Shown here one piece after another: positions 1 through 50,950 of a stretch of 50,950 nucleotides of DNA (its first letter is position 1; each line of letters begins with the position of its first letter). The stretch is from a bacterium (GTDB taxonomy: Bacteria; RBG-13-66-14; B26-G2; WVWN01): positions 1 to 50,950 of the forward strand of contig DATKVX010000126.1 in assembly GCA_035529855.1 (NCBI GenBank). Direction: 5' to 3'. The notes beneath the pieces are model-generated. The model made no database searches. It was not told where the DNA came from and was given only the letters and a program-made list of their open reading frames with translations. A program made the position numbers and the translations under genes.

Positions 1-384
1 TTTGCCGCATTTATAACAGTAGGGGTCGCCGGCGCGGGCGAAGAGGAGGCGGAGGTAGTCGTGGATTTCGGTAACGGTCGCGACCGTCGAGCGCGGGTTC
101 TTGCTGGCGGACTTCTGCTCGATGGCTATGGCGGGGGAAAGCCCTTCGATGTATTCGACTTCCGGCTTGTCCATTTGGCCGAGGAATTGGCGGGCGTACG
201 CCGAGAGCGATTCCACGTATCGCCGCTGCCCCTCGGCGTACAACGTATCGAAGGCGAGCGTCGATTTGCCGGAGCCCGAGACGCCGGTTATGACGACGAG
301 CTGGTCGCGCGGGATCTTGACGTCGACGTTCTTTAGATTGTGCGCCGCGGCGCCTTTTATGAATATGTATTTCTTTGCGGGCAT
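1..384 (-). CDS. uvrA: UvrA, excinuclease ABC subunit A (N-terminal part, cut by window edge)
   Basis: Encodes the first 128 residues of the DNA-damage-recognition ATPase of nucleotide excision repair; the rest lies beyond base 1. Visible are the Walker A region [21 protein letters not shown], the segment [22 protein letters not shown] typical of Uvr[13 protein letters not shown], the signature [22 protein letters not shown], and the start of the first zinc module ([10 protein letters not shown]). Start: ATG at 384. An in-frame ATG at 408 exists but lies inside a terminator hairpin, so 384 is preferred. No Shine-Dalgarno sequence is visible before either. The upstream gene is the lipoprotein at 454-888, whose terminator lies just before this start, so uvrA expression must use readthrough or a promoter I cannot see. 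Family assignment is certain. Confidence 0.97.
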
Positions 385-396
385 AAGGTCGTCGTT

Positions 397-423
397 AAAA
401 AGGGGCATAGGTAACTATGCCCC
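397..423 (-). terminator. Intrinsic terminator between the lipoprotein gene and uvrA
   Basis: Perfect 9-bp stem (402-410 with 415-423, GGGGCATAG/CTATGCCCC) with a 4-nt loop, followed on the minus strand by TTTTT (401-397). It ends only 12 nt before the uvrA ATG at 384. Confidence 0.75.
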
Positions 424-453
424 ACGGTTTTAAGGACGTCCGCGCGTCGGCTT

Positions 454-888
454 TTAAGGGACGGGTATTATGTGCATATCGGCGACGTTGATGCCTTTTT
501 TCTTCTCTCCGGAGACGACCGAGACGGGTGCGGGATACCAGAGTTTGGTCACCTCGCTGTACCTTCCGTAGTAACCTATCGGGTCCGCGCCCGGCGTGTA
601 CGTCGTATCGCCCTTTTCGTCTTTTACCGCGACGATATAATAATTCTTGTCGGGTTCCACGAACAGGATAGTATAGTTCCCCTGGGCGTTCGTCACGGAA
701 CCGTTACCGAGCGGCGTCTCGCCGGCCAGCATTTTACCCTCGTCGAGCAGGAGGACAAAAGCGCCCTGCACGTTTTGGCCGTCGTCTTTGACGTTGCCTT
801 CGATACTACCTTTCTCCAGCGCCTCCTCGCACGCGAGCAGCGAGAGGACGGTAGCAACCGCAGCTAGTATTATCCACCATTTTCTCAC
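454..888 (-). CDS. Small lipoprotein with carboxypeptidase-regulatory-like beta-sandwich
   Basis: Predicted 144-residue exported lipoprotein. The start is taken as GTG at 888 because an AGGAGG ribosome site lies 7 nt before it; a longer in-frame ATG at 939 would run through this site and the promoter. The N-terminus reads VRKWWIILAAVATVLSLLAC, a signal peptide with lipobox LLAC. The mature part (GSIEGNVKDDGQNVQGAFVLLLDEG ... GNGSVTNAQGNYTILFVEPDKNYYIVAVKD) resembles the CarboxypepD_reg/transthyretin-like fold, a common surface adhesion or structural domain. No catalytic residues are evident. It has its own promoter (911-939) and terminator (397-423), so it is probably monocistronic. Precise role unknown. 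Confidence 0.75.
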   Translation of the reverse strand: MRKWWIILAAVATVLSLLACEEALEKGSIEGNVKDDGQNVQGAFVLLLDEGKMLAGETPLGNGSVTNAQGNYTILFVEPDKNYYIVAVKDEKGDTTYTPGADPIGYYGRYSEVTKLWYPAPVSVVSGEKKKGINVADMHIIPVP

Positions 889-910
889 GGTGACTCCTCC
901 TGTGGTCGGT

Positions 911-939
911 ATTTTACCATAACTTACGTTATCGGACAA
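911..939 (-). promoter_or_regulatory. Predicted sigma70-type promoter for the lipoprotein gene
   Basis: Minus strand: -35 TTGTCC (939-934), 17-nt spacer, -10 TAAAAT (916-911). The expected start site is near 904, giving a short leader that contains the AGGAGG of the GTG start at 888. Confidence 0.5.
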
Positions 940-959
940 GTTGGACGTGCCCTCGGCGG

Positions 960-1388
960 TTAAAGTTTAACGGCGACCTCTTGGTACTTCGCCGGCGGTA
1001 AATAACGGCTGGCGACGCGTTTAATTTCCACCGCGGCGAATTTGGGGTCGTCGGCGCCTTTCCAAAAACCTTCCGTCGGGTAAGGTATTTTTCGGAACAG
1101 CCGTTTGCGGGCCGCCGGGTCCGTTAAAAGTCCGGCTTCGCCCGCGATGCGGTAATAACCGCGCCACCGACCGCGGTTCACCGGGATACATACTTCGACG
1201 TTCGGGTTCTTCTTTATCTGTTTAACTTTGGCGTCGCCGGAGTACGTGCAGAAGTAAATTTTTTTCCCGAGGAGGAAGAACGAAATGGGCCTGAGGGTGG
1301 GGCGGCCACGGCCCGCCATCGTCGCGAGGTAACCCGTTTTATTATTTTTGCGTCCGAAGTACTTTTTAAACGTATCGAAATCGGCCAT
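960..1388 (-). CDS. Pyridoxamine 5'-phosphate oxidase-like, FMN-binding split-barrel protein
   Basis: 142-residue cytosolic protein of the PNPOx-like split-barrel fold, which binds flavin or related cofactors and usually acts as a small oxidoreductase. Seen: N-terminal YLATMAGRGRPTLRPISFFLLGKKIYFCTYSGDAKVKQIKKNPNVEVCI, the characteristic beta-strand pattern with the LATxxxxGxPxxRP(I/V) motif, then YYRIAGEAGLLTDPAARKRLF. The length is typical for the short family. Starts at ATG 1388 with a GGGAGGT site 5 nt upstream. The real substrate cannot be read from sequence; it need not be pyridoxamine phosphate. It lies between a TPR gene and a lipoprotein gene with gaps of 36 nt and 71 nt and may share a transcript with the TPR gene. 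Confidence 0.85.
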   Translation of the reverse strand: MADFDTFKKYFGRKNNKTGYLATMAGRGRPTLRPISFFLLGKKIYFCTYSGDAKVKQIKKNPNVEVCIPVNRGRWRGYYRIAGEAGLLTDPAARKRLFRKIPYPTEGFWKGADDPKFAAVEIKRVASRYLPPAKYQEVAVKL

Positions 1389-1424
1389 TTTTAACCTCCC
1401 GCGTAATCGGGTTTTTACTCCTCG

Positions 1425-2381
1425 TTAAGGCGCAGGCGGCGTCGCCGCCGTCCCCTCGACGGTTAAAGTGGCTTCTGCCTTTTTACCTCCCAACCGGTTT
1501 CGGGTCAAAGTCAATAGCTCGTTCGCCGATGCGATTTCGTCGGCCGTAGCGTTTTCGTCGCTCTCGGTCAAGTAGGCCAGCTTTTGGGTGAAGGCGTACG
1601 CGGTTTCATAGTCGCCGAGGTCGTACCACAACAGCGCTAAGCGTCTGGTGGGAGCCCTGTACTTCGGCGCAAGCTTTACCGCCGTCTCGAGCGAAGATAC
1701 CGCTTCTTCGATGCGACCCAATCTTTCCAGGACGACGGCCCGATTGTACCACACGGCCTCGTTCGTGGGCCCGAGCTCGAGGGCCCTGGCGTATTGCTCC
1801 AACGCCTTCTCGTACCAACCCTTTCGCCGGTACAACAGACCCAGGTTGGCGTACGGTTCGTCGTAAGCCGGGGCCAGGGAAATCGCCGCCAGGTAAGACT
1901 CGTGGGCGTCGGCGGCCCGCCCCAGCGAATAGTAAGCGACGCCGGCTTCGTTTCGTACCCGGGCGTCGTTTTGGTAGCCGGGGAAGCCGGGATAGTATTC
2001 GCGGGCGGTCTCGGCGGATTCGTCGGCCGCTTTTCCCGTACGGCGTTCCTCGGCGCGAGCCGCCGCGGCCCGGGCCGCTTCGGCCGCTGCGATGACCGAT
2101 GCGGGCGTGCCCAAAGCGACCTCCGCTACCTCGGCCACGTCCGCGTAGCGGGCGGCGGCGTTGCCCTCGGCCATAATTGCGGCCAGCTTCGCCGGGGCGA
2201 CTTCGCCCGCTTCGACGTCGCGCTTGAGGGGCGTTAAATTATCGAGGGGGCTTTCCTCAGCGGCTTCGGGCGCCGGCGGGATAGCACCCTCGACGGAAAG
2301 CCGTGCGTCCTCGCGGCCTACGGCCAAGGCCGCGCCGGGAACGAAAACCGCCGCCGCGGCCGCTAACGTTAGGATACGCAT
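1425..2381 (-). CDS. Exported TPR-repeat protein
   Basis: 318 residues. A signal peptide is visible (MRILTLAAAAAVFVPGAALAV), followed by an Ala/Glu-rich linker and at least three tetratricopeptide repeats from about residue 145 (GVAYYSLGRAADAHESYLAAISLAPAYDEPYANLGLLYRRKGWYEKALEQYARALELGPTNEAVWYNRAVVLERLGRIEEAVSSLETAVKLAP). TPR arrays are protein-interaction scaffolds; no enzymatic domain is seen. The ATG at 2381 begins only 9 nt after the 3' end of the CAU tRNA on the same strand, and no ribosome site can be recognised in that gap, so the mRNA 5' end is probably produced by tRNA 3' processing. Likely periplasmic; specific role unknown. Confidence 0.8.
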   Translation of the reverse strand: MRILTLAAAAAVFVPGAALAVGREDARLSVEGAIPPAPEAAEESPLDNLTPLKRDVEAGEVAPAKLAAIMAEGNAAARYADVAEVAEVALGTPASVIAAAEAARAAAARAEERRTGKAADESAETAREYYPGFPGYQNDARVRNEAGVAYYSLGRAADAHESYLAAISLAPAYDEPYANLGLLYRRKGWYEKALEQYARALELGPTNEAVWYNRAVVLERLGRIEEAVSSLETAVKLAPKYRAPTRRLALLWYDLGDYETAYAFTQKLAYLTESDENATADEIASANELLTLTRNRLGGKKAEATLTVEGTAATPPAP

Positions 2382-2390
2382 AGCGTATTT

Positions 2391-2464
2391 TGGCGGAGGA
2401 GGGATTCGAACCCACGACGCCGCGGATATGAGCCGCGTGCTCTAACCGACTGAGCTACTCCGCC
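2391..2464 (-). tRNA. tRNA with CAU anticodon (Met elongator or lysidine-type Ile)
   Basis: 74-nt cloverleaf on the minus strand. Acceptor stem GGCGGAG/CTCCGCC, D arm GCTC...GAGC, anticodon stem CGCGG/CCGCG with loop CTCATAT (anticodon CAT), T loop TTCGAAT, discriminator A. CCA is not encoded. One U-U mismatch is present in the T stem. From sequence alone I cannot decide elongator Met from Ile2; initiator is unlikely because the first acceptor pair is a normal G-C. The promoter lies directly upstream and a TPR gene directly downstream. Confidence 0.93.
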
Positions 2465-2473
2465 GACGCGTAT

Positions 2474-2502
2474 AATATAACGATTTGGAGTAGCGTTAGC
2501 AA
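2474..2502 (-). promoter_or_regulatory. Predicted promoter of the CAU tRNA / TPR transcript
   Basis: Minus strand: -35 TTGCTA (2502-2497), 17-nt spacer, -10 TATATT (2479-2474). The predicted start site falls within a few bases of the tRNA 5' end at 2464. Confidence 0.65.
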
Positions 2503-2583
2503 GGTAAAAATGGTTATAGTGAAAACGGCTTGGCGGACGCTTATTACCCAGGGCCGCGTTTTCGCGGGGGTTACGAAACGCTA

Positions 2584-2604
2584 AGGCCGGCCCGGGGCCG
2601 GCCT
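2584..2604 (-). terminator. Strong GC hairpin after groEL (possible terminator without U tract)
   Basis: 9-bp perfect stem AGGCCGGCC/GGCCGGCCT with a CGG loop, 28 nt past the groEL stop. No T run follows on the minus strand, so it may be a weak terminator or an mRNA 3'-end stabiliser. The rest of the 2503-2631 gap shows no gene. Confidence 0.4.
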
Positions 2605-2631
2605 CGACTAGATACCTGTAGCGGTGTTTGG

Positions 2632-4269
<1,638 letters not shown>

Positions 4270-4278
4270 CTAGGGGTG

Positions 4279-4614
4279 CTATTTCGAGGATTTTTTCTGT
4301 CCGGCTTTTTTACCGGGTTTGCTTTCTTCGATGACGGCGAGGACGTCCTCTTCGCGCATGATGAGGTATTCGTCGTCGTCTATGGTCACTTCGCTGCCGG
4401 CGTACTTGCCGAATAAAATGTTGTCGCCGACTTGTACGTCGAGCGGTAAGCGCTTGCCCTCCTCGTCCAGACGCCCCAGGCCCACGGCTATAACTTCGCC
4501 GCGCTGGGGTTTCTCCTTGGCGGTATCGGGGATAATTATGCCGCCTTTCTTTACTTCCTCTTCCTCGAGGCGTTTGACGAGGATGCGGTCTCCCAACGGG
4601 CGGACTTTGATCAT
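4279..4614 (-). CDS. groES: GroES, 10-kDa co-chaperonin
   Basis: 111-residue lid of the GroEL chamber. Seen: [45 protein letters not shown], with the mobile loop that contacts GroEL ([14 protein letters not shown]), then [15 protein letters not shown]. The protein is about 14 residues longer than classical GroES because of a Lys-rich tail ([13 protein letters not shown]). ATG at 4614 has AAGGAG 9 nt upstream. It is the first gene of groESL. No CIRCE element (TTAGCACTC/GAGTGCTAA) can be found upstream, so HrcA control is not supported; a TATACT hexamer near 4676-4681 could be a -10 but lacks a good -35. Confidence 0.98.
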
Positions 4615-4815
4615 AAGTTAGGCTCCTTTCTATAACTCGGGTGCGACGGTAACTGGTGGGGGAATTCGTATAAGTATATCGCAAATAATGTGCCAAAAAT
4701 ACGGTGCCCGGAAACCCGTTATTCTCAAGGGATTTCGCCGCAGAGGGCGGTGTCGTGTTTTGTCAAATTGGCGGTTTTATTTTCCCCCTCGCGCCAAAAT
4801 GACGCGGTAAAAACT

Positions 4816-4833
4816 AAAAAGCGGTGCAACCGC
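4816..4833 (-). terminator. Intrinsic terminator after the first sulfatase-fold gene
   Basis: Minus strand: 5-bp stem GCGGT/ACCGC with a 3-nt loop, followed by TTTTT and then more T-rich sequence. It lies 8 nt past the stop codon of the gene at 4841-6727 and ends the accD-sulfatase series. The rest of the gap up to groES (4615-4815) holds no gene I can support. Confidence 0.55.
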
Positions 4834-4840
4834 CTAAAAC

Positions 4841-6727
4841 TTATTGTACGTATCCTAAAGCTTTCAAATCGGCGCGGTCGCCGAATATTTGCGCTTCGTC
4901 GACGCCGCTTTCGCGGAAGTTGACGTGGTTGCGTACCCACGCGGCGACGTTGTCCCGTAAACCCTCGCCGGTATCGTCGAGCGGTAGGGGATTTCGTTCG
5001 CCGGGGTCCGCGGCTAAATCGAAATATTCGAACGTCGTTTCGCCGCCCTTAATTTTTTCGATGATCTTTTTATCGCCCTTGACCAGCGTCGCGAGGAAGT
5101 AGCCGTCGGGGTGCCAAAGGGTCGAGTATACCCCCCGCTCTTCCGGCGCGCTGCCTGTGATTATATCCGTCCGGCCTTCCATCTTTCCGGGGACGGGGAA
5201 GCCGAGGTAAGTAAGGGTCGACGGCGCTACGTCTATCAGGCTTATCGGCGCCGAGACGCGCGAGGCGGTAAAGCGTCCGCGATCGTCTTTCGGCAAGGAG
5301 ATTATCAGCGGAACGCGAATAACCTCGTCGTACAGCGTCTTCCGGTGTTCGAATTGGCCGTGTTCGGAGAACTCCTCGCCGTGGTCGGAGCTTATGATTA
5401 CCAACGTGTTGGGGCGAGCGGCCAGCTCGGCCCAAAGGCGCGCCACGTACCCGTCGGTAGTTTTTACCTCGTAATCATACAACTCTTTTATGGTCCGTAC
5501 GTTTTTCGCGTCCAATTTGCTGCGGTCCGTGCCGTAGGCCGTTTTGATTAACAGGTCGGGCGCGTTTTCCCGGAGTACGGCGTCGCTCGGTTGGTAGGGG
5601 TAGTGGGGGTCCAAATAATGAACCCAAACGAACTTCGGCCTGGGCGTTTTTTTACGCAGGACGGCGAGCGTCTTATCCGTCAACCGGCGGCTGGTCGTAC
5701 CCGGGACTTCGGGTTCGAACGCGCTACCCCTAATAGCGAAGTACCAAGCGGTGTCGTAGAAACGAACCGCGGCCAGGAGAGGGTTGAAGTCGGCGTAGTC
5801 GTAGTGGGCGAAGCCGCGGTGGAGCAAGCGAACCGTATCGAGGTAGGGATTGCTGAGAACGGCGTACGTATCGTAGCCCCGCGCCCACATAACCTGGGCC
5901 CAAGTCGTTCGGAGGCTTTCTTTATATTCCATGCTGTCGCAGCGGGTGACGTTGTACGAACCGGTCAATGCCCCGGCGAAGGATTGGAGCGTACACGGCG
6001 CCGTCGAGCGGGCGCGGCCGAAGATGACGCCGTCGCGTTCGGCAAAAGTTAATATCTCGGGCGAGAATTCGGCGTTGAACGCGTCGGCCCGCCAGGCGTC
6101 CGACGTTATGAAGACGACGTCCGGCAACTCGGCCGGCTTAGCTCGAGACCAGGAACGGTAGTATTTTAGGCCGTACGAAAAAGCGCCGAGGGCGACGCCC
6201 GCCGCCAAGATGATTCGGCCGGCGGTTCTTAATACCGCCTTCGCCCGGCCGGGGCGTCGCGATAAATAAATCAATACGAGTAACAGCGCGGCGGTTACGA
6301 GTAACGCGGGGAGGCCGACGAGCGCCGGGAAGGCAAGCCCTTGTTTTACCTTTATCCCGAGCCGCTCGTACAGGACGTACATCGCGACGATGTCCAAATT
6401 AACCCACGTGGCCACTGCGGCCACGGCCGCCAAGGCTCGCGGGCCGACGGCCGAGGCCGAACCGCGCCGGCGTAGGCGGCGTACGAGCTTTATCGCCAGC
6501 GCGAATAATGTCCAGAGGACACAAGAGGCCAGCCCGTAAAAGATGATGCGGCCGTTGAGGGCAGCTGCGAAACTCGAGTTGTAGTAGAAGCCGGTGGCAT
6601 AAAGGCCGCGGTGGATGAGCGTCTCGGCGAGGGCCCAGTAGACGCCGACGCCGACGGCCGCCGCCAACCATCCGACCGGGCCGGCGGCTTTAACTAATAC
6701 GTTCGGTGTCCGGTTTTCGGGTGCCAT
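4841..6727 (-). CDS. Membrane-anchored sulfatase/alkaline-phosphatase superfamily protein 1 (LtaS/EptA-like)
   Basis: 628 residues. The N-terminus has about five membrane helices (near 18-38, 60-80, 97-120, 132-155, 167-187) with a conserved LAETL...ALNGR..FYGL stretch, then an extracytoplasmic sulfatase-fold domain. First metal Asp is in VVFITSDAWRADAF (D210). The nucleophile position aligns to T246 in PCTLQSFAGALTG. Further metal ligands are in WVHYLDPHYPY and SSDHGEEFSEHG. The C-terminus is DLKALGYVQ. A Thr there cannot become formylglycine, so true sulfatase activity is unlikely. LtaS and EptA, which also use Thr after five helices, transfer phosphoglycerol or phosphoethanolamine. The substrate is unknown; modification of a surface lipid or glycan is an inference. 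Last of three tandem paralogues. Confidence 0.85.
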   Translation of the reverse strand: MAPENRTPNVLVKAAGPVGWLAAAVGVGVYWALAETLIHRGLYATGFYYNSSFAAALNGRIIFYGLASCVLWTLFALAIKLVRRLRRRGSASAVGPRALAAVAAVATWVNLDIVAMYVLYERLGIKVKQGLAFPALVGLPALLVTAALLLVLIYLSRRPGRAKAVLRTAGRIILAAGVALGAFSYGLKYYRSWSRAKPAELPDVVFITSDAWRADAFNAEFSPEILTFAERDGVIFGRARSTAPCTLQSFAGALTGSYNVTRCDSMEYKESLRTTWAQVMWARGYDTYAVLSNPYLDTVRLLHRGFAHYDYADFNPLLAAVRFYDTAWYFAIRGSAFEPEVPGTTSRRLTDKTLAVLRKKTPRPKFVWVHYLDPHYPYQPSDAVLRENAPDLLIKTAYGTDRSKLDAKNVRTIKELYDYEVKTTDGYVARLWAELAARPNTLVIISSDHGEEFSEHGQFEHRKTLYDEVIRVPLIISLPKDDRGRFTASRVSAPISLIDVAPSTLTYLGFPVPGKMEGRTDIITGSAPEERGVYSTLWHPDGYFLATLVKGDKKIIEKIKGGETTFEYFDLAADPGERNPLPLDDTGEGLRDNVAAWVRNHVNFRESGVDEAQIFGDRADLKALGYVQ

Positions 6728-6748
6728 ATTTATCTCGCCGCGCGGCTA

Positions 6749-8632
6749 TCACATATAACCCAACGCGCGCAAATCCGCCCGGTCGCCGAATAAAGATGTA
6801 TCGGCGGCGCCGCCTTCGCGCGTAACGTCCAACCCGTCGAGCCACTCGCGGAGTTCCGTTTGTAACCGCTCGCCTTGCTCGTCGAGGGGCAGCGGCCTTT
6901 GTTCGCCGGGGTCGGCGCTTAAGTCGTAATATTCGGTGCGGACGTCGCCGCCCTCGAGCGTCATTATGACTTTTTTATCGCCGACGATTAGCGCCGCGGT
7001 CAGATATTCGAGGGAGTTAAGTATAACGAAGACCTGACGGTCGCCGGGGATTTCGCCCGACAATATATCCTCCCGGCCTTCCATCGTCGGCGGCACCGGT
7101 AAGCTGAGGTAGCGGAGAACGGAGGGGGCGACGTCCACCAGGCTAACCGGAGACGACTTTTCGCCTACGGTGACGTGCGTGCGGTCCGGCTTCGGCAACG
7201 CTATTATGAGCGGTACTTTACATACCTCATCGTATACGGTCCTATTGTGTCGAGTCCCTCCGTGTTCGAAAAACTCTTCGCCGTGGTCGGCGGATATGAT
7301 AACCAGCGTGTTGGGTTCGGCCGCGAGCTCCGCCAGGAGCCGCGCTACTTCCCGGTCCGTACTCTCGACCTCACATTCGTATAGCGTTTTTATCCCGGCC
7401 GCGTTTTCGGGCGATAAATTTTCTATATCGGTTCCGAGGTCGGTTTTAACGGTTAGGTGGGGTGCCTTTTCCCGCAATACCCGGGCCGTGGGCTGGTACG
7501 GGTAGTGGGGGTCTAAATAATGGACCCAAATAAATTTCGGCCTTTTAGAGCTCTTGCGTACGAGGGCCAGGGTTTTTTCCGTTAATATGTAGTTGGCCTC
7601 GCCCGGTATCTCCGGTACGAAGCATTGTCCCCTCATCGCGAAGTACCAGGCCGTATCATAGAAATGAATCGCTGATAAAAAAGCGTTGAACCGGGCGCAG
7701 TCGAAGTGGTTAAAACCGCGGTTCACGAACCGGACGGTATCCAAGTGCGGATTATGAACGACGGCGAACGTGTCGTACCCGCCGTCGCGCATTATCTCAG
7801 CCCATGTCGTACGTACGTCGTCTCGGCGTTCGACGCCGCTCGGCCGCGTTACGTTGTATGACCCCGTAAATATGGCGGCGAACGACGACAGCGTCCATGA
7901 CGACGGCGCCCGGGCGTTAGTGAAAACCAGGCCGTTTTCCCGCGCGAAGGTCGCGATCGCCGGCGAGAGTTCGTCGCGGAAGGCGTCCGCCCGCCACGCG
8001 TCGAGCGTTAAGAACACGACGTTCGGTAGGCCGGATGGCCTGGGCCGCGATAACGAGCGGATACGTTCGTAGCCGTAGGATACCGCGGCCAGCGCCAAGG
8101 CCGCGGCCAATAACGTGTAACCGGCGTATTTCGAGGCAGCTCGAGCCACCGCGAAGCGCCGCCGCAACCGGGTTAGAAGAAATATGAACGCGGCCACGAG
8201 TACGAGTGACGGGACGGCGCCCAGCGTTATAAGTGCGAGGCGGTTGCGGAGGGGCACGCCGAATTGGGCGTGGACTAAGTACGCCCCGGCGATGGTTAGG
8301 TTGAACCACGCCGCCGCCGCGGCCCCAAAGGCTATGGCCCGCCCGCTTATGGCCGCTAGTGAAAAGCTGCCGCCGAAAACCCGGCGCCATAAGATCGCGC
8401 CGGACGTGACTATCGCCCATACGGCCAGGGAAACCAGGCCGTAGAAGACGACGCGGCCGTTGAGGGCGGAAATAAAACTCCGGCTGTAGTAGAAACCGGT
8501 TTCGAAAACGGTTCGGATTACCAGCGTTTCGGCCAGGGCCCAAACGACGCCTACGGCGAAGGCGGCCGCGGGCCAACGGAGCGCTCGCGCGCCCTTGGCC
8601 AGCGTCGTTCGTATGCGACTAGATTTAACCAA
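6749..8632 (-). CDS. Membrane-anchored sulfatase/alkaline-phosphatase superfamily protein 2 (LtaS/EptA-like)
   Basis: 627 residues, middle copy of the tandem triplet, 21 nt upstream of copy 1. Same plan: five N-terminal helices with WALAETL...SFISALNGRVVFYGL, then the sulfatase-fold domain with D211 (VVFLTLDAWRADAF), nucleophile position T247 (SSWTLSSFAAIFTG), FIWVHYLDPHYPYQP and ISADHGEEFFEHG, ending DLRALGYM. The start appears to be TTG at 8632, since no in-frame ATG precedes the first helix; a weak AAGAAG lies immediately upstream. Activity is inferred as for copy 1: membrane phospho-transferase or phosphodiesterase rather than sulfatase. Expected to share the accD transcript. Confidence 0.84.
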   Translation of the reverse strand: MVKSSRIRTTLAKGARALRWPAAAFAVGVVWALAETLVIRTVFETGFYYSRSFISALNGRVVFYGLVSLAVWAIVTSGAILWRRVFGGSFSLAAISGRAIAFGAAAAAWFNLTIAGAYLVHAQFGVPLRNRLALITLGAVPSLVLVAAFIFLLTRLRRRFAVARAASKYAGYTLLAAALALAAVSYGYERIRSLSRPRPSGLPNVVFLTLDAWRADAFRDELSPAIATFARENGLVFTNARAPSSWTLSSFAAIFTGSYNVTRPSGVERRDDVRTTWAEIMRDGGYDTFAVVHNPHLDTVRFVNRGFNHFDCARFNAFLSAIHFYDTAWYFAMRGQCFVPEIPGEANYILTEKTLALVRKSSKRPKFIWVHYLDPHYPYQPTARVLREKAPHLTVKTDLGTDIENLSPENAAGIKTLYECEVESTDREVARLLAELAAEPNTLVIISADHGEEFFEHGGTRHNRTVYDEVCKVPLIIALPKPDRTHVTVGEKSSPVSLVDVAPSVLRYLSLPVPPTMEGREDILSGEIPGDRQVFVILNSLEYLTAALIVGDKKVIMTLEGGDVRTEYYDLSADPGEQRPLPLDEQGERLQTELREWLDGLDVTREGGAADTSLFGDRADLRALGYM

Positions 8633-8704
8633 AGCTTCTTACGTTCCCCAAATAAAGTTATCGCCGCCGCCGGTCGTTACGGGTGACGTCGTACGGTAGG
8701 GGTT

Positions 8705-10606
8705 TTACATATAGCCCAACGCCCGCAAGTCCGCCCGTTCGCCGAACAGCGACGCGTCGCCGGCGTCGATTCCGCGGGAGACGTCTCTCTCGTCTACCCA
8801 TTTTAGGAGTTTATCTTTTAACCGTCGGCCCTCGTCGTCCAGCGGCAGCGGCCTTTGTTCCGTTGGGTCTTCCTTTAAATCGAAATATTCTATCTCGGCG
8901 TTATCGCCCTTAATTTTCGCAATAACTTTCTTATCGCCTTCGGCCAGCGCCGCGAGCATATTCACCGCGCGGTTTAACGTAGCGTAAACCTCTCGAGCCT
9001 CAGGCGGGCTGCCGGTAAGTAAATCTTGCCGCCCCTCCATCGTCGGCGGTACCGGCAGGCCCAGGTAGTTTAGGACCGAGGGCGCTACGTCCACCAGGCT
9101 CACCGGCGTCGGCACAACGCCTACGCGAGGGCGGGAACGTCCCGCGCCCGGCAGCGCGACGATGAGCGGGACCCGGCATACTTCGTCGTACAGCGTATGG
9201 CTGTGTTCCTTGCCGCCGTGTTCGAAAAATTCTTCGCCGTGGTCGGCCGAGATGATTACCAGCGAGTCCGGTCTTCGCTCGAGCTCGGCCAGGAGCGGCG
9301 CGACGAGCGAATCGGTGCTCCTCACTTCTTCTTCGTACAGCGCTTTTAAGATACGGGAGTTCGTTTCCGTCAAATACTTCCTGTCGGTACCGTAGTGAGT
9401 TTTATTCAGCAAAAAGGGAGCACTCTCTTCCAATACGCGGCGAAGTGGTTGGTACGGGAAGTGCGGGTCGAGGATATGCACCCATACGAACTTGGGCCTT
9501 CTTGTCGGCCTGCGAAGGACCTTAAGGGTTTTATCCACCAGGCTCCGTGTCGTTTCGCCCGGTACTTCGCGCGAACACTTACGCCCGCGAACGGCGAAAT
9601 ACAAGGCGGTGTCGTAAAAGTGAACCGCGGCTAAGGGAGGGTGGAAGTCGACGTAGTCGAAATGGGAGAAACCCCGGAAGATAAGGCGGACCGTATCGAG
9701 GTGGGGATTGCTCAGGACGGCGTACGTATCGTAGCCGTTGTCCCGCATCACTTCGGCCCAGGTACGGGGGACGGCGTCCCACGGCTTACGGCTCGAGCCG
9801 CCGGTTCGTAACCCCTCTGCGTCGGCGAAATTGTGCGAGCCCGTTAACGCCGCCGAGAAAGACGGCAGCGTCCACGTCGACGGGGCGCGCGCGTTCGTAA
9901 AGACCAGGCCGTTCCTACGAGCGAAGTCGTACAGCGCGGGCGTAAGCTTTTCGTCGAACGCGTCGGCCCGCCACGCGTCGAGCGTTATCACGACGACGTA
10001 GGGAAGCTCCGTCGGGGTCGGGCGCGTCCGGCTCTTATGCCGGACGTGAAAAGCGGACGATAACGCGCCGACCGCGGCGACGGCCAATAGAATATAAGAC
10101 GCGTATAGAACCGCGCGGCGTGCGGTTTGGTATTTCGCGTAGAGCCGGCTTAAAGCCGTTACGACGGCGGCCGTAATCAACGTCGCTATTAGAACGCCCG
10201 CGGCGTACGCGGCCTTGTTCCACGAGGGCAGGTCCGTTTTTTCGTAAATAAGATAGAGGAAGAGGAAAGATAGATTGGCCCCGAGGGCGACGGCGGCCGT
10301 AGCTGTCAGCGCCCGCGCGCGGACGGAGCCCCGCGGGGCGCTACTCCGCCTGGCGGGCCGCCAAAAGCTAAACGCCAACGCGAATAGTAACGCGAGGGCG
10401 ACGGCGACGAGGCCGTAAAAAACGAAGCGGCCGTTTAAGGCCGAAAGGAAGCTCCTGCTAAAATAGATACCGGAGGCAAAGGTGTGCCGGATAAGCAGCG
10501 TCTCGGCCAGGCTCCAGTAGAAGCCCACCGCCGCGGCGCCGGCGAGCCCAAGGACGGACCGTCCGGTTGCCGATAGGAGGTTTCGAATTCCGCCCGGGCC
10601 GGTCAC
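8705..10606 (-). CDS. Membrane-anchored sulfatase/alkaline-phosphatase superfamily protein 3 (LtaS/EptA-like)
   Basis: 633 residues, first copy in transcription order. The GTG start at 10606 overlaps the last base of the accD TAG stop, so the two are translationally coupled. Five helices with WSLAETLLIR...SFLSALNGRFVFYGL are followed by a sulfatase-fold domain: D210 (VVVITLDAWRADAF), nucleophile position T246 (STWTLPSFSAALTG), FVWVHILDPHFPYQP, ISADHGEEFFEHG, C-terminal DLRALGYM. It differs from the other two by a short insertion after the nucleophile region (about residues 261-275). Thr at the nucleophile argues against formylglycine-dependent sulfatase chemistry. Substrate unknown. Confidence 0.84.
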   Translation of the reverse strand: MTGPGGIRNLLSATGRSVLGLAGAAAVGFYWSLAETLLIRHTFASGIYFSRSFLSALNGRFVFYGLVAVALALLFALAFSFWRPARRSSAPRGSVRARALTATAAVALGANLSFLFLYLIYEKTDLPSWNKAAYAAGVLIATLITAAVVTALSRLYAKYQTARRAVLYASYILLAVAAVGALSSAFHVRHKSRTRPTPTELPYVVVITLDAWRADAFDEKLTPALYDFARRNGLVFTNARAPSTWTLPSFSAALTGSHNFADAEGLRTGGSSRKPWDAVPRTWAEVMRDNGYDTYAVLSNPHLDTVRLIFRGFSHFDYVDFHPPLAAVHFYDTALYFAVRGRKCSREVPGETTRSLVDKTLKVLRRPTRRPKFVWVHILDPHFPYQPLRRVLEESAPFLLNKTHYGTDRKYLTETNSRILKALYEEEVRSTDSLVAPLLAELERRPDSLVIISADHGEEFFEHGGKEHSHTLYDEVCRVPLIVALPGAGRSRPRVGVVPTPVSLVDVAPSVLNYLGLPVPPTMEGRQDLLTGSPPEAREVYATLNRAVNMLAALAEGDKKVIAKIKGDNAEIEYFDLKEDPTEQRPLPLDDEGRRLKDKLLKWVDERDVSRGIDAGDASLFGERADLRALGYM

Positions 10607-11478
10607 TAACGCTTCCCATCGCTACTCGAGCCGAGTACGCCTTCGGGCGTTAGAACTTCCAACAGTTCGGCGACGATACCCCTGACGTCCCGCCGGTGGG
10701 CGACGATGTCGACGAAGCCGTGCTCGAGCTGGAATTCGGCCCGCTGGAAGCCGGGCGGCAGCTCCTGGCGGATGGTTTCCATAATGACTCTCGGGCCGGC
10801 GAAACCCATAAGCGCGTTTGGCTCGGAGATGATTACGTCGCCCACCGAGGCGTAGGAAGCCATCACGCCCGCCGTCGTGGGGTCGGAAATGACGACGACG
10901 TAGGGGAGGCCGGCGTCCGCCAACTCGGCCGCGCCGGCGTTGGTCTTGCCGAGCTGCATGAGGGAGACGACGCCCTCTTGCATGCGGGCGCCGCCCGACG
11001 TGGGCGCGATCACGACCGGCCGGCGGTGGGCGACGCCGCGCTTAAACGCGCGGGCCACCTTCTCGCCGACGACGCTGCCCATCGAGCCGCCTATGAAGCT
11101 GAAGTCCATCGCCCCGATCGAAATGGGGATGCCCTCCAACGTCGCCAGGCCGGTTACGACGGCGTCTTTGACGCCGGCCTTCTTCGTGGCTTCGGCGAGG
11201 CGTTGGGTGTACGGCTTTTTATCGGCGAAGGACAGTACGTCGACCGCGGTCAGGTCGGCGTCGTATTCTTGGAACGACCCTTCGTCGGTTAAAAGGTCGA
11301 TGCGTTTATAAGCGCTGAGCGGGAAGTGATAATCGCACTTCGGGCAGACCATAAGGTTGCGCTCGAGCTCGGCGGCGAAGAGCGGCTCGCGGCAGCCCTT
11401 ACATTTTACCCAGATGCCGGTAGGGATTTTACGCTTGGCCGGGTCTTCTTCTTGTGTCTTTTTATTTTCTTCGTTCAT
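10606..11478 (-). CDS. accD: AccD, acetyl-CoA carboxylase carboxyltransferase beta subunit
   Basis: 290 residues. Forms, with AccA, the carboxyltransferase that moves carboxyl from biotin to acetyl-CoA, giving malonyl-CoA for fatty-acid synthesis. Seen: the N-terminal zinc ribbon with C26, C29, C45 and C48 (CKGCREPLF...VCPKCDYHF), DLLTDEGSFQEYDADL, the crotonase-fold core GAMDFSFIGGSMGSVVGEKVARAF, TSGGARMQEGVVSLMQLGKT, and VVISDPTTAGVMASYASVGDVIISEPNALMGFAGPRVIMETIRQELPPGFQRAEF. Length is typical. accA is not in the window. It leads the tandem sulfatase-fold genes, suggesting that lipid synthesis and surface-lipid modification are expressed together. No strong ribosome site is visible before ATG 11478. 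Confidence 0.97.
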   Translation of the reverse strand: MNEENKKTQEEDPAKRKIPTGIWVKCKGCREPLFAAELERNLMVCPKCDYHFPLSAYKRIDLLTDEGSFQEYDADLTAVDVLSFADKKPYTQRLAEATKKAGVKDAVVTGLATLEGIPISIGAMDFSFIGGSMGSVVGEKVARAFKRGVAHRRPVVIAPTSGGARMQEGVVSLMQLGKTNAGAAELADAGLPYVVVISDPTTAGVMASYASVGDVIISEPNALMGFAGPRVIMETIRQELPPGFQRAEFQLEHGFVDIVAHRRDVRGIVAELLEVLTPEGVLGSSSDGKR

Positions 11479-11535
11479 AATTTATTGCTCGAAAAGGTCG
11501 AATCCAAAGCAAGGTCGAGCGGGTTTAAAAAAATT

Positions 11536-11541
11536 ATTATA
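11536..11541 (-). promoter_or_regulatory. Perfect TATAAT -10 upstream of accD
   Basis: Minus-strand TATAAT in an AT-rich island; the best -35 candidate is TTAAAT with an 18-nt spacer, which is weak. The expected leader of about 50 nt contains a GCTCGA/TCGAGC inverted repeat and two TCGACCTT direct repeats before the ATG. The remaining gap 11542-11728 shows no gene or convincing hairpin. Confidence 0.45.
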
Positions 11542-11728
11542 CCATAATAAAACTTTTCTATTTAAGCTTACCATCTTTTGGTATGTAACTTAAAACGCGT
11601 CCGGCGGAAATAGCGCGGGCGCGGCATCCGGGAAGTCCGTGCGCCGGCGGCGGCGGCCCCCTAAACGGAAACAACGCGGCAATCCGCTCGGCAGGCGAGT
11701 TTTCGCGGGGCGTGGTCGCGGGAAGCGT

Positions 11729-13276
11729 TTATTTGATGTCGAAGAAAGTTTTTATTTTCTTCAATACGTTCTCGCGGGAGTATTCGTCTTCCACCGCCGC
11801 GGCCGCGTCGGCGTCGCCCGCTTCGGCGAATTCCTTTTCGATATCGGCTCGGCGTTTTTCTACGGCGGCAGATAATTTTACGGCGATTTTGGGGTGGGCT
11901 GCGATTATCTCCCGGAATTCGTCCTTGCCGATTACGACCACGTCCGTATCCTCCGTCGCCGTGACCGTGGCCCGGCGCGGCTCGCCGGTTAAAAGGGCCA
12001 TCTCGCCGAAGAAAAACCCGGGGCCGAACGTACCGATTTCGGCCGCGCGGCCGTCCTCGCGCCGTACGGTAACCCGGACCTTGCCCGATACGACGATGAA
12101 GAATTCGGACCCGTGGTCGCCCTGGCGGACGACCCTTTCGCCGGCGGCGTAACGTCTTTCGGCGGCGCCCGCGGCGAGTTTGTTGCGCTCGGTTTTAGAG
12201 AGGGCCGCCAGAAGGTCGACGTCTTCAAAATACGCTCTGACGCGCGCCACGCGGTCTTCAGCGGCCCGAACCTCGGCCTTCTCGTCGATATGGCGCAGCG
12301 TAACGTCGCGGATGGGGAATGGGATGGTGATGCCGGCGCGTTTGAAGTGGTACCAGATATTGGTCATAATGCGGTCTTCGGTCCGCGGCACGTCCGCGAA
12401 ATCCTTCAGCCAGTAGCGTACGCGATATGTGATTGCGAAGTCGCCGTATTCGGTAAGGAGAACGTCCGGGTCCGGTTCTTTTAAGACGCCCTTCGCCGCC
12501 AGCGCGGCCTCCAACAGCACCTGTTTCACCGTATTGGGCGGGACGCCGTATACTACGCCCACCTCGACGTGACGGCGCTGGAGAGGCGTGGGTACGGAGT
12601 AATTGTAGATTTCGGCCTTCGCGATGTTAGCGTTCGCTATTTCGATGATGTGATTGTCGCGGGTCCTTATGCGGGTCGCGCGCCACGACGTCGAGATGAC
12701 CGTTCCGGTTTGGTCGTAGACGGTAACCCAGTCGCCGACGCGAAACGGTTTGCCGATCTGGAGAGCGATACCGGCGAATATGTTGGCCAGCACGTCTTGC
12801 ATCGCGAGGCCGATGACCGCGGAAAGAACGGTGGAAGTCGCGATAAGGGCCGTCGGCTCGAGCCCCAAAAAGGCCTTCAACGCGAATAGTACGGCGAGGA
12901 CAATAACCGCGAGCCGTACGATATCGCGGACTATACGGGGGATTTCGACGCGTTTTTTCTCTTTGGTGACGCGGCGTACGAATATATGCTCGAGCAGGCG
13001 GAACGCGAGGTATACGCCGAAGACGAATATCAGGGCCCGCATTATCCGGCCGACGGCGGGCGTCCACTCGTAATCGAAGACGTGCTCGAAGGCCGCCGCC
13101 GCGAGCAATAGGAGGAAAATGTTGACCGTAACTCGGAGCCCTTCTAACTTTAAAATCCTCCTGAGGACGGCGAAGACGGCGCGGCCGGCCGCGAAAACGA
13201 CCACTGCTAAGGCGAGCGACGAGAGCACGTCGCCCAGCGTGGCGCCTAAAAATTCTTTAAACGTATCCCGAAGCAT
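11729..13276 (-). CDS. MscS-family channel with C-terminal cyclic-nucleotide-binding domain (bCNG type)
   Basis: 515-residue inner-membrane channel. N-terminal helices occupy roughly residues 10-115; a conserved pore-lining helix and MscS beta domain follow (ALIATSTVLSAVIGLAMQDVLANIFAGIALQIGKPFRVGDWVTVYDQTGTVISTSWRATRIRTRDNHIIEIANANIAKAEIYNY). After the MscS C-terminal domain comes a cNMP-binding domain (about 370-490) with the phosphate-binding cassette FFFGEMALLTGEPRRATVTA. This architecture matches the bacterial cyclic-nucleotide-gated subfamily of MscS, which gates on cAMP rather than strongly on tension. ATG at 13276 has a weak AAGAAG site. It is transcribed away from tRNA-Val, whose promoter occupies the 49-nt divergent gap. 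A Crp-like regulator, also with this domain, lies 2 kb away. Confidence 0.92.
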   Translation of the reverse strand: MLRDTFKEFLGATLGDVLSSLALAVVVFAAGRAVFAVLRRILKLEGLRVTVNIFLLLLAAAAFEHVFDYEWTPAVGRIMRALIFVFGVYLAFRLLEHIFVRRVTKEKKRVEIPRIVRDIVRLAVIVLAVLFALKAFLGLEPTALIATSTVLSAVIGLAMQDVLANIFAGIALQIGKPFRVGDWVTVYDQTGTVISTSWRATRIRTRDNHIIEIANANIAKAEIYNYSVPTPLQRRHVEVGVVYGVPPNTVKQVLLEAALAAKGVLKEPDPDVLLTEYGDFAITYRVRYWLKDFADVPRTEDRIMTNIWYHFKRAGITIPFPIRDVTLRHIDEKAEVRAAEDRVARVRAYFEDVDLLAALSKTERNKLAAGAAERRYAAGERVVRQGDHGSEFFIVVSGKVRVTVRREDGRAAEIGTFGPGFFFGEMALLTGEPRRATVTATEDTDVVVIGKDEFREIIAAHPKIAVKLSAAVEKRRADIEKEFAEAGDADAAAAVEDEYSRENVLKKIKTFFDIK

Positions 13277-13285
13277 AATTTCTTC

Positions 13286-13314
13286 TTGACGTTCCCACTA
13301 AACTCGGATATACT
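13286..13314 (+). promoter_or_regulatory. Predicted promoter of tRNA-Val
   Basis: -35 TTGACG (13286-13291), 17-nt spacer, -10 TATACT (13309-13314). The start site is expected about 5 nt before the tRNA 5' end. Confidence 0.75.
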
Positions 13315-13325
13315 ACCGCTGCTAA

Positions 13326-13399
13326 GGGCGATTAGCTCAGTTGGCTAGAGTACTTGCTTGACATGCAAGGGGTCGCAGGTTCGAGTCCTGCATCGCCCA
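13326..13399 (+). tRNA. tRNA-Val (GAC)
   Basis: 74-nt cloverleaf: acceptor GGGCGAT/ATCGCCC, D arm GCTC...GAGT, anticodon stem CTTGC/GCAAG with loop TTGACAT (anticodon GAC), T arm GCAGG TTCGAGT CCTGC, discriminator A. CCA is not encoded. It has its own promoter and terminator, a single-gene unit. Confidence 0.95.
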
Positions 13400-13402
13400 A
13401 TA

Positions 13403-13428
13403 AGCCCCCGTTCGGGGGCTTCTTTTTT
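13403..13428 (+). terminator. Terminator after tRNA-Val, possibly bidirectional
   Basis: Stem GCCCCCG/CGGGGGC around TT, then TTCTTTTTT on the plus strand. On the minus strand the same hairpin is followed by TTATT, so it may also end the PorV-like transcript (stop at 13456). Confidence 0.85.
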
Positions 13429-13455
13429 AGTAAAAATAACGTTGGGCCGCCCCCG

Positions 13456-14559
13456 TTACGGCCCCCCCGAGCTCTCCTCGAATAATTCGTCAATTCCCGG
13501 TATCCCCGGGGCGGTTTCCTCTTCGCCTTCGGCGCCTTCACTTTCGGGGGAGGGTTCTTCTTCCGGTTCAAACTCGATGTACCCTTCCTCCTCGGGCACG
13601 ACGGCTCCCGGGGGAGGTTCGACGCCGCCTAAAAGCAGCGATACCGAAGCCAAATGCGAATCCCCCAGGGGCCCCCCGATGCGAAGGCCGTAGTCGAAAC
13701 GGAAACTACCCAGCGCGAAGCCGATACCAGCCCGCGGCCTTTCGTCGCCGGTGTAATACCCGCCGCGAAGGGCGACGTATTTTACGGGCGTAATTTCGAC
13801 GCCGGCGCCGACGTCGTAGAACCCCTCTCGCGTTATCTCGAGCGACGCCGTCGGCGATAAGAGGTTGAAGAATTCGTAGCCGGCGCCCAGCTCGAGCGTC
13901 AGCGGCGGCGCGTCCTTAAGCGCCTTTAGGCGGAAGTTGGGGGCTATGACGTTCCGGACCACGGCTCCCAACGTAAGGTCGGCGAGGGGTTTATAAGTAC
14001 CGCCGAGGTCCAGGCCGAAACCGGAGTCGCTGTAATCGGCGGTTTTCCGGGTGACGTTTTTAAGCGCGAGGCCGAAAGCGGCCTTACTCCCTAACGCGTG
14101 GGCGTAGCCCAGATAAAGTTCGACGTCGGTATCGGCGAAGGTGCGGCCGGTGGGGCCGTTTTCGTCGGCCTCGATTATTCCGCCGGCCCGGCGGAACGCG
14201 ACCGCGGCCGCGAGCGTTCCCAGAGAGCCGGCGCCGCCGGCTTCTTCTCCCATAGTGTAAAGTAGCGGCTTCGCGACGACGACGTCGCCCAGCGTCACGT
14301 CGCCCGCGGCGCCGAAGGGGGCGCCGTACGCGAACGCGAGCTCGGTGCGCTCGAGGGCGGCCAGGCCGGCGGGGTTCCAATACACTGCGGCGGCGTCGCC
14401 GGCCAGCGCCGTGTACGCCCGGCCCAGAGCTTCCGCCCGGGCTCCCAATCCCCAACCGGCGGCCGCACCCGCGTCGCCGCCGGGGTTTCTTTCGAAACCG
14501 AGCGCGATTCCCGCCGAAGCGACGGCCAGGGCCGTTATTATGGTTCTTTTCGTCGGCAT
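13456..14559 (-). CDS. PorV/PorQ-family (UPF0164-like) outer-membrane protein
   Basis: 367 residues. A signal peptide (MPTKRTIITALAVASAGIALG) precedes the family hallmark GLGARAEALGRAYTALAGDAAAVYWNPAGLAAL, after which beta-strand segments typical of an FadL/OmpP1-like barrel continue (LYLGYAHALGSKAAFGLALKNVTRK, SLEITREGFYDVGAGVEITPVKYVALRGGYYTG, RAGIGFALGSFRFDYGLRIGGPLGDSHLASVSLLLG). The last 50 residues form an acidic, low-complexity tail (EEEGYIEFEPEEEPSPESEGAEGEEE). In Bacteroidota PorV is an outer-membrane component of type IX secretion and receives cargo with C-terminal sorting domains; such cargo is encoded at 17508-19724 and 36995-39031. A T9SS role here is an inference. It sits 3 nt after the DUF3307 gene. 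Confidence 0.83.
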   Translation of the reverse strand: MPTKRTIITALAVASAGIALGFERNPGGDAGAAAGWGLGARAEALGRAYTALAGDAAAVYWNPAGLAALERTELAFAYGAPFGAAGDVTLGDVVVAKPLLYTMGEEAGGAGSLGTLAAAVAFRRAGGIIEADENGPTGRTFADTDVELYLGYAHALGSKAAFGLALKNVTRKTADYSDSGFGLDLGGTYKPLADLTLGAVVRNVIAPNFRLKALKDAPPLTLELGAGYEFFNLLSPTASLEITREGFYDVGAGVEITPVKYVALRGGYYTGDERPRAGIGFALGSFRFDYGLRIGGPLGDSHLASVSLLLGGVEPPPGAVVPEEEGYIEFEPEEEPSPESEGAEGEEETAPGIPGIDELFEESSGGP

Positions 14560-14562
14560 GCT

Positions 14563-15282
14563 TTATACGAAAGCGAGCGCTACGCCGATGGCCGCGGCGT
14601 ACAGGAACGAAATCAGTACGTCGGCGGGGTAGACGTCTTTGTAATGACGTTCGTCACCCCGTAACGTTACTACCTGGTAAAGGCGGAGCAGGTCGGGTAC
14701 GGGCGCGACGAAGAAGAAGGCGGGGGTAAGTTTGAAGCCGAGTATTATCGCCGTAACGACTACGGCGCGCGATACGACGCCGGTGGTTTTCTCATAAAGT
14801 AGTATAGGCCGGGTTTGGTAACCCTTTCGGAACGTCATCTTTACGAAAAAGATGAATATCGTACCGGCGAAGGTCGCCGCCAGGTAGCCGATTACGTATA
14901 ACGCGAAGGGTGCATTAAAGTAGTACTGCGCGACGATGTGGGGTAGGGGTAGCGGTTGTAGGTGCCGGCCGAGGAACGCCACGCCCGCTATTAAGACGAT
15001 ATGCGAAGCCTGGTCGGCGAGCCACATGTAGATATTGGTCTTGCTGACGGTGTCGATAAAATAGTGGAGGATGATCGTGGCGCCGAACGCGGCCCATATC
15101 TGCCAGTGGGCGAGGTACGGGTATAACAGAAAAAGCCCCGCCAGAGCGTGGATGGCGACGTGCAACAGCCCCCCGAACCTGTATTTGTAACGTATTTCGA
15201 AGACTAAGTTTAATTGTAGCGGGTAGTCCGCGATCAAAAACGCGGCGATCAACCACAATAGGATGTATTTGAATTGGTCCAA
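14563..15282 (-). CDS. DUF3307-like integral membrane protein
   Basis: 239 residues with about six hydrophobic segments (near 5-22, 40-75, 95-115, 125-155, 170-190, 220-239). The N-terminal part LLWLIAAFLIADYPLQLNLVFEIRYKYRFGGLLHVAIHALAGLFLL...ILHYFIDTVSKT matches the DUF3307 pattern of two conserved His-containing helices with (A/L)DYPLQ and H...H. Function of the family is unknown. It lies between a Crp-like regulator (22-nt gap) and the PorV-like gene (3-nt gap), so the three probably form one transcript from the promoter at 15997-16025. Confidence 0.75.
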   Translation of the reverse strand: MDQFKYILLWLIAAFLIADYPLQLNLVFEIRYKYRFGGLLHVAIHALAGLFLLYPYLAHWQIWAAFGATIILHYFIDTVSKTNIYMWLADQASHIVLIAGVAFLGRHLQPLPLPHIVAQYYFNAPFALYVIGYLAATFAGTIFIFFVKMTFRKGYQTRPILLYEKTTGVVSRAVVVTAIILGFKLTPAFFFVAPVPDLLRLYQVVTLRGDERHYKDVYPADVLISFLYAAAIGVALAFV

Positions 15283-15304
15283 CGTTTATGAGGGGTTGGG
15301 AATT

Positions 15305-15961
15305 TTACAGGCCGAATTCTTCTTTCATCTCCAAATAGTTCATAAATCTTTCCAGGCTGTCGGCCGATTTGACCATCATAACGTTGTTTTCAAACCTTAC
15401 GATTCCCGCTCGGCGCAGCGTCTCGAGTACTTCCTCGGCTTTCTCCAGCGGTAGGCCGGTCATGTTCACGAGCTCGTCGAGCGTCTCTTTGCGGTCCATC
15501 ACGACGCCTTGCTCGGAAGGGGTACCTCGCTTCGACATCAGCAACAGCAGGGTGCCCGTAACGCGGGAGTGGTTGTCTCGCATGAGGAGGGTTTTTATCT
15601 GGCGGTCGGCGGCGCGCAGCCGTTCACTCATCTTCCGCAGGATAGACATTATTATTTTAGGATTAGTTTTAATTTGCGATTCGAATATATCCTTCGATAG
15701 GACGAGGATCTTGGCTTCGGTCGCCGCGGTCGCACTCGCGGAACGGGGTTCTTTATCGATAATCGCCATCTCGCCGAAAAAATCCCCGGCCTTAAGTACC
15801 GCCAACGTGGTCTCGCGGTCGCGAATCCTTTTGTGGATCCTGACCTCGCCCTCTTGGATGATGAACATCGATTCGCCCACGTCGCCCTCCCGGACGACCA
15901 CCTCTCCGGGTTGGTAGACGCGTCCGTATCGTTTGAAAACCTCTCCGCTAACGTTAAGCAT
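15305..15961 (-). CDS. Crp/Fnr-family transcription regulator
   Basis: 218 residues. A cyclic-nucleotide-binding domain (about 8-125) is seen in YQPGEVVVREGDVGESMFIIQEGEVRIHKRIRDRETTLAVLKAGDFFGEMAIIDKEPRSASATAATEAKILVLSKDIFE, with the cassette FFGEMAIIDKEPRSASA. Next come the dimer helix and a winged HTH (about 165-205: ETLDELVNMTGLPLEKAEEVLETLRRAGIVRFENNVMMVKS). No Cys cluster, so it is not an oxygen-sensing Fnr. It has a near-consensus promoter and a short leader, and heads the DUF3307-PorV cluster. The ligand could be cAMP, c-di-GMP or none; sequence does not decide. Confidence 0.9.
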   Translation of the reverse strand: MLNVSGEVFKRYGRVYQPGEVVVREGDVGESMFIIQEGEVRIHKRIRDRETTLAVLKAGDFFGEMAIIDKEPRSASATAATEAKILVLSKDIFESQIKTNPKIIMSILRKMSERLRAADRQIKTLLMRDNHSRVTGTLLLLMSKRGTPSEQGVVMDRKETLDELVNMTGLPLEKAEEVLETLRRAGIVRFENNVMMVKSADSLERFMNYLEMKEEFGL

Positions 15962-15996
15962 AAGGCCTAACCTCTCGTATAATCATGTCTATGGTA

Positions 15997-16025
15997 ATTA
16001 TATTATTTCGACGGCTTTTTGTAAA
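15997..16025 (-). promoter_or_regulatory. Strong promoter of the crp-like cluster
   Basis: Minus strand: -35 TTTACA (16025-16020), 17-nt spacer, -10 TATAAT (16002-15997). The leader to ATG 15961 would be about 30 nt. On the plus strand a TTGACA at 16139-16144 may serve the ferredoxin gene, but no good -10 follows at the right distance. Confidence 0.8.
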
Positions 16026-16208
16026 GAACAAACGAATGGGGAAACGGGTCAGCCTGCGAGAGAGGCGGGGTTACGAGACGAAAGGGGGAACTTTGGGCTT
16101 GACGGGGGAACCCTTTTTTGCTACGTTTGGCCCGGCTTTTGACAAATACGAAGCGCGATATTCCAAATATAAACCGGGTGAAGGCTAAAAAAGGAGGAAT
16201 GCCGAAAA

Positions 16209-16388
16209 ATGGCATACAAGATAACCGAAGACTGCATAGCGTGTGGCGCTTGCATCCCGGAGTGCCCGGAAGAGGCCATCTCGGAAGGGGACCCCATCTA
16301 CATCATAGACCCCGAGAAATGCGATGAGTGCGGCTCGTGTGCAGACGTCTGCCCGGTCGACTGCTGCGTTCCGGAAGAAGAAGCTTAG
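16209..16388 (+). CDS. 2[4Fe-4S] ferredoxin
   Basis: 59-residue electron carrier beginning MAYKITEDCIACGACIPECP. Two CxxCxxCxxxC clusters: C9, C12, C15, C19 and C38, C41, C44, C48 (CDECGSCADVCP), with an extra Cys pair at 52-53. This is the classic clostridial-type bacterial ferredoxin, cytosolic and low-potential. AGGAGG lies 11 nt before the ATG, a slightly long spacing. A hairpin terminator follows at 16429-16461. The DUF116 gene downstream also has a Cys-rich cluster, so a redox link is possible but unproven. A longer ORF in another frame over this gene (16118-16327) is a shadow. Confidence 0.95.
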   Translation: MAYKITEDCIACGACIPECPEEAISEGDPIYIIDPEKCDECGSCADVCPVDCCVPEEEA

Positions 16389-16428
16389 GGATTCAACCTA
16401 GGGCGGTGTCATCGCCCGGCGACAAACG

Positions 16429-16461
16429 GCGCCGTCCGCGTCCGGGCGGCGCGTTCTTATT
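16429..16461 (+). terminator. Intrinsic terminator abutting the DUF116 start codon
   Basis: 10-bp stem (16429-16438 with 16443-16452, GCGCCGTCCG/CGGGCGGCGC, one G-U pair), 4-nt loop, then GTTCTTATT directly followed by ATG at 16462. It ends the ferredoxin transcript. Confidence 0.65.
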
Positions 16462-17331
16462 ATGGCCGGTTCGGCTCGAGAAAAAAGCGTCGTAGGGGTA
16501 GAAGATACGAGCTACCTGGGCGACGAGTGGCGCGAAGCCGGCGCGCTCGCCGGCTTCGAGGCCGCTATTGAACAAGGGCCGGCGCTTTTCCTGGCCGCGG
16601 TAGGCATCCTTATCACGGGGGCCGCGGCCTTGTTCGTTCTCTTTTGGTATTTTACCGCGCCGCGGCTCGAGGCGTTTTCGCCTTTCTTGCCCTCCGCCGT
16701 CTTGTTGGCCGGCGGCGTTTTAATTTCGTATTTATTTTTAGAATATCTGGGGATAATCGCGACGACGTATACCGGGAAGGGGTTACTCTTACCGCTCGGG
16801 CGCTCGAGCCGAATAATTATGAAATTCGCCGCGCCGGCCCGACGGTTAGCGCGCCTTTTCGGCTCCACCGGCGACCGTATGGCTCACTCCGCGGTCCGGG
16901 TATCGAACGCCGTTACGCGGGCGACGGCGAACCGCTCTAAAAGGCCGGGCCCGGTTCTCGTACTGTTGCCGCGTTGCATACAGCGGCCCGAGTGCAGCCA
17001 GCCGCTCGTCGAGGACGTGGACAGCTGCCGCCGCTGCGGCGAGTGCCCGGTAGCCGAAATCCTGGACCTGCGCGAGGAATACGACGACGTCGTGATGGCG
17101 GTGCTTACCGGCGGCAGCGTCGTCCCGTCGGTGGTGCGGCATTTCGAGCCGCGCGCGGTGATAGGGGTGGCGTGCGAACGGGAGTTGATTACGGGCATCT
17201 ACGTCGTGAACGACCGGCCCGTGCTCGGTGTGGCCAACCAAAGGCCGCAGGGGCCGTGCCGCGGAACGACGCTTACGCTCGAGGAGTTGCGGGAGGCGAT
17301 TGAAATATTCGCGGGGCGTAGGGGCCCTTGA
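16462..17331 (+). CDS. DUF116-family membrane protein with Cys cluster
   Basis: 289 residues. Two membrane helices are visible (about 40-65 and 73-95). The C-terminal DUF116 domain (about 155-280) reads GPVLVLLPRCIQRPECSQPLVEDVDSCRRCGECPVAEILDL...VLTGGSVVPSVVRHFEPRAVIGVACERELITGIY...RPQGPCRGTTL, with Cys residues placed as in the family and likely to bind a metal or Fe-S cluster. Family function is not established. The ATG at 16462 is the first base after the terminator T tract and has no Shine-Dalgarno sequence; no alternative in-frame start exists before the conserved N-terminus. It follows the ferredoxin gene by 73 nt. Confidence 0.85.
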   Translation: MAGSAREKSVVGVEDTSYLGDEWREAGALAGFEAAIEQGPALFLAAVGILITGAAALFVLFWYFTAPRLEAFSPFLPSAVLLAGGVLISYLFLEYLGIIATTYTGKGLLLPLGRSSRIIMKFAAPARRLARLFGSTGDRMAHSAVRVSNAVTRATANRSKRPGPVLVLLPRCIQRPECSQPLVEDVDSCRRCGECPVAEILDLREEYDDVVMAVLTGGSVVPSVVRHFEPRAVIGVACERELITGIYVVNDRPVLGVANQRPQGPCRGTTLTLEELREAIEIFAGRRGP

Positions 17332-17507
17332 AAACCGCGATAGGCAATAGGTGCGGGAAACGCGGGTTCGTTTCGGGCCTAAGTCTTCCTGCTTTGGCGT
17401 ACGTGAGCGGTTCTATGTGCTCCTTAAACGGACCGCGTTTCGTTTGAAAGTTATAAGCGTCGCCGTTGGTGACCCGGTATCCCGCTTTACTTCCTAGGAG
17501 AGATTAT

Positions 17508-19724
17508 ATGCGCGCCGAGTTTATTTTAATCGTTGTCGCCGCGGCGACCGCCGTTCCCGCTGTCGCCCTATACAATCCGTCGGCGGATATACTGGACGAA
17601 CCGCGCCTGTACGTACCCCACCTCTACGACGGGGCGAAGGGCACGAGCGACGCGCCGGCGGTACCGCACGACTACGACGTCCGCGAGTACGTTATCGACG
17701 TAAAGCTGGACGACGTTCAAAAGAAGATCTCGGGCAACTGCAAAATAACTGCCACGAGTTCGAAGAACGACCTCCGCGAGGTCCAGTTCAATTTCGGAAA
17801 CGACATGACCGTCTCGGCCGTCAAGCAGGACGGAAAGAATTGTACCTTTAAGCACGCGAACGACGTGCTGGAGATTACGCTCCTGGCGCCGAAGCAGAAA
17901 GGGGAGAAGTTCGCCGCAACGGTGTTCTACAGCGGCAAACCCGAGGACGGCCTTTATTTCACCAACAAGGGCGTCTACGTCTGCTCGGCGATGGAGGAGG
18001 CGCAGCATTGGTTCCCGTGTTACGACCTGCCGAACGACAAGGCCGACCGCGTCGAGTTGAAGGTTACGTGCCGCGACGACTGGTACGTCGCCGCCAACGG
18101 CGTCCTAAAGAGTGAGAAGAGCAACCCGGGTAACACCAAGACGTTTACGTGGGTTACGGAGAACCGCATCGCGACGTACCTCGTAAGTATTTCCGGGGCG
18201 TACAAGTATTCCCGCTTCGGCTCGAGCTGGGGCGGCATCCCCATCAGGTACTACGTCTTCCCGGAACACCGCGCCAACGCCGCTATCTGTTTTGAAAACG
18301 TACCGCGGATGATGAACTTCTTCTCCAACAAGTTCTGGCAGTATCCGTTCGACGATGAGAAGTACGGCGTGGCCGAGGCCGAGATGGGTTACTTCGGCGC
18401 GATGGAGAACCAAACCTGCATTACGCTGAACTCCCCATACATACGGCCCGACCACACGTCGGACCACATCCTGGCCCACGAGCTGAGCCACATGTGGTGG
18501 GGCGATTGCATATCGCCCGGTACCTGGAAGGACCTGTGGTTGAACGAAGGTTTCGGCACTTACTGCGACGCGTTGTGGGAAGAGCACGATAAGGGCAAAC
18601 AGGCTTTCCGCGACCGGATGCAGCTTTTCGCGAACTCCTACTTCGCCGAGGACGCGCGGCGGAGGTTCCCGGTATACGACCCGGCCGAGCCGTGGAGCGC
18701 CACCGTATATCAGAAGGGCGCTTGGGTGTTGCATATGCTGCGCCATATCCTGGGCGACGAGAAGTTCTTCCGGGCGTGGAATAATTACGGCCGCGCCTAC
18801 GAGTTCGGCCACGCCTTCACGTACCAGCTCCAGCGGGCGATGGAAGCCGAATACGGCAAGAGCCTGCAGGAGTTCTTCGACGATTGGGTCTATCGGGCCG
18901 GTTACCCGGTGTACGAATACGATTGGACGGCCGCCGGCAACTCGGTGACCGTGAACATCTGCCAGGTCCAGAAGCAGTCCCGCCTTACGCCGCTGTTCGA
19001 CATGCCGATAGACCTCACCATTACGACGCAGGGCCGCGGCACTCACGTCGAGACCGTCTTCGTCAAGGACCGCCATCACCGCTTCAAGTTCACGTACGGC
19101 GGTCCGGTGACTAACGTCGAGTTCGATAAATATGGCTGGGTGCTGTGCAAGAAGACCAACGTCGTCGACGTTCCGGTAGCGTCGTTCGAGGCGCAGCCGG
19201 CCCGAGCAGCCGTTAAACTTACGTGGAAGACGAACCCCGGCGCGCGCTTAGCGGGCTTTAACCTTTACCGGAAGGCCGCCGCGAGCGACGACGCGCGGAC
19301 CAAGTTGAACGCCGAGCTCATAACCGGCCGCTCGCCGTACGGGTATATGGACCGGGGCGTCGAGGCCGGGGAGGAGTACCGCTATTGGCTCGAGGCCGTC
19401 GCTTTGAAAGGCGCCGGCGAAACCTTCGGGCCGATTGAGTGCCGGGCCGGCGGCCGGGCGCGCGCTTTCGCGCTCGAGCAGAATTATCCCAACCCGGCCC
19501 GGGACGTAACGACCGTCAGGTTCTCGCTGCCGGCACCGGCCGAGGCGAAGTTGACGGTATACGATCTGGCGGGCCGGAAAGTGGCGGCGGCCTGGAAAGC
19601 GGTTTGTTCGGAAGGAGACGACGAGATGGCGGTCGACGTATCGGACCTGGCCCCGGGCGTCTACACGTACCGCCTGGAGGCGGGCGGCGCCGCCGCGGCC
19701 CGGAAGATGGTCGTGGTTAAATAA
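17508..19724 (+). CDS. Secreted M1-family aminopeptidase with C-terminal sorting domain
   Basis: 738 residues from ATG 17508 (TAGGAGAG site upstream; the open frame extends 14 codons further but lacks a site). Signal peptide MRAEFILIVVAAATAVPAVA. The M1 catalytic domain contains GAMEN, the zinc motif H324-E325-L-S-H328 and the third ligand E347 in NEGFGTY, the full M1 set. It cleaves N-terminal residues from peptides. An Fn3-like module follows at about 560-650 (FEAQPARAAVKLTWKTNPGARLAGFNLYRKAA), then a type A sorting domain (LEQNYPNPARDVTTVRFSLPAP...LTVYDLAGRKV...APGVYTYRLEAG...RKMVVVK). Such tails direct proteins through type IX secretion in FCB bacteria. Probably cell-surface or extracellular. 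The tail closely resembles that of the subtilisin at 36995-39031. Confidence 0.94.
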   Translation: MRAEFILIVVAAATAVPAVALYNPSADILDEPRLYVPHLYDGAKGTSDAPAVPHDYDVREYVIDVKLDDVQKKISGNCKITATSSKNDLREVQFNFGNDMTVSAVKQDGKNCTFKHANDVLEITLLAPKQKGEKFAATVFYSGKPEDGLYFTNKGVYVCSAMEEAQHWFPCYDLPNDKADRVELKVTCRDDWYVAANGVLKSEKSNPGNTKTFTWVTENRIATYLVSISGAYKYSRFGSSWGGIPIRYYVFPEHRANAAICFENVPRMMNFFSNKFWQYPFDDEKYGVAEAEMGYFGAMENQTCITLNSPYIRPDHTSDHILAHELSHMWWGDCISPGTWKDLWLNEGFGTYCDALWEEHDKGKQAFRDRMQLFANSYFAEDARRRFPVYDPAEPWSATVYQKGAWVLHMLRHILGDEKFFRAWNNYGRAYEFGHAFTYQLQRAMEAEYGKSLQEFFDDWVYRAGYPVYEYDWTAAGNSVTVNICQVQKQSRLTPLFDMPIDLTITTQGRGTHVETVFVKDRHHRFKFTYGGPVTNVEFDKYGWVLCKKTNVVDVPVASFEAQPARAAVKLTWKTNPGARLAGFNLYRKAAASDDARTKLNAELITGRSPYGYMDRGVEAGEEYRYWLEAVALKGAGETFGPIECRAGGRARAFALEQNYPNPARDVTTVRFSLPAPAEAKLTVYDLAGRKVAAAWKAVCSEGDDEMAVDVSDLAPGVYTYRLEAGGAAAARKMVVVK

Positions 19725-19733
19725 CGTTACGTA

Positions 19734-19742
19734 TGTTATAAT
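19734..19742 (+). promoter_or_regulatory. Extended -10 element (TGTTATAAT) before the cysteine desulfurase gene
   Basis: TG-n-TATAAT 10 nt past the aminopeptidase stop, without a clear -35. The predicted start site (about 19749) would place the terminator 19753-19780 at the very 5' end of the transcript. The same TATGTTATAAT string precedes htrA. Confidence 0.4.
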
Positions 19743-19752
19743 ATAAGAAAAG

Positions 19753-19780
19753 CCCGGCCTAACGAAGCGCCGGGTTTTTT
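19753..19780 (+). terminator. Intrinsic terminator between the aminopeptidase and cysteine desulfurase genes
   Basis: Stem CCCGGC/GCCGGG (19753-19758 with 19769-19774), 10-nt loop, TTTTTT. It ends the aminopeptidase transcript and lies 25 nt before the next start. Confidence 0.8.
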
Positions 19781-19805
19781 CGGCCTCGGTGATGGGGTGG
19801 TACTA

Positions 19806-20981
19806 ATGGGTTTAATTTATCTGGATAATGCGGCGACGACGCGGCCCGACCCGCGCGTCGTCGAGGCGATGGGGCCGTACGTCGCCGAGTACTTCGGTAA
19901 TCCTCTCTCGACGCACCCCTTCGGCGAGAGGCCGCGCGAGGCGCTCGAGCGCGCCCGGGGCCAACTCGCCTCGCTGCTTAACTGCGAGAGCCGCGAGCTC
20001 ATATTCACGTCGTCGGGGAGCGAGGCGAACAACCTCGCCGTCAAGGGGGTCGCGCTCGCGCGCGAGAAGAAGGGCCGGCACATAGTAGTGTCCGCGCTCG
20101 AGCACCAGTCGGTGGCGAACGCGGCGCAGAGTATGGCCAGGCTCGGTTGGGAGGTAACTACGGTCCCGGTCGACCGTTACGGTATCGTCGACCCGGCCGA
20201 CCTCAAGGCGGCGCTGCGCGCCGACACGACGCTCGTATGCGTCAACCTCGCCAACCTCGAGATAGGCACCATAGAGCCTGTAGCCGAACTGGTGAACGTA
20301 GTCCGGGAGAACTCAGCCGCGGCGTTCCACGCCGACGCCGTCCAGGCGGTGGGGCATATACCGGTGGACGTCAAGGAATCGGGCGTCGACTTGTTGTCGG
20401 TCTCGGGGCATCGCTTCTACGGCCCTAAGGGCTCGGGCGCGTTGTACTTCAAGAAAGGGGTGCGGGTCCAACCGCAGATCGACGGCGGCATTCAAGAAGG
20501 CGGCAGGCGCGCGGGGACGGAGGATGTCCCGGCCGTCGTCGGCCTGGGGGAGGCCGCGCGTATCGCCGAGGAAGAGATGGAGGAAAGGTCCGCGTACGTA
20601 CGCTCCCTCCGCGACCGGCTGCACGAAGGCCTCCTCGAGCGCATTCCCCGCCTACACTTGAACGGCCACCCCGAACGGCGGCTGCCGACGCACGAGTCCG
20701 TATGCGTGGAGTACGTCGAGGGCGAAGCGATGATACTCCTCCTGGTTCGCGAGGGGATATGCACGTCGAGCGGCTCGACCTGTTCGTCGCGGGCGCTTAA
20801 GGCGTCGCACGTTCTGTTGGCCTGCGGCCTCGACCCTGCCGTGGCGCAGGGCTCGCTCCAATTCACGTTGGGGCCGGAGAACACCGCGGAAGAGATCGAC
20901 AAGGTGGTCGACGTTCTACCCGAGGTGGCGAAGCGTCTTCGTGCTATGTCGCCGCTCTACCCGGGCGACGATAAGGTTTGA
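19806..20981 (+). CDS. Cysteine desulfurase (NifS/IscS) family protein with Arg at the PLP-lysine position
   Basis: 391 residues from ATG 19806 (GGGGTGG upstream; GTG 19797 is three codons earlier). The family normally uses PLP to strip sulfur from cysteine for Fe-S clusters and thio-tRNA. Seen: IYLDNAATTRPDPRV, FTSSGSEANNLAVKG, SALEHQSV, HADAVQAVGHIPVDV, the mobile loop with a Cys (CTSSGSTCSSRALKASHVLLACG), and RAGTEDVP. In IscS/NifS the PLP Schiff-base lysine lies in S-x-H-K-x-x-GPKG; here the segment is SVSGHRFYGPKGSG, so residue 203 is Arg (CGC). All other landmarks are present. Either the protein is not an active desulfurase or another residue substitutes. No IscU, SufBC or thiolation gene is adjacent. 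Confidence 0.88.
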   Translation: MGLIYLDNAATTRPDPRVVEAMGPYVAEYFGNPLSTHPFGERPREALERARGQLASLLNCESRELIFTSSGSEANNLAVKGVALAREKKGRHIVVSALEHQSVANAAQSMARLGWEVTTVPVDRYGIVDPADLKAALRADTTLVCVNLANLEIGTIEPVAELVNVVRENSAAAFHADAVQAVGHIPVDVKESGVDLLSVSGHRFYGPKGSGALYFKKGVRVQPQIDGGIQEGGRRAGTEDVPAVVGLGEAARIAEEEMEERSAYVRSLRDRLHEGLLERIPRLHLNGHPERRLPTHESVCVEYVEGEAMILLLVREGICTSSGSTCSSRALKASHVLLACGLDPAVAQGSLQFTLGPENTAEEIDKVVDVLPEVAKRLRAMSPLYPGDDKV

Positions 20982-21102
20982 AAGCAAAGAGGCTCAGGCG
21001 TTTCGGGTGAATAAAAGCGTATCGTTAAAATTTTATTATGTTGGATAGGGGGACTATGGGCTCGGAAAATTTTATTTTTTAGGGCTTTGGGGCTTTTTTT
21101 CC

Positions 21103-21130
21103 TTGACAAATCTAGAGAATTATTTAAAAT
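21103..21130 (+). promoter_or_regulatory. Promoter of the M23 peptidase gene
   Basis: -35 TTGACA (21103-21108), 16-nt spacer, -10 TAAAAT (21125-21130). The start site is near 21137, close to the GTG at 21154. The stretch 20982-21102 is AT-rich without a recognisable gene. Confidence 0.75.
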
Positions 21131-21153
21131 GGGGTCCCTAAGGGAAAGGCCGC

Positions 21154-22095
21154 GTGACTCGGTCCACACGCATACATGAGAACATACGTCGGCTTCGCAA
21201 GAAGCACGTATCCATCGTATTTGCTCCCAGCGGTACGGGCGTAAATCGCACGTTTCGCATTTCCCTTTTCAGGTGTTACGTCGTCGCCGCCGCTTCGTGT
21301 TTGTTCGCGGCGGGGCTCCTCGTAATAAGTTTCCAGTACGCCTCCCGTAAGGAGCTTGCGGGCCGGTTGGACGGATTGAAGAGCCGGGCCGGCGCGCGCG
21401 ACACCCGCTTCGACGACATCGCCTGGGAACGGGGCCGGCTTCAAGGCAAGCTATCGGCGCTCGCGAGTTTAGACGACGCGATGCGGGTAATACACGACCT
21501 GGAGACCATACCGGCCGACGTCAGGGAAGCGGGCGTCGGCGGCCCCCTTACGAATATTACCCAAATGATAAAGTTAGGTCGTGATAAGAACGTCGACGAC
21601 CTCGAGTTGGCGCTTCGGCAAGCCCAACTTCAAAACGATTCCTTCCGAGAGGTCATCACGGCCCAGACGCGTACCCGGCATATCTTCGACCATTCGCCGG
21701 CCATAAAACCGTGTAGCGGCCATATCTGTTCGGGGTTCTGTTGGCGGCGCAACCCGATCTTCGGCGGCGTCCAATTCCATAAGGGCGTCGATATCGCGAT
21801 CCCCACGGGCGCGCCGATCGTAGCGCCCGCCGACGGCGTGGTGACTTTCGCCGGGATGAAGGGCGGCTACGGTTATTGCGTCTTCGTAAAACACGGCTAC
21901 GGTTTCGAAACGCGCTACGGCCACTGTTCGGCTTTAAGAGTGGGAGAGGGACAGCACGTGAAACGGGGCGACATTATCGCGTACGTCGGCGCTACGGGAT
22001 GGGCCACCGGGCCCCACCTCCACTACGAGGTGCTGGTCGGCGGAACGCACGTCGACCCGGCGCAGTACATCCTCCCCGATTATTTAACCGATTGA
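21154..22095 (+). CDS. M23-family (LytM-type) metallopeptidase, membrane-anchored
   Basis: 313 residues; GTG start at 21154 with AAGGGAAAGG upstream. A basic N-terminus is followed by one membrane helix (about 35-60: CYVVAAASCLFAAGLLVISF), a helical/coiled stretch (65-190) and a peptidase domain with the zinc and active-site motifs FHKGVDIAIPTGAPIVAPADGVVTFAG, GYGFETRYGHCS, and GPHLHYEV near the end (H-x3-D and H-x-H present). Such proteins cut peptidoglycan cross-links or, when degenerate, activate amidases; here the ligands are intact. Faces the periplasm. Monocistronic: own promoter and terminator. An unusual Cys-rich insert, CSGHICSGFCWRR, precedes the domain. Confidence 0.93.
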   Translation: MTRSTRIHENIRRLRKKHVSIVFAPSGTGVNRTFRISLFRCYVVAAASCLFAAGLLVISFQYASRKELAGRLDGLKSRAGARDTRFDDIAWERGRLQGKLSALASLDDAMRVIHDLETIPADVREAGVGGPLTNITQMIKLGRDKNVDDLELALRQAQLQNDSFREVITAQTRTRHIFDHSPAIKPCSGHICSGFCWRRNPIFGGVQFHKGVDIAIPTGAPIVAPADGVVTFAGMKGGYGYCVFVKHGYGFETRYGHCSALRVGEGQHVKRGDIIAYVGATGWATGPHLHYEVLVGGTHVDPAQYILPDYLTD

Positions 22096-22113
22096 TCCCG
22101 CGCACACTTAAAA

Positions 22114-22138
22114 GGCGGCCCGGCGGGCCGCCTTTTTT
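22114..22138 (+). terminator. Terminator after the M23 gene
   Basis: 8-bp stem GGCGGCCC/GGGCCGCC with a GGC loop and TTTTTT. It separates the plus-strand M23 gene from the convergent DUF3857 gene. Confidence 0.9.
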
Positions 22139-22155
22139 ATTTTTACCGGCCGAGC

Positions 22156-25100
22156 TCACCGTACTTTTTCGATTATTATCGGCTCGTTCTCCCAATCGTC
22201 CACGTTCAAACAGAACTCGCGAAACGCGGCGTAGTCGTCGGGTCGGATTCGCTGGACGTAGAGCTCGAGCTCTTGTTTGATCGAAACTCGATTCCCTTCG
22301 GTGCGTACGTCGATGGCCAGGATTCCGAAGGGCGAGCGGAACTCTTTGGCCAGCGGTAGAGCCGTGACCGCGTATCCCTCGGGGATAATATAAGTTAGTT
22401 CCGCGACGGCCTTCTCGTTTTCGCGGAGTATTAAAGGCCAACGCCGCGACGCCTTCTTCCCGTAGCGGGCGAGCAAGTTCGATTTGTGAACGACGGCGTC
22501 GAGATGTACCCGCGCGCTCGCCGGGTCGTACAACCGTTTGACAACCGCGTCGTATTCGACTCGCACCGGTTGCGCGAGGTCGGTTATGTCGGAGTATTTT
22601 TCGTTAAAGACTTTAGTGCCGGGATACAAGCCGTTCCAGTACTCCTCGATTACGGCCCTTCGCTTAGCCTCCACCCGAAAACGTTCCCGTTGGTAGGGCG
22701 CGTCGGCCGCGCCGTACTCGACGACGCGGTGAACGTGGGCGTCGCCGCCGGGCTGGAGAACGAAACTAGTTCGGGTTCTTATCCGGTTCTCCTCAAGGGA
22801 TAATACCGGCGTGCGGACGAAAGACGCCCGGTCGCCGAAGATAACCAGCGCGTCAATGCCCTGGTCGCCGGCGGGCAGTTCGCGGTACGAGTGGTATTCG
22901 GCCGTGCCGTCGAGGAAGAACGTGCGCCCGTCGGGGAGCTTGACGTACGAGATCATATGGTTGAAAAGGCCCAGGATGGGTAACTCGTAGTCCAGCTCCC
23001 CCAAGTCCGCGGTTCTTATCATCGCCGGATACGCTTCGAAACCCGTAAGGCGGTAAAGGGTGTTCATGAGCGTCGCTTTGTCTTTGCAATCGCCGTAGTG
23101 GGACTCGAGGCACTGTTTGGGGGAATGGGGCCGGTAACCGCCGATGCCGAACTCGAGGCCCACGTACCGGATCCGGCTTACGGCGAAATCGTAGACGCGT
23201 TGGAGTTTGGTTAAATCGTCCGGCGCGTCCGCGGCGAGTTTGGCGGCCAGGGTTTCGGCCGGCGGGGAAGACCGGAAAACGTCCTTGATCAGGCCGTTGT
23301 ACCAACGCCCGACGTCGTTCCAGCCGGCGAAGTTCGAGACTTGAACGCTGGGCAGGACCTCCGCCGAAGCCGGCATATACGGCTCTTCCTCTATCGCCGG
23401 CAGGTTTTCCATCCGGTAGACGTACGTCGTCGTTTTGCTTCCGCGTACGATTCCCGGCGCCGGCGCGCCGCGTACCCGTTCGAAATAATACTTCTGATTT
23501 TTGGGTACGCTGACGGCGTAGCGGGCAAGAATCGTCGAGTTTTTTTTGCCGAAGTAATAGAAGTCACCGAAGTAGCCGGCGAAAAGGTTTTCACCCGTTT
23601 GGCTTATTTTGTACTCGATATCTATAGTATCGCCCGGGGATAAGTTCGGCATCGTTATCACTTTATTGACGTAGCTATAGTACAGCCGACTCCAAACGTC
23701 GAAGACGTTATATTCCTGAATTTGATTCGCCGTGATTTCGGTCCCGTCGGCTTTTAAGACCGCGGTTCTTTTTAACTCCACGTTTTCTGACCCCGGGGAG
23801 TAGCTGACGTTTACGTTTCGGAACTTCTCCGCTCCCTCCGCCGTTAGGGTTTTTACGACGTAATGGACGGTCCGCGTACTCGTTCCGTTTTCGAATACTT
23901 CTACCTGGCGGTCGTCTAGGAGCCACACCGCCGAGTCGCGCGGAAATACATCGTCCCCCGGGTAAGCGGCGAGCAGTTCGTACGCATCCAACCGCGGGAC
24001 GGCCCGGCGCTCCGAAGCCGGCTCGAGATAATTGAGGTAATTTTCCAACGCCGGGTAGTTGCGCTTGAAAGTTACCGCCTTCCTGTAAGCTTCACGAGCT
24101 GGCGTTTCCCGCCCCAATTCCTCCAGGGACGTCCCCCGGTAGCGCCACAGCTCGTAATCTTCCGGCCGGAAGCTAAGGGCGCTTTCGGCCTCGGCCAGGG
24201 CTTGGGCGTGAAGGCCGTAATGGTCGAAAGCCGTGGTCAATTTTTTACGCGCGCCGATGTCGTACGGGTCCGCCTCCAAGGCCCGGCGCATTACCGCCGT
24301 TGCGCCTTCGAAATCGTCCCGGGTTAGAAGTAGGCCGAAGAGCTCGTCGCGGGCGTTCGTGGAATAGACGTCGGCGTCGTAAATCGTCCGCCAAAGGTCC
24401 GTCGCTCGCGCTAAATCGCCGTAATTCGTCTCGAACAAAGCTGCGACCATTTTGCTGAATGGGTAATTCGGCAACCGCCGGCTAATTTCGCCGGCTACGC
24501 GCGCGGCGTCGTAGGCGTAGCCCGATTCCCAATACAATTTGGCGCGGTATTGCTCGGCCTCGACGAAAGTCGCGTTGCGGCTTAAGACGTCGTCTATGAC
24601 GTCCAGGGCGGCCTGCGGGCGCTCCAGGCCGTAAAAATATTTCGCCAGTGCGAGGCGCGCCTGGTTGTGTTGGGGCGCCAGCTTAAGGGTTTTAGTCAGG
24701 CTGGCGCGCACGCGGGATTCCTCTTTCTCGGTAACGCCGACGTAGTAGTGGAAATCCGCGGTTTCCGGCATCATCGACTGCGCGGCGAACATTAGTTTGG
24801 TCGGGACCTCTTCTCTCTCGTCGGCGTCGGCCCGGGCGTAGTGCGCGAGCGCCGCGTAATAGTAATCGAACGCGTCGGGCACGCCTTCCGATATACGCCG
24901 GTCGAAGTAGTCGAGGTTGTCGTAGGGTGCGGGAGAAAGGCCGACGACGCGGGAAGCTGCGGCTAGGGCGGCGCCGCCGGCGTCGAAGGTAACGTCGGTT
25001 AAGGGTTCACCGCCATTTTCCAGAAACCGCGCGCCGAAGCCCCAGCGCTCGTCGTCGCCGCAGACCTTCACCAGTAGAAGATTGTAACCGGGCAATAAGG

Positions 25101-26019
25101 GCGCGGGTGCAACGTACTGGTCGAAGTAACCTTCGTGGTAAGCGTCTCGCGCGAAGGTCTCGACGCCGTTGAGCCAAACCTTAACTGCGCCGGCCGCCGC
25201 TATCGCGACGGACGCGTCCTTCCGGGCGGGGGAATTTACCGCGACCGCCGCGTACGCGACGCATTTTTCGGCGGGCGCGAGGACCGTCGTGAAATCCAAG
25301 AAGCCGGTAGGTAGCGCCGCGGGGAGACGCCGCCAGCGTACGTCCCGGGCTTTCCCGTCGTACGTCGCCGCGAGCGAAATCCCGTTCTCCGGCGGATAAA
25401 CCTTGTCGAACCCTTCTTTGCCCTCGTTATCGAAAGGGCCTACGATTTGCCAGTCCCTAACGAAGTTGAGCGAAGATAACAGCGCTTCGGCCTCGTCGAA
25501 GTCGGCGGCGCGGTGCGCGCGGTCGAAGATAAAAAGGGTGGCCTTGGCCCTGACCGCGGGGGGTACGCCGTCGCGATTCCGGAGAGAGCGCAGCGTTTCT
25601 AGAAAGTAATCGCGGTCTTCCGTATCTTCTTCCATTACGTGGCAACGATGGAGGTATGTATAAGCCGCGGGGTGGTCGGGGGCCGCGGCTAAGAACTCGA
25701 GGTACGCCCGGAGCGCGCGGGAGTAGTCTCCGGATATCTCGAGCGACCGGCCTAAACCTTCGAGGGCCCGGGCCAGGGACGGCTCGAGAGCCAACGCTCG
25801 TTCGAAGTGCCGGCGCGCCTTTTCGTAATCGTTTTCGACGAAAAGGGCCGACCACCCGGCGTCGGTCCACGCCTCGGCCGTAGCGCCGGGCCCGGGTGTA
25901 CCGGCCAGTCTCGCGCGCTCGATTGCCGCCGCCGGGCTTTCGTATACGGCGCCGGCGCCCGCGGCCAAGGCCAGCCACGTAAATACGCACGCCGCGAAAT
26001 TTAATCTGAAGAGTTTCAT
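22156..26019 (-). CDS. Large exported TPR / DUF3857 / transglutaminase-like protein
   Basis: 1287 residues. N-terminus: signal peptide (MKLFRLNFAACVFTWLALAAGAGA). About residues 50-330 hold TPR-like repeats and a jelly-roll-like segment (ALPTGFLDFTTVLAPAEKCVAYAAVAVNSPARKD). More TPRs run to about 660 (HAQALAEAESALSFRPEDYELWRYRGTSLEELGRETPAREAYRKAV). A DUF3857 domain spans roughly 690-870 (RTVHYVVKTLTAEGAEKFRNVNVSYSPGSENVELKRTAVLKADG), followed by a transglutaminase-like domain with the Cys-His-Asp triad: C978 in HYGDCKDKATLMN, His in FNHMISYVKL, Asp in FFLDGTAEYH. This domain set occurs in Bacteroidota and relatives; function is unclear (protein cross-linking or proteolysis). Start ATG 26019 lies 20 nt after a terminator T tract, with CGAGAAG near it. 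Confidence 0.9.
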   Translation of the reverse strand: MKLFRLNFAACVFTWLALAAGAGAVYESPAAAIERARLAGTPGPGATAEAWTDAGWSALFVENDYEKARRHFERALALEPSLARALEGLGRSLEISGDYSRALRAYLEFLAAAPDHPAAYTYLHRCHVMEEDTEDRDYFLETLRSLRNRDGVPPAVRAKATLFIFDRAHRAADFDEAEALLSSLNFVRDWQIVGPFDNEGKEGFDKVYPPENGISLAATYDGKARDVRWRRLPAALPTGFLDFTTVLAPAEKCVAYAAVAVNSPARKDASVAIAAAGAVKVWLNGVETFARDAYHEGYFDQYVAPAPLLPGYNLLLVKVCGDDERWGFGARFLENGGEPLTDVTFDAGGAALAAASRVVGLSPAPYDNLDYFDRRISEGVPDAFDYYYAALAHYARADADEREEVPTKLMFAAQSMMPETADFHYYVGVTEKEESRVRASLTKTLKLAPQHNQARLALAKYFYGLERPQAALDVIDDVLSRNATFVEAEQYRAKLYWESGYAYDAARVAGEISRRLPNYPFSKMVAALFETNYGDLARATDLWRTIYDADVYSTNARDELFGLLLTRDDFEGATAVMRRALEADPYDIGARKKLTTAFDHYGLHAQALAEAESALSFRPEDYELWRYRGTSLEELGRETPAREAYRKAVTFKRNYPALENYLNYLEPASERRAVPRLDAYELLAAYPGDDVFPRDSAVWLLDDRQVEVFENGTSTRTVHYVVKTLTAEGAEKFRNVNVSYSPGSENVELKRTAVLKADGTEITANQIQEYNVFDVWSRLYYSYVNKVITMPNLSPGDTIDIEYKISQTGENLFAGYFGDFYYFGKKNSTILARYAVSVPKNQKYYFERVRGAPAPGIVRGSKTTTYVYRMENLPAIEEEPYMPASAEVLPSVQVSNFAGWNDVGRWYNGLIKDVFRSSPPAETLAAKLAADAPDDLTKLQRVYDFAVSRIRYVGLEFGIGGYRPHSPKQCLESHYGDCKDKATLMNTLYRLTGFEAYPAMIRTADLGELDYELPILGLFNHMISYVKLPDGRTFFLDGTAEYHSYRELPAGDQGIDALVIFGDRASFVRTPVLSLEENRIRTRTSFVLQPGGDAHVHRVVEYGAADAPYQRERFRVEAKRRAVIEEYWNGLYPGTKVFNEKYSDITDLAQPVRVEYDAVVKRLYDPASARVHLDAVVHKSNLLARYGKKASRRWPLILRENEKAVAELTYIIPEGYAVTALPLAKEFRSPFGILAIDVRTEGNRVSIKQELELYVQRIRPDDYAAFREFCLNVDDWENEPIIIEKVR

Positions 26020-26039
26020 CTTCTCGATACGCGGTCAAT

Positions 26040-26059
26040 AAAAACCCCGCCCCTCGGGG
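26040..26059 (-). terminator. Terminator between the 42-residue gene and the DUF3857 gene
   Basis: Minus strand: stem CCCCG/CGGGG with a 5-nt loop, directly followed by TTTTTATT. It ends 20 nt before the ATG at 26019. Confidence 0.6.
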
Positions 26060-26105
26060 CAGGGCAGCGGCGGGAGCCCCGCCAGACGCCGTGCGTAAGA
26101 CTCAC

Positions 26106-26234
26106 TTAGCGAGTTTCGGTAAAGGTGGCTTTAACGGTTCCCAGCGACCGTTCCGCTACGGTGTTGGCTACTACCAACGCCGCGAGAACCGCGAGCATTA
26201 CGATTAGTATCACGGCGGCTATTTTCTTATTCAT
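26106..26234 (-). CDS. Small single-helix membrane protein (42 residues)
   Basis: A short gene beginning MNKKIAAVILIVMLAVLAAL, with a Lys-rich start, one hydrophobic helix (about 5-24) and a polar tail. A GGAGG ribosome site lies 6 nt before ATG 26234, and a terminator follows, so it is likely real. A CCGAGG/CCTCGG hairpin overlaps the upstream edge of the ribosome site. No family recognised. It follows the GT4 gene (64-nt gap) and may be the last member of that operon; function unknown. Confidence 0.6.
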   Translation of the reverse strand: MNKKIAAVILIVMLAVLAALVVANTVAERSLGTVKATFTETR

Positions 26235-26297
26235 ACGTTACCTCCGAGGAAACCTCGGTATTAGTATCCCCAACTGCTCAGCGGTTACAATTTTATC

Positions 26298-27497
26298 CTA
26301 TTTCGACCCTTTGCGCAAGTTTTTTCGTCGTTGGACGGCCTCCCGCAGGTAACCTTCGAGGATTTCGCAATGTCGACGCCACCCGAATTTGCGCTTAACG
26401 GCCGCTTCGCCGTAACGCCCCATTTCCCGGGCGTCTTCCGCTCGGGCCAGGGCCGCCAGGCGGGCCGCGAACGCCCCCGCGTCGCCGGCGGGTACGAGGT
26501 ATCCCGAGCGCCCTTCCTCCACCATTTCGTCGAGTATCGGGTACCGGCTGGAGACGACGGGCAGGCCGCTGGCAAGGCACTCGAGCACTTTAGTAGGCGC
26601 CCAAAAAAAACCGAACTCGCGGAGCGGCGGGTAATAGGCATCGTTGAAAGGAGCGACCGCGGCGTCGGCCGCGGCCATCACGTACGGTAGCTCGCGGTGC
26701 CGGCGCCACCCCAAGAAACGGACCGCCGCCCCGACCCCGAGTTTTTTAATTTGCTCTTCCACGCGCGGCCGCTCGTCGCCGTCTCCCACGATCCAGAAAA
26801 GGGCCTCGGGTATCGCCTCCACGGCTCGAGCGATTATGGCCGGAAGGTCTCGCGCCCCCTGCCACGGTCGGAAGGACCCCACGAATAAGATAACGAACCG
26901 GTCCGTCCCGCCGCCCTTCTCCCGAAACGACAGCGCCCGCGGCGAGCCGGCCAGCGCGGACGAGAACTGGTCTTCGTTTACGCCCCAGATTATCTTCCGG
27001 GCCCTCGGCCGAGCGACCGGCCGGACGATATTGACGTTTGGGGCGCACGCGCCGTCGGCTCGAGCGAACTGCCGGTCCGCCCACCACGCCAGGATTTTAG
27101 CGCGGCGGGTGCCGGCGAGCCGCCAACGGTACGTAACCTCCTCCACGTGGGGGCCGTTCGCTTCGACGTAGTAGGGAAGGTCCTTCGCGGCGGCGAAAAG
27201 GTAACCCAGGCCGTTGAGGGTTAAGTAACGTTCCATAACGACGTCATAACGCTGCGGCCATAACCGGGCCAGTACGGGCGCGGCCCGTAAATTGCATTTG
27301 ACGCCGGCGAGCCGCGAACGTCGCCGGAATATCGAAACGCCGTCGCGCCGCTCTTGCGCGGTTAACCCGGGTGCCGCGGCGGATACCAACGTTACGTCGT
27401 GCCCTCTTCGCGCCAGGCCCCGGGCCACCTCCCAGGTGTGGACCGCGCCGGCGTGCGACGCCGGGACGTCCTCATTTGAAAAATAGAGTATCCTCAA
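26298..27497 (-). CDS. Glycosyltransferase family 4 (GT-B) protein
   Basis: 399 residues. N-terminal acceptor half: MRILYFSNEDVPASHAGAVHTWEVARGLARRGHDVTLVSA. C-terminal nucleotide-sugar half: FVILFVGSFRPWQGARDLPAII...LFWIVGDGDERPRVEEQIKKLGVGAAVRFLGWRRHRELPYVMAAADAAVAPF...APTKVLECLASGLPVVSSRYPILDEMVEEGRSGYLVPAGD, with the GT4 E-x7-E region (E in the PTKVLE segment). It is expected to add a sugar to a lipid- or polymer-linked acceptor on the cytoplasmic side. Its ATG overlaps the stop of the GT39 gene by 4 nt (ATGA), so it is the fourth gene of a coupled surface-glycan operon. Sugar specificity cannot be read. Confidence 0.93.
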   Translation of the reverse strand: MRILYFSNEDVPASHAGAVHTWEVARGLARRGHDVTLVSAAAPGLTAQERRDGVSIFRRRSRLAGVKCNLRAAPVLARLWPQRYDVVMERYLTLNGLGYLFAAAKDLPYYVEANGPHVEEVTYRWRLAGTRRAKILAWWADRQFARADGACAPNVNIVRPVARPRARKIIWGVNEDQFSSALAGSPRALSFREKGGGTDRFVILFVGSFRPWQGARDLPAIIARAVEAIPEALFWIVGDGDERPRVEEQIKKLGVGAAVRFLGWRRHRELPYVMAAADAAVAPFNDAYYPPLREFGFFWAPTKVLECLASGLPVVSSRYPILDEMVEEGRSGYLVPAGDAGAFAARLAALARAEDAREMGRYGEAAVKRKFGWRRHCEILEGYLREAVQRRKNLRKGSK

Positions 27498-29107
27498 TTC
27501 AACCTATATATATCGACCGTAGGGCCGGGTCGGCCGGCGCCGCGAAAACGCTTTACGAGGCGGCCTTCTCGCCGTACGAACGCCGGATATTCGTCGGCCC
27601 AGGGCGCCAGCGGTGCCCCGTACGCTTTGGCCTGTTCGGCGTAGAAGTCGCGGTCGTCCGGTATCGTTAATATGGCGTAAGCCGGGCGCGGCGTTTTTGT
27701 TAGGTCGCCCAACTCGGCTACGAGGAACGTGTCGTACGTTTCGTGGCCGAAGGGGTAGCCCGGGTTTTTTAACTGGTACGCGTACCTCCCGGGCGAGCCG
27801 CCGCCGGCGACGCGGTAGTATCGTACGAGCCTCGCCAGCGCGGGTTTGGACGGCCAAAGGGGCGGGCTCTCTACGTCAGGCGGAAGCGTTTCGACGACCA
27901 CCGCCGTCCCCGGCGGTATCCCGGCCGTGACCCATTTAGCCGCGGCGGTGCGCGTATCCTCGCGCCAGGCCCACGCGACGTGGCCTATGTCTAAGGCCAA
28001 CGCGATTCCGAAAAACCCCGCGACTATTACGGTTGCTATCGTTTTATATGTTTGCTTTTTTAAACTCGCGGCATCGGCGACGGCTGCGCCCGCGGCGACC
28101 GCTAAAGGCGCTACTAACGGCAGGAGGTGCCGCGGCGGCAGCGGCCTGATTAGAGTCGCGATTATGAACGGCGCCGCGGCGAACGCGATAACTAAGGAAA
28201 AACGGTCGCGGCGACGAACGAGCGATACCACGCCGGCGATGGCCAATGCTAAAAGCGGCCACCCGAAGGTTAAAGGCAGCGTCGTGCCGAAGACGTACGC
28301 CGGGGAGGGTAACCAACGCACCATCCCCGGACGACGGGCCATAAGCGCCAGGTCCGATACGAGCGTGGGCGCGTCAAGGACGGCGAAAGGACAGGCCAGT
28401 AAGAACGCCGCCCCGGCCGCCGCCGCGCCGGCGACCAACGCCTTTACTTTCTTCGCGCCGGCGTCGCCCGTAAGTAAGGCGCAGGAGATTAGCGCGGGCG
28501 CGTACAACAGCGCGTGGTATTTGGCGGCCGCGGCCAGCCCGAGTATAAACCCGGATATAACGAAGTTCCGCAGCTTCGGCTCGCGCACGAACCGCACGCC
28601 ATACGCCAGCGACGCCGTGCCGAGAGCGACCGCGGCCATATCGGGAAGAGCAATCGCGCTCGCTTTCACGGCGGCGGGTGCCAGCGCGACGAAGGCCGCG
28701 GCGGTAAAACCGGCGACCGTACCGAACGATTCTCGCGCCCAACGCCACGTCATAAAGACGGCGAGAACGCCGAAGGCCGAAGAGATGGCGCGGCCGAGAA
28801 AGTAGAAGAGGCCCGGCTCGAGCCAATAATGGTCGGCGAACGCGGCGGCGGTGGTCACTACGCCCGCCACTTTGGCGACCACGAAGTAGCAGGCGAATAC
28901 CAGGAAATTCAAATATATGACGAGGGTGCCGGGCCACGTAAAGAGCCCCGGGTTGAGTTCGCCGGCGCCGACGCGCAGAGCCCGCTCGACGACCTGGAAC
29001 TCGTCGGCTTGATAGTGGTAGGGGAGTTGAGCGGCGGCCAGCGCGAGCCTCAACGCCAGCGCCCCGCCCGCGAGCGCCCACAATGCCGCGTTAAGTTTTT
29101 TCGACAC
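27494..29107 (-). CDS. GT39-type polyprenyl-phosphate-dependent glycosyltransferase (ArnT/PMT-like)
   Basis: 537 residues, about 11-12 membrane helices over the first 420 residues, then a periplasmic C-terminal part. The first periplasmic loop contains the acidic pair typical of GT-C enzymes (PYHYQADEFQVVERAL), followed by TWPGTLVIYLNF and FYFLGRAISSAFGVLAVFMTWRWARE. The family transfers sugars from undecaprenyl-phosphate carriers to lipids, proteins or polymers outside the inner membrane. The gene overlaps the preceding YfhO-like gene by 17 nt and the following GT4 gene by 4 nt, showing translational coupling. Substrate unknown. Confidence 0.88.
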   Translation of the reverse strand: MSKKLNAALWALAGGALALRLALAAAQLPYHYQADEFQVVERALRVGAGELNPGLFTWPGTLVIYLNFLVFACYFVVAKVAGVVTTAAAFADHYWLEPGLFYFLGRAISSAFGVLAVFMTWRWARESFGTVAGFTAAAFVALAPAAVKASAIALPDMAAVALGTASLAYGVRFVREPKLRNFVISGFILGLAAAAKYHALLYAPALISCALLTGDAGAKKVKALVAGAAAAGAAFLLACPFAVLDAPTLVSDLALMARRPGMVRWLPSPAYVFGTTLPLTFGWPLLALAIAGVVSLVRRRDRFSLVIAFAAAPFIIATLIRPLPPRHLLPLVAPLAVAAGAAVADAASLKKQTYKTIATVIVAGFFGIALALDIGHVAWAWREDTRTAAAKWVTAGIPPGTAVVVETLPPDVESPPLWPSKPALARLVRYYRVAGGGSPGRYAYQLKNPGYPFGHETYDTFLVAELGDLTKTPRPAYAILTIPDDRDFYAEQAKAYGAPLAPWADEYPAFVRREGRLVKRFRGAGRPGPTVDIYRLN

Positions 29108-31493
29108 GTGCGTACTTAAGGCGGCGTAACGTCTGGACCGTTATTCCCGCTAACGCCGCGACCCAGGCCAGAAGAGATATCGCGAGGCCGACGTAGAAAT
29201 ACTTCGGCCTGTAATCGAAAGCTACGGTATGCCGGCCCGGCGGTACTACGACCGCCCGCGAGATTACGTTCGCGCGGTATATTTTCGCCGGCCGGCCGTC
29301 GACTTTCGCTTCCCAACCGGGGTAAAACAATTCATCCAGGAGCAGTAGCGACGGCCCCTCGAGGCGGCAGCGGAAGGCGAGCGGCGTACGTCGTTCCAAT
29401 AGTACCGGCGCCCCCGGCGTTTCCGCCGGCTCGAAGCCTTCGGGAGCGGCGGCGAGGACCGCTTCGCGCGCCGGCTCGAACCCGTCGCCGCGCATTAGTT
29501 CCAACGCCGCGTCGTCGTCTTCGGCCAATAAATATCCCGTTACGGCCCGGGCGCGCGGCGCCGCGAGTACGTTTGCATAGACGTAATAGGGTGGCACGTG
29601 CGCGACGGGCGCGATTCCGCCGCCGCGCCAGGGCGTTAGGCGGACGAAATACTTTATGCCGTACGCCCCGAATATTTTCGCGTCGGTAGCCGTCGGCGTT
29701 GGGAATCGGCCGCCGCCCGGCTCCGGTACCGTCGTATATAGGTCCTCTAATTTTTCGAAAACTCGAGCCGCGTAGCTCGGGCGGAGCGACGCTCGCGGAA
29801 CGAGTAAGTCGTAACCCCAAATGGCATGCGTATTTTCGTGGATAAGGCCCAACCCTAGTTGCTTATTAGGGCCGAGCGAGAAACCGCTCGAGTATACTCG
29901 CACGTCCGCCGCTCGGTAGAAGGCCGCGGCGACCGGCGGCGGTTTGTTGACCAACGCGGCCGGAACGGTCGGGTTTAACCCGGAACCGAACCGGTAGAGG
30001 TCGGCCGCAGTTATTATAATAAATACGTACGGGGCGGCGGCGGCTACGGCGCGGTTGCGGCGCGCTCCCCAGAAGACGACTACGGCGGCGCCGAGCACCG
30101 CGAATTGAAACCACGTCGCGCGGTTGCGGAGCCGGCTCGAGTTCGCCGCTCTTCGGAATATAGTCCTACTTTTATCCGCGTAATATTCCCGTACCGCTTC
30201 CACGTTCTTATATCGCGACGCCGCGACTTCGGCCTTGGCCGCCGCCGTCTTCTCGATAGCGTTTTTAAATTGGGGTAGCGTAAACCTGAAGGTCAGCACG
30301 AGAGCCGCGGCCGCTAACGTTACGCCGAGAGCGGTCGCGACGTAGGCCCGGCTGCGCGACCGTACGAAGTAGTCCAGGCCGTCGCCGGCGAACACGGCGA
30401 GGGCAAACGTCGCGTACAACAACAGCCGGCTCGGCGCGCGGAAGAAGCCGAACGGCGGTACGTATTTATAGAGGTTGAAAAGCGGCGTATAGATACCGCA
30501 GGCGAACGCCGCGGCCAGTATCCCCAAAACGACGAAGAACCAACGGCGCTTTTTCGCGACGCCGACGGCGGCCAGTAGAAGGGGAAATATGCCGACGTAG
30601 AACGCGGATTCCACGAAAGAACTGCGGCCCCAGTAATTGTCGACCTGCGCTCCGCCGAGGGGCGCGAAAGCGGGGTGGGGCGAGCGCCCGAACAAATCCG
30701 GGAGTACCAGCTGCAGGAACTGGGGGGGCCAGAAAGAGTACTCGCCGGCGCGCGTGTTCGCCGCCCGCTCGCTCAAACGCCACAGCTCGTACGTGGGCAG
30801 TAACTGGACCGCGGCGAGGGCGAGCGGCACGGCGCCGAAGCACAATATCGCGGCGGCCGCGTTTTTCCGGGGGCGTGAGTAAACGGCGGCGTAGGCCGCG
30901 GCGGCGACGACGGCGTAGCTGGCCAGTTGAAACTGGCCGGCGAGCAGCGCGAGGGCGCCGCCCATGGCCCCGCCCAGCGCGTACCTGAGGTCCCCCGTCC
31001 TCGCGAAGCGGCCGCCCAGCCAGAGCAAGGCCGGCAGCCACACGCCGTTGGTGACGATGGTATAGATGCCGAGCCGCGCGAGGAAGAAAGCGCTGAGCGC
31101 GAAAGCAGGGGCGGCGAGGGTCGCGGCCAGCCTGCTCTGGCCGAGGTCGCGACAGAGTAAGTACGTGAACGCCAGGCCGGCGTATACGTGGACCAGTAGG
31201 AACAAGTTCGAGGCGGCCACCGGCGGCAGCAGCGCGAAAAGTGAAAGCGCGAGCGGGTGGGCGAAGGCGCCCTGGCCTTCGGCGAAAAGCGGCGAGTTTA
31301 GGTGGGTGGACCAGAGTGGGAAGTACCCGCCGCGGAGAGCTCGCCCCAGCTCGAGCTGGGCGGGATAGGAGAAGGTTAACGTATCTTTCGCCGCCGGGAG
31401 GTAGGCGAGCGAGATGAGTTTGGGAAAGAATAGTACGACAAGCGCGCCGAAGAAGACGAACGGCGCGACGCGTCGAACGGTCGCTGTTTTCAC
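29091..31493 (-). CDS. YfhO-like GT-C membrane protein
   Basis: 800 residues with about 12 helices and a large C-terminal extracytoplasmic region. Family features: LPAAKDTLTFSYPAQLELGRALRGGYFPLWSTHLNSPLFAEGQGAFAHPLAL (acidic residue of the first loop and the R-G-x-x-PLW motif), FFRAPSRLLLYATFALAVFAGDGLDYF, and the C-terminal FYPGWEAKVDGRPAKIYRANVISRAVVVPPGRHTVAFDYRPKYFYVGLAISLLAW, a hallmark of YfhO proteins. In Gram-positives YfhO glycosylates lipoteichoic acid. Here a neighbouring Thr-type sulfatase-fold protein recalls the LtaS partnership, which is an inference. It overlaps its upstream neighbour by 4 nt (ATGA). Confidence 0.88.
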   Translation of the reverse strand: MKTATVRRVAPFVFFGALVVLFFPKLISLAYLPAAKDTLTFSYPAQLELGRALRGGYFPLWSTHLNSPLFAEGQGAFAHPLALSLFALLPPVAASNLFLLVHVYAGLAFTYLLCRDLGQSRLAATLAAPAFALSAFFLARLGIYTIVTNGVWLPALLWLGGRFARTGDLRYALGGAMGGALALLAGQFQLASYAVVAAAAYAAVYSRPRKNAAAAILCFGAVPLALAAVQLLPTYELWRLSERAANTRAGEYSFWPPQFLQLVLPDLFGRSPHPAFAPLGGAQVDNYWGRSSFVESAFYVGIFPLLLAAVGVAKKRRWFFVVLGILAAAFACGIYTPLFNLYKYVPPFGFFRAPSRLLLYATFALAVFAGDGLDYFVRSRSRAYVATALGVTLAAAALVLTFRFTLPQFKNAIEKTAAAKAEVAASRYKNVEAVREYYADKSRTIFRRAANSSRLRNRATWFQFAVLGAAVVVFWGARRNRAVAAAAPYVFIIITAADLYRFGSGLNPTVPAALVNKPPPVAAAFYRAADVRVYSSGFSLGPNKQLGLGLIHENTHAIWGYDLLVPRASLRPSYAARVFEKLEDLYTTVPEPGGGRFPTPTATDAKIFGAYGIKYFVRLTPWRGGGIAPVAHVPPYYVYANVLAAPRARAVTGYLLAEDDDAALELMRGDGFEPAREAVLAAAPEGFEPAETPGAPVLLERRTPLAFRCRLEGPSLLLLDELFYPGWEAKVDGRPAKIYRANVISRAVVVPPGRHTVAFDYRPKYFYVGLAISLLAWVAALAGITVQTLRRLKYARVEKT

Positions 31494-33310
31494 CGCGGGG
31501 ATTGTTTAATGTAACCCAAAGTGCGCGATTTGTCCATAGTATCCGGGTTGGCGCTGAAGGCGGGCGCCGGCACCGGTTCCACGGTCGCCCGGATAACCTC
31601 AAGCGTCGCGAGCAGTTCCGCGACGCGTTCCTGCTTTTCGGCGGCTAAGTCGTCCGTTTCGTACGGGTCCGTCTTCAGGCCGTAATATTCCACCGCACCG
31701 TTGCTATGGACTATTAATTTTTCTCCCGGTGTGACGAGCGCCTCCAACCGGCCGATAGCGTATTCACTGTCCCTACCCACTCCGGGTACGCATATACAAT
31801 AGGTCGGCGGCGGCGGCTCGGCATCCCTGAACAGCGCCCGGCCTCGCATAGAGGAGGGGACCGGTATCCCGGCGAGGTCCAGTACGGTGGGGGCGACGTC
31901 GAGGGTGGAAGCGGGCCGCGGCGTGCCGGGAAGGGGCGGCAGGTGACCGCCCAGGTCACAGAATAACAGGGGGACTTCGACCTCTTCGCGATAAAGGCGG
32001 AAGCCGTGGAACTTGGTCGCGTGCTCTTCGAACGCTTCGCCGTGGTCCCCCACGACGACGACCGTGGTCTTTTGAGCGATGCCCGTATTGTAGAGCGCCT
32101 CGATGAAGCGGCCGATTTCAGCGTCCATAAACGCTATTTCGCCGTCGTAGAGCGCGGCGATGCGGCGCGGCAGTTTCGGGCCGCCGGTGCTTGCGGCCCA
32201 GTTTTTATTTATTCTCCGTTGCAACGAGTGGTCGCTCAATCCGGGCGGCGCGAAGGCCGGGGGCGGCACGTAACGGCCTTGAGGGTCGGAATAATGGAGC
32301 CACATAAAGAAAGGCCGGCGCCGGTGCCGTTTTAGCCATTCTAACGCGGCGTCGGTGACTTCGTTCGCCGGCCTCTCGGCGTCGTCTTTGTCTTTAGCCA
32401 AAAGGGACAGTTTTTCCGCCGCCGCCGTCGGCATCAAGGGCGAGGCGTAGTATCCGTCGCGGGGAGTTAAAACGTCGTCGTAAAATTCGAATCCGCGGTC
32501 GAGGGCGGTATTGCGGGCGCAGACCGAGCTCGAGGCTACGAAGGCCGACGTGGCGTAGCCGGTACTACGGAACTGCTCGCTTAATGTCGGTACGTCGGGA
32601 CGCAGCCTCATCCCGTTTAAAATTACGCCCGTCGTTTCCGGGTAGAGCGAAGTCATTATCGTCGCGTGCGACGGCGCCGTCAAGGGCTCGAGGCACGACG
32701 CGTGTTCGAACTTGGCGCCCAGCTCGGCCAGGCGGTCGAGGTTGGGGGTCCGTGCGGCGTCGTAACCGTAACAGCCCAGTCGGTCCGCGCGCGTGGTATC
32801 GAGGGTGATAAGTACCACGTTGGCGGGGCCCGACTCCAGCGGCCGCGTTCGCTCGAAGAAGCTGAAAGCGGTGAAGGCCAACAGGACGAGAGCGGCCGCC
32901 CCCGCGAGCACGGTGGCGACTCGCTTCCGGCGGATTAAAACCGCCAAGGCCGTACCGATTAAGGGCGCGACCAAGACGCCGAGGGCCAACGCCGGGACCC
33001 AGGATAGTCCCGCCCGCGGTAAGGCGCGGTAGGCGACGTACCATAGAAAGGGCGCTGCGATCGCCGCGTAAGCGGCTGCGGTGGGTTCGGCGGAGGGGTC
33101 CCGCCGGCGTCTTATCACCCGCAAGGCCGCCGCGTAGCCCCAGAACAGGGCGGCCGTAACGGCCCACGCGACGAGGGCGTCCGCGAGGACGGTACGCCAT
33201 ACGGGCGGACGCAAAACGGCGTAGTTGCGGCCCAATTGCCAGGATGCTTCGAAGGCCGCGCCTAACGCCGCGGCCGTCAAAGTGGCGCGTAAATAGCGGA
33301 TGTTAAACAT
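31490..33310 (-). CDS. Membrane-anchored sulfatase-superfamily protein 4
   Basis: 606 residues. About four to five N-terminal helices (8-25, 40-66, 78-97, 103-126, 131-152) are followed by a sulfatase-fold domain: D171 (VVLITLDTTRADRLGCYGYDAARTPNLDRLAELGAKFEHA), nucleophile position T211 in LTAPSHATIMTSLYPETTGV, FFMWLHYSDPQGRYVPP, VVGDHGEAFEEH, and C-terminal DKSRTLGYIKQ. It is closer to mainstream arylsulfatase-like sequences than the triplet at 4841-10606, but again has Thr (and His for Arg) where sulfatases have C/S-x-P-S-R. First gene of the coupled operon with YfhO-like, GT39 and GT4. A weak AGGA site precedes ATG 33310, which lies 15 nt after a terminator T tract. Confidence 0.87.
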   Translation of the reverse strand: MFNIRYLRATLTAAALGAAFEASWQLGRNYAVLRPPVWRTVLADALVAWAVTAALFWGYAAALRVIRRRRDPSAEPTAAAYAAIAAPFLWYVAYRALPRAGLSWVPALALGVLVAPLIGTALAVLIRRKRVATVLAGAAALVLLAFTAFSFFERTRPLESGPANVVLITLDTTRADRLGCYGYDAARTPNLDRLAELGAKFEHASCLEPLTAPSHATIMTSLYPETTGVILNGMRLRPDVPTLSEQFRSTGYATSAFVASSSVCARNTALDRGFEFYDDVLTPRDGYYASPLMPTAAAEKLSLLAKDKDDAERPANEVTDAALEWLKRHRRRPFFMWLHYSDPQGRYVPPPAFAPPGLSDHSLQRRINKNWAASTGGPKLPRRIAALYDGEIAFMDAEIGRFIEALYNTGIAQKTTVVVVGDHGEAFEEHATKFHGFRLYREEVEVPLLFCDLGGHLPPLPGTPRPASTLDVAPTVLDLAGIPVPSSMRGRALFRDAEPPPPTYCICVPGVGRDSEYAIGRLEALVTPGEKLIVHSNGAVEYYGLKTDPYETDDLAAEKQERVAELLATLEVIRATVEPVPAPAFSANPDTMDKSRTLGYIKQSPR

Positions 33311-33325
33311 TTTTTATTTCCTGAT

Positions 33326-33349
33326 AAAAAAAAACCTCCCGACGGGAGG
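33326..33349 (-). terminator. Terminator/attenuator between the PH-domain gene and the glycan operon
   Basis: Minus strand: stem CCTCCC/GGGAGG with a GTC loop, then a run of nine T. It lies 20 nt after the PH-domain stop and 15 nt before the sulfatase ATG, leaving no obvious room for a separate promoter. Confidence 0.85.
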
Positions 33350-33368
33350 CGGTTTCCTTCGGCGACGG

Positions 33369-33848
33369 TTACAAATCGTTAACGGCCATATCCCGCGCGA
33401 ACGTAACGACTTCGCCGAACGTGGGATGGTCCGGTATCTTGTAACACATTATTACGCCCACTTCGCGCTCGCCGTCCACCAGTAATTGGTCGCCGTATTC
33501 CGGCGTAGTATCGATTCTCACCGTGCCGTACTTATCCGTCGCGCGGTTTAGCAACTTGAGGCCGACGATATTTTTAAGCGGTACCGCGACTACATTGTGG
33601 TGGGGGTTAAATTGTTCGCGGATGAACCGTTCGTTGGTAATGATAAAACGGTTGCGTCTCTTGCGTTTAAAATAAATAGGGACGAGCGCGAGGATGCCGG
33701 CCAACGCGATCCACCATATTTGGACGATAATGGCGGCGGCTATGGCGAGTAGTAAAATTACTACCGACAGGAACACGGTCTTATAGATGAACGAGATGTG
33801 TTCGTAGAATATACGTTCTACTTGTTCGGATTTGCTGCCGTTTGCCAT
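33369..33848 (-). CDS. Bacterial PH-domain membrane protein
   Basis: 159 residues. Two hydrophobic segments (about 22-42 and 44-60: VFLSVVILLLAIAAAIIVQIWWIALAGILALVPIYF) are followed by a bPH2-like domain (RRNRFIITNERFIREQFNPHHNVVAVPLKNIVGLKLLNRATDKYGTVRIDTTPEYGDQLLVDGEREVGVIMCYKIPDHPTFGEVV). These small membrane proteins have no firmly known role. It has a perfect-consensus promoter; a terminator separates it from the glycan operon, which may depend on readthrough from this promoter. Confidence 0.82.
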   Translation of the reverse strand: MANGSKSEQVERIFYEHISFIYKTVFLSVVILLLAIAAAIIVQIWWIALAGILALVPIYFKRKRRNRFIITNERFIREQFNPHHNVVAVPLKNIVGLKLLNRATDKYGTVRIDTTPEYGDQLLVDGEREVGVIMCYKIPDHPTFGEVVTFARDMAVNDL

Positions 33849-33900
33849 ACGTCCTCCGGGGCACGCAGGATGGGATTATACGGGCTTCTTCCCAAAAAAC

Positions 33901-33929
33901 ATTATACACGCTACGCCTTATGTTGTCAA
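33901..33929 (-). promoter_or_regulatory. Perfect-consensus sigma70 promoter of the PH-domain gene
   Basis: Minus strand: TTGACA (33929-33924), exactly 17 nt, TATAAT (33906-33901). It is the strongest-looking promoter in the middle of the window. A second TATAAT occurs at 33880-33875 without a clear -35. Confidence 0.92.
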
Positions 33930-33946
33930 GCTAAACCTTCCACGCG

Positions 33947-34537
33947 TCATAAATATATTTCGACGTTAAGGTCGGCGCGGGCCGCGTTGCCCGATTCCCG
34001 GAGTAGGCGTCCTACCTCAGCCCGGACGTACCGGTATAGAACCTCGTTTCGATGGCGGGGGAACATTTTTTTGAGAGCCCCGCGGTCCTGCGGCGGCCTT
34101 TTTATAAAGAGGGCCGGCCTATCGAGGAAGTATCCCAAGAGGGTTTTCTCGTCGGCTTTTATCCGGGGAAAGACGTAGAGGTCGACGTATTTAGCGATGA
34201 TGATTTCTTCCGCCAGGTAACGGCGGAAGCTCGCCGCGTCGACGCTTCCGGTCGGCCGGTACGCTTTGGCGGCAAGCGCCGCGGCCCGATTCACTTCGTC
34301 GCTCGAGGCCCCCAGCGCTTTATTTTTCGCCAGCGAGAGGATTATCTTACGTTCGACCAGGCCGTCCACGGTTTCGCGGAGCTTTTCCCCCTTCGGCAAA
34401 TAACCTTCGGCGGCGATGACGTCGGCTTCGGTAATAACCTCGCCCCCTACCGACGCCAGGACCTTTCCCCGGCACGCGGTCGCCAGCGCCGCGAACACGA
34501 CCAACGCGCCGAGCGCCGTATTCCTTGCCGCTCTCAT
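33947..34537 (-). CDS. SurA-N-like exported lipoprotein (no PPIase domain)
   Basis: 196 residues from ATG 34537, which overlaps the GH10-like stop by 4 nt (ATGA). The open frame continues far upstream but only as an off-frame shadow of that gene. Signal peptide with lipobox: MRAARNTALGALVVFAALATAC. The mature part (GKVLASVGGEVITEADVIAAEGYLPKGEKLRETVDGLVERKIILSLAKNKALGASSDEVNRAAALAA) resembles the SurA/PrsA chaperone N-domain, with the usual VNGxxIT...L(I/V)xxxLxxxxA pattern. No parvulin-type PPIase domain is present, so it is truncated relative to SurA (about 430 residues). It may be a small holdase; specific role unknown. Confidence 0.72.
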   Translation of the reverse strand: MRAARNTALGALVVFAALATACRGKVLASVGGEVITEADVIAAEGYLPKGEKLRETVDGLVERKIILSLAKNKALGASSDEVNRAAALAAKAYRPTGSVDAASFRRYLAEEIIIAKYVDLYVFPRIKADEKTLLGYFLDRPALFIKRPPQDRGALKKMFPRHRNEVLYRYVRAEVGRLLRESGNAARADLNVEIYL

Positions 34538-35757
34538 TCGCCTTTGGCGCCTTCCGGGGGACGAATTCCCGCCAGCGTCGGCAATACGGCGGGCTTCCGC
34601 CAGCACGAGCCGTAGTCGAAGAGGATTATACCGTCGGCCGGCGCATCCGCGAGGCTCTCCGCGACCGCCGAGGGGTACGAAGCCTCGTGGTTGAAAGCGC
34701 CGACGCCCATATATAGACGAGCGTCGCCGCGACGCCGCTCGAGCCTGTCGGCCAACGCCGCCAGCTTGGCCGCGTCGCCCCAATACGTCATCGGGCACAT
34801 TATATCGACGAGGCCGCGGTCCAGCCAACCGAGCCAATCCTGGCCCACGTAGCGGTAGGCGTGTTCGGGGTCGGCCCAGGGGGCGGCGGAGAATTGCACT
34901 TCCGGGTCGGCCTCCTTGACCGCTCGCCCGGCCGCCGCGACGGCCCGCGTCACCTGGTCCGCGCGCCAATCCAGCCACTCCAGCGTTTGGAGGTCGAACC
35001 AACGGACGGCGAGGCCGGCGTAGCCTACGGCGGGGTTGTAAACCGCGCCGTCGAGTTTATGGTAGCCGAGCAGTACCGGGTCTTGGCGGCCGCGCTCGGC
35101 CAGGTAGCGGGTGCGACTACTCTTGCCGTACCCGAATCGATAATTCGGATACCGGATGAAGTCGAGGTGTACGCCGTCGACGTCGTATTCGCGGGCGACC
35201 TCGGCCGCCACCGCGGCGAAGTATTCGGCGAAGGCCGCCGCCGCCGGGTCGACGTACCAACCCTCAGCGTCGCCGCCGGCCATCTCGCGCTTGGTATAAC
35301 GCGTAAGGCGCCGGCTGTCCCGGCCTACCGCGATCCATTCCGGCCGGCGGTTCGCGATATGGTTCTTCATCGGCGGCATCTCGGGTCCGGGCCAAATATA
35401 ATTGACGTTCAGCCACGCGTGCACCTCGACGTCGAATAACCTCGCGCAGGTAATTGCTTCGGCAAGGGGGTCGAAATCGTCGGGTTGGCCTTCCAGTTTC
35501 CGCGACCGCGGCTCGGAAGCGGATGCGTAGTACGCGTCGCCGGCGCGGCGGACCTGGACGAAGAGCGCGTCGACGTCGTAGGCCGCGGCGGTCGCGACGA
35601 GGCGTTCGATCTCGGCGGGGTCGTATAACGACTCGGTCGTGACCCACAACGCGCGGACGTGGGGGCGCCGTTCGCCGGCGGACGCGACGGCTGTTGCTAC
35701 GATAGTTAACCAAGCCGCGATAGTCGCACGAATAACGTTCGTCGCCCGGGCGGTCAT
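34534..35757 (-). CDS. Exported GH10-like (GHL10/DUF187) glycoside hydrolase
   Basis: 407 residues. Signal peptide MTARATNVIRATIAAWLTIVATAVASAG, then RALWVTTESLYDPAEIERLVATAAAYDVDALFVQVRRAGDAYYAS, EVHAWLNVNYIWPG, AREYDVDGVHLDFIRYPNYRFGYGKSSRTRYLAERGR, EVQFSAAPWADPEHAYRYVGQDWLGWLDRGLVDIMCPMTYWGD. This is the TIM-barrel family related to GH10 and often linked to cell-wall or exopolysaccharide cleavage; the conserved D-x-DGVHLDFIRYP motif is present. Substrate unknown. No ribosome site precedes ATG 35757, but an AT-rich stretch with TATAAT (35771-35776) lies just upstream, so the transcript could be nearly leaderless. It is coupled to the SurA-N-like gene. Confidence 0.88.
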   Translation of the reverse strand: MTARATNVIRATIAAWLTIVATAVASAGERRPHVRALWVTTESLYDPAEIERLVATAAAYDVDALFVQVRRAGDAYYASASEPRSRKLEGQPDDFDPLAEAITCARLFDVEVHAWLNVNYIWPGPEMPPMKNHIANRRPEWIAVGRDSRRLTRYTKREMAGGDAEGWYVDPAAAAFAEYFAAVAAEVAREYDVDGVHLDFIRYPNYRFGYGKSSRTRYLAERGRQDPVLLGYHKLDGAVYNPAVGYAGLAVRWFDLQTLEWLDWRADQVTRAVAAAGRAVKEADPEVQFSAAPWADPEHAYRYVGQDWLGWLDRGLVDIMCPMTYWGDAAKLAALADRLERRRGDARLYMGVGAFNHEASYPSAVAESLADAPADGIILFDYGSCWRKPAVLPTLAGIRPPEGAKGE

Positions 35758-35865
35758 ATCGGAATATATTTATTATATATGACCGGCAGTTGCAAGCTTA
35801 AACGTAGGCCTCCCGTGCGGTTCGTTTTAAACGCCCGCTTTTTGCCGCGCCGAAGTAGTTTCCCC

Positions 35866-35893
35866 TTGAAACGCATCCGCATTATAGTATTAT
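35866..35893 (+). promoter_or_regulatory. Promoter of the DUF302 / ferritin-like pair
   Basis: -35 TTGAAA (35866-35871), 16-nt spacer, -10 TATTAT (35888-35893). The start site is expected near 35900, inside the palindrome at 35893-35905. Confidence 0.6.
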
Positions 35894-35905
35894 GACGTTG
35901 CGTCA
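35893..35905. promoter_or_regulatory. Palindrome TGACG-TTG-CGTCA over the transcription start (candidate operator)
   Basis: Perfect 5+5 inverted repeat with a 3-nt centre at the -10/+1 boundary of the DUF302 promoter, a classic repressor position. The regulator is unknown; the Crp/Fnr-like protein of the window would normally bind a longer TGTGA or TTGAT-type site. Confidence 0.4.
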
Positions 35906-35932
35906 GTAACCTGTTCGACGAGGGGAAGCCTT

Positions 35933-36319
35933 ATGAGTTATTATTTCAGCAAAACGTTTAACGTCTCCTTCGACGAGGCGGTGGAGAAGGTGCGCGCCGC
36001 GCTCGCGGCCGAGGGCTTCGGCGTCTTGACCGAAATCGACGTACGGGCGACTCTCAAGAAGAAGCTCGGCGTCGACTTCAGGGCGTATAAAATATTGGGC
36101 GCGTGCCATCCCGAGTCGGCGTACCGGGCGCTCCAGCTCGAGGACAAGATCGGCCTTATGTTGCCGTGCAACGTCGTCGTTCAGGAGCGCGCGCCGGGCG
36201 AGGTCGAAGTGGCGGCGGTCGACCCGGTAGCGTCGATGGCGGCGGTGGATAACGCCGCCCTGGCCGAAGTCGCCGACGGCGTACGCGCGAAGCTCGAGAG
36301 CGTAATCGATAAAATCTGA
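35933..36319 (+). CDS. DUF302-domain protein
   Basis: 128 residues, cytosolic. Seen: MSYYFSKTFNVSFDEAVEKVRAALAAEGFGVLTEIDVRATLKKKLGVDFRAYKILGACHPESAYRALQLEDKIGLMLPCNVVVQERAPGEVEVAAVDPVASM, the complete DUF302 pattern with KILGACHPxxAxxAL and LLPCNVVV. The domain is widespread, small and of unknown function; the conserved Cys of GACHP and LPCN suggest metal or redox involvement. The neighbouring ferritin-like protein (36-nt gap, own AGGAGG) suggests a joint stress role, possibly oxidative or metal stress. ATG 35933 has GAGGGGAAG upstream. Confidence 0.92.
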   Translation: MSYYFSKTFNVSFDEAVEKVRAALAAEGFGVLTEIDVRATLKKKLGVDFRAYKILGACHPESAYRALQLEDKIGLMLPCNVVVQERAPGEVEVAAVDPVASMAAVDNAALAEVADGVRAKLESVIDKI

Positions 36320-36355
36320 ACCGGAAGCGTTGAGCGTGCAAGAAGGAGGTAGGCC

Positions 36356-36658
36356 ATGCCCGAGTTCGGCAATCCTTTCGCGGGCCTGAAGCACGACCGT
36401 AAATTAACGGACGAGGAGTTGGTCCGCGCCATCCGCTTTATGGTCGCGGCGGAGTACGAGGCGGTACAGCTCTATATGCAGCTCGCCGAATCCATCGATA
36501 ACGAACTCGCCCGGGCGGTTCTCAAAGACATAGCGGACGAGGAGCGCGTCCACGCCGGCGAGTTCTTGCGGCTATTGAAGGAGTTGGCGCCGGACGAGGT
36601 GAAGTTCTACGAAGAGGGCGCCGAGGAGGTCGAAGATATAATAAAAGAGGCCGGATAA
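36356..36658 (+). CDS. Ferritin-like diiron protein (rubrerythrin/encapsulin-cargo type)
   Basis: 100 residues, two predicted helices carrying iron ligands E33 (VAAEYEAVQLY) and E63-x-x-H66 (DIADEERVHAGEF). Short proteins with this layout oligomerise to build the diiron site and oxidise ferrous iron or reduce peroxide; relatives occur as encapsulin cargo or fused to encapsulin. No encapsulin gene is in the window. An AGGAGG site lies 7 nt before ATG 36356. It is the second gene of the DUF302 operon. There is no rubredoxin-like Cys pair, so it is not full rubrerythrin. The family assignment is good; the exact role is inferred. Confidence 0.87.
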   Translation: MPEFGNPFAGLKHDRKLTDEELVRAIRFMVAAEYEAVQLYMQLAESIDNELARAVLKDIADEERVHAGEFLRLLKELAPDEVKFYEEGAEEVEDIIKEAG

Positions 36659-36737
36659 CGTCGAACGGGCGGCCCCGCGCCGGCGTCGTCAATACGTCGT
36701 TTAGGGGAATTAAATATGCCTTATTAAGTTATGTATA

Positions 36738-36766
36738 TTGACAACGGTCGGGTAAAGTGTTAGAAT
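36738..36766 (+). promoter_or_regulatory. Promoter of the subtilisin gene
   Basis: -35 TTGACA (36738-36743), 17-nt spacer, -10 TAGAAT (36761-36766). The stretch between the ferritin-like stop (36658) and this promoter shows no gene or clear terminator. Confidence 0.82.
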
Positions 36767-36994
36767 TAAAGTAATCCGCCGGCGGGAATTTACTAGAGCG
36801 TCGTGCTTAAGCGTTGTTGGAAGTGCTCGAAGTAAAAGCGCTTAGGCGTGCGGGGGGCGATTCGGTCGCGGCGGTTTCTTATTGGTTTGTATTTCAAACG
36901 TTCCGGATATTTTCGGATGGGGATGCCCGGCCGCAAGTGGTCGGGTCCCGGAAGACGCCCGAAACCTGGGTTAATAAAAAGGAGTTCAAAAAGT
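36767..36994 (+). promoter_or_regulatory. Long structured 5' leader of the subtilisin gene
   Basis: About 220 nt lie between the predicted start site and ATG 36995. The leader can form a 9-bp stem GCTTAAGCG (36805-36813) with CGCTTAGGC (36839-36847) and a stem CCCGGCC (36926-36932) with GGTCGGG (36939-36945). No known riboswitch class is recognised, and no convincing gene is seen. The AAGGAG ribosome site ends the leader. Confidence 0.45.
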
Positions 36995-39031
36995 ATGAGA
37001 ACGATTTTGTTGAAATGGGGCGCCGTAGCGGCGTATTTGGCGCTGGCCGCCGTCGCGAGCGCCGCGGCCGAGATATCGCCTGCGTTGGTACGGCATCTGG
37101 CGACGGCCGGGGCCGACGAATTTGTACCGGTGACGTTTGCGCTCGACGGCGCCCTGGCGCCGGAAGCCCTCGAGGCTATGACGGCGGGGTTGGACAAAGA
37201 CGCGGCTCGCGAGTTGGTGCGGAGCATAGCGAAGGAACGTGCCGCGGAAAGTCAGCACGAGCTTTTGGCTGCGCTGAAGGATGCCGAGAGCCGCGGCCTG
37301 GCGCGCGACGTTAGGGCGCTCTGGGCGCCGAACGTCGTGGCCGCCGAGGTAAGGGCGTCCTACCTTACTACTTTCGCGAATTTCGAACGCGTAATCCGTA
37401 TTAACCTGGACGCCGACCACAACGTTACTTGCGCGCTCGCTTGGGGCGTCGCGAAAGTCGGCGCGGACCGCGTATGGAACGAGCTGTACGTTAAGGGCGA
37501 CGGCGTCGTCGTAGCGGTAACCGACACCGGCGTCGATTACGAGCACACGGACCTTCGCGAACGCGACTGGGTGAACGAGGGCGAAATCCCGGATAACGGC
37601 ATCGACGACGACGAGAACGGTTACATCGACGATTATCACGGGTGGAATACGTACAACGACTCGAAGGAGACGCGCGGCGGCGCGGGCGGCCACGGCAGCC
37701 ACTGCGCCGGGTCGGTGTGCGGCGACGGCTCCGCGGGTACCCAGACGGGCGTGGCGCCGGGCGCGCTCGTGATGCCGGTGCAGGTTTTGTCCAACTCCGG
37801 GTCCGGCAACGAGTCGGCCGTGTGGGAGGGTATGCAATACGCCTTCGAAAACGGCGCCGACGTGACCAGCATGTCGCTCGGGTGGACTAAGACCATGGGC
37901 CCCGATTGGGCGAAGTGGCGCCAGACGTGCGAAACCCTCATCGCCGGCGGTATGGTGTATTCGATCGCCGCGGGTAACGAAAGGCGATACTCGTCGCTGC
38001 CGGCGCCTTATAATATTCGTACGCCCGGGACCGTACCCGCCGTTATAACCGTCGGCGCGACGACCCAAAGCGACGTCTACGCATCTTTCTCGTCGTACGG
38101 GCCGGTCACCTGGCAGGACGTACCGCCCTGGAGCGACTACCCGTACCCGCCGGGGCTTACGAAGCCCGACGTATGCGCCCCCGGTTACCAAATTACGTCG
38201 GTGCGCGGCATAACCGGCGGGTATAGCGTCATGAGCGGTACGTCGATGGCGGCGCCGCACGTAGCCGGCTTCGCGGCGCTTACCCTGCAAGTGGACCCCA
38301 AACTCACCAACGCCGAAGTACGGAATTGGATGGAGGATTACGCGCTGGACCTCGGCACGCCGGGCAAAGACAACGACTACGGCTCGGGCCGCATTAGTTG
38401 CTACGAAACGGTCTTGGCGATGCAGGCCACGCCGGTTACTATAAAGTCGTTCGCCGCGGAAGCCATGCGGGAAGGTATACGCGCACGGTGGGCGACGTCT
38501 TCCGAGAAGATGCTGGCCGGGTTCAACCTCTATCGCCGGGCCGTGTCCGAAGGCGGAGGGCTCTCGGCTCGAGCCGATGCGGCGCTCTCGTACGAGAAAT
38601 TGAACGACGACCTCATCAAGGGTAGAAGCCCGTACGTCTACGACGACGGCGACGTCGAAGCCGGCGCGCGGTACGAGTACTTGCTCGAAGTCGTCGACGT
38701 TGTAGGTCGCGCGTACGCCCACGGGCCTATCCAGGTACGCGCCGGCGGCAAGGCGCTACCCGTAACTTATTGGCTGGCGCAAAGCAGGCCCAACCCGGCT
38801 CGCGAGCGCGCGGTCGTCGGATTCGGCCTGGCCGAGGGGTTCGCCGGGCGGACCGTAATCGAAGTGTACGACTTGAGCGGCCGCCGGGTACGGACGCCGG
38901 TGGACAGCAACTACCAAGCGGGCGTGTACGAAGTCGCGATAGAAACCGCTTCCTTAGTGCCGGGCGTTTATATATACCGTATGTCCGCCGGGCCCTTCCG
39001 CGCGGCGAAGCGGATGGTCGTGATTCGGTAG
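36995..39031 (+). CDS. Secreted subtilisin-like (S8) serine protease with C-terminal sorting domain
   Basis: 678 residues from ATG 36995 (AAGGAG 10 nt upstream; the open frame extends 49 codons upstream without a site). Signal peptide MRTILLKWGAVAAYLALAAVASAAA, then a propeptide-like region to about 145. The S8 triad is complete: D177 (VVVAVTDTGVDYEHTDL), H233 (GGHGSHCAGSVCG) and S417 (GTSMAAPHVAGFAAL). After the catalytic domain come an Fn3-like module (FAAEAMREGIRARWATSSEKMLAGFNLYRRAV) and a type A sorting tail (LAQSRPNPARERAVVGFGL...IEVYDLSGRRV...VPGVYIYRMSAG...AKRMVVIR). Predicted to leave the cell by type IX secretion and act at or outside the surface. It shares its C-terminal 190 residues with the M1 aminopeptidase at 17508-19724. 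Confidence 0.95.
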   Translation: MRTILLKWGAVAAYLALAAVASAAAEISPALVRHLATAGADEFVPVTFALDGALAPEALEAMTAGLDKDAARELVRSIAKERAAESQHELLAALKDAESRGLARDVRALWAPNVVAAEVRASYLTTFANFERVIRINLDADHNVTCALAWGVAKVGADRVWNELYVKGDGVVVAVTDTGVDYEHTDLRERDWVNEGEIPDNGIDDDENGYIDDYHGWNTYNDSKETRGGAGGHGSHCAGSVCGDGSAGTQTGVAPGALVMPVQVLSNSGSGNESAVWEGMQYAFENGADVTSMSLGWTKTMGPDWAKWRQTCETLIAGGMVYSIAAGNERRYSSLPAPYNIRTPGTVPAVITVGATTQSDVYASFSSYGPVTWQDVPPWSDYPYPPGLTKPDVCAPGYQITSVRGITGGYSVMSGTSMAAPHVAGFAALTLQVDPKLTNAEVRNWMEDYALDLGTPGKDNDYGSGRISCYETVLAMQATPVTIKSFAAEAMREGIRARWATSSEKMLAGFNLYRRAVSEGGGLSARADAALSYEKLNDDLIKGRSPYVYDDGDVEAGARYEYLLEVVDVVGRAYAHGPIQVRAGGKALPVTYWLAQSRPNPARERAVVGFGLAEGFAGRTVIEVYDLSGRRVRTPVDSNYQAGVYEVAIETASLVPGVYIYRMSAGPFRAAKRMVVIR

Positions 39032-39104
39032 CGGTAAGCCCGGGTTCGGCGTTTAACCTGATTTGGATTTCGCCGGGATCGGTTGACGATGTCCGTAAAA
39101 AACG

Positions 39105-39126
39105 TACCGGCCCTTACGGGCCGGTA
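39105..39126. terminator. 9-bp palindromic hairpin before htrA (terminator or operator)
   Basis: Stem TACCGGCCC/GGGCCGGTA with a 4-nt TTAC loop, after AAAAAA and before TGTTATAATG. On the minus strand it is followed by a T6 run. It could end the subtilisin transcript on the plus strand, or serve as a protein site just upstream of the htrA -10. Confidence 0.55.
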
Positions 39127-39135
39127 TGTTATAAT
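39127..39135 (+). promoter_or_regulatory. Extended -10 promoter of htrA
   Basis: TG-T-TATAAT (39127-39135) immediately downstream of the palindrome; no -35 hexamer is recognisable because the hairpin occupies that place. The start site would be near 39142, with a GGAGG site in the short leader. Confidence 0.6.
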
Positions 39136-39170
39136 GTTCCGGCATCACGTTTTCAACGTGGAGGTTACAT

Positions 39171-40646
39171 ATGAGCTTCAACTTAAAAACCAAAGGCGTC
39201 CTCATAGCGGTGGCGGCCTCGTGTTTCGTAGCGGGCGCGGTCGTTACCGGGATATTGGATTTGACGCCCTACGGAGCGGCCGAGTCGCAACCCTCGGCGG
39301 ACCTCGAGGCGTTGCGGCGCATCGGCCAGGGCTTCTCCCAAGTCGTCAAGGAAGTCTCCCCGGCGGTAGTAAACGTCAGGGTCTCTAAAGAGGTTAAGGT
39401 GAAGCACCCGCCGTTGGGTGAATCCCCCTTCGATTTCTTCGGCGAGAGCCCCTTCGGTAAATTTTTCGAGTGGCCCGAGGGAGAAGATTTCCTGCAACAG
39501 GGTTCCGGGTCCGGCGTGATAGTCAGCAAGGACGGTTACATCCTGACCAACAATCACGTCATAGCAGGCGCGGACGAGATTACGGTGGTGTACGGCGACG
39601 GCGATAGATACGACGCCGAAGTGGTGGGAACGGACCCCCGGACCGACCTCGCCGTCATAAAAATCGACGGCAAGGATTTACCGGCGGCGAAGTTGGGAGA
39701 TTCCGACAAGATAGAGGTCGGCGAATGGGTACTGGCCGTCGGCAACCCGTTCGAACTTCAGAACACCGTAACGGCGGGTATAATTTCCGCGCGCGGCCGT
39801 TCGAACGTGGGCTTGGCCGATTACGAGGATTTCATCCAAACCGACGCCGCCATTAACCCGGGCAACTCCGGCGGGCCGTTGGTCAACCTCGACGGCGAAG
39901 TCGTCGGCATCAACACCGCCATCGCGACGCGCACCGGCGGGAATATGGGCATCGGATTCGCGATTCCCATAAATATGGCCAAGCAAATTATGGCCCAGCT
40001 TATTAAGACGGGGAAGGTTACCCGCGGATGGCTCGGCGTCTATATTCAACCCGTTACCCCCGAACTTGAAAACCAGTTTAAGCTTAAGTCCACCGACGGC
40101 GCTCTCGTCGCGGACGTTACGGGCGGCGGCCCCGCCGAAAAGGCCGGCCTGAAGCGCGGCGACGTCATCGTCGAATACCAGCGTGAGAAGATAGAGGATA
40201 CCAACCATTTGCGCAACCTCGTCGCCGCGACCGATGTCGGCGCTGTGGCCGATGTCAAGGTAATCCGCGAAGGCCGGGAAAAAACGCTGAAGGTTAAAAT
40301 CGGCGAGCTGCCGGAAGAAGAAGCGGTAATAGGGCGTCAATTCGGCGAAGGCTCGGAACGCGACGTGGGTTTTAGCGTGAGCAATCTGACGCCCTCCGTG
40401 AGGAAACAACTGGGTCTGCCGGAAACCCAGGAGGGCGTCGTCGTCCGCGACGTTAAGAAGACGAGCGACGCTTTCCAAAAAGGGCTCCGCGAGGGCGACG
40501 TCGTTGTAGAGGTTAACCGGGCCCGGGTCTCAAGCGTGGGCGACTTCAACGGCGTCATCTCGCGGGTTGGGGCCGGCGACGAAGTCCTCCTCCTGGTTAT
40601 AACCGAGGGCCATACGAGGTACGTAACTTTCGAGATGGAAAAATAA
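39171..40646 (+). CDS. HtrA/DegP-type periplasmic serine protease-chaperone
   Basis: 491 residues. An N-terminal signal anchor ([21 protein letters not shown]) is followed by a trypsin-like domain with triad H129 ([13 protein letters not shown]), D159 ([11 protein letters not shown]) and S233 ([24 protein letters not shown]), then two PDZ domains (about 285-375: [20 protein letters not shown]...[18 protein letters not shown]; about 390-485: [51 protein letters not shown]). It degrades or refolds damaged envelope proteins. GGAGG precedes ATG 39171. It is the first gene of the htrA-dnaJ-TPR string. Confidence 0.97.
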
Positions 40647-40652
40647 TACATT

Positions 40653-41735
40653 ATGGCCTCGAGGATAACTCGCGACTACTACGAGGTCCTGGGCGTACCC
40701 CGCGACGCCCCGCTCGAGGAGATCAAGAGGGCTTACCGTCGCCTCGCGTTGCAATACCATCCCGACCGCAACCCGTCGCCCGAAGCGACGGAGAAATTCA
40801 AAGAGGCTTCGGAAGCCTTCGAAGTCCTGGCCGACCGCGACAAGCGGCGCACCTACGACGCGTACGGACACGAAGGGCTGCAAGGCCGCGGTTACGGCGG
40901 CATCGCCGATATCGACGACGTCTTCGAGCGCTTTTTCTCCGCCGGCGGCCTTTTCGGCGACTTGTTGTCGGATTTGTTCGGGGCCCGGCCTACGCGCCGC
41001 CGCCGGAGGCCCAGGCGGGGTTCCGACCTCTTGACTAGCGTCACGCTCGAGTTCGAGGAGGCCGCTCGCGGCGCCGTTCGCGAGGTCGAAGTCGAGCGAC
41101 TGCGTACGTGCGGCGGCTGCGACGGCACGGGCGGCGTCGGCGGCAAACCCCCTGAACCGTGCCCGGTTTGCCACGGCGCCGGCGAGGTCGTCCAGCGGCA
41201 CGGCTTCTTCAGCGTAGGCATGCCTTGTCCTCGCTGCGGGGGCGAAGGCGAGGTAATGGGGGAGGCGTGCGAAAAGTGCGGCGGCCGGGGCGTCCGGCTC
41301 GAGCGCCGCGCGATTAAAGTCGACGTCCCCGCGGGCGTAGACGACGGCATGCGCGTACGCCTTGTGGGCGAGGGTGAGAGCGGCCGCTACAGCGGCCCCC
41401 CCGGGGACTTGTACGTAGAGGTGCGCGTCAAACCCCATAAAATATTTAAACGCGACCGCGACGATGTTCTGTACGAACTCGAGATAACGCCGCCGCGCGC
41501 GGCCTTGGGCGGCGACGTGGTCGTGCCGACGCTCGCCGGCGAGGAGAAGGTTAAAGTGCGGGCCGGCAGCCGGGACGGCGACGCTATAAGGATAAAGGGG
41601 GCCGGCGTCCCGCGCCCGGGCACGAAAACGGTGGGCGACCAGGTGGTAACGTTGCGGGTAGTTGTCCCCAAGAAACTTAAGAAAAAGGCGAAGAGCCTTT
41701 ACGAAGAGCTCCTGGCTTTGGAAGGCGAGGAATAG
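40653..41735 (+). CDS. dnaJ: DnaJ (Hsp40) co-chaperone
   Basis: 360 residues. Stimulates DnaK ATPase and presents unfolded clients. J domain at 6-75 with the HPD motif ([47 protein letters not shown]), a Gly/Phe-rich linker, then a zinc region with four CxxCxGxG modules ([32 protein letters not shown]) and the C-terminal substrate domains ([22 protein letters not shown]...[45 protein letters not shown]). Type I DnaJ, typical length. It starts 6 nt after htrA and shares one base with the start of the next gene. No dnaK or grpE is present. Confidence 0.97.
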
Positions 41736-42751
41736 TGTACAAGAATACTGCCCGAGCGGCGGCAGCGGCGGCGATTACGTTTTTAATGGTCGTTGCGGCC
41801 GGTTGTGAGAAAAAGGCCGAACCGGGCGCGGAAATCAACGCCCGGGCCCAGGCGCTGTACGCCGACGGCGATTACGACGCCGCGGTGCGCCTTTACGACG
41901 AATTGCTCGTGGATTATCCGGCCTGGGCCGCCGAGAACAAAGTGGCCGAGGCGCGGAAGCAGGCGCAGGCTAAAGTCCTTTTTAATACCGCCCGTAAAGC
42001 GGCGCGGTCCGGCCGCTACGAGGAAGCGGGCGACGCTCTCAACGAAGCCCTGGCGCTCGCCCCGGACGACGTCGAGGTGAACTACGGCATCGGCTGGGTT
42101 TACGTCGAGCTGGCCTTGCAGTACCAAACGAAGGCCCAAATGACCAGGGGGCCGTCGCGCGTGGACTTCGCGTTGCTCGCCGACGCTCACGCCGACCTCG
42201 CCCGGGAGCGCTTCGAGCGCACCGTCAAACTGGGCCCGGAGCACTGGGCCGGTTATCGTGGTATGGCGGTATACCATATGTACCGCGGCGAAAACGAAAA
42301 GGTACTTGAGGCGTTGGCTAAAGCGGAGAAATATTCCGAAAAGGCGGAGGATAGAATCGCCGTAACGCGGCTGCGGTTCCGCGCGTACATCGCGGATAAA
42401 AAATTCGATAAGGCCAAAGAAACGCTCGACGCTTTAGTAGAAAAATACCCCGCGAGCGGCGAAGCGTACTTCGCGCTCGGCGAATATTACCTCCTCACCG
42501 ATAAGCCCGATCTCGACGAAGCTGTAAAGGCGTTCGAAGTAGGACTTACCAAGGATTTCGAAGACGAGGGGACGCGAAACCAAATGTACGTGATGCTGTC
42601 GCGCTTGCGGATGAGGAACGGGGATTACGACGGCGCGTTGGCCGCGATAAAGTCCGCTCTGGCGACGGACCCTTTTAACGGCGTATTTACGGACGAGTAC
42701 GCCGTAGCGTGGGGCGCCAAAAAATTGTCCGAGAAGAGGAAGAAGGAGTAA
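41735..42751 (+). CDS. TPR-repeat lipoprotein
   Basis: 338 residues. GTG start at 41735 overlaps the last base of the dnaJ TAG. Signal peptide with lipobox: MYKNTARAAAAAAITFLMVVAAGC, then at least five TPR units (AQALYADGDYDAAVRLYDELLVDYP; EEAGDALNEALALAPDDVEVNYGIGWVYVELAL; FDKAKETLDALVEKYPASGEAYFALGEYYL; DEAVKAFEVGL; GDYDGALAAIKSALATDP). Likely a periplasmic scaffold. Coupling to htrA-dnaJ suggests a role in envelope proteostasis or assembly, which is inference. Confidence 0.85.
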   Translation: MYKNTARAAAAAAITFLMVVAAGCEKKAEPGAEINARAQALYADGDYDAAVRLYDELLVDYPAWAAENKVAEARKQAQAKVLFNTARKAARSGRYEEAGDALNEALALAPDDVEVNYGIGWVYVELALQYQTKAQMTRGPSRVDFALLADAHADLARERFERTVKLGPEHWAGYRGMAVYHMYRGENEKVLEALAKAEKYSEKAEDRIAVTRLRFRAYIADKKFDKAKETLDALVEKYPASGEAYFALGEYYLLTDKPDLDEAVKAFEVGLTKDFEDEGTRNQMYVMLSRLRMRNGDYDGALAAIKSALATDPFNGVFTDEYAVAWGAKKLSEKRKKE

Positions 42752-42783
42752 TTAATCAATATCCTCGCATATTAGGAGGGCGT

Positions 42784-43623
42784 ATGCGCGTAGCGGCGGT
42801 TTTAGCGTCGGCGGCGTGCGCGTTGAGCGCGTTCGGCTTGTACCCCGGCAAGATCGCCTTTACCTCGGACCGCGAAGGGAACCACGAAATATACCTGATG
42901 AAGGGCGACGGCTCGGACGTGGTCCGTCTCACCAACGACAAAGGGTACGACGACCAACCGGCCCTTTCCCCGGCGGGCGACCGCGTCGTCTTCGTTAGTA
43001 ACCGCGACGGCAACCACGAACTCTACCTGGTCGGCGTTGACGGCAAGGGGCTCCGCCGTTTGACCGACACGCCGTACTCGGAGATAGACCCGTCTTTTTC
43101 ACCCGACGGGCGGTGGATAATATATACGGCGATGGCGCAGGGCGATAAAGATATCTGGCGGTTGAACGTCGAAACCGGCGACACGGAAATATTGGTCGCC
43201 GGGGAAGGCGACCAATTCATGGCCCGGATGGCGTCCGACGGCGCGTTGGCGTACGTCGAGGACGGCGGTGACAACGAGGTCATGCTTCTCGAAGACGGCG
43301 CCAAGAAGAACTTGACCCTTTCGCCGGGAGTAGATACCATGCCGTCGTTTTCGCCGGACGGCGAAACGGTCTATTACGTTACCAACCGCGGCGGCGATTA
43401 CGACTTGATGGCGGTAGGCCGCGACGGGTCCGGGACGCGCGAGATGGTCGCGCTGGAGAGCACGGAGGCGCGCGGCGCGCCGTCCCCGGACGGCGCTTAT
43501 CTGGCGGTAACTTCGGATAAAGACGGGGACCTGGACATATATATTTTTTCGGTGGAAGGCGAGTTGCTCGAGCAACTTACCGTAAACGAAAGCGCCGATT
43601 ACGAACCTTCCTGGAGCGAATAG
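42784..43623 (+). CDS. TolB-like (WD40-like/PD40) beta-propeller protein, exported
   Basis: 279 residues from ATG 42784, chosen because AGGAGGG lies 4 nt upstream; the frame begins earlier inside the previous gene. Signal peptide MRVAAVLASAACALSAFG, followed by about six PD40-type blades (GKIAFTSDREGNHEIYLMKGDGSDVVRLTNDKGYDDQPALSPAGDRVVFVSNRDGNHELYLVGVDGKGLRRLT...FSPDGETVYYVTNRGGDYDLMAVGRDGSG...SPDGAYLAVTSDKDGDLDIYIFSVEGELLEQLT). TolB of the Tol-Pal system has such a propeller, but the N-terminal TolB domain is not seen here, so a general surface or periplasmic propeller is more accurate. Confidence 0.88.
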   Translation: MRVAAVLASAACALSAFGLYPGKIAFTSDREGNHEIYLMKGDGSDVVRLTNDKGYDDQPALSPAGDRVVFVSNRDGNHELYLVGVDGKGLRRLTDTPYSEIDPSFSPDGRWIIYTAMAQGDKDIWRLNVETGDTEILVAGEGDQFMARMASDGALAYVEDGGDNEVMLLEDGAKKNLTLSPGVDTMPSFSPDGETVYYVTNRGGDYDLMAVGRDGSGTREMVALESTEARGAPSPDGAYLAVTSDKDGDLDIYIFSVEGELLEQLTVNESADYEPSWSE

Positions 43624-43658
43624 GCAGGACGCGGAAATCCCCCTAAGACGGAGGTTTT

Positions 43659-43850
43659 ATGAAAAGGCTTGCCGACATCTTCATCGTAGCCGGGTTTATC
43701 GGTTGGGTTATAGCTATCTTGACGCGCCTCGTAAACCGCGACTTCATATTCCCGGCGTTGCAATTGCCGGCGCAAACCTATCTGGACTTCGGCTGGACGT
43801 GCTTCATCGTGGCGGCCGTACTGTTGTTGCGCCATATGAGGGATAAATAA
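43659..43850 (+). CDS. Small two-helix membrane protein (63 residues)
   Basis: 63 residues with two hydrophobic segments (about 5-22, ADIFIVAGFIGWVIAIL, and 46-58, GWTCFIVAAVLLL) and basic ends. A GGAGG site lies 5 nt before ATG 43659, and the gene sits 35 nt after the propeller gene and 1 nt before the epimerase gene, which supports it being real. No family recognised. Confidence 0.7.
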   Translation: MKRLADIFIVAGFIGWVIAILTRLVNRDFIFPALQLPAQTYLDFGWTCFIVAAVLLLRHMRDK

Positions 43851-43851
43851 A

Positions 43852-44784
43852 GTGAAGATACTGGTCACGGGCGGCGCGGGTTTCATAGGTTCCCACGTCG
43901 CGGAGCGATACCTCGCGTCGGGGTGGGAGGTCGCCGTAGTAGATAACCTCTCGTCCGGGCGGCGGGGCAACGTCCCGGAGGGCGCGGCCTTTTACGAGCT
44001 CGATATCCGCGACTTGGAATTCGCCGAGGCCGTGGCGGCGGAGCGGCCCGACGTAATAAGCCATCACGCCGCCCAAATGGACGTCCGCATCTCGACCACG
44101 GAGCCGGCCTTCGACGCCGACGTCAACATCGTGGGGTCCATCAAGGTCGTCGAAGCCGCGCTGGCGGCCGGCGTCAAGAAGTTTATTTTCTCCTCGAGCG
44201 GCGGCGCCGTCTACGGCGAGCCGGAAGGATTACCCGTTACCGAGGAAACGCCGGCGCGACCTGTTTCCCAATACGGCTGCTCCAAGCTGGCCGTGGAACG
44301 GTATCTATATCTATATAACGTCCAACGAGGTTTGGATTACGTCGCGCTGCGGTACCCGAACGTGTACGGGCCGGGGCAGGACCCGCACGGCGAGGCGGGC
44401 GTGACCGCCATCTTCGCTTTGAAGATGCTCGACGGCGAGCCTTGCATTATATTCGGCGACGGCACCGAATCGCGCGACTACGTTTATATAGACGACGTCG
44501 TGGACGCGCACGCGCTCGCCGCCGACAGCGATTTCAGCGGGATATTATGCGTCGGCTCGAGTAAAGAGACGACGGTCCCCGAAATATTCGACAGCCTTTC
44601 GGCGTTGACGGGTAATAAGCTCGAGCCGCGGCGAGAGCCGCTTCGCCCGGGCGAGATCCACCGCATCTGCATCTCGGGCGCGAAGGCCAAAGAAATATTA
44701 GGTTGGGCGCCGAAGGTGTCGTTTGAGGAAGGGTTGGCGCGGTTGGTAGAATATGTAAAGGGGAATAGGGAAAGGTACCGATAA
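43852..44784 (+). CDS. NAD-dependent epimerase/dehydratase (UDP-glucose 4-epimerase-like, extended SDR)
   Basis: 310 residues. Rossmann NAD site GGAGFIGSHVAERYLASGW, catalytic Y-x3-K as YGCSK (preceded by SSSGGAVYGEPEGLPVTEE), substrate-loop features RYPNVYGPGQDPHGEAGVTAIFALKMLDGEPCIIFGDGTESRDYVYIDDVVDAHALA, typical of GalE/WbpP/RfbB relatives. It converts a nucleotide sugar, probably by 4-epimerisation, for envelope polysaccharides. GTG start at 43852 lies one base after the stop of the small membrane gene. A terminator follows. Confidence 0.93.
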   Translation: MKILVTGGAGFIGSHVAERYLASGWEVAVVDNLSSGRRGNVPEGAAFYELDIRDLEFAEAVAAERPDVISHHAAQMDVRISTTEPAFDADVNIVGSIKVVEAALAAGVKKFIFSSSGGAVYGEPEGLPVTEETPARPVSQYGCSKLAVERYLYLYNVQRGLDYVALRYPNVYGPGQDPHGEAGVTAIFALKMLDGEPCIIFGDGTESRDYVYIDDVVDAHALAADSDFSGILCVGSSKETTVPEIFDSLSALTGNKLEPRREPLRPGEIHRICISGAKAKEILGWAPKVSFEEGLARLVEYVKGNRERYR

Positions 44785-44808
44785 CTACGCTCGATGGCGA
44801 AATGTCGA

Positions 44809-44832
44809 AGCCGGCCAAAGGGCCGGCTTTTT
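44809..44832 (+). terminator. Terminator after the epimerase gene
   Basis: 8-bp stem AGCCGGCC/GGCCGGCT with an AAAG loop, then TTTTT. It ends the long plus-strand string that began with htrA. Confidence 0.85.
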
Positions 44833-44880
44833 CCATAATTATCGGCGGGTTTTTAACGGTCCTTCATGACTGAATCGGCG

Positions 44881-45951
44881 TTAGAACATCACCTGGAACT
44901 CGCTCGCGATTACGTCGTTGGACGTGCGGTATTCGTCCTCGAGGATGCGCGTGTAGTCGCCGCGGAACATAAGGTTGCGGCCGAGGAAGTGCAGCGCGAG
45001 GCCCGCGGTGTAGCGGTCTTCGGCGATATCGCCCCGCTCGAGGATGGCGGGTTTCCAGCGCTCGTAGCGCGCGTACGGCGCGAAGTCCTGGAAGTAACGC
45101 CACGGCAGCGGTTGGGTATACGTCAACGTGCCGAAATAGCCGCGTTCGTACGTATCCTTGTAAACGAAATAGGGTTCCCTGTACTCGTGTGCTCGGATCG
45201 GGTAATCGTTGATAAAACGTTGCATATACTCGGCCAGGAATTCGAAACGCCAGGTTGTTAAAGATAAGTCGGCGCCGACGCGGGGCTCCGGAAGGAAGTG
45301 AAACTCCCTGGGCTGATATTCACGGTATTTCCACCTGTACTCTTTCGCGTAGAAATACGAGAGGCCGACGTCAAGGTTTTTAAGGCCCGGGACCGGCGCG
45401 CCGTAAACCCTACCGGCACCGTTGACCAGGGGACCCTCGCCGTTGAATACGCCTGCCGCGGCGCCGATTTTATAAGGCCAGCGCTCGCGCTCGAGGAGAT
45501 AGTCGAACCGGACGCCGTAGTTCCTCCCTAGCGCGATTCTGGTGGAGGTTACGGTCCGAGCGTTGCATATAAGATAACCCTCGTACGTCGTGGCCTCGAC
45601 GCCGAAGGGTACGAAGAAGCGGCCTACCTTGCCTGAAAAACCGGCGGGTAAGGCGGTTCCGATATAAGCTTCCCGCAAGTAAACGCGGTCGTACGTCGTT
45701 AGGTAAGGTTTTAGGTCGTAATCGACCTTGTCGAATACCCTGCCGTAAACGCGTAACTCCGCGTCGGAAACGTAGAAATTACTAGAACTGAGGTGGTCGT
45801 CGCCGACGTCGTAATAATTATAATAATGGCCGGCTTTTAGGAGAAACCCTAAGTTTACCGTAAGTTGTTCGACGGGTACGTCTACCGCCACGGCGTACGC
45901 GGTACCTATGGCCGTAGCGGTAGATATTATTATTACCTTGAGGTATCGCAT
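44881..45951 (-). CDS. Outer-membrane porin, O/P-like
   Basis: 356 residues. Signal peptide MRYLKVIIISTATAIGTAYAVA, then alternating amphipathic beta-strands rich in aromatic girdles (FLLKAGHYYNYYDVGDDHLSSSNFYVSDAELRVYGRVFDKVDYDLKPYLTTYDRVYLREAYIGTALPAGFSGKVGRFFVPFGVEATTYEGYLICNARTVT...GVRFDYLLERERWPYKIGAAAGVFNGEGP). The layout resembles phosphate-selective porin O/P proteins, with the strand pattern V..AEL...G...DYDLK and GRFFVPFG. The last residue is Phe (FQVMF), as expected for a BAM-inserted barrel. An AGGAGG site precedes ATG 45951. Ligand not predictable. Confidence 0.82.
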   Translation of the reverse strand: MRYLKVIIISTATAIGTAYAVAVDVPVEQLTVNLGFLLKAGHYYNYYDVGDDHLSSSNFYVSDAELRVYGRVFDKVDYDLKPYLTTYDRVYLREAYIGTALPAGFSGKVGRFFVPFGVEATTYEGYLICNARTVTSTRIALGRNYGVRFDYLLERERWPYKIGAAAGVFNGEGPLVNGAGRVYGAPVPGLKNLDVGLSYFYAKEYRWKYREYQPREFHFLPEPRVGADLSLTTWRFEFLAEYMQRFINDYPIRAHEYREPYFVYKDTYERGYFGTLTYTQPLPWRYFQDFAPYARYERWKPAILERGDIAEDRYTAGLALHFLGRNLMFRGDYTRILEDEYRTSNDVIASEFQVMF

Positions 45952-45993
45952 CCTTTACCCTCCTACGGTCTTGGCCTCGTAGAGAGCCGTCAT

Positions 45994-45999
45994 ATTATA
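45994..45999 (-). promoter_or_regulatory. TATAAT -10 upstream of the porin gene
   Basis: Minus-strand TATAAT with a weak -35 (TTTATG, 16-nt spacer). The leader of about 37 nt contains the AGGAGG site. The region 46000-46065 has no gene that I can support. Confidence 0.45.
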
Positions 46000-46065
46000 T
46001 GGCAATCTTCTTTAACATAAACAGCCGAATAGACTGATATCTTTAGTATTACGCCGCCGCTGCTT

Positions 46066-46115
46066 TTAATAAAACGGCGACGACTTAAGGCGTACGGGGC
46101 ACCTTTTGTCGTCGC
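46066..46115 (-). terminator. Likely terminator after leuS
   Basis: 8-bp stem GCGACGAC (46115-46108) with GTCGTCGC (46084-46077) on the minus strand, enclosing a partly paired loop, followed by CGTTTTATT. It lies about 75 nt past the leuS stop. Confidence 0.5.
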
Positions 46116-46188
46116 TTGCGCTTGCGTTAACGTTTACCGTCGGACCCTCCGTAGGCTTCGGCCCGTTATTCGCAGGCCGGGTAAAAAC

Positions 46189-48693
46189 TTACTTACATAC
46201 TACATTCAAAAGCTTATCGGGCACAAGTATTTTTTTCGCGACTTCTTTACCCTCCAGGTAGCGCGCGACGTTGGTGTCTTCGGCGGCGGCGGCGAAGACG
46301 TCGTCTTCGCTCGAGCCGGCGGCGACGTCGACGCGGCCTCGCACCTTGCCGTTCACCTGGACGACGACCGTAACCCGCGCCGCGCCGACCGGTTCCGCGT
46401 CGTATTCTTCCCACTGGTCGCGGAAAACCGAGTCGTCGTGGCCGGCGCGGTGCCAAAGCTCCTCCGCCATATGGGGTGCGAACGGCGCGAGCATCTTCAT
46501 CAAGTGGTAGAGGGCGTAGCCGAACGCGGGCGATTTTTTATCTTCGTACGCGTACAGGGCATTAACGAAGTCCATCAGGAACGCGATGCAGGTATTGAAG
46601 TGCAGGCGCTCGAGGTCGTCGGTAACGCGTTTCAGCGTCTGGTGGGTCGTCAGGTACAGTCCTCTTTCGCTCGGGGAGAGCGTTTCGGCGTCCAGCGAGT
46701 CGCGCACGGTTCCTATATTCCCAACGACGAGGCGCCACACGCGGCCGAGCCACTTCGCCGCGGCGCCCACGCCTTCGTCGGTCCACTCCATATCCTTGCC
46801 GGGCGGGCCGGCGAAGGTTATGTAAAGCCGGGTCACGTCGGCGCCGTGTTCCGCGATGAACGGGCCCGCCGGGACGGCGTTCCCTTTCGACTTCGACATA
46901 ACCTCCATCGCGGCCGAGCCGTCGGCCTTCGCGACGCGGGCCTTGACCATCCCCTGATTGAAGAAGTGGGGGAAAGGCTCCGCGTCGCGTACGAGCCCTT
47001 CGTCGGCGAGGAATTTCTGGAAGAAGCGCGCGTAAAGCATGTGGCTCACCGCGTGTTCGTCGCCGCCGATGTACTGGTCTACCGGCATCCAGAAGTTAAC
47101 GCGGGCGGGTTCCCACGGCTTCTCGCCGTTATGCGCGTCGCAGTAACGCAGGAAGTACCAGCTCGAGTCCACGTACGTATCCATGGTATCGGCGTCGCGT
47201 TCGGCCGGGCCGCCGCATTTGGGACACGTCGTCTCGACGAACTCGCGGCAGCTCGCCAACGGCGAACGCTCCGCGGGCGCAAAGTCCACCTTATCTTCGG
47301 GCGGAAGCAGCACCGGCAACTCGTCGTAGGGGACCGGGACTTCGCCGCAGCTCGAGCAGTGGATTATCGGAATGGGCGCGCCCCAGTACCGCTGGCGGCT
47401 TATGAGCCAGTCGTGAAGGTGGTAGTTGACCGCCGGCCGTCCCCAGCCCTCCTTCGGGCCGACTTCGGCGAGCTTGGCGTTGCCCTCCTCGGTCGTCAGG
47501 CCGGAGTACGGGCCGGAGTTCTCCATAACGCCGTAGTCCTCGAGCGCCTCCGTCATCTCCCTTTCGTCCGCCAGGCCGCCGTCGGGGGGCCGGATGACGG
47601 GGACGACCGGGATGCCGTACTTGCGGGCGAAGAGGAAATCGCGCTGGTCGTGGGCGGGGACGCCCATAACGGCCCCCTCGCCGTAGCTGATGAGGACGTA
47701 GTCGGCGACCCAGATCGGGACCTCCTCGCCGCTCAAGGGGTTGCGGGCGTACCGGCCGATGAAGACGCCGGACTTCTCGCCCGCCGCGGACGCGCGGTCG
47801 ACCTCGGCCTTATTTATCGCGTCGCGGCAGAACGACTCCACTTCGTCTTCCGTCGGGAGCCCTTTTATCAACTCGGGTATAGCGGGGTGCTCGGGCGCGA
47901 GCGCCATAAACGTCACGCCGAAAAGGGTGTCGGCGCGGGTCGTGAATACGTCGAAGCGGCGGCCGTCGCCCCCGACGACGGGGAAGCGTACGGTCAGGCC
48001 CTCGCTCCGGCCTATCCAGTTACGCTGCAGCGTTACGACGTGGCGGGGCCAATTTTCCTCGAGCAGCGCGAGGTCGTCGAGCAGGCGGTCGGCGTATGCC
48101 GTTATCTTGAAATACCACTGCTCGAGGTAACGCCGCTCCACCGGCGTATCGCACCTGTAGCACGTCCCGTCTACGACCTGTTCATTAGCCAGGACCGTCC
48201 TGCACCCCGGGCAGAAGTTCGCGGGGCCGGACGTACGGTACGCCAGGCCGCGCTCGTAAAATTTGAGAAAGAGCCATTGCGTCCATTTGTAGTAGTCGGG
48301 GCGGTAGGCGGCGACTTCGCGGCGCCAATCGTAACCGACGCCGGCGCGCTTCAGCGTCTCGCGGGACGTCGCGATGTTCTCCGCGGTCCATTGGGCCGGC
48401 GAAATGCCGCGCTGGATGGCGGCGTTTTCCGCCGGCAGGCCGAAGCTGTCCCAACCGATGGGGTGAAGGACCTCGTACCCCCGCATAGCTTTGTAGCGAC
48501 CCAGGACGTCGCCGATGAAGTAGTTCTTCATGTGGCCTACGTGGAGGTCGCCCGACGGGTAGGGGAACATCTCGAGCAGGTAGAATTTGGCCTTTTTCGA
48601 ATCCTCGTCGGCCTCGAAGAGGCCGGCCTCTTCCCAGAATTCCTGCCACTTTTTTTCGACTATCGGGGCGTCGTATTCGTCGGCCTTCGCCAT
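46189..48693 (-). CDS. leuS: Leucyl-tRNA synthetase
   Basis: 834 residues from ATG 48693, which has GAGGTG 8 nt upstream; a GTG at 48702 three codons earlier is the alternative. It charges tRNA-Leu. Class I signatures are the HIGH motif as HVGH (near residue 51-54) in MFPYPSGDLHVGHMKNYFIGDV, and KMSKS as MSKSKGN in the region near residue 600. The editing domain is present (EGAVMGVPAHDQRDFLFARKYGIPVVPVI), as are the zinc-like Cys pairs (CPGCR...CYRC, CPKC), FAPHMAEELW and the C-terminal VQVNGKVRGRVDV. Bacterial type, normal length. It has its own promoter and an attenuator-like leader with a Leu-rich peptide (48721-48866). See findings. Confidence 0.98.
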   Translation of the reverse strand: MAKADEYDAPIVEKKWQEFWEEAGLFEADEDSKKAKFYLLEMFPYPSGDLHVGHMKNYFIGDVLGRYKAMRGYEVLHPIGWDSFGLPAENAAIQRGISPAQWTAENIATSRETLKRAGVGYDWRREVAAYRPDYYKWTQWLFLKFYERGLAYRTSGPANFCPGCRTVLANEQVVDGTCYRCDTPVERRYLEQWYFKITAYADRLLDDLALLEENWPRHVVTLQRNWIGRSEGLTVRFPVVGGDGRRFDVFTTRADTLFGVTFMALAPEHPAIPELIKGLPTEDEVESFCRDAINKAEVDRASAAGEKSGVFIGRYARNPLSGEEVPIWVADYVLISYGEGAVMGVPAHDQRDFLFARKYGIPVVPVIRPPDGGLADEREMTEALEDYGVMENSGPYSGLTTEEGNAKLAEVGPKEGWGRPAVNYHLHDWLISRQRYWGAPIPIIHCSSCGEVPVPYDELPVLLPPEDKVDFAPAERSPLASCREFVETTCPKCGGPAERDADTMDTYVDSSWYFLRYCDAHNGEKPWEPARVNFWMPVDQYIGGDEHAVSHMLYARFFQKFLADEGLVRDAEPFPHFFNQGMVKARVAKADGSAAMEVMSKSKGNAVPAGPFIAEHGADVTRLYITFAGPPGKDMEWTDEGVGAAAKWLGRVWRLVVGNIGTVRDSLDAETLSPSERGLYLTTHQTLKRVTDDLERLHFNTCIAFLMDFVNALYAYEDKKSPAFGYALYHLMKMLAPFAPHMAEELWHRAGHDDSVFRDQWEEYDAEPVGAARVTVVVQVNGKVRGRVDVAAGSSEDDVFAAAAEDTNVARYLEGKEVAKKILVPDKLLNVVCK

Positions 48694-48720
48694 GTCCGTC
48701 ACACCTCGGCTGCGGGAGTT

Positions 48721-48747
48721 ATCAAAACGGCGGGCTGAGCGCCCGCC
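48721..48747 (-). terminator. Intrinsic terminator in the leuS leader (attenuator)
   Basis: Minus strand: 7-bp stem GGCGGGC (48747-48741) with GCCCGCC (48735-48729), 5-nt loop, then GTTTTGAT. It lies 27 nt before ATG 48693. The 5' arm can alternatively pair with GTCCGCC at 48778-48772. Confidence 0.75.
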
Positions 48748-48780
48748 TGTGTTTTTGGGTATGCTGCCGCCGGCGGACGC

Positions 48781-48831
48781 TTACGCCTCCCGAAGTAGTA
48801 GAACGAGCTGCCGGCTGCTTTTCAAATACAT
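48781..48831 (-). CDS. Leucine-rich leader peptide upstream of leuS (16 residues)
   Basis: A short ORF reading MYLKSSRQLVLLLREA on the minus strand, ATG 48831 to TAA 48781. Five of 16 codons are Leu (TTG, CTC, CTA, CTA, CTT), the last three in a row at 48801-48793. No ribosome site precedes it, but the predicted transcription start coincides with the ATG, so translation would be leaderless. After the CTA-CTA-CTT run, its 3' end forms one arm of a hairpin (GGAGGC/GCGTCC with a GTAA loop). Position, composition and downstream hairpins match amino-acid leader peptides that sense charged tRNA by ribosome stalling. Peptide product itself probably has no function. Confidence 0.68.
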   Translation of the reverse strand: MYLKSSRQLVLLLREA

Positions 48832-48837
48832 CGCGTT

Positions 48838-48866
48838 TTTATACCATAAGTCTATCGCGGCGTCAA
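48838..48866 (-). promoter_or_regulatory. Promoter of the leuS leader
   Basis: Minus strand: -35 TTGACG (48866-48861), 17-nt spacer, -10 TATAAA (48843-48838). The seventh base after the -10 is the A of the leader ATG (48831). It begins 2 nt past the hemW stop, so leuS is an independent unit. Confidence 0.82.
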
Positions 48867-48868
48867 CG

Positions 48869-49990
48869 TTAAATTAGCGCCGCGAAAACCTCGTCCGCGA
48901 GGAACAAGCCCTCCCGGCTAAGTCGGACGTTGTTTCCGTCTACCGTTACCAATCCCGCGGCGGCGAATTCCGCGAGTTCTTTTTGATAATACGCCCGGGG
49001 GTTGACGCCGAACCTATCTTCGAAGGCCGCGGCGTCGATGCCCGCGGTCAGGCGGAGCCCCAGGACCGCCGCCGTCCTCATTTCCCGGTAGGGGTCGGAC
49101 GGTTCCGGGTTCGCGAGCGGCCAACGACCCGTCGCCGCGGCGGCGCAGTATTCGTCTAAGTCGGGCGGATTTCGGTAACGGCCGCCGCGCCAATGGCTGG
49201 CCGCCGACGGCCCGAAGCCGATATATTCCTCGTCGCGCCAATACTTTAGATTATGGCGGCACTCGCGTCCCGGCCGCGCAAAGTTCGACGTCTCGTAGTG
49301 GACGAAACCGGCCGCGGTTAGCGTGTCCACGGCCTTGTAGTACATCGCGGCCTGTTCGTCGTCGCCCGGGAATTCGTAGGCCGCCCGCTCGCGGTACATT
49401 TTAACGTTAGGCGCGAGCGTAAGGCCGTAGAGTGAGACGTGGTCCGGCTTCAGCGCCAGGCCACGCTCGAGGTCGCGAGCACAATCGTTTAAACTTTGCC
49501 CCGGCAGGCCGTACATCAGGTCGATGGAGACGTCCGCGAAGCCTTCGGCCCGGGCGCGCCAATAGGCGTCTTCGGCCTGCGCCGCGCTGTGCCGCCGCCC
49601 GAGGGTTTTAAGCATAGCGTCGTCGAAGGTCTGTATCCCGAGCGACAAGCGGTTGACGCCGCCGTCGGCCAGCGCTTCCAGGACTTCGCCGGTCAACGAC
49701 TCCGGGTTGGCCTCGCAAGTTACCTCGGCCTCGGGCGCAACGGCGAAGCGGCCCGTAAACTCCGCTAAGGCTTCGCTTAGGCGTACCGCCCCGAGCGCGG
49801 TAGGAGTTCCGCCGCCGAGGTAGAGGGTGTCGGCGCGCACGTCGCCGAGCGATAGGGACGCGGCGCCGACTTCGCCCATAAGCGCTCTAACGTACCGCGC
49901 CGCCGCGCGCTCGTCGTACGGCGCCGTCGCGAAGTCGCAGTAGCTGCAGTGGCTTGCGCAGAAGGGGACGTGTACGTAGACGCCCAGCAT
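48869..49990 (-). CDS. hemW: HemW-type radical SAM protein (heme chaperone/coproporphyrinogen-oxidase-like)
   Basis: 373 residues. Radical SAM cluster C11-x3-C15-x2-C18 in VYVHVPFCASHCSYCDFAT, then LYLGGGTPTALG, TCEANPESLTGEVLEAL, GVNRLSLGIQTFDDAMLKTLGRRHSAAQA, ISIDLMYGLPGQSLNDCARDLERGLALKPDHVSLYGLTL, HYETSNFARPGRECRHNLKYWRDEEYIGFGPSAASHW. Length and the absence of the extra HemN motifs fit HemW, which traffics heme rather than making protoporphyrin; many annotations still say coproporphyrinogen III oxidase. The ATG at 49990 has no ribosome site and lies 10 nt after a terminator T tract. Confidence 0.93.
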   Translation of the reverse strand: MLGVYVHVPFCASHCSYCDFATAPYDERAAARYVRALMGEVGAASLSLGDVRADTLYLGGGTPTALGAVRLSEALAEFTGRFAVAPEAEVTCEANPESLTGEVLEALADGGVNRLSLGIQTFDDAMLKTLGRRHSAAQAEDAYWRARAEGFADVSIDLMYGLPGQSLNDCARDLERGLALKPDHVSLYGLTLAPNVKMYRERAAYEFPGDDEQAAMYYKAVDTLTAAGFVHYETSNFARPGRECRHNLKYWRDEEYIGFGPSAASHWRGGRYRNPPDLDEYCAAAATGRWPLANPEPSDPYREMRTAAVLGLRLTAGIDAAAFEDRFGVNPRAYYQKELAEFAAAGLVTVDGNNVRLSREGLFLADEVFAALI

Positions 49991-50000
49991 ATTTTTCGGA

Positions 50001-50025
50001 AAAAAAAGGGGCGACGGCGTCGCCC
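50001..50025 (-). terminator. Terminator between the lipoprotein gene and hemW
   Basis: 7-bp stem GGGCGAC/GTCGCCC with a 3-nt loop; minus strand continues C then TTTTTTT. On the plus strand TTTTT follows, so it could work in both directions. Confidence 0.85.
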
Positions 50026-50036
50026 TTTTTCACGGT

Positions 50037-50621
50037 TTACGTTGGAACGCTGGTTCTATCCCACCAGGCTATAAGCCGCCAGCGGTCCTCGCTTTGTTCG
50101 TTCTGATATTTTTCGAACTTGAAATTACAATAACCCTGGTCGGCGCCATAACCGTTAAGTTCGTCTATCATTAAGATGAGCGATATGGATATATTATCAG
50201 CCTGGTATTCGTTTTCTTCGGGTTCTGGCTCGCCGACGCGGCTCGTCGGTATGGAGAGCGAAATGCTGTATGCGTTCTGGAACATTTTTTCCGTAGCGCT
50301 CCAGTCGTCCGTATAGCTCCACGATTCGGGGATTATGTAGTTCTCGTTACCGGGCGGCGATTTCCCCACGTCGCGGGGGTCGAAGTAGAAGACGAAATTG
50401 GGGCTCAAAGCCTTTTTGTAAAGGTTAATGTCCGTTTGGTTGTACGCGATTTCGATGTTTTTTAAGACGTTTACGGGGCTGGTCATTAAGACGGGTTGCT
50501 GCGGCCGCTCAGGGTCCGGCGGGCTAAACAAGCAACCCGTTAGTGCCATAGCCGCCGCCGCGGCGGCCGCGGTTACGAATATGGCCCGCAACGTACCGTA
50601 CTTTTTACTTTGATATTCCAT
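50037..50621 (-). CDS. Hypothetical lipoprotein, possibly NTF2/SnoaL-like fold
   Basis: 194 residues. Signal peptide with lipobox (MEYQSKKYGTLRAIFVTAAAAAAAMALTGC), then a proline-rich spacer and a compact domain (VNVLKNIEIAYNQTDINLYKKALSPNFVFYFDPRDV...WSYTDDWSATEKMFQNAYSISLSIPTSR...GYCNFKFEKYQNEQSEDRWRLIAWWDRTS). The pattern xxLExAYxxxDxxxYxxLLxPxFxFxF and WRLIxWxD is seen in small lipoproteins with an NTF2-like fold common in FCB-like genomes. No catalytic residues known. GAGAGGT precedes ATG 50621. Perfect promoter upstream, terminator downstream: a single-gene unit. Confidence 0.78.
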   Translation of the reverse strand: MEYQSKKYGTLRAIFVTAAAAAAAMALTGCLFSPPDPERPQQPVLMTSPVNVLKNIEIAYNQTDINLYKKALSPNFVFYFDPRDVGKSPPGNENYIIPESWSYTDDWSATEKMFQNAYSISLSIPTSRVGEPEPEENEYQADNISISLILMIDELNGYGADQGYCNFKFEKYQNEQSEDRWRLIAWWDRTSVPT

Positions 50622-50664
50622 CAGTACCTCTCGTTTTATTCTCTCAGTGTTGATTCCAACGGTT

Positions 50665-50693
50665 ATTATATTTTAAAAAGTCGTCGATGTCAA
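50665..50693 (-). promoter_or_regulatory. Perfect-consensus promoter of the lipoprotein gene
   Basis: Minus strand: TTGACA (50693-50688), exactly 17 nt, TATAAT (50670-50665). Second perfect promoter in the window. Confidence 0.92.
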
Positions 50694-50950
50694 GCCGTTT
50701 GCCACGATATAAGTATCGGCGGGGCGGGAATAGTTACGCGTTTTTTACGCCGGGGGGTTCCGTGGCCGGGCGGGAACGGCTTGCGCTTTCGGGGAGTTCG
50801 CGGCCTAAACTTCGGCCGCCCGGATGGCGCTTTTTGCCCGGGCGCCCCCGCGAAGTCCCGTTGCGGAGGGGGGGGGCGTTTATCGCCCGTTCTCGCTACG
50901 CGAGGCCGTCGGGGAGCGGTAGTATTCGGCGGGGGGGGGGGGGGGGGGGA
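50694..50950. other. Non-coding, low-quality contig end with poly-G
   Basis: No gene or RNA is recognisable in this stretch. It contains a run of about 9 G near 50869-50877 and a final run of 19 G (50931-50949). Such runs at a sequence end are typical of sequencing or assembly artefacts. Confidence 0.7.

Follow-up and report, generated by a model that had tools for sequence, protein, structure and literature searches.

We found that leuS in the window, the whole stretch of 50,950 nucleotides analysed here, is very probably (roughly 0.88 by our estimate) under ribosome-mediated, leucine-responsive transcription attenuation, on the basis of the attenuator parts upstream of the gene, their conservation, the coding constraint on the leader and the modelled geometry. 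These parts and properties are established, and from them we infer the transcription start, the translation of the leader, the stalling and the readthrough. We also consider it likely that an order of an uncultured phylum, to which this organism belongs, uses a separate attenuator with a cognate leader peptide, and not a T-box, for each of valS and ileS (in two families) and leuS (in one), which would amount to a small tRNA-charging regulon that includes a leaderless Leu leader and in which such control of valS and of ileS would be seen for the first time. Contig C126, which constitutes the window, comes from a genome of 2.6 Mb and 97% completeness, and our genus sample comprised four species, namely this genome (G000) and the congeners G001, G002 and G003, whose LeuS proteins are 79-89% identical to that of the window. 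The named congeners are metagenome-assembled genomes, and two congeners are listed at NCBI as Candidatus Zixiibacteriota. The phylum was sampled with 14 genomes, and its name may differ under another taxonomy; G004 represents a sister family of the same order and G005 is a member of the class. The coordinates of the features are collected in Table 1.

Table 1. Elements of the leuS leader in the window and of the Val and Ile leaders in the genus.
Feature	Position	Strand	Basis or detail
leuS, leucyl-tRNA synthetase	46189..48693	minus	ATG at 48693; TIGR00396, 979 bits against a cut-off of 548
Promoter	48838..48866	minus	-35 TTGACG 48866-48861, 17-nt spacer, -10 TATAAA 48843-48838; read from sequence
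Leader-peptide ORF, 16 codons, MYLKSSRQLVLLLREA-stop	48781..48831	minus	ATG 48831, TAA 48783-48781; translation
Control codons CTA CTA CTT	48793..48801	minus	sequence
Arm 1 GGAGGC, pairs weakly with arm 2	48786..48791	minus	sequence
Arm 2 AGCGTCCGCC, 5' strand of the antiterminator	48772..48781	minus	alignments, pairing with arm 3, shuffles
Arm 3 GGCGGGCGCT, common to antiterminator 2:3 and terminator 3:4	48738..48747	minus	pairing
Intrinsic terminator 3:4, GGCGGGC GCTCA GCCCGCC (48747-48729) and tail GTTTTGAT	48721..48747	minus	sequence
Val-run leaders, GTA GTC GTA GTT GTA and similar	L327:4693-4755 (G000:C25); L328:2369-2431; L329; L333	L329 and L333 minus	
Ile-run leaders, 5-6 Ile codons	L330:1972-2049 (G000:C56); L331 from nt 2659 of the reverse complement; L332:758-835	L331 minus	

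The TTGACG-17-TATAAA promoter reported by the first-pass annotation is present and is kept in all three congeners; our promoter scan tool gave the site no score because it requires a T at the final -10 position. The distance from the -10 box to the leader ATG is 6-7 nt in all four species (6 nt in the window), which leaves no space for a Shine-Dalgarno sequence, and thus the leader mRNA is probably leaderless, transcription being predicted to start on the ATG or right next to it. A search for TTGACN{17,20}TATAAN{4,8}ATG returned four matches genome-wide and none in the reversed control, and the other three matches were set aside as ordinary promoters with chance ATGs. Such an arrangement looks uncommon in the genus, as a -10 motif at the leaderless distance was found before only 9 of 887 other genes in G002, which counts against the proposed reading.

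The 16-residue Leu-rich ORF with consecutive CTA-CTA-CTT codons is likewise present as described, and the short ORF with a run of cognate codons is found in all four species by predicted translation, with the congener peptides being MYLKNSRQLALLLREA, MLKGCRQLALLLLQEA and MRNEGCRQLALLLEEA. The geometry is fixed in 4/4 species: the stop codon is at nt 49, and the control codons and arm 2 extend to nt 39 and nt 60, respectively. In G002 the leader has one additional Leu codon and a shorter start, and its total length is unchanged because the one offsets the other. Comparing the window with G001, we count 11 nucleotide differences in sense codons, which cause 2 amino-acid changes when 6.9 are expected (P=0.0002); judged from this sequence comparison, the leader evolves under coding (synonymous) constraint. 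Furthermore, the Leu codons of the control runs across the four species are CTA eight times, CTT four times and CTC once, so that CTA and CTT make up 12 of 13, and these control codons are rare, since CTA and CTT account for 4.8% and 8.4% of Leu codon use in G002 genes.

Next, we investigated the pairing arms. The first-pass annotation had described a 7-bp pairing between arms 2 and 3; the complementarity is there and includes one G-U pair, as stated, but it extends over 10 pairs (48781-48772 with 48747-48738). The hairpin 1:2 (GGAGGC/GCGTCC) also exists in the sequence, but with 3+2 pairs instead of the six described and with an internal G.G mismatch, which in G003 is A.G. Homologous leaders without the ORF or the alternative pairings were looked for, and all three other congeners carry both. 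When the stretch from the control codons to the terminator was shuffled, the observed 2:3 score was reached in 10 (G000), 1 (G001), 65 (G002) and 0 (G003) of 1000 shuffles, that is, in at most 1% of shuffles in three of the four species, with the pairing in G002 being weaker. Arm 2, which overlaps the final nucleotide of the stop codon, is invariant in the four species, and because of this absence of variation the covariation evidence is thin and speaks neither for nor against the 2:3 pairing.

The terminator 3:4 (GGCGGGC/GCCCGCC) that had been proposed before leuS is in place. It is an intrinsic terminator between the leader ORF and the gene, with a stem of seven G-C pairs and a 5-nt loop, identical in all four species and followed by T4-T5. 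Its T-rich tail GTTTTGAT is short, which counts against the attenuation reading. This short U-tract, together with actinobacterial leaders of which some are without clear terminators (PMC1262725), would fit an alternative in which leader translation acts on Rho-dependent termination, on RNA stability or on the translation of leuS, and not on intrinsic termination; the seven-pair stem and T run shared by the four species, and the complementarity of arm 2 to the 5' strand of the terminator, make this alternative highly improbable. On the plus strand the same hairpin (48729-48747) also has a T-rich tail, TGTGTTTTTG, and it could therefore stop antisense transcription as well.

The upstream neighbour on the minus strand is hemW, which ends at 48869, about 120 nt before the hairpin, and the hairpin might accordingly be read as the terminator of hemW, with the short ORF a by-product of the leuS promoter and a following ATG. 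The T-rich tails on both strands of the hairpin would suit such a role. However, the promoter sits between hemW and the hairpin, so that leuS transcripts starting from it must cross the hairpin, and neither the synonymous constraint, the rare Leu codons and the fixed geometry nor an arm 2 that lies outside the terminator and yet does not vary would be expected of an element that ends a gene. We regard this explanation as very unlikely. A third explanation is a T-box or another leader that senses tRNA or a ligand directly, with the ORF incidental. Its appeal is that leuS in Firmicutes is commonly under T-box control, but the transcript before the terminator would be only about 85 nt long and is mostly ORF. 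The T-box (stem I with specifier loop, T-box sequence; Rfam model) had no match in the leader even at a loose threshold, and the Rfam search of the leuS leader gave no family at the gathering score, with only weak matches to unrelated families in a loose search. We consider the probability of this third explanation to be close to negligible.

To return to leucine-responsive attenuation, the nascent RNA was folded with an assumed ribosome footprint reaching 15 nt upstream and 11 nt downstream of the first A-site base; the sequences used to choose the arms were also the ones that were later folded. With the A site at any of the three Leu codons of the window leader, the modelled probability of the nascent 2:3 helix is 0.99, and with the ribosome at the stop codon it is 0.00. 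In the other three leu leaders the probability is 0.35-1.00 at Leu codons and 0.00 at the stop. In the model, a ribosome at the stop codon covers arm 2 and a ribosome at a Leu codon leaves it clear, and thus the 2:3 helix, which excludes the terminator, is correctly placed for a stall to be told from a completed leader, given these footprints. Without a ribosome, the folding model gives antitermination for G001 and G003, two of the four species. We attribute this to the weakness of hairpin 1:2, which is not reliably formed in ribosome-free folds, and hence this protector hairpin does not appear to be a reliable part; in the modelled folds the ribosome at the stop codon is probably the main switch instead. 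Additionally, the full-length RNAs of G000 and G002 favour 3:4 at equilibrium even with a stalled ribosome, and since 3:4 is the more stable once arm 4 has been made, the switch in these two species would have to be kinetic and decided before arm 4, as in trp attenuation. Both folding results weigh against the proposed reading.

Conservation, coding constraint, rare codons and modelled geometry thus support the trp/leu-type attenuation originally proposed, which would operate as follows. Transcription would begin at the leader ATG, or 1-2 nt from it, and the leaderless mRNA would be translated into the 16-residue leader peptide. When Leu-tRNA is plentiful, the ribosome would reach the stop codon and cover arm 2, 3:4 would form and transcription would end before leuS. 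Under a shortage of Leu-tRNA, the ribosome would stall on the rare CTA/CTT codons with arm 2 uncovered, and arm 2 would pair with arm 3 as soon as the latter is made, allowing the polymerase to continue into leuS. The same logic would apply before valS and ileS of the lineage, using the Val-run and Ile-run leaders. Caution against relying on anatomy is nevertheless warranted by ilvBNC of S. coelicolor, where altering candidate upstream codons was reported to be without effect (PMC1262725).

We searched the class Ia synthetases of the genus and found that valS is preceded by its own Val-run leader and terminator in all four species, and ileS by its own Ile-run leader and terminator in the three species in which the region is readable, the ileS upstream region of G002 being masked. 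The Val leader is VEIIKVAVVVVVRGAPARPW, with three homologues, and the Ile leader is MYSRQPANAIIIIIDLPRSGRLRMP, with two. In both types of leader arm 2 lies inside the ORF and is complementary to arm 3. The Val 2:3 complementarity by itself is no better than chance in G002 (305/1000 shuffles) and G003 (165/1000), and the helix displays a compensatory exchange at one pair, which is C-G in G000 and G001, G-C in G002 and U-A in G003. Cognate leaders at further synthetases point to a system, which also argues against assigning the leuS hairpin to hemW. In the sister family, G004 has a valS leader, MSHDVKKVVVDVVVKGPPVATR (L339), and a shorter ileS leader, MNTFVIIIGNT (L345), each with a terminator and antiterminator pairing. 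Upstream of leuS in G004 and G005 there is no leu leader, which counts against the attenuation reading, and among the readable loci of G005-G010 none showed a clear leader at valS, ileS or leuS. Before 14 other synthetases of G002, which were located with E. coli queries in the genome taken in stretches, we found no cognate leaders; proS and serS could not be placed with certainty. Past the Ile terminator, ileS is preceded by a second promoter-like site, TTGAC-17-TAAAAT (L330, L331, L332), and may therefore also be transcribed from an unattenuated promoter. In G002 (L333:1036-1992) and G003 (L328) a gene of 319 aa without a Pfam match separates the Val leader from valS; it is absent from this position in the other two species, and the Val leader thus heads a variable operon.

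Upon searching more widely, a sequence model of the leu leader run over the 14 phylum genomes gave strong matches in the four congeners only, with the others at chance level, and about 105 further bacterial leuS loci yielded no nearby Leu-rich ORF that made a convincing leader with a terminator. The chromosome of G002 was also surveyed in stretches for amino-acid runs before terminators, which gave a noisy list. Beyond leuS and valS, two candidates were examined closely, one with a VVVV run and one with a Cys run at 457157, and both read as C-terminal ends of longer proteins. With respect to amino-acid supply, an inability of the lineage to make branched-chain amino acids was considered and then dropped for valine and isoleucine, because ilvC is present in three of the four genomes. 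No clear LeuA was found in the genus genomes. The sole HMGL-like protein of each genome (L188:1120-2562 in G001, and its homologues) scores below all LeuA and citramalate synthase cut-offs, which makes leucine synthesis doubtful in the genus.

When comparing the leader with known systems, we observe likenesses in organization. The leuL leader of E. coli, before leuABCD, contains a CTA CTA CTA CTA run that resembles the CTA-rich leader described here, and it likewise has mutually exclusive hairpins and a terminator. Unlike the present leader, leuL controls biosynthesis, is longer (28 aa) and is not leaderless, and no sequence homology is claimed. The pheM-pheST system of E. coli is similar in that attenuation of a synthetase depends on a leader peptide enriched in the cognate amino acid, but the amino acid is phenylalanine and the host belongs to the Gammaproteobacteria; again, no homology is claimed. 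Candidate leuS attenuators were predicted in 2005 in Streptomyces coelicolor and S. avermitilis, and pheST and trpS are named there as further cases of synthetase attenuation (Seliverstov et al. 2005, PMC1262725). The Streptomyces candidates resemble ours in having a Leu leader ORF, an antiterminator and a terminator before leuS (PMC1262725). Thus, the suggestion that leuS control of this type would be a new case is correct for the lineage, whereas leuS attenuation as a kind had already been predicted. Streptomyces belongs to a different phylum. The 2005 study describes attenuators of leuS and trpS and translational T-boxes at ileS and leaves valS unmentioned (PMC1262725), whereas the lineage examined here has candidate leader-peptide attenuators at valS and ileS too. 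In bacilli, a His leader peptide precedes hisS*/hisZ, which are paralogs of hisS (Naville and Gautheret 2010, PMC2965389). This case is similar in placing leader-peptide attenuation at synthetase-family genes where T-boxes are usual, and it differs in its amino acid, histidine, and in its phylum, Firmicutes (PMC2965389). We found no published leader-peptide attenuator of valS or ileS in the open-access literature, which was the scope of the search, subscription papers lying outside it. The set of valS, ileS and leuS is the more novel part compared with leuS alone. Overall, these findings would add an uncultured phylum to those in which tRNA synthetases are under classical leader-peptide attenuation, and the different leader sequences that would serve three related amino acids in the same way bear on how often such switches arise anew, while also offering natural variants for testing whether termination is set by the ribosome at the stop codon rather than by a protector hairpin.
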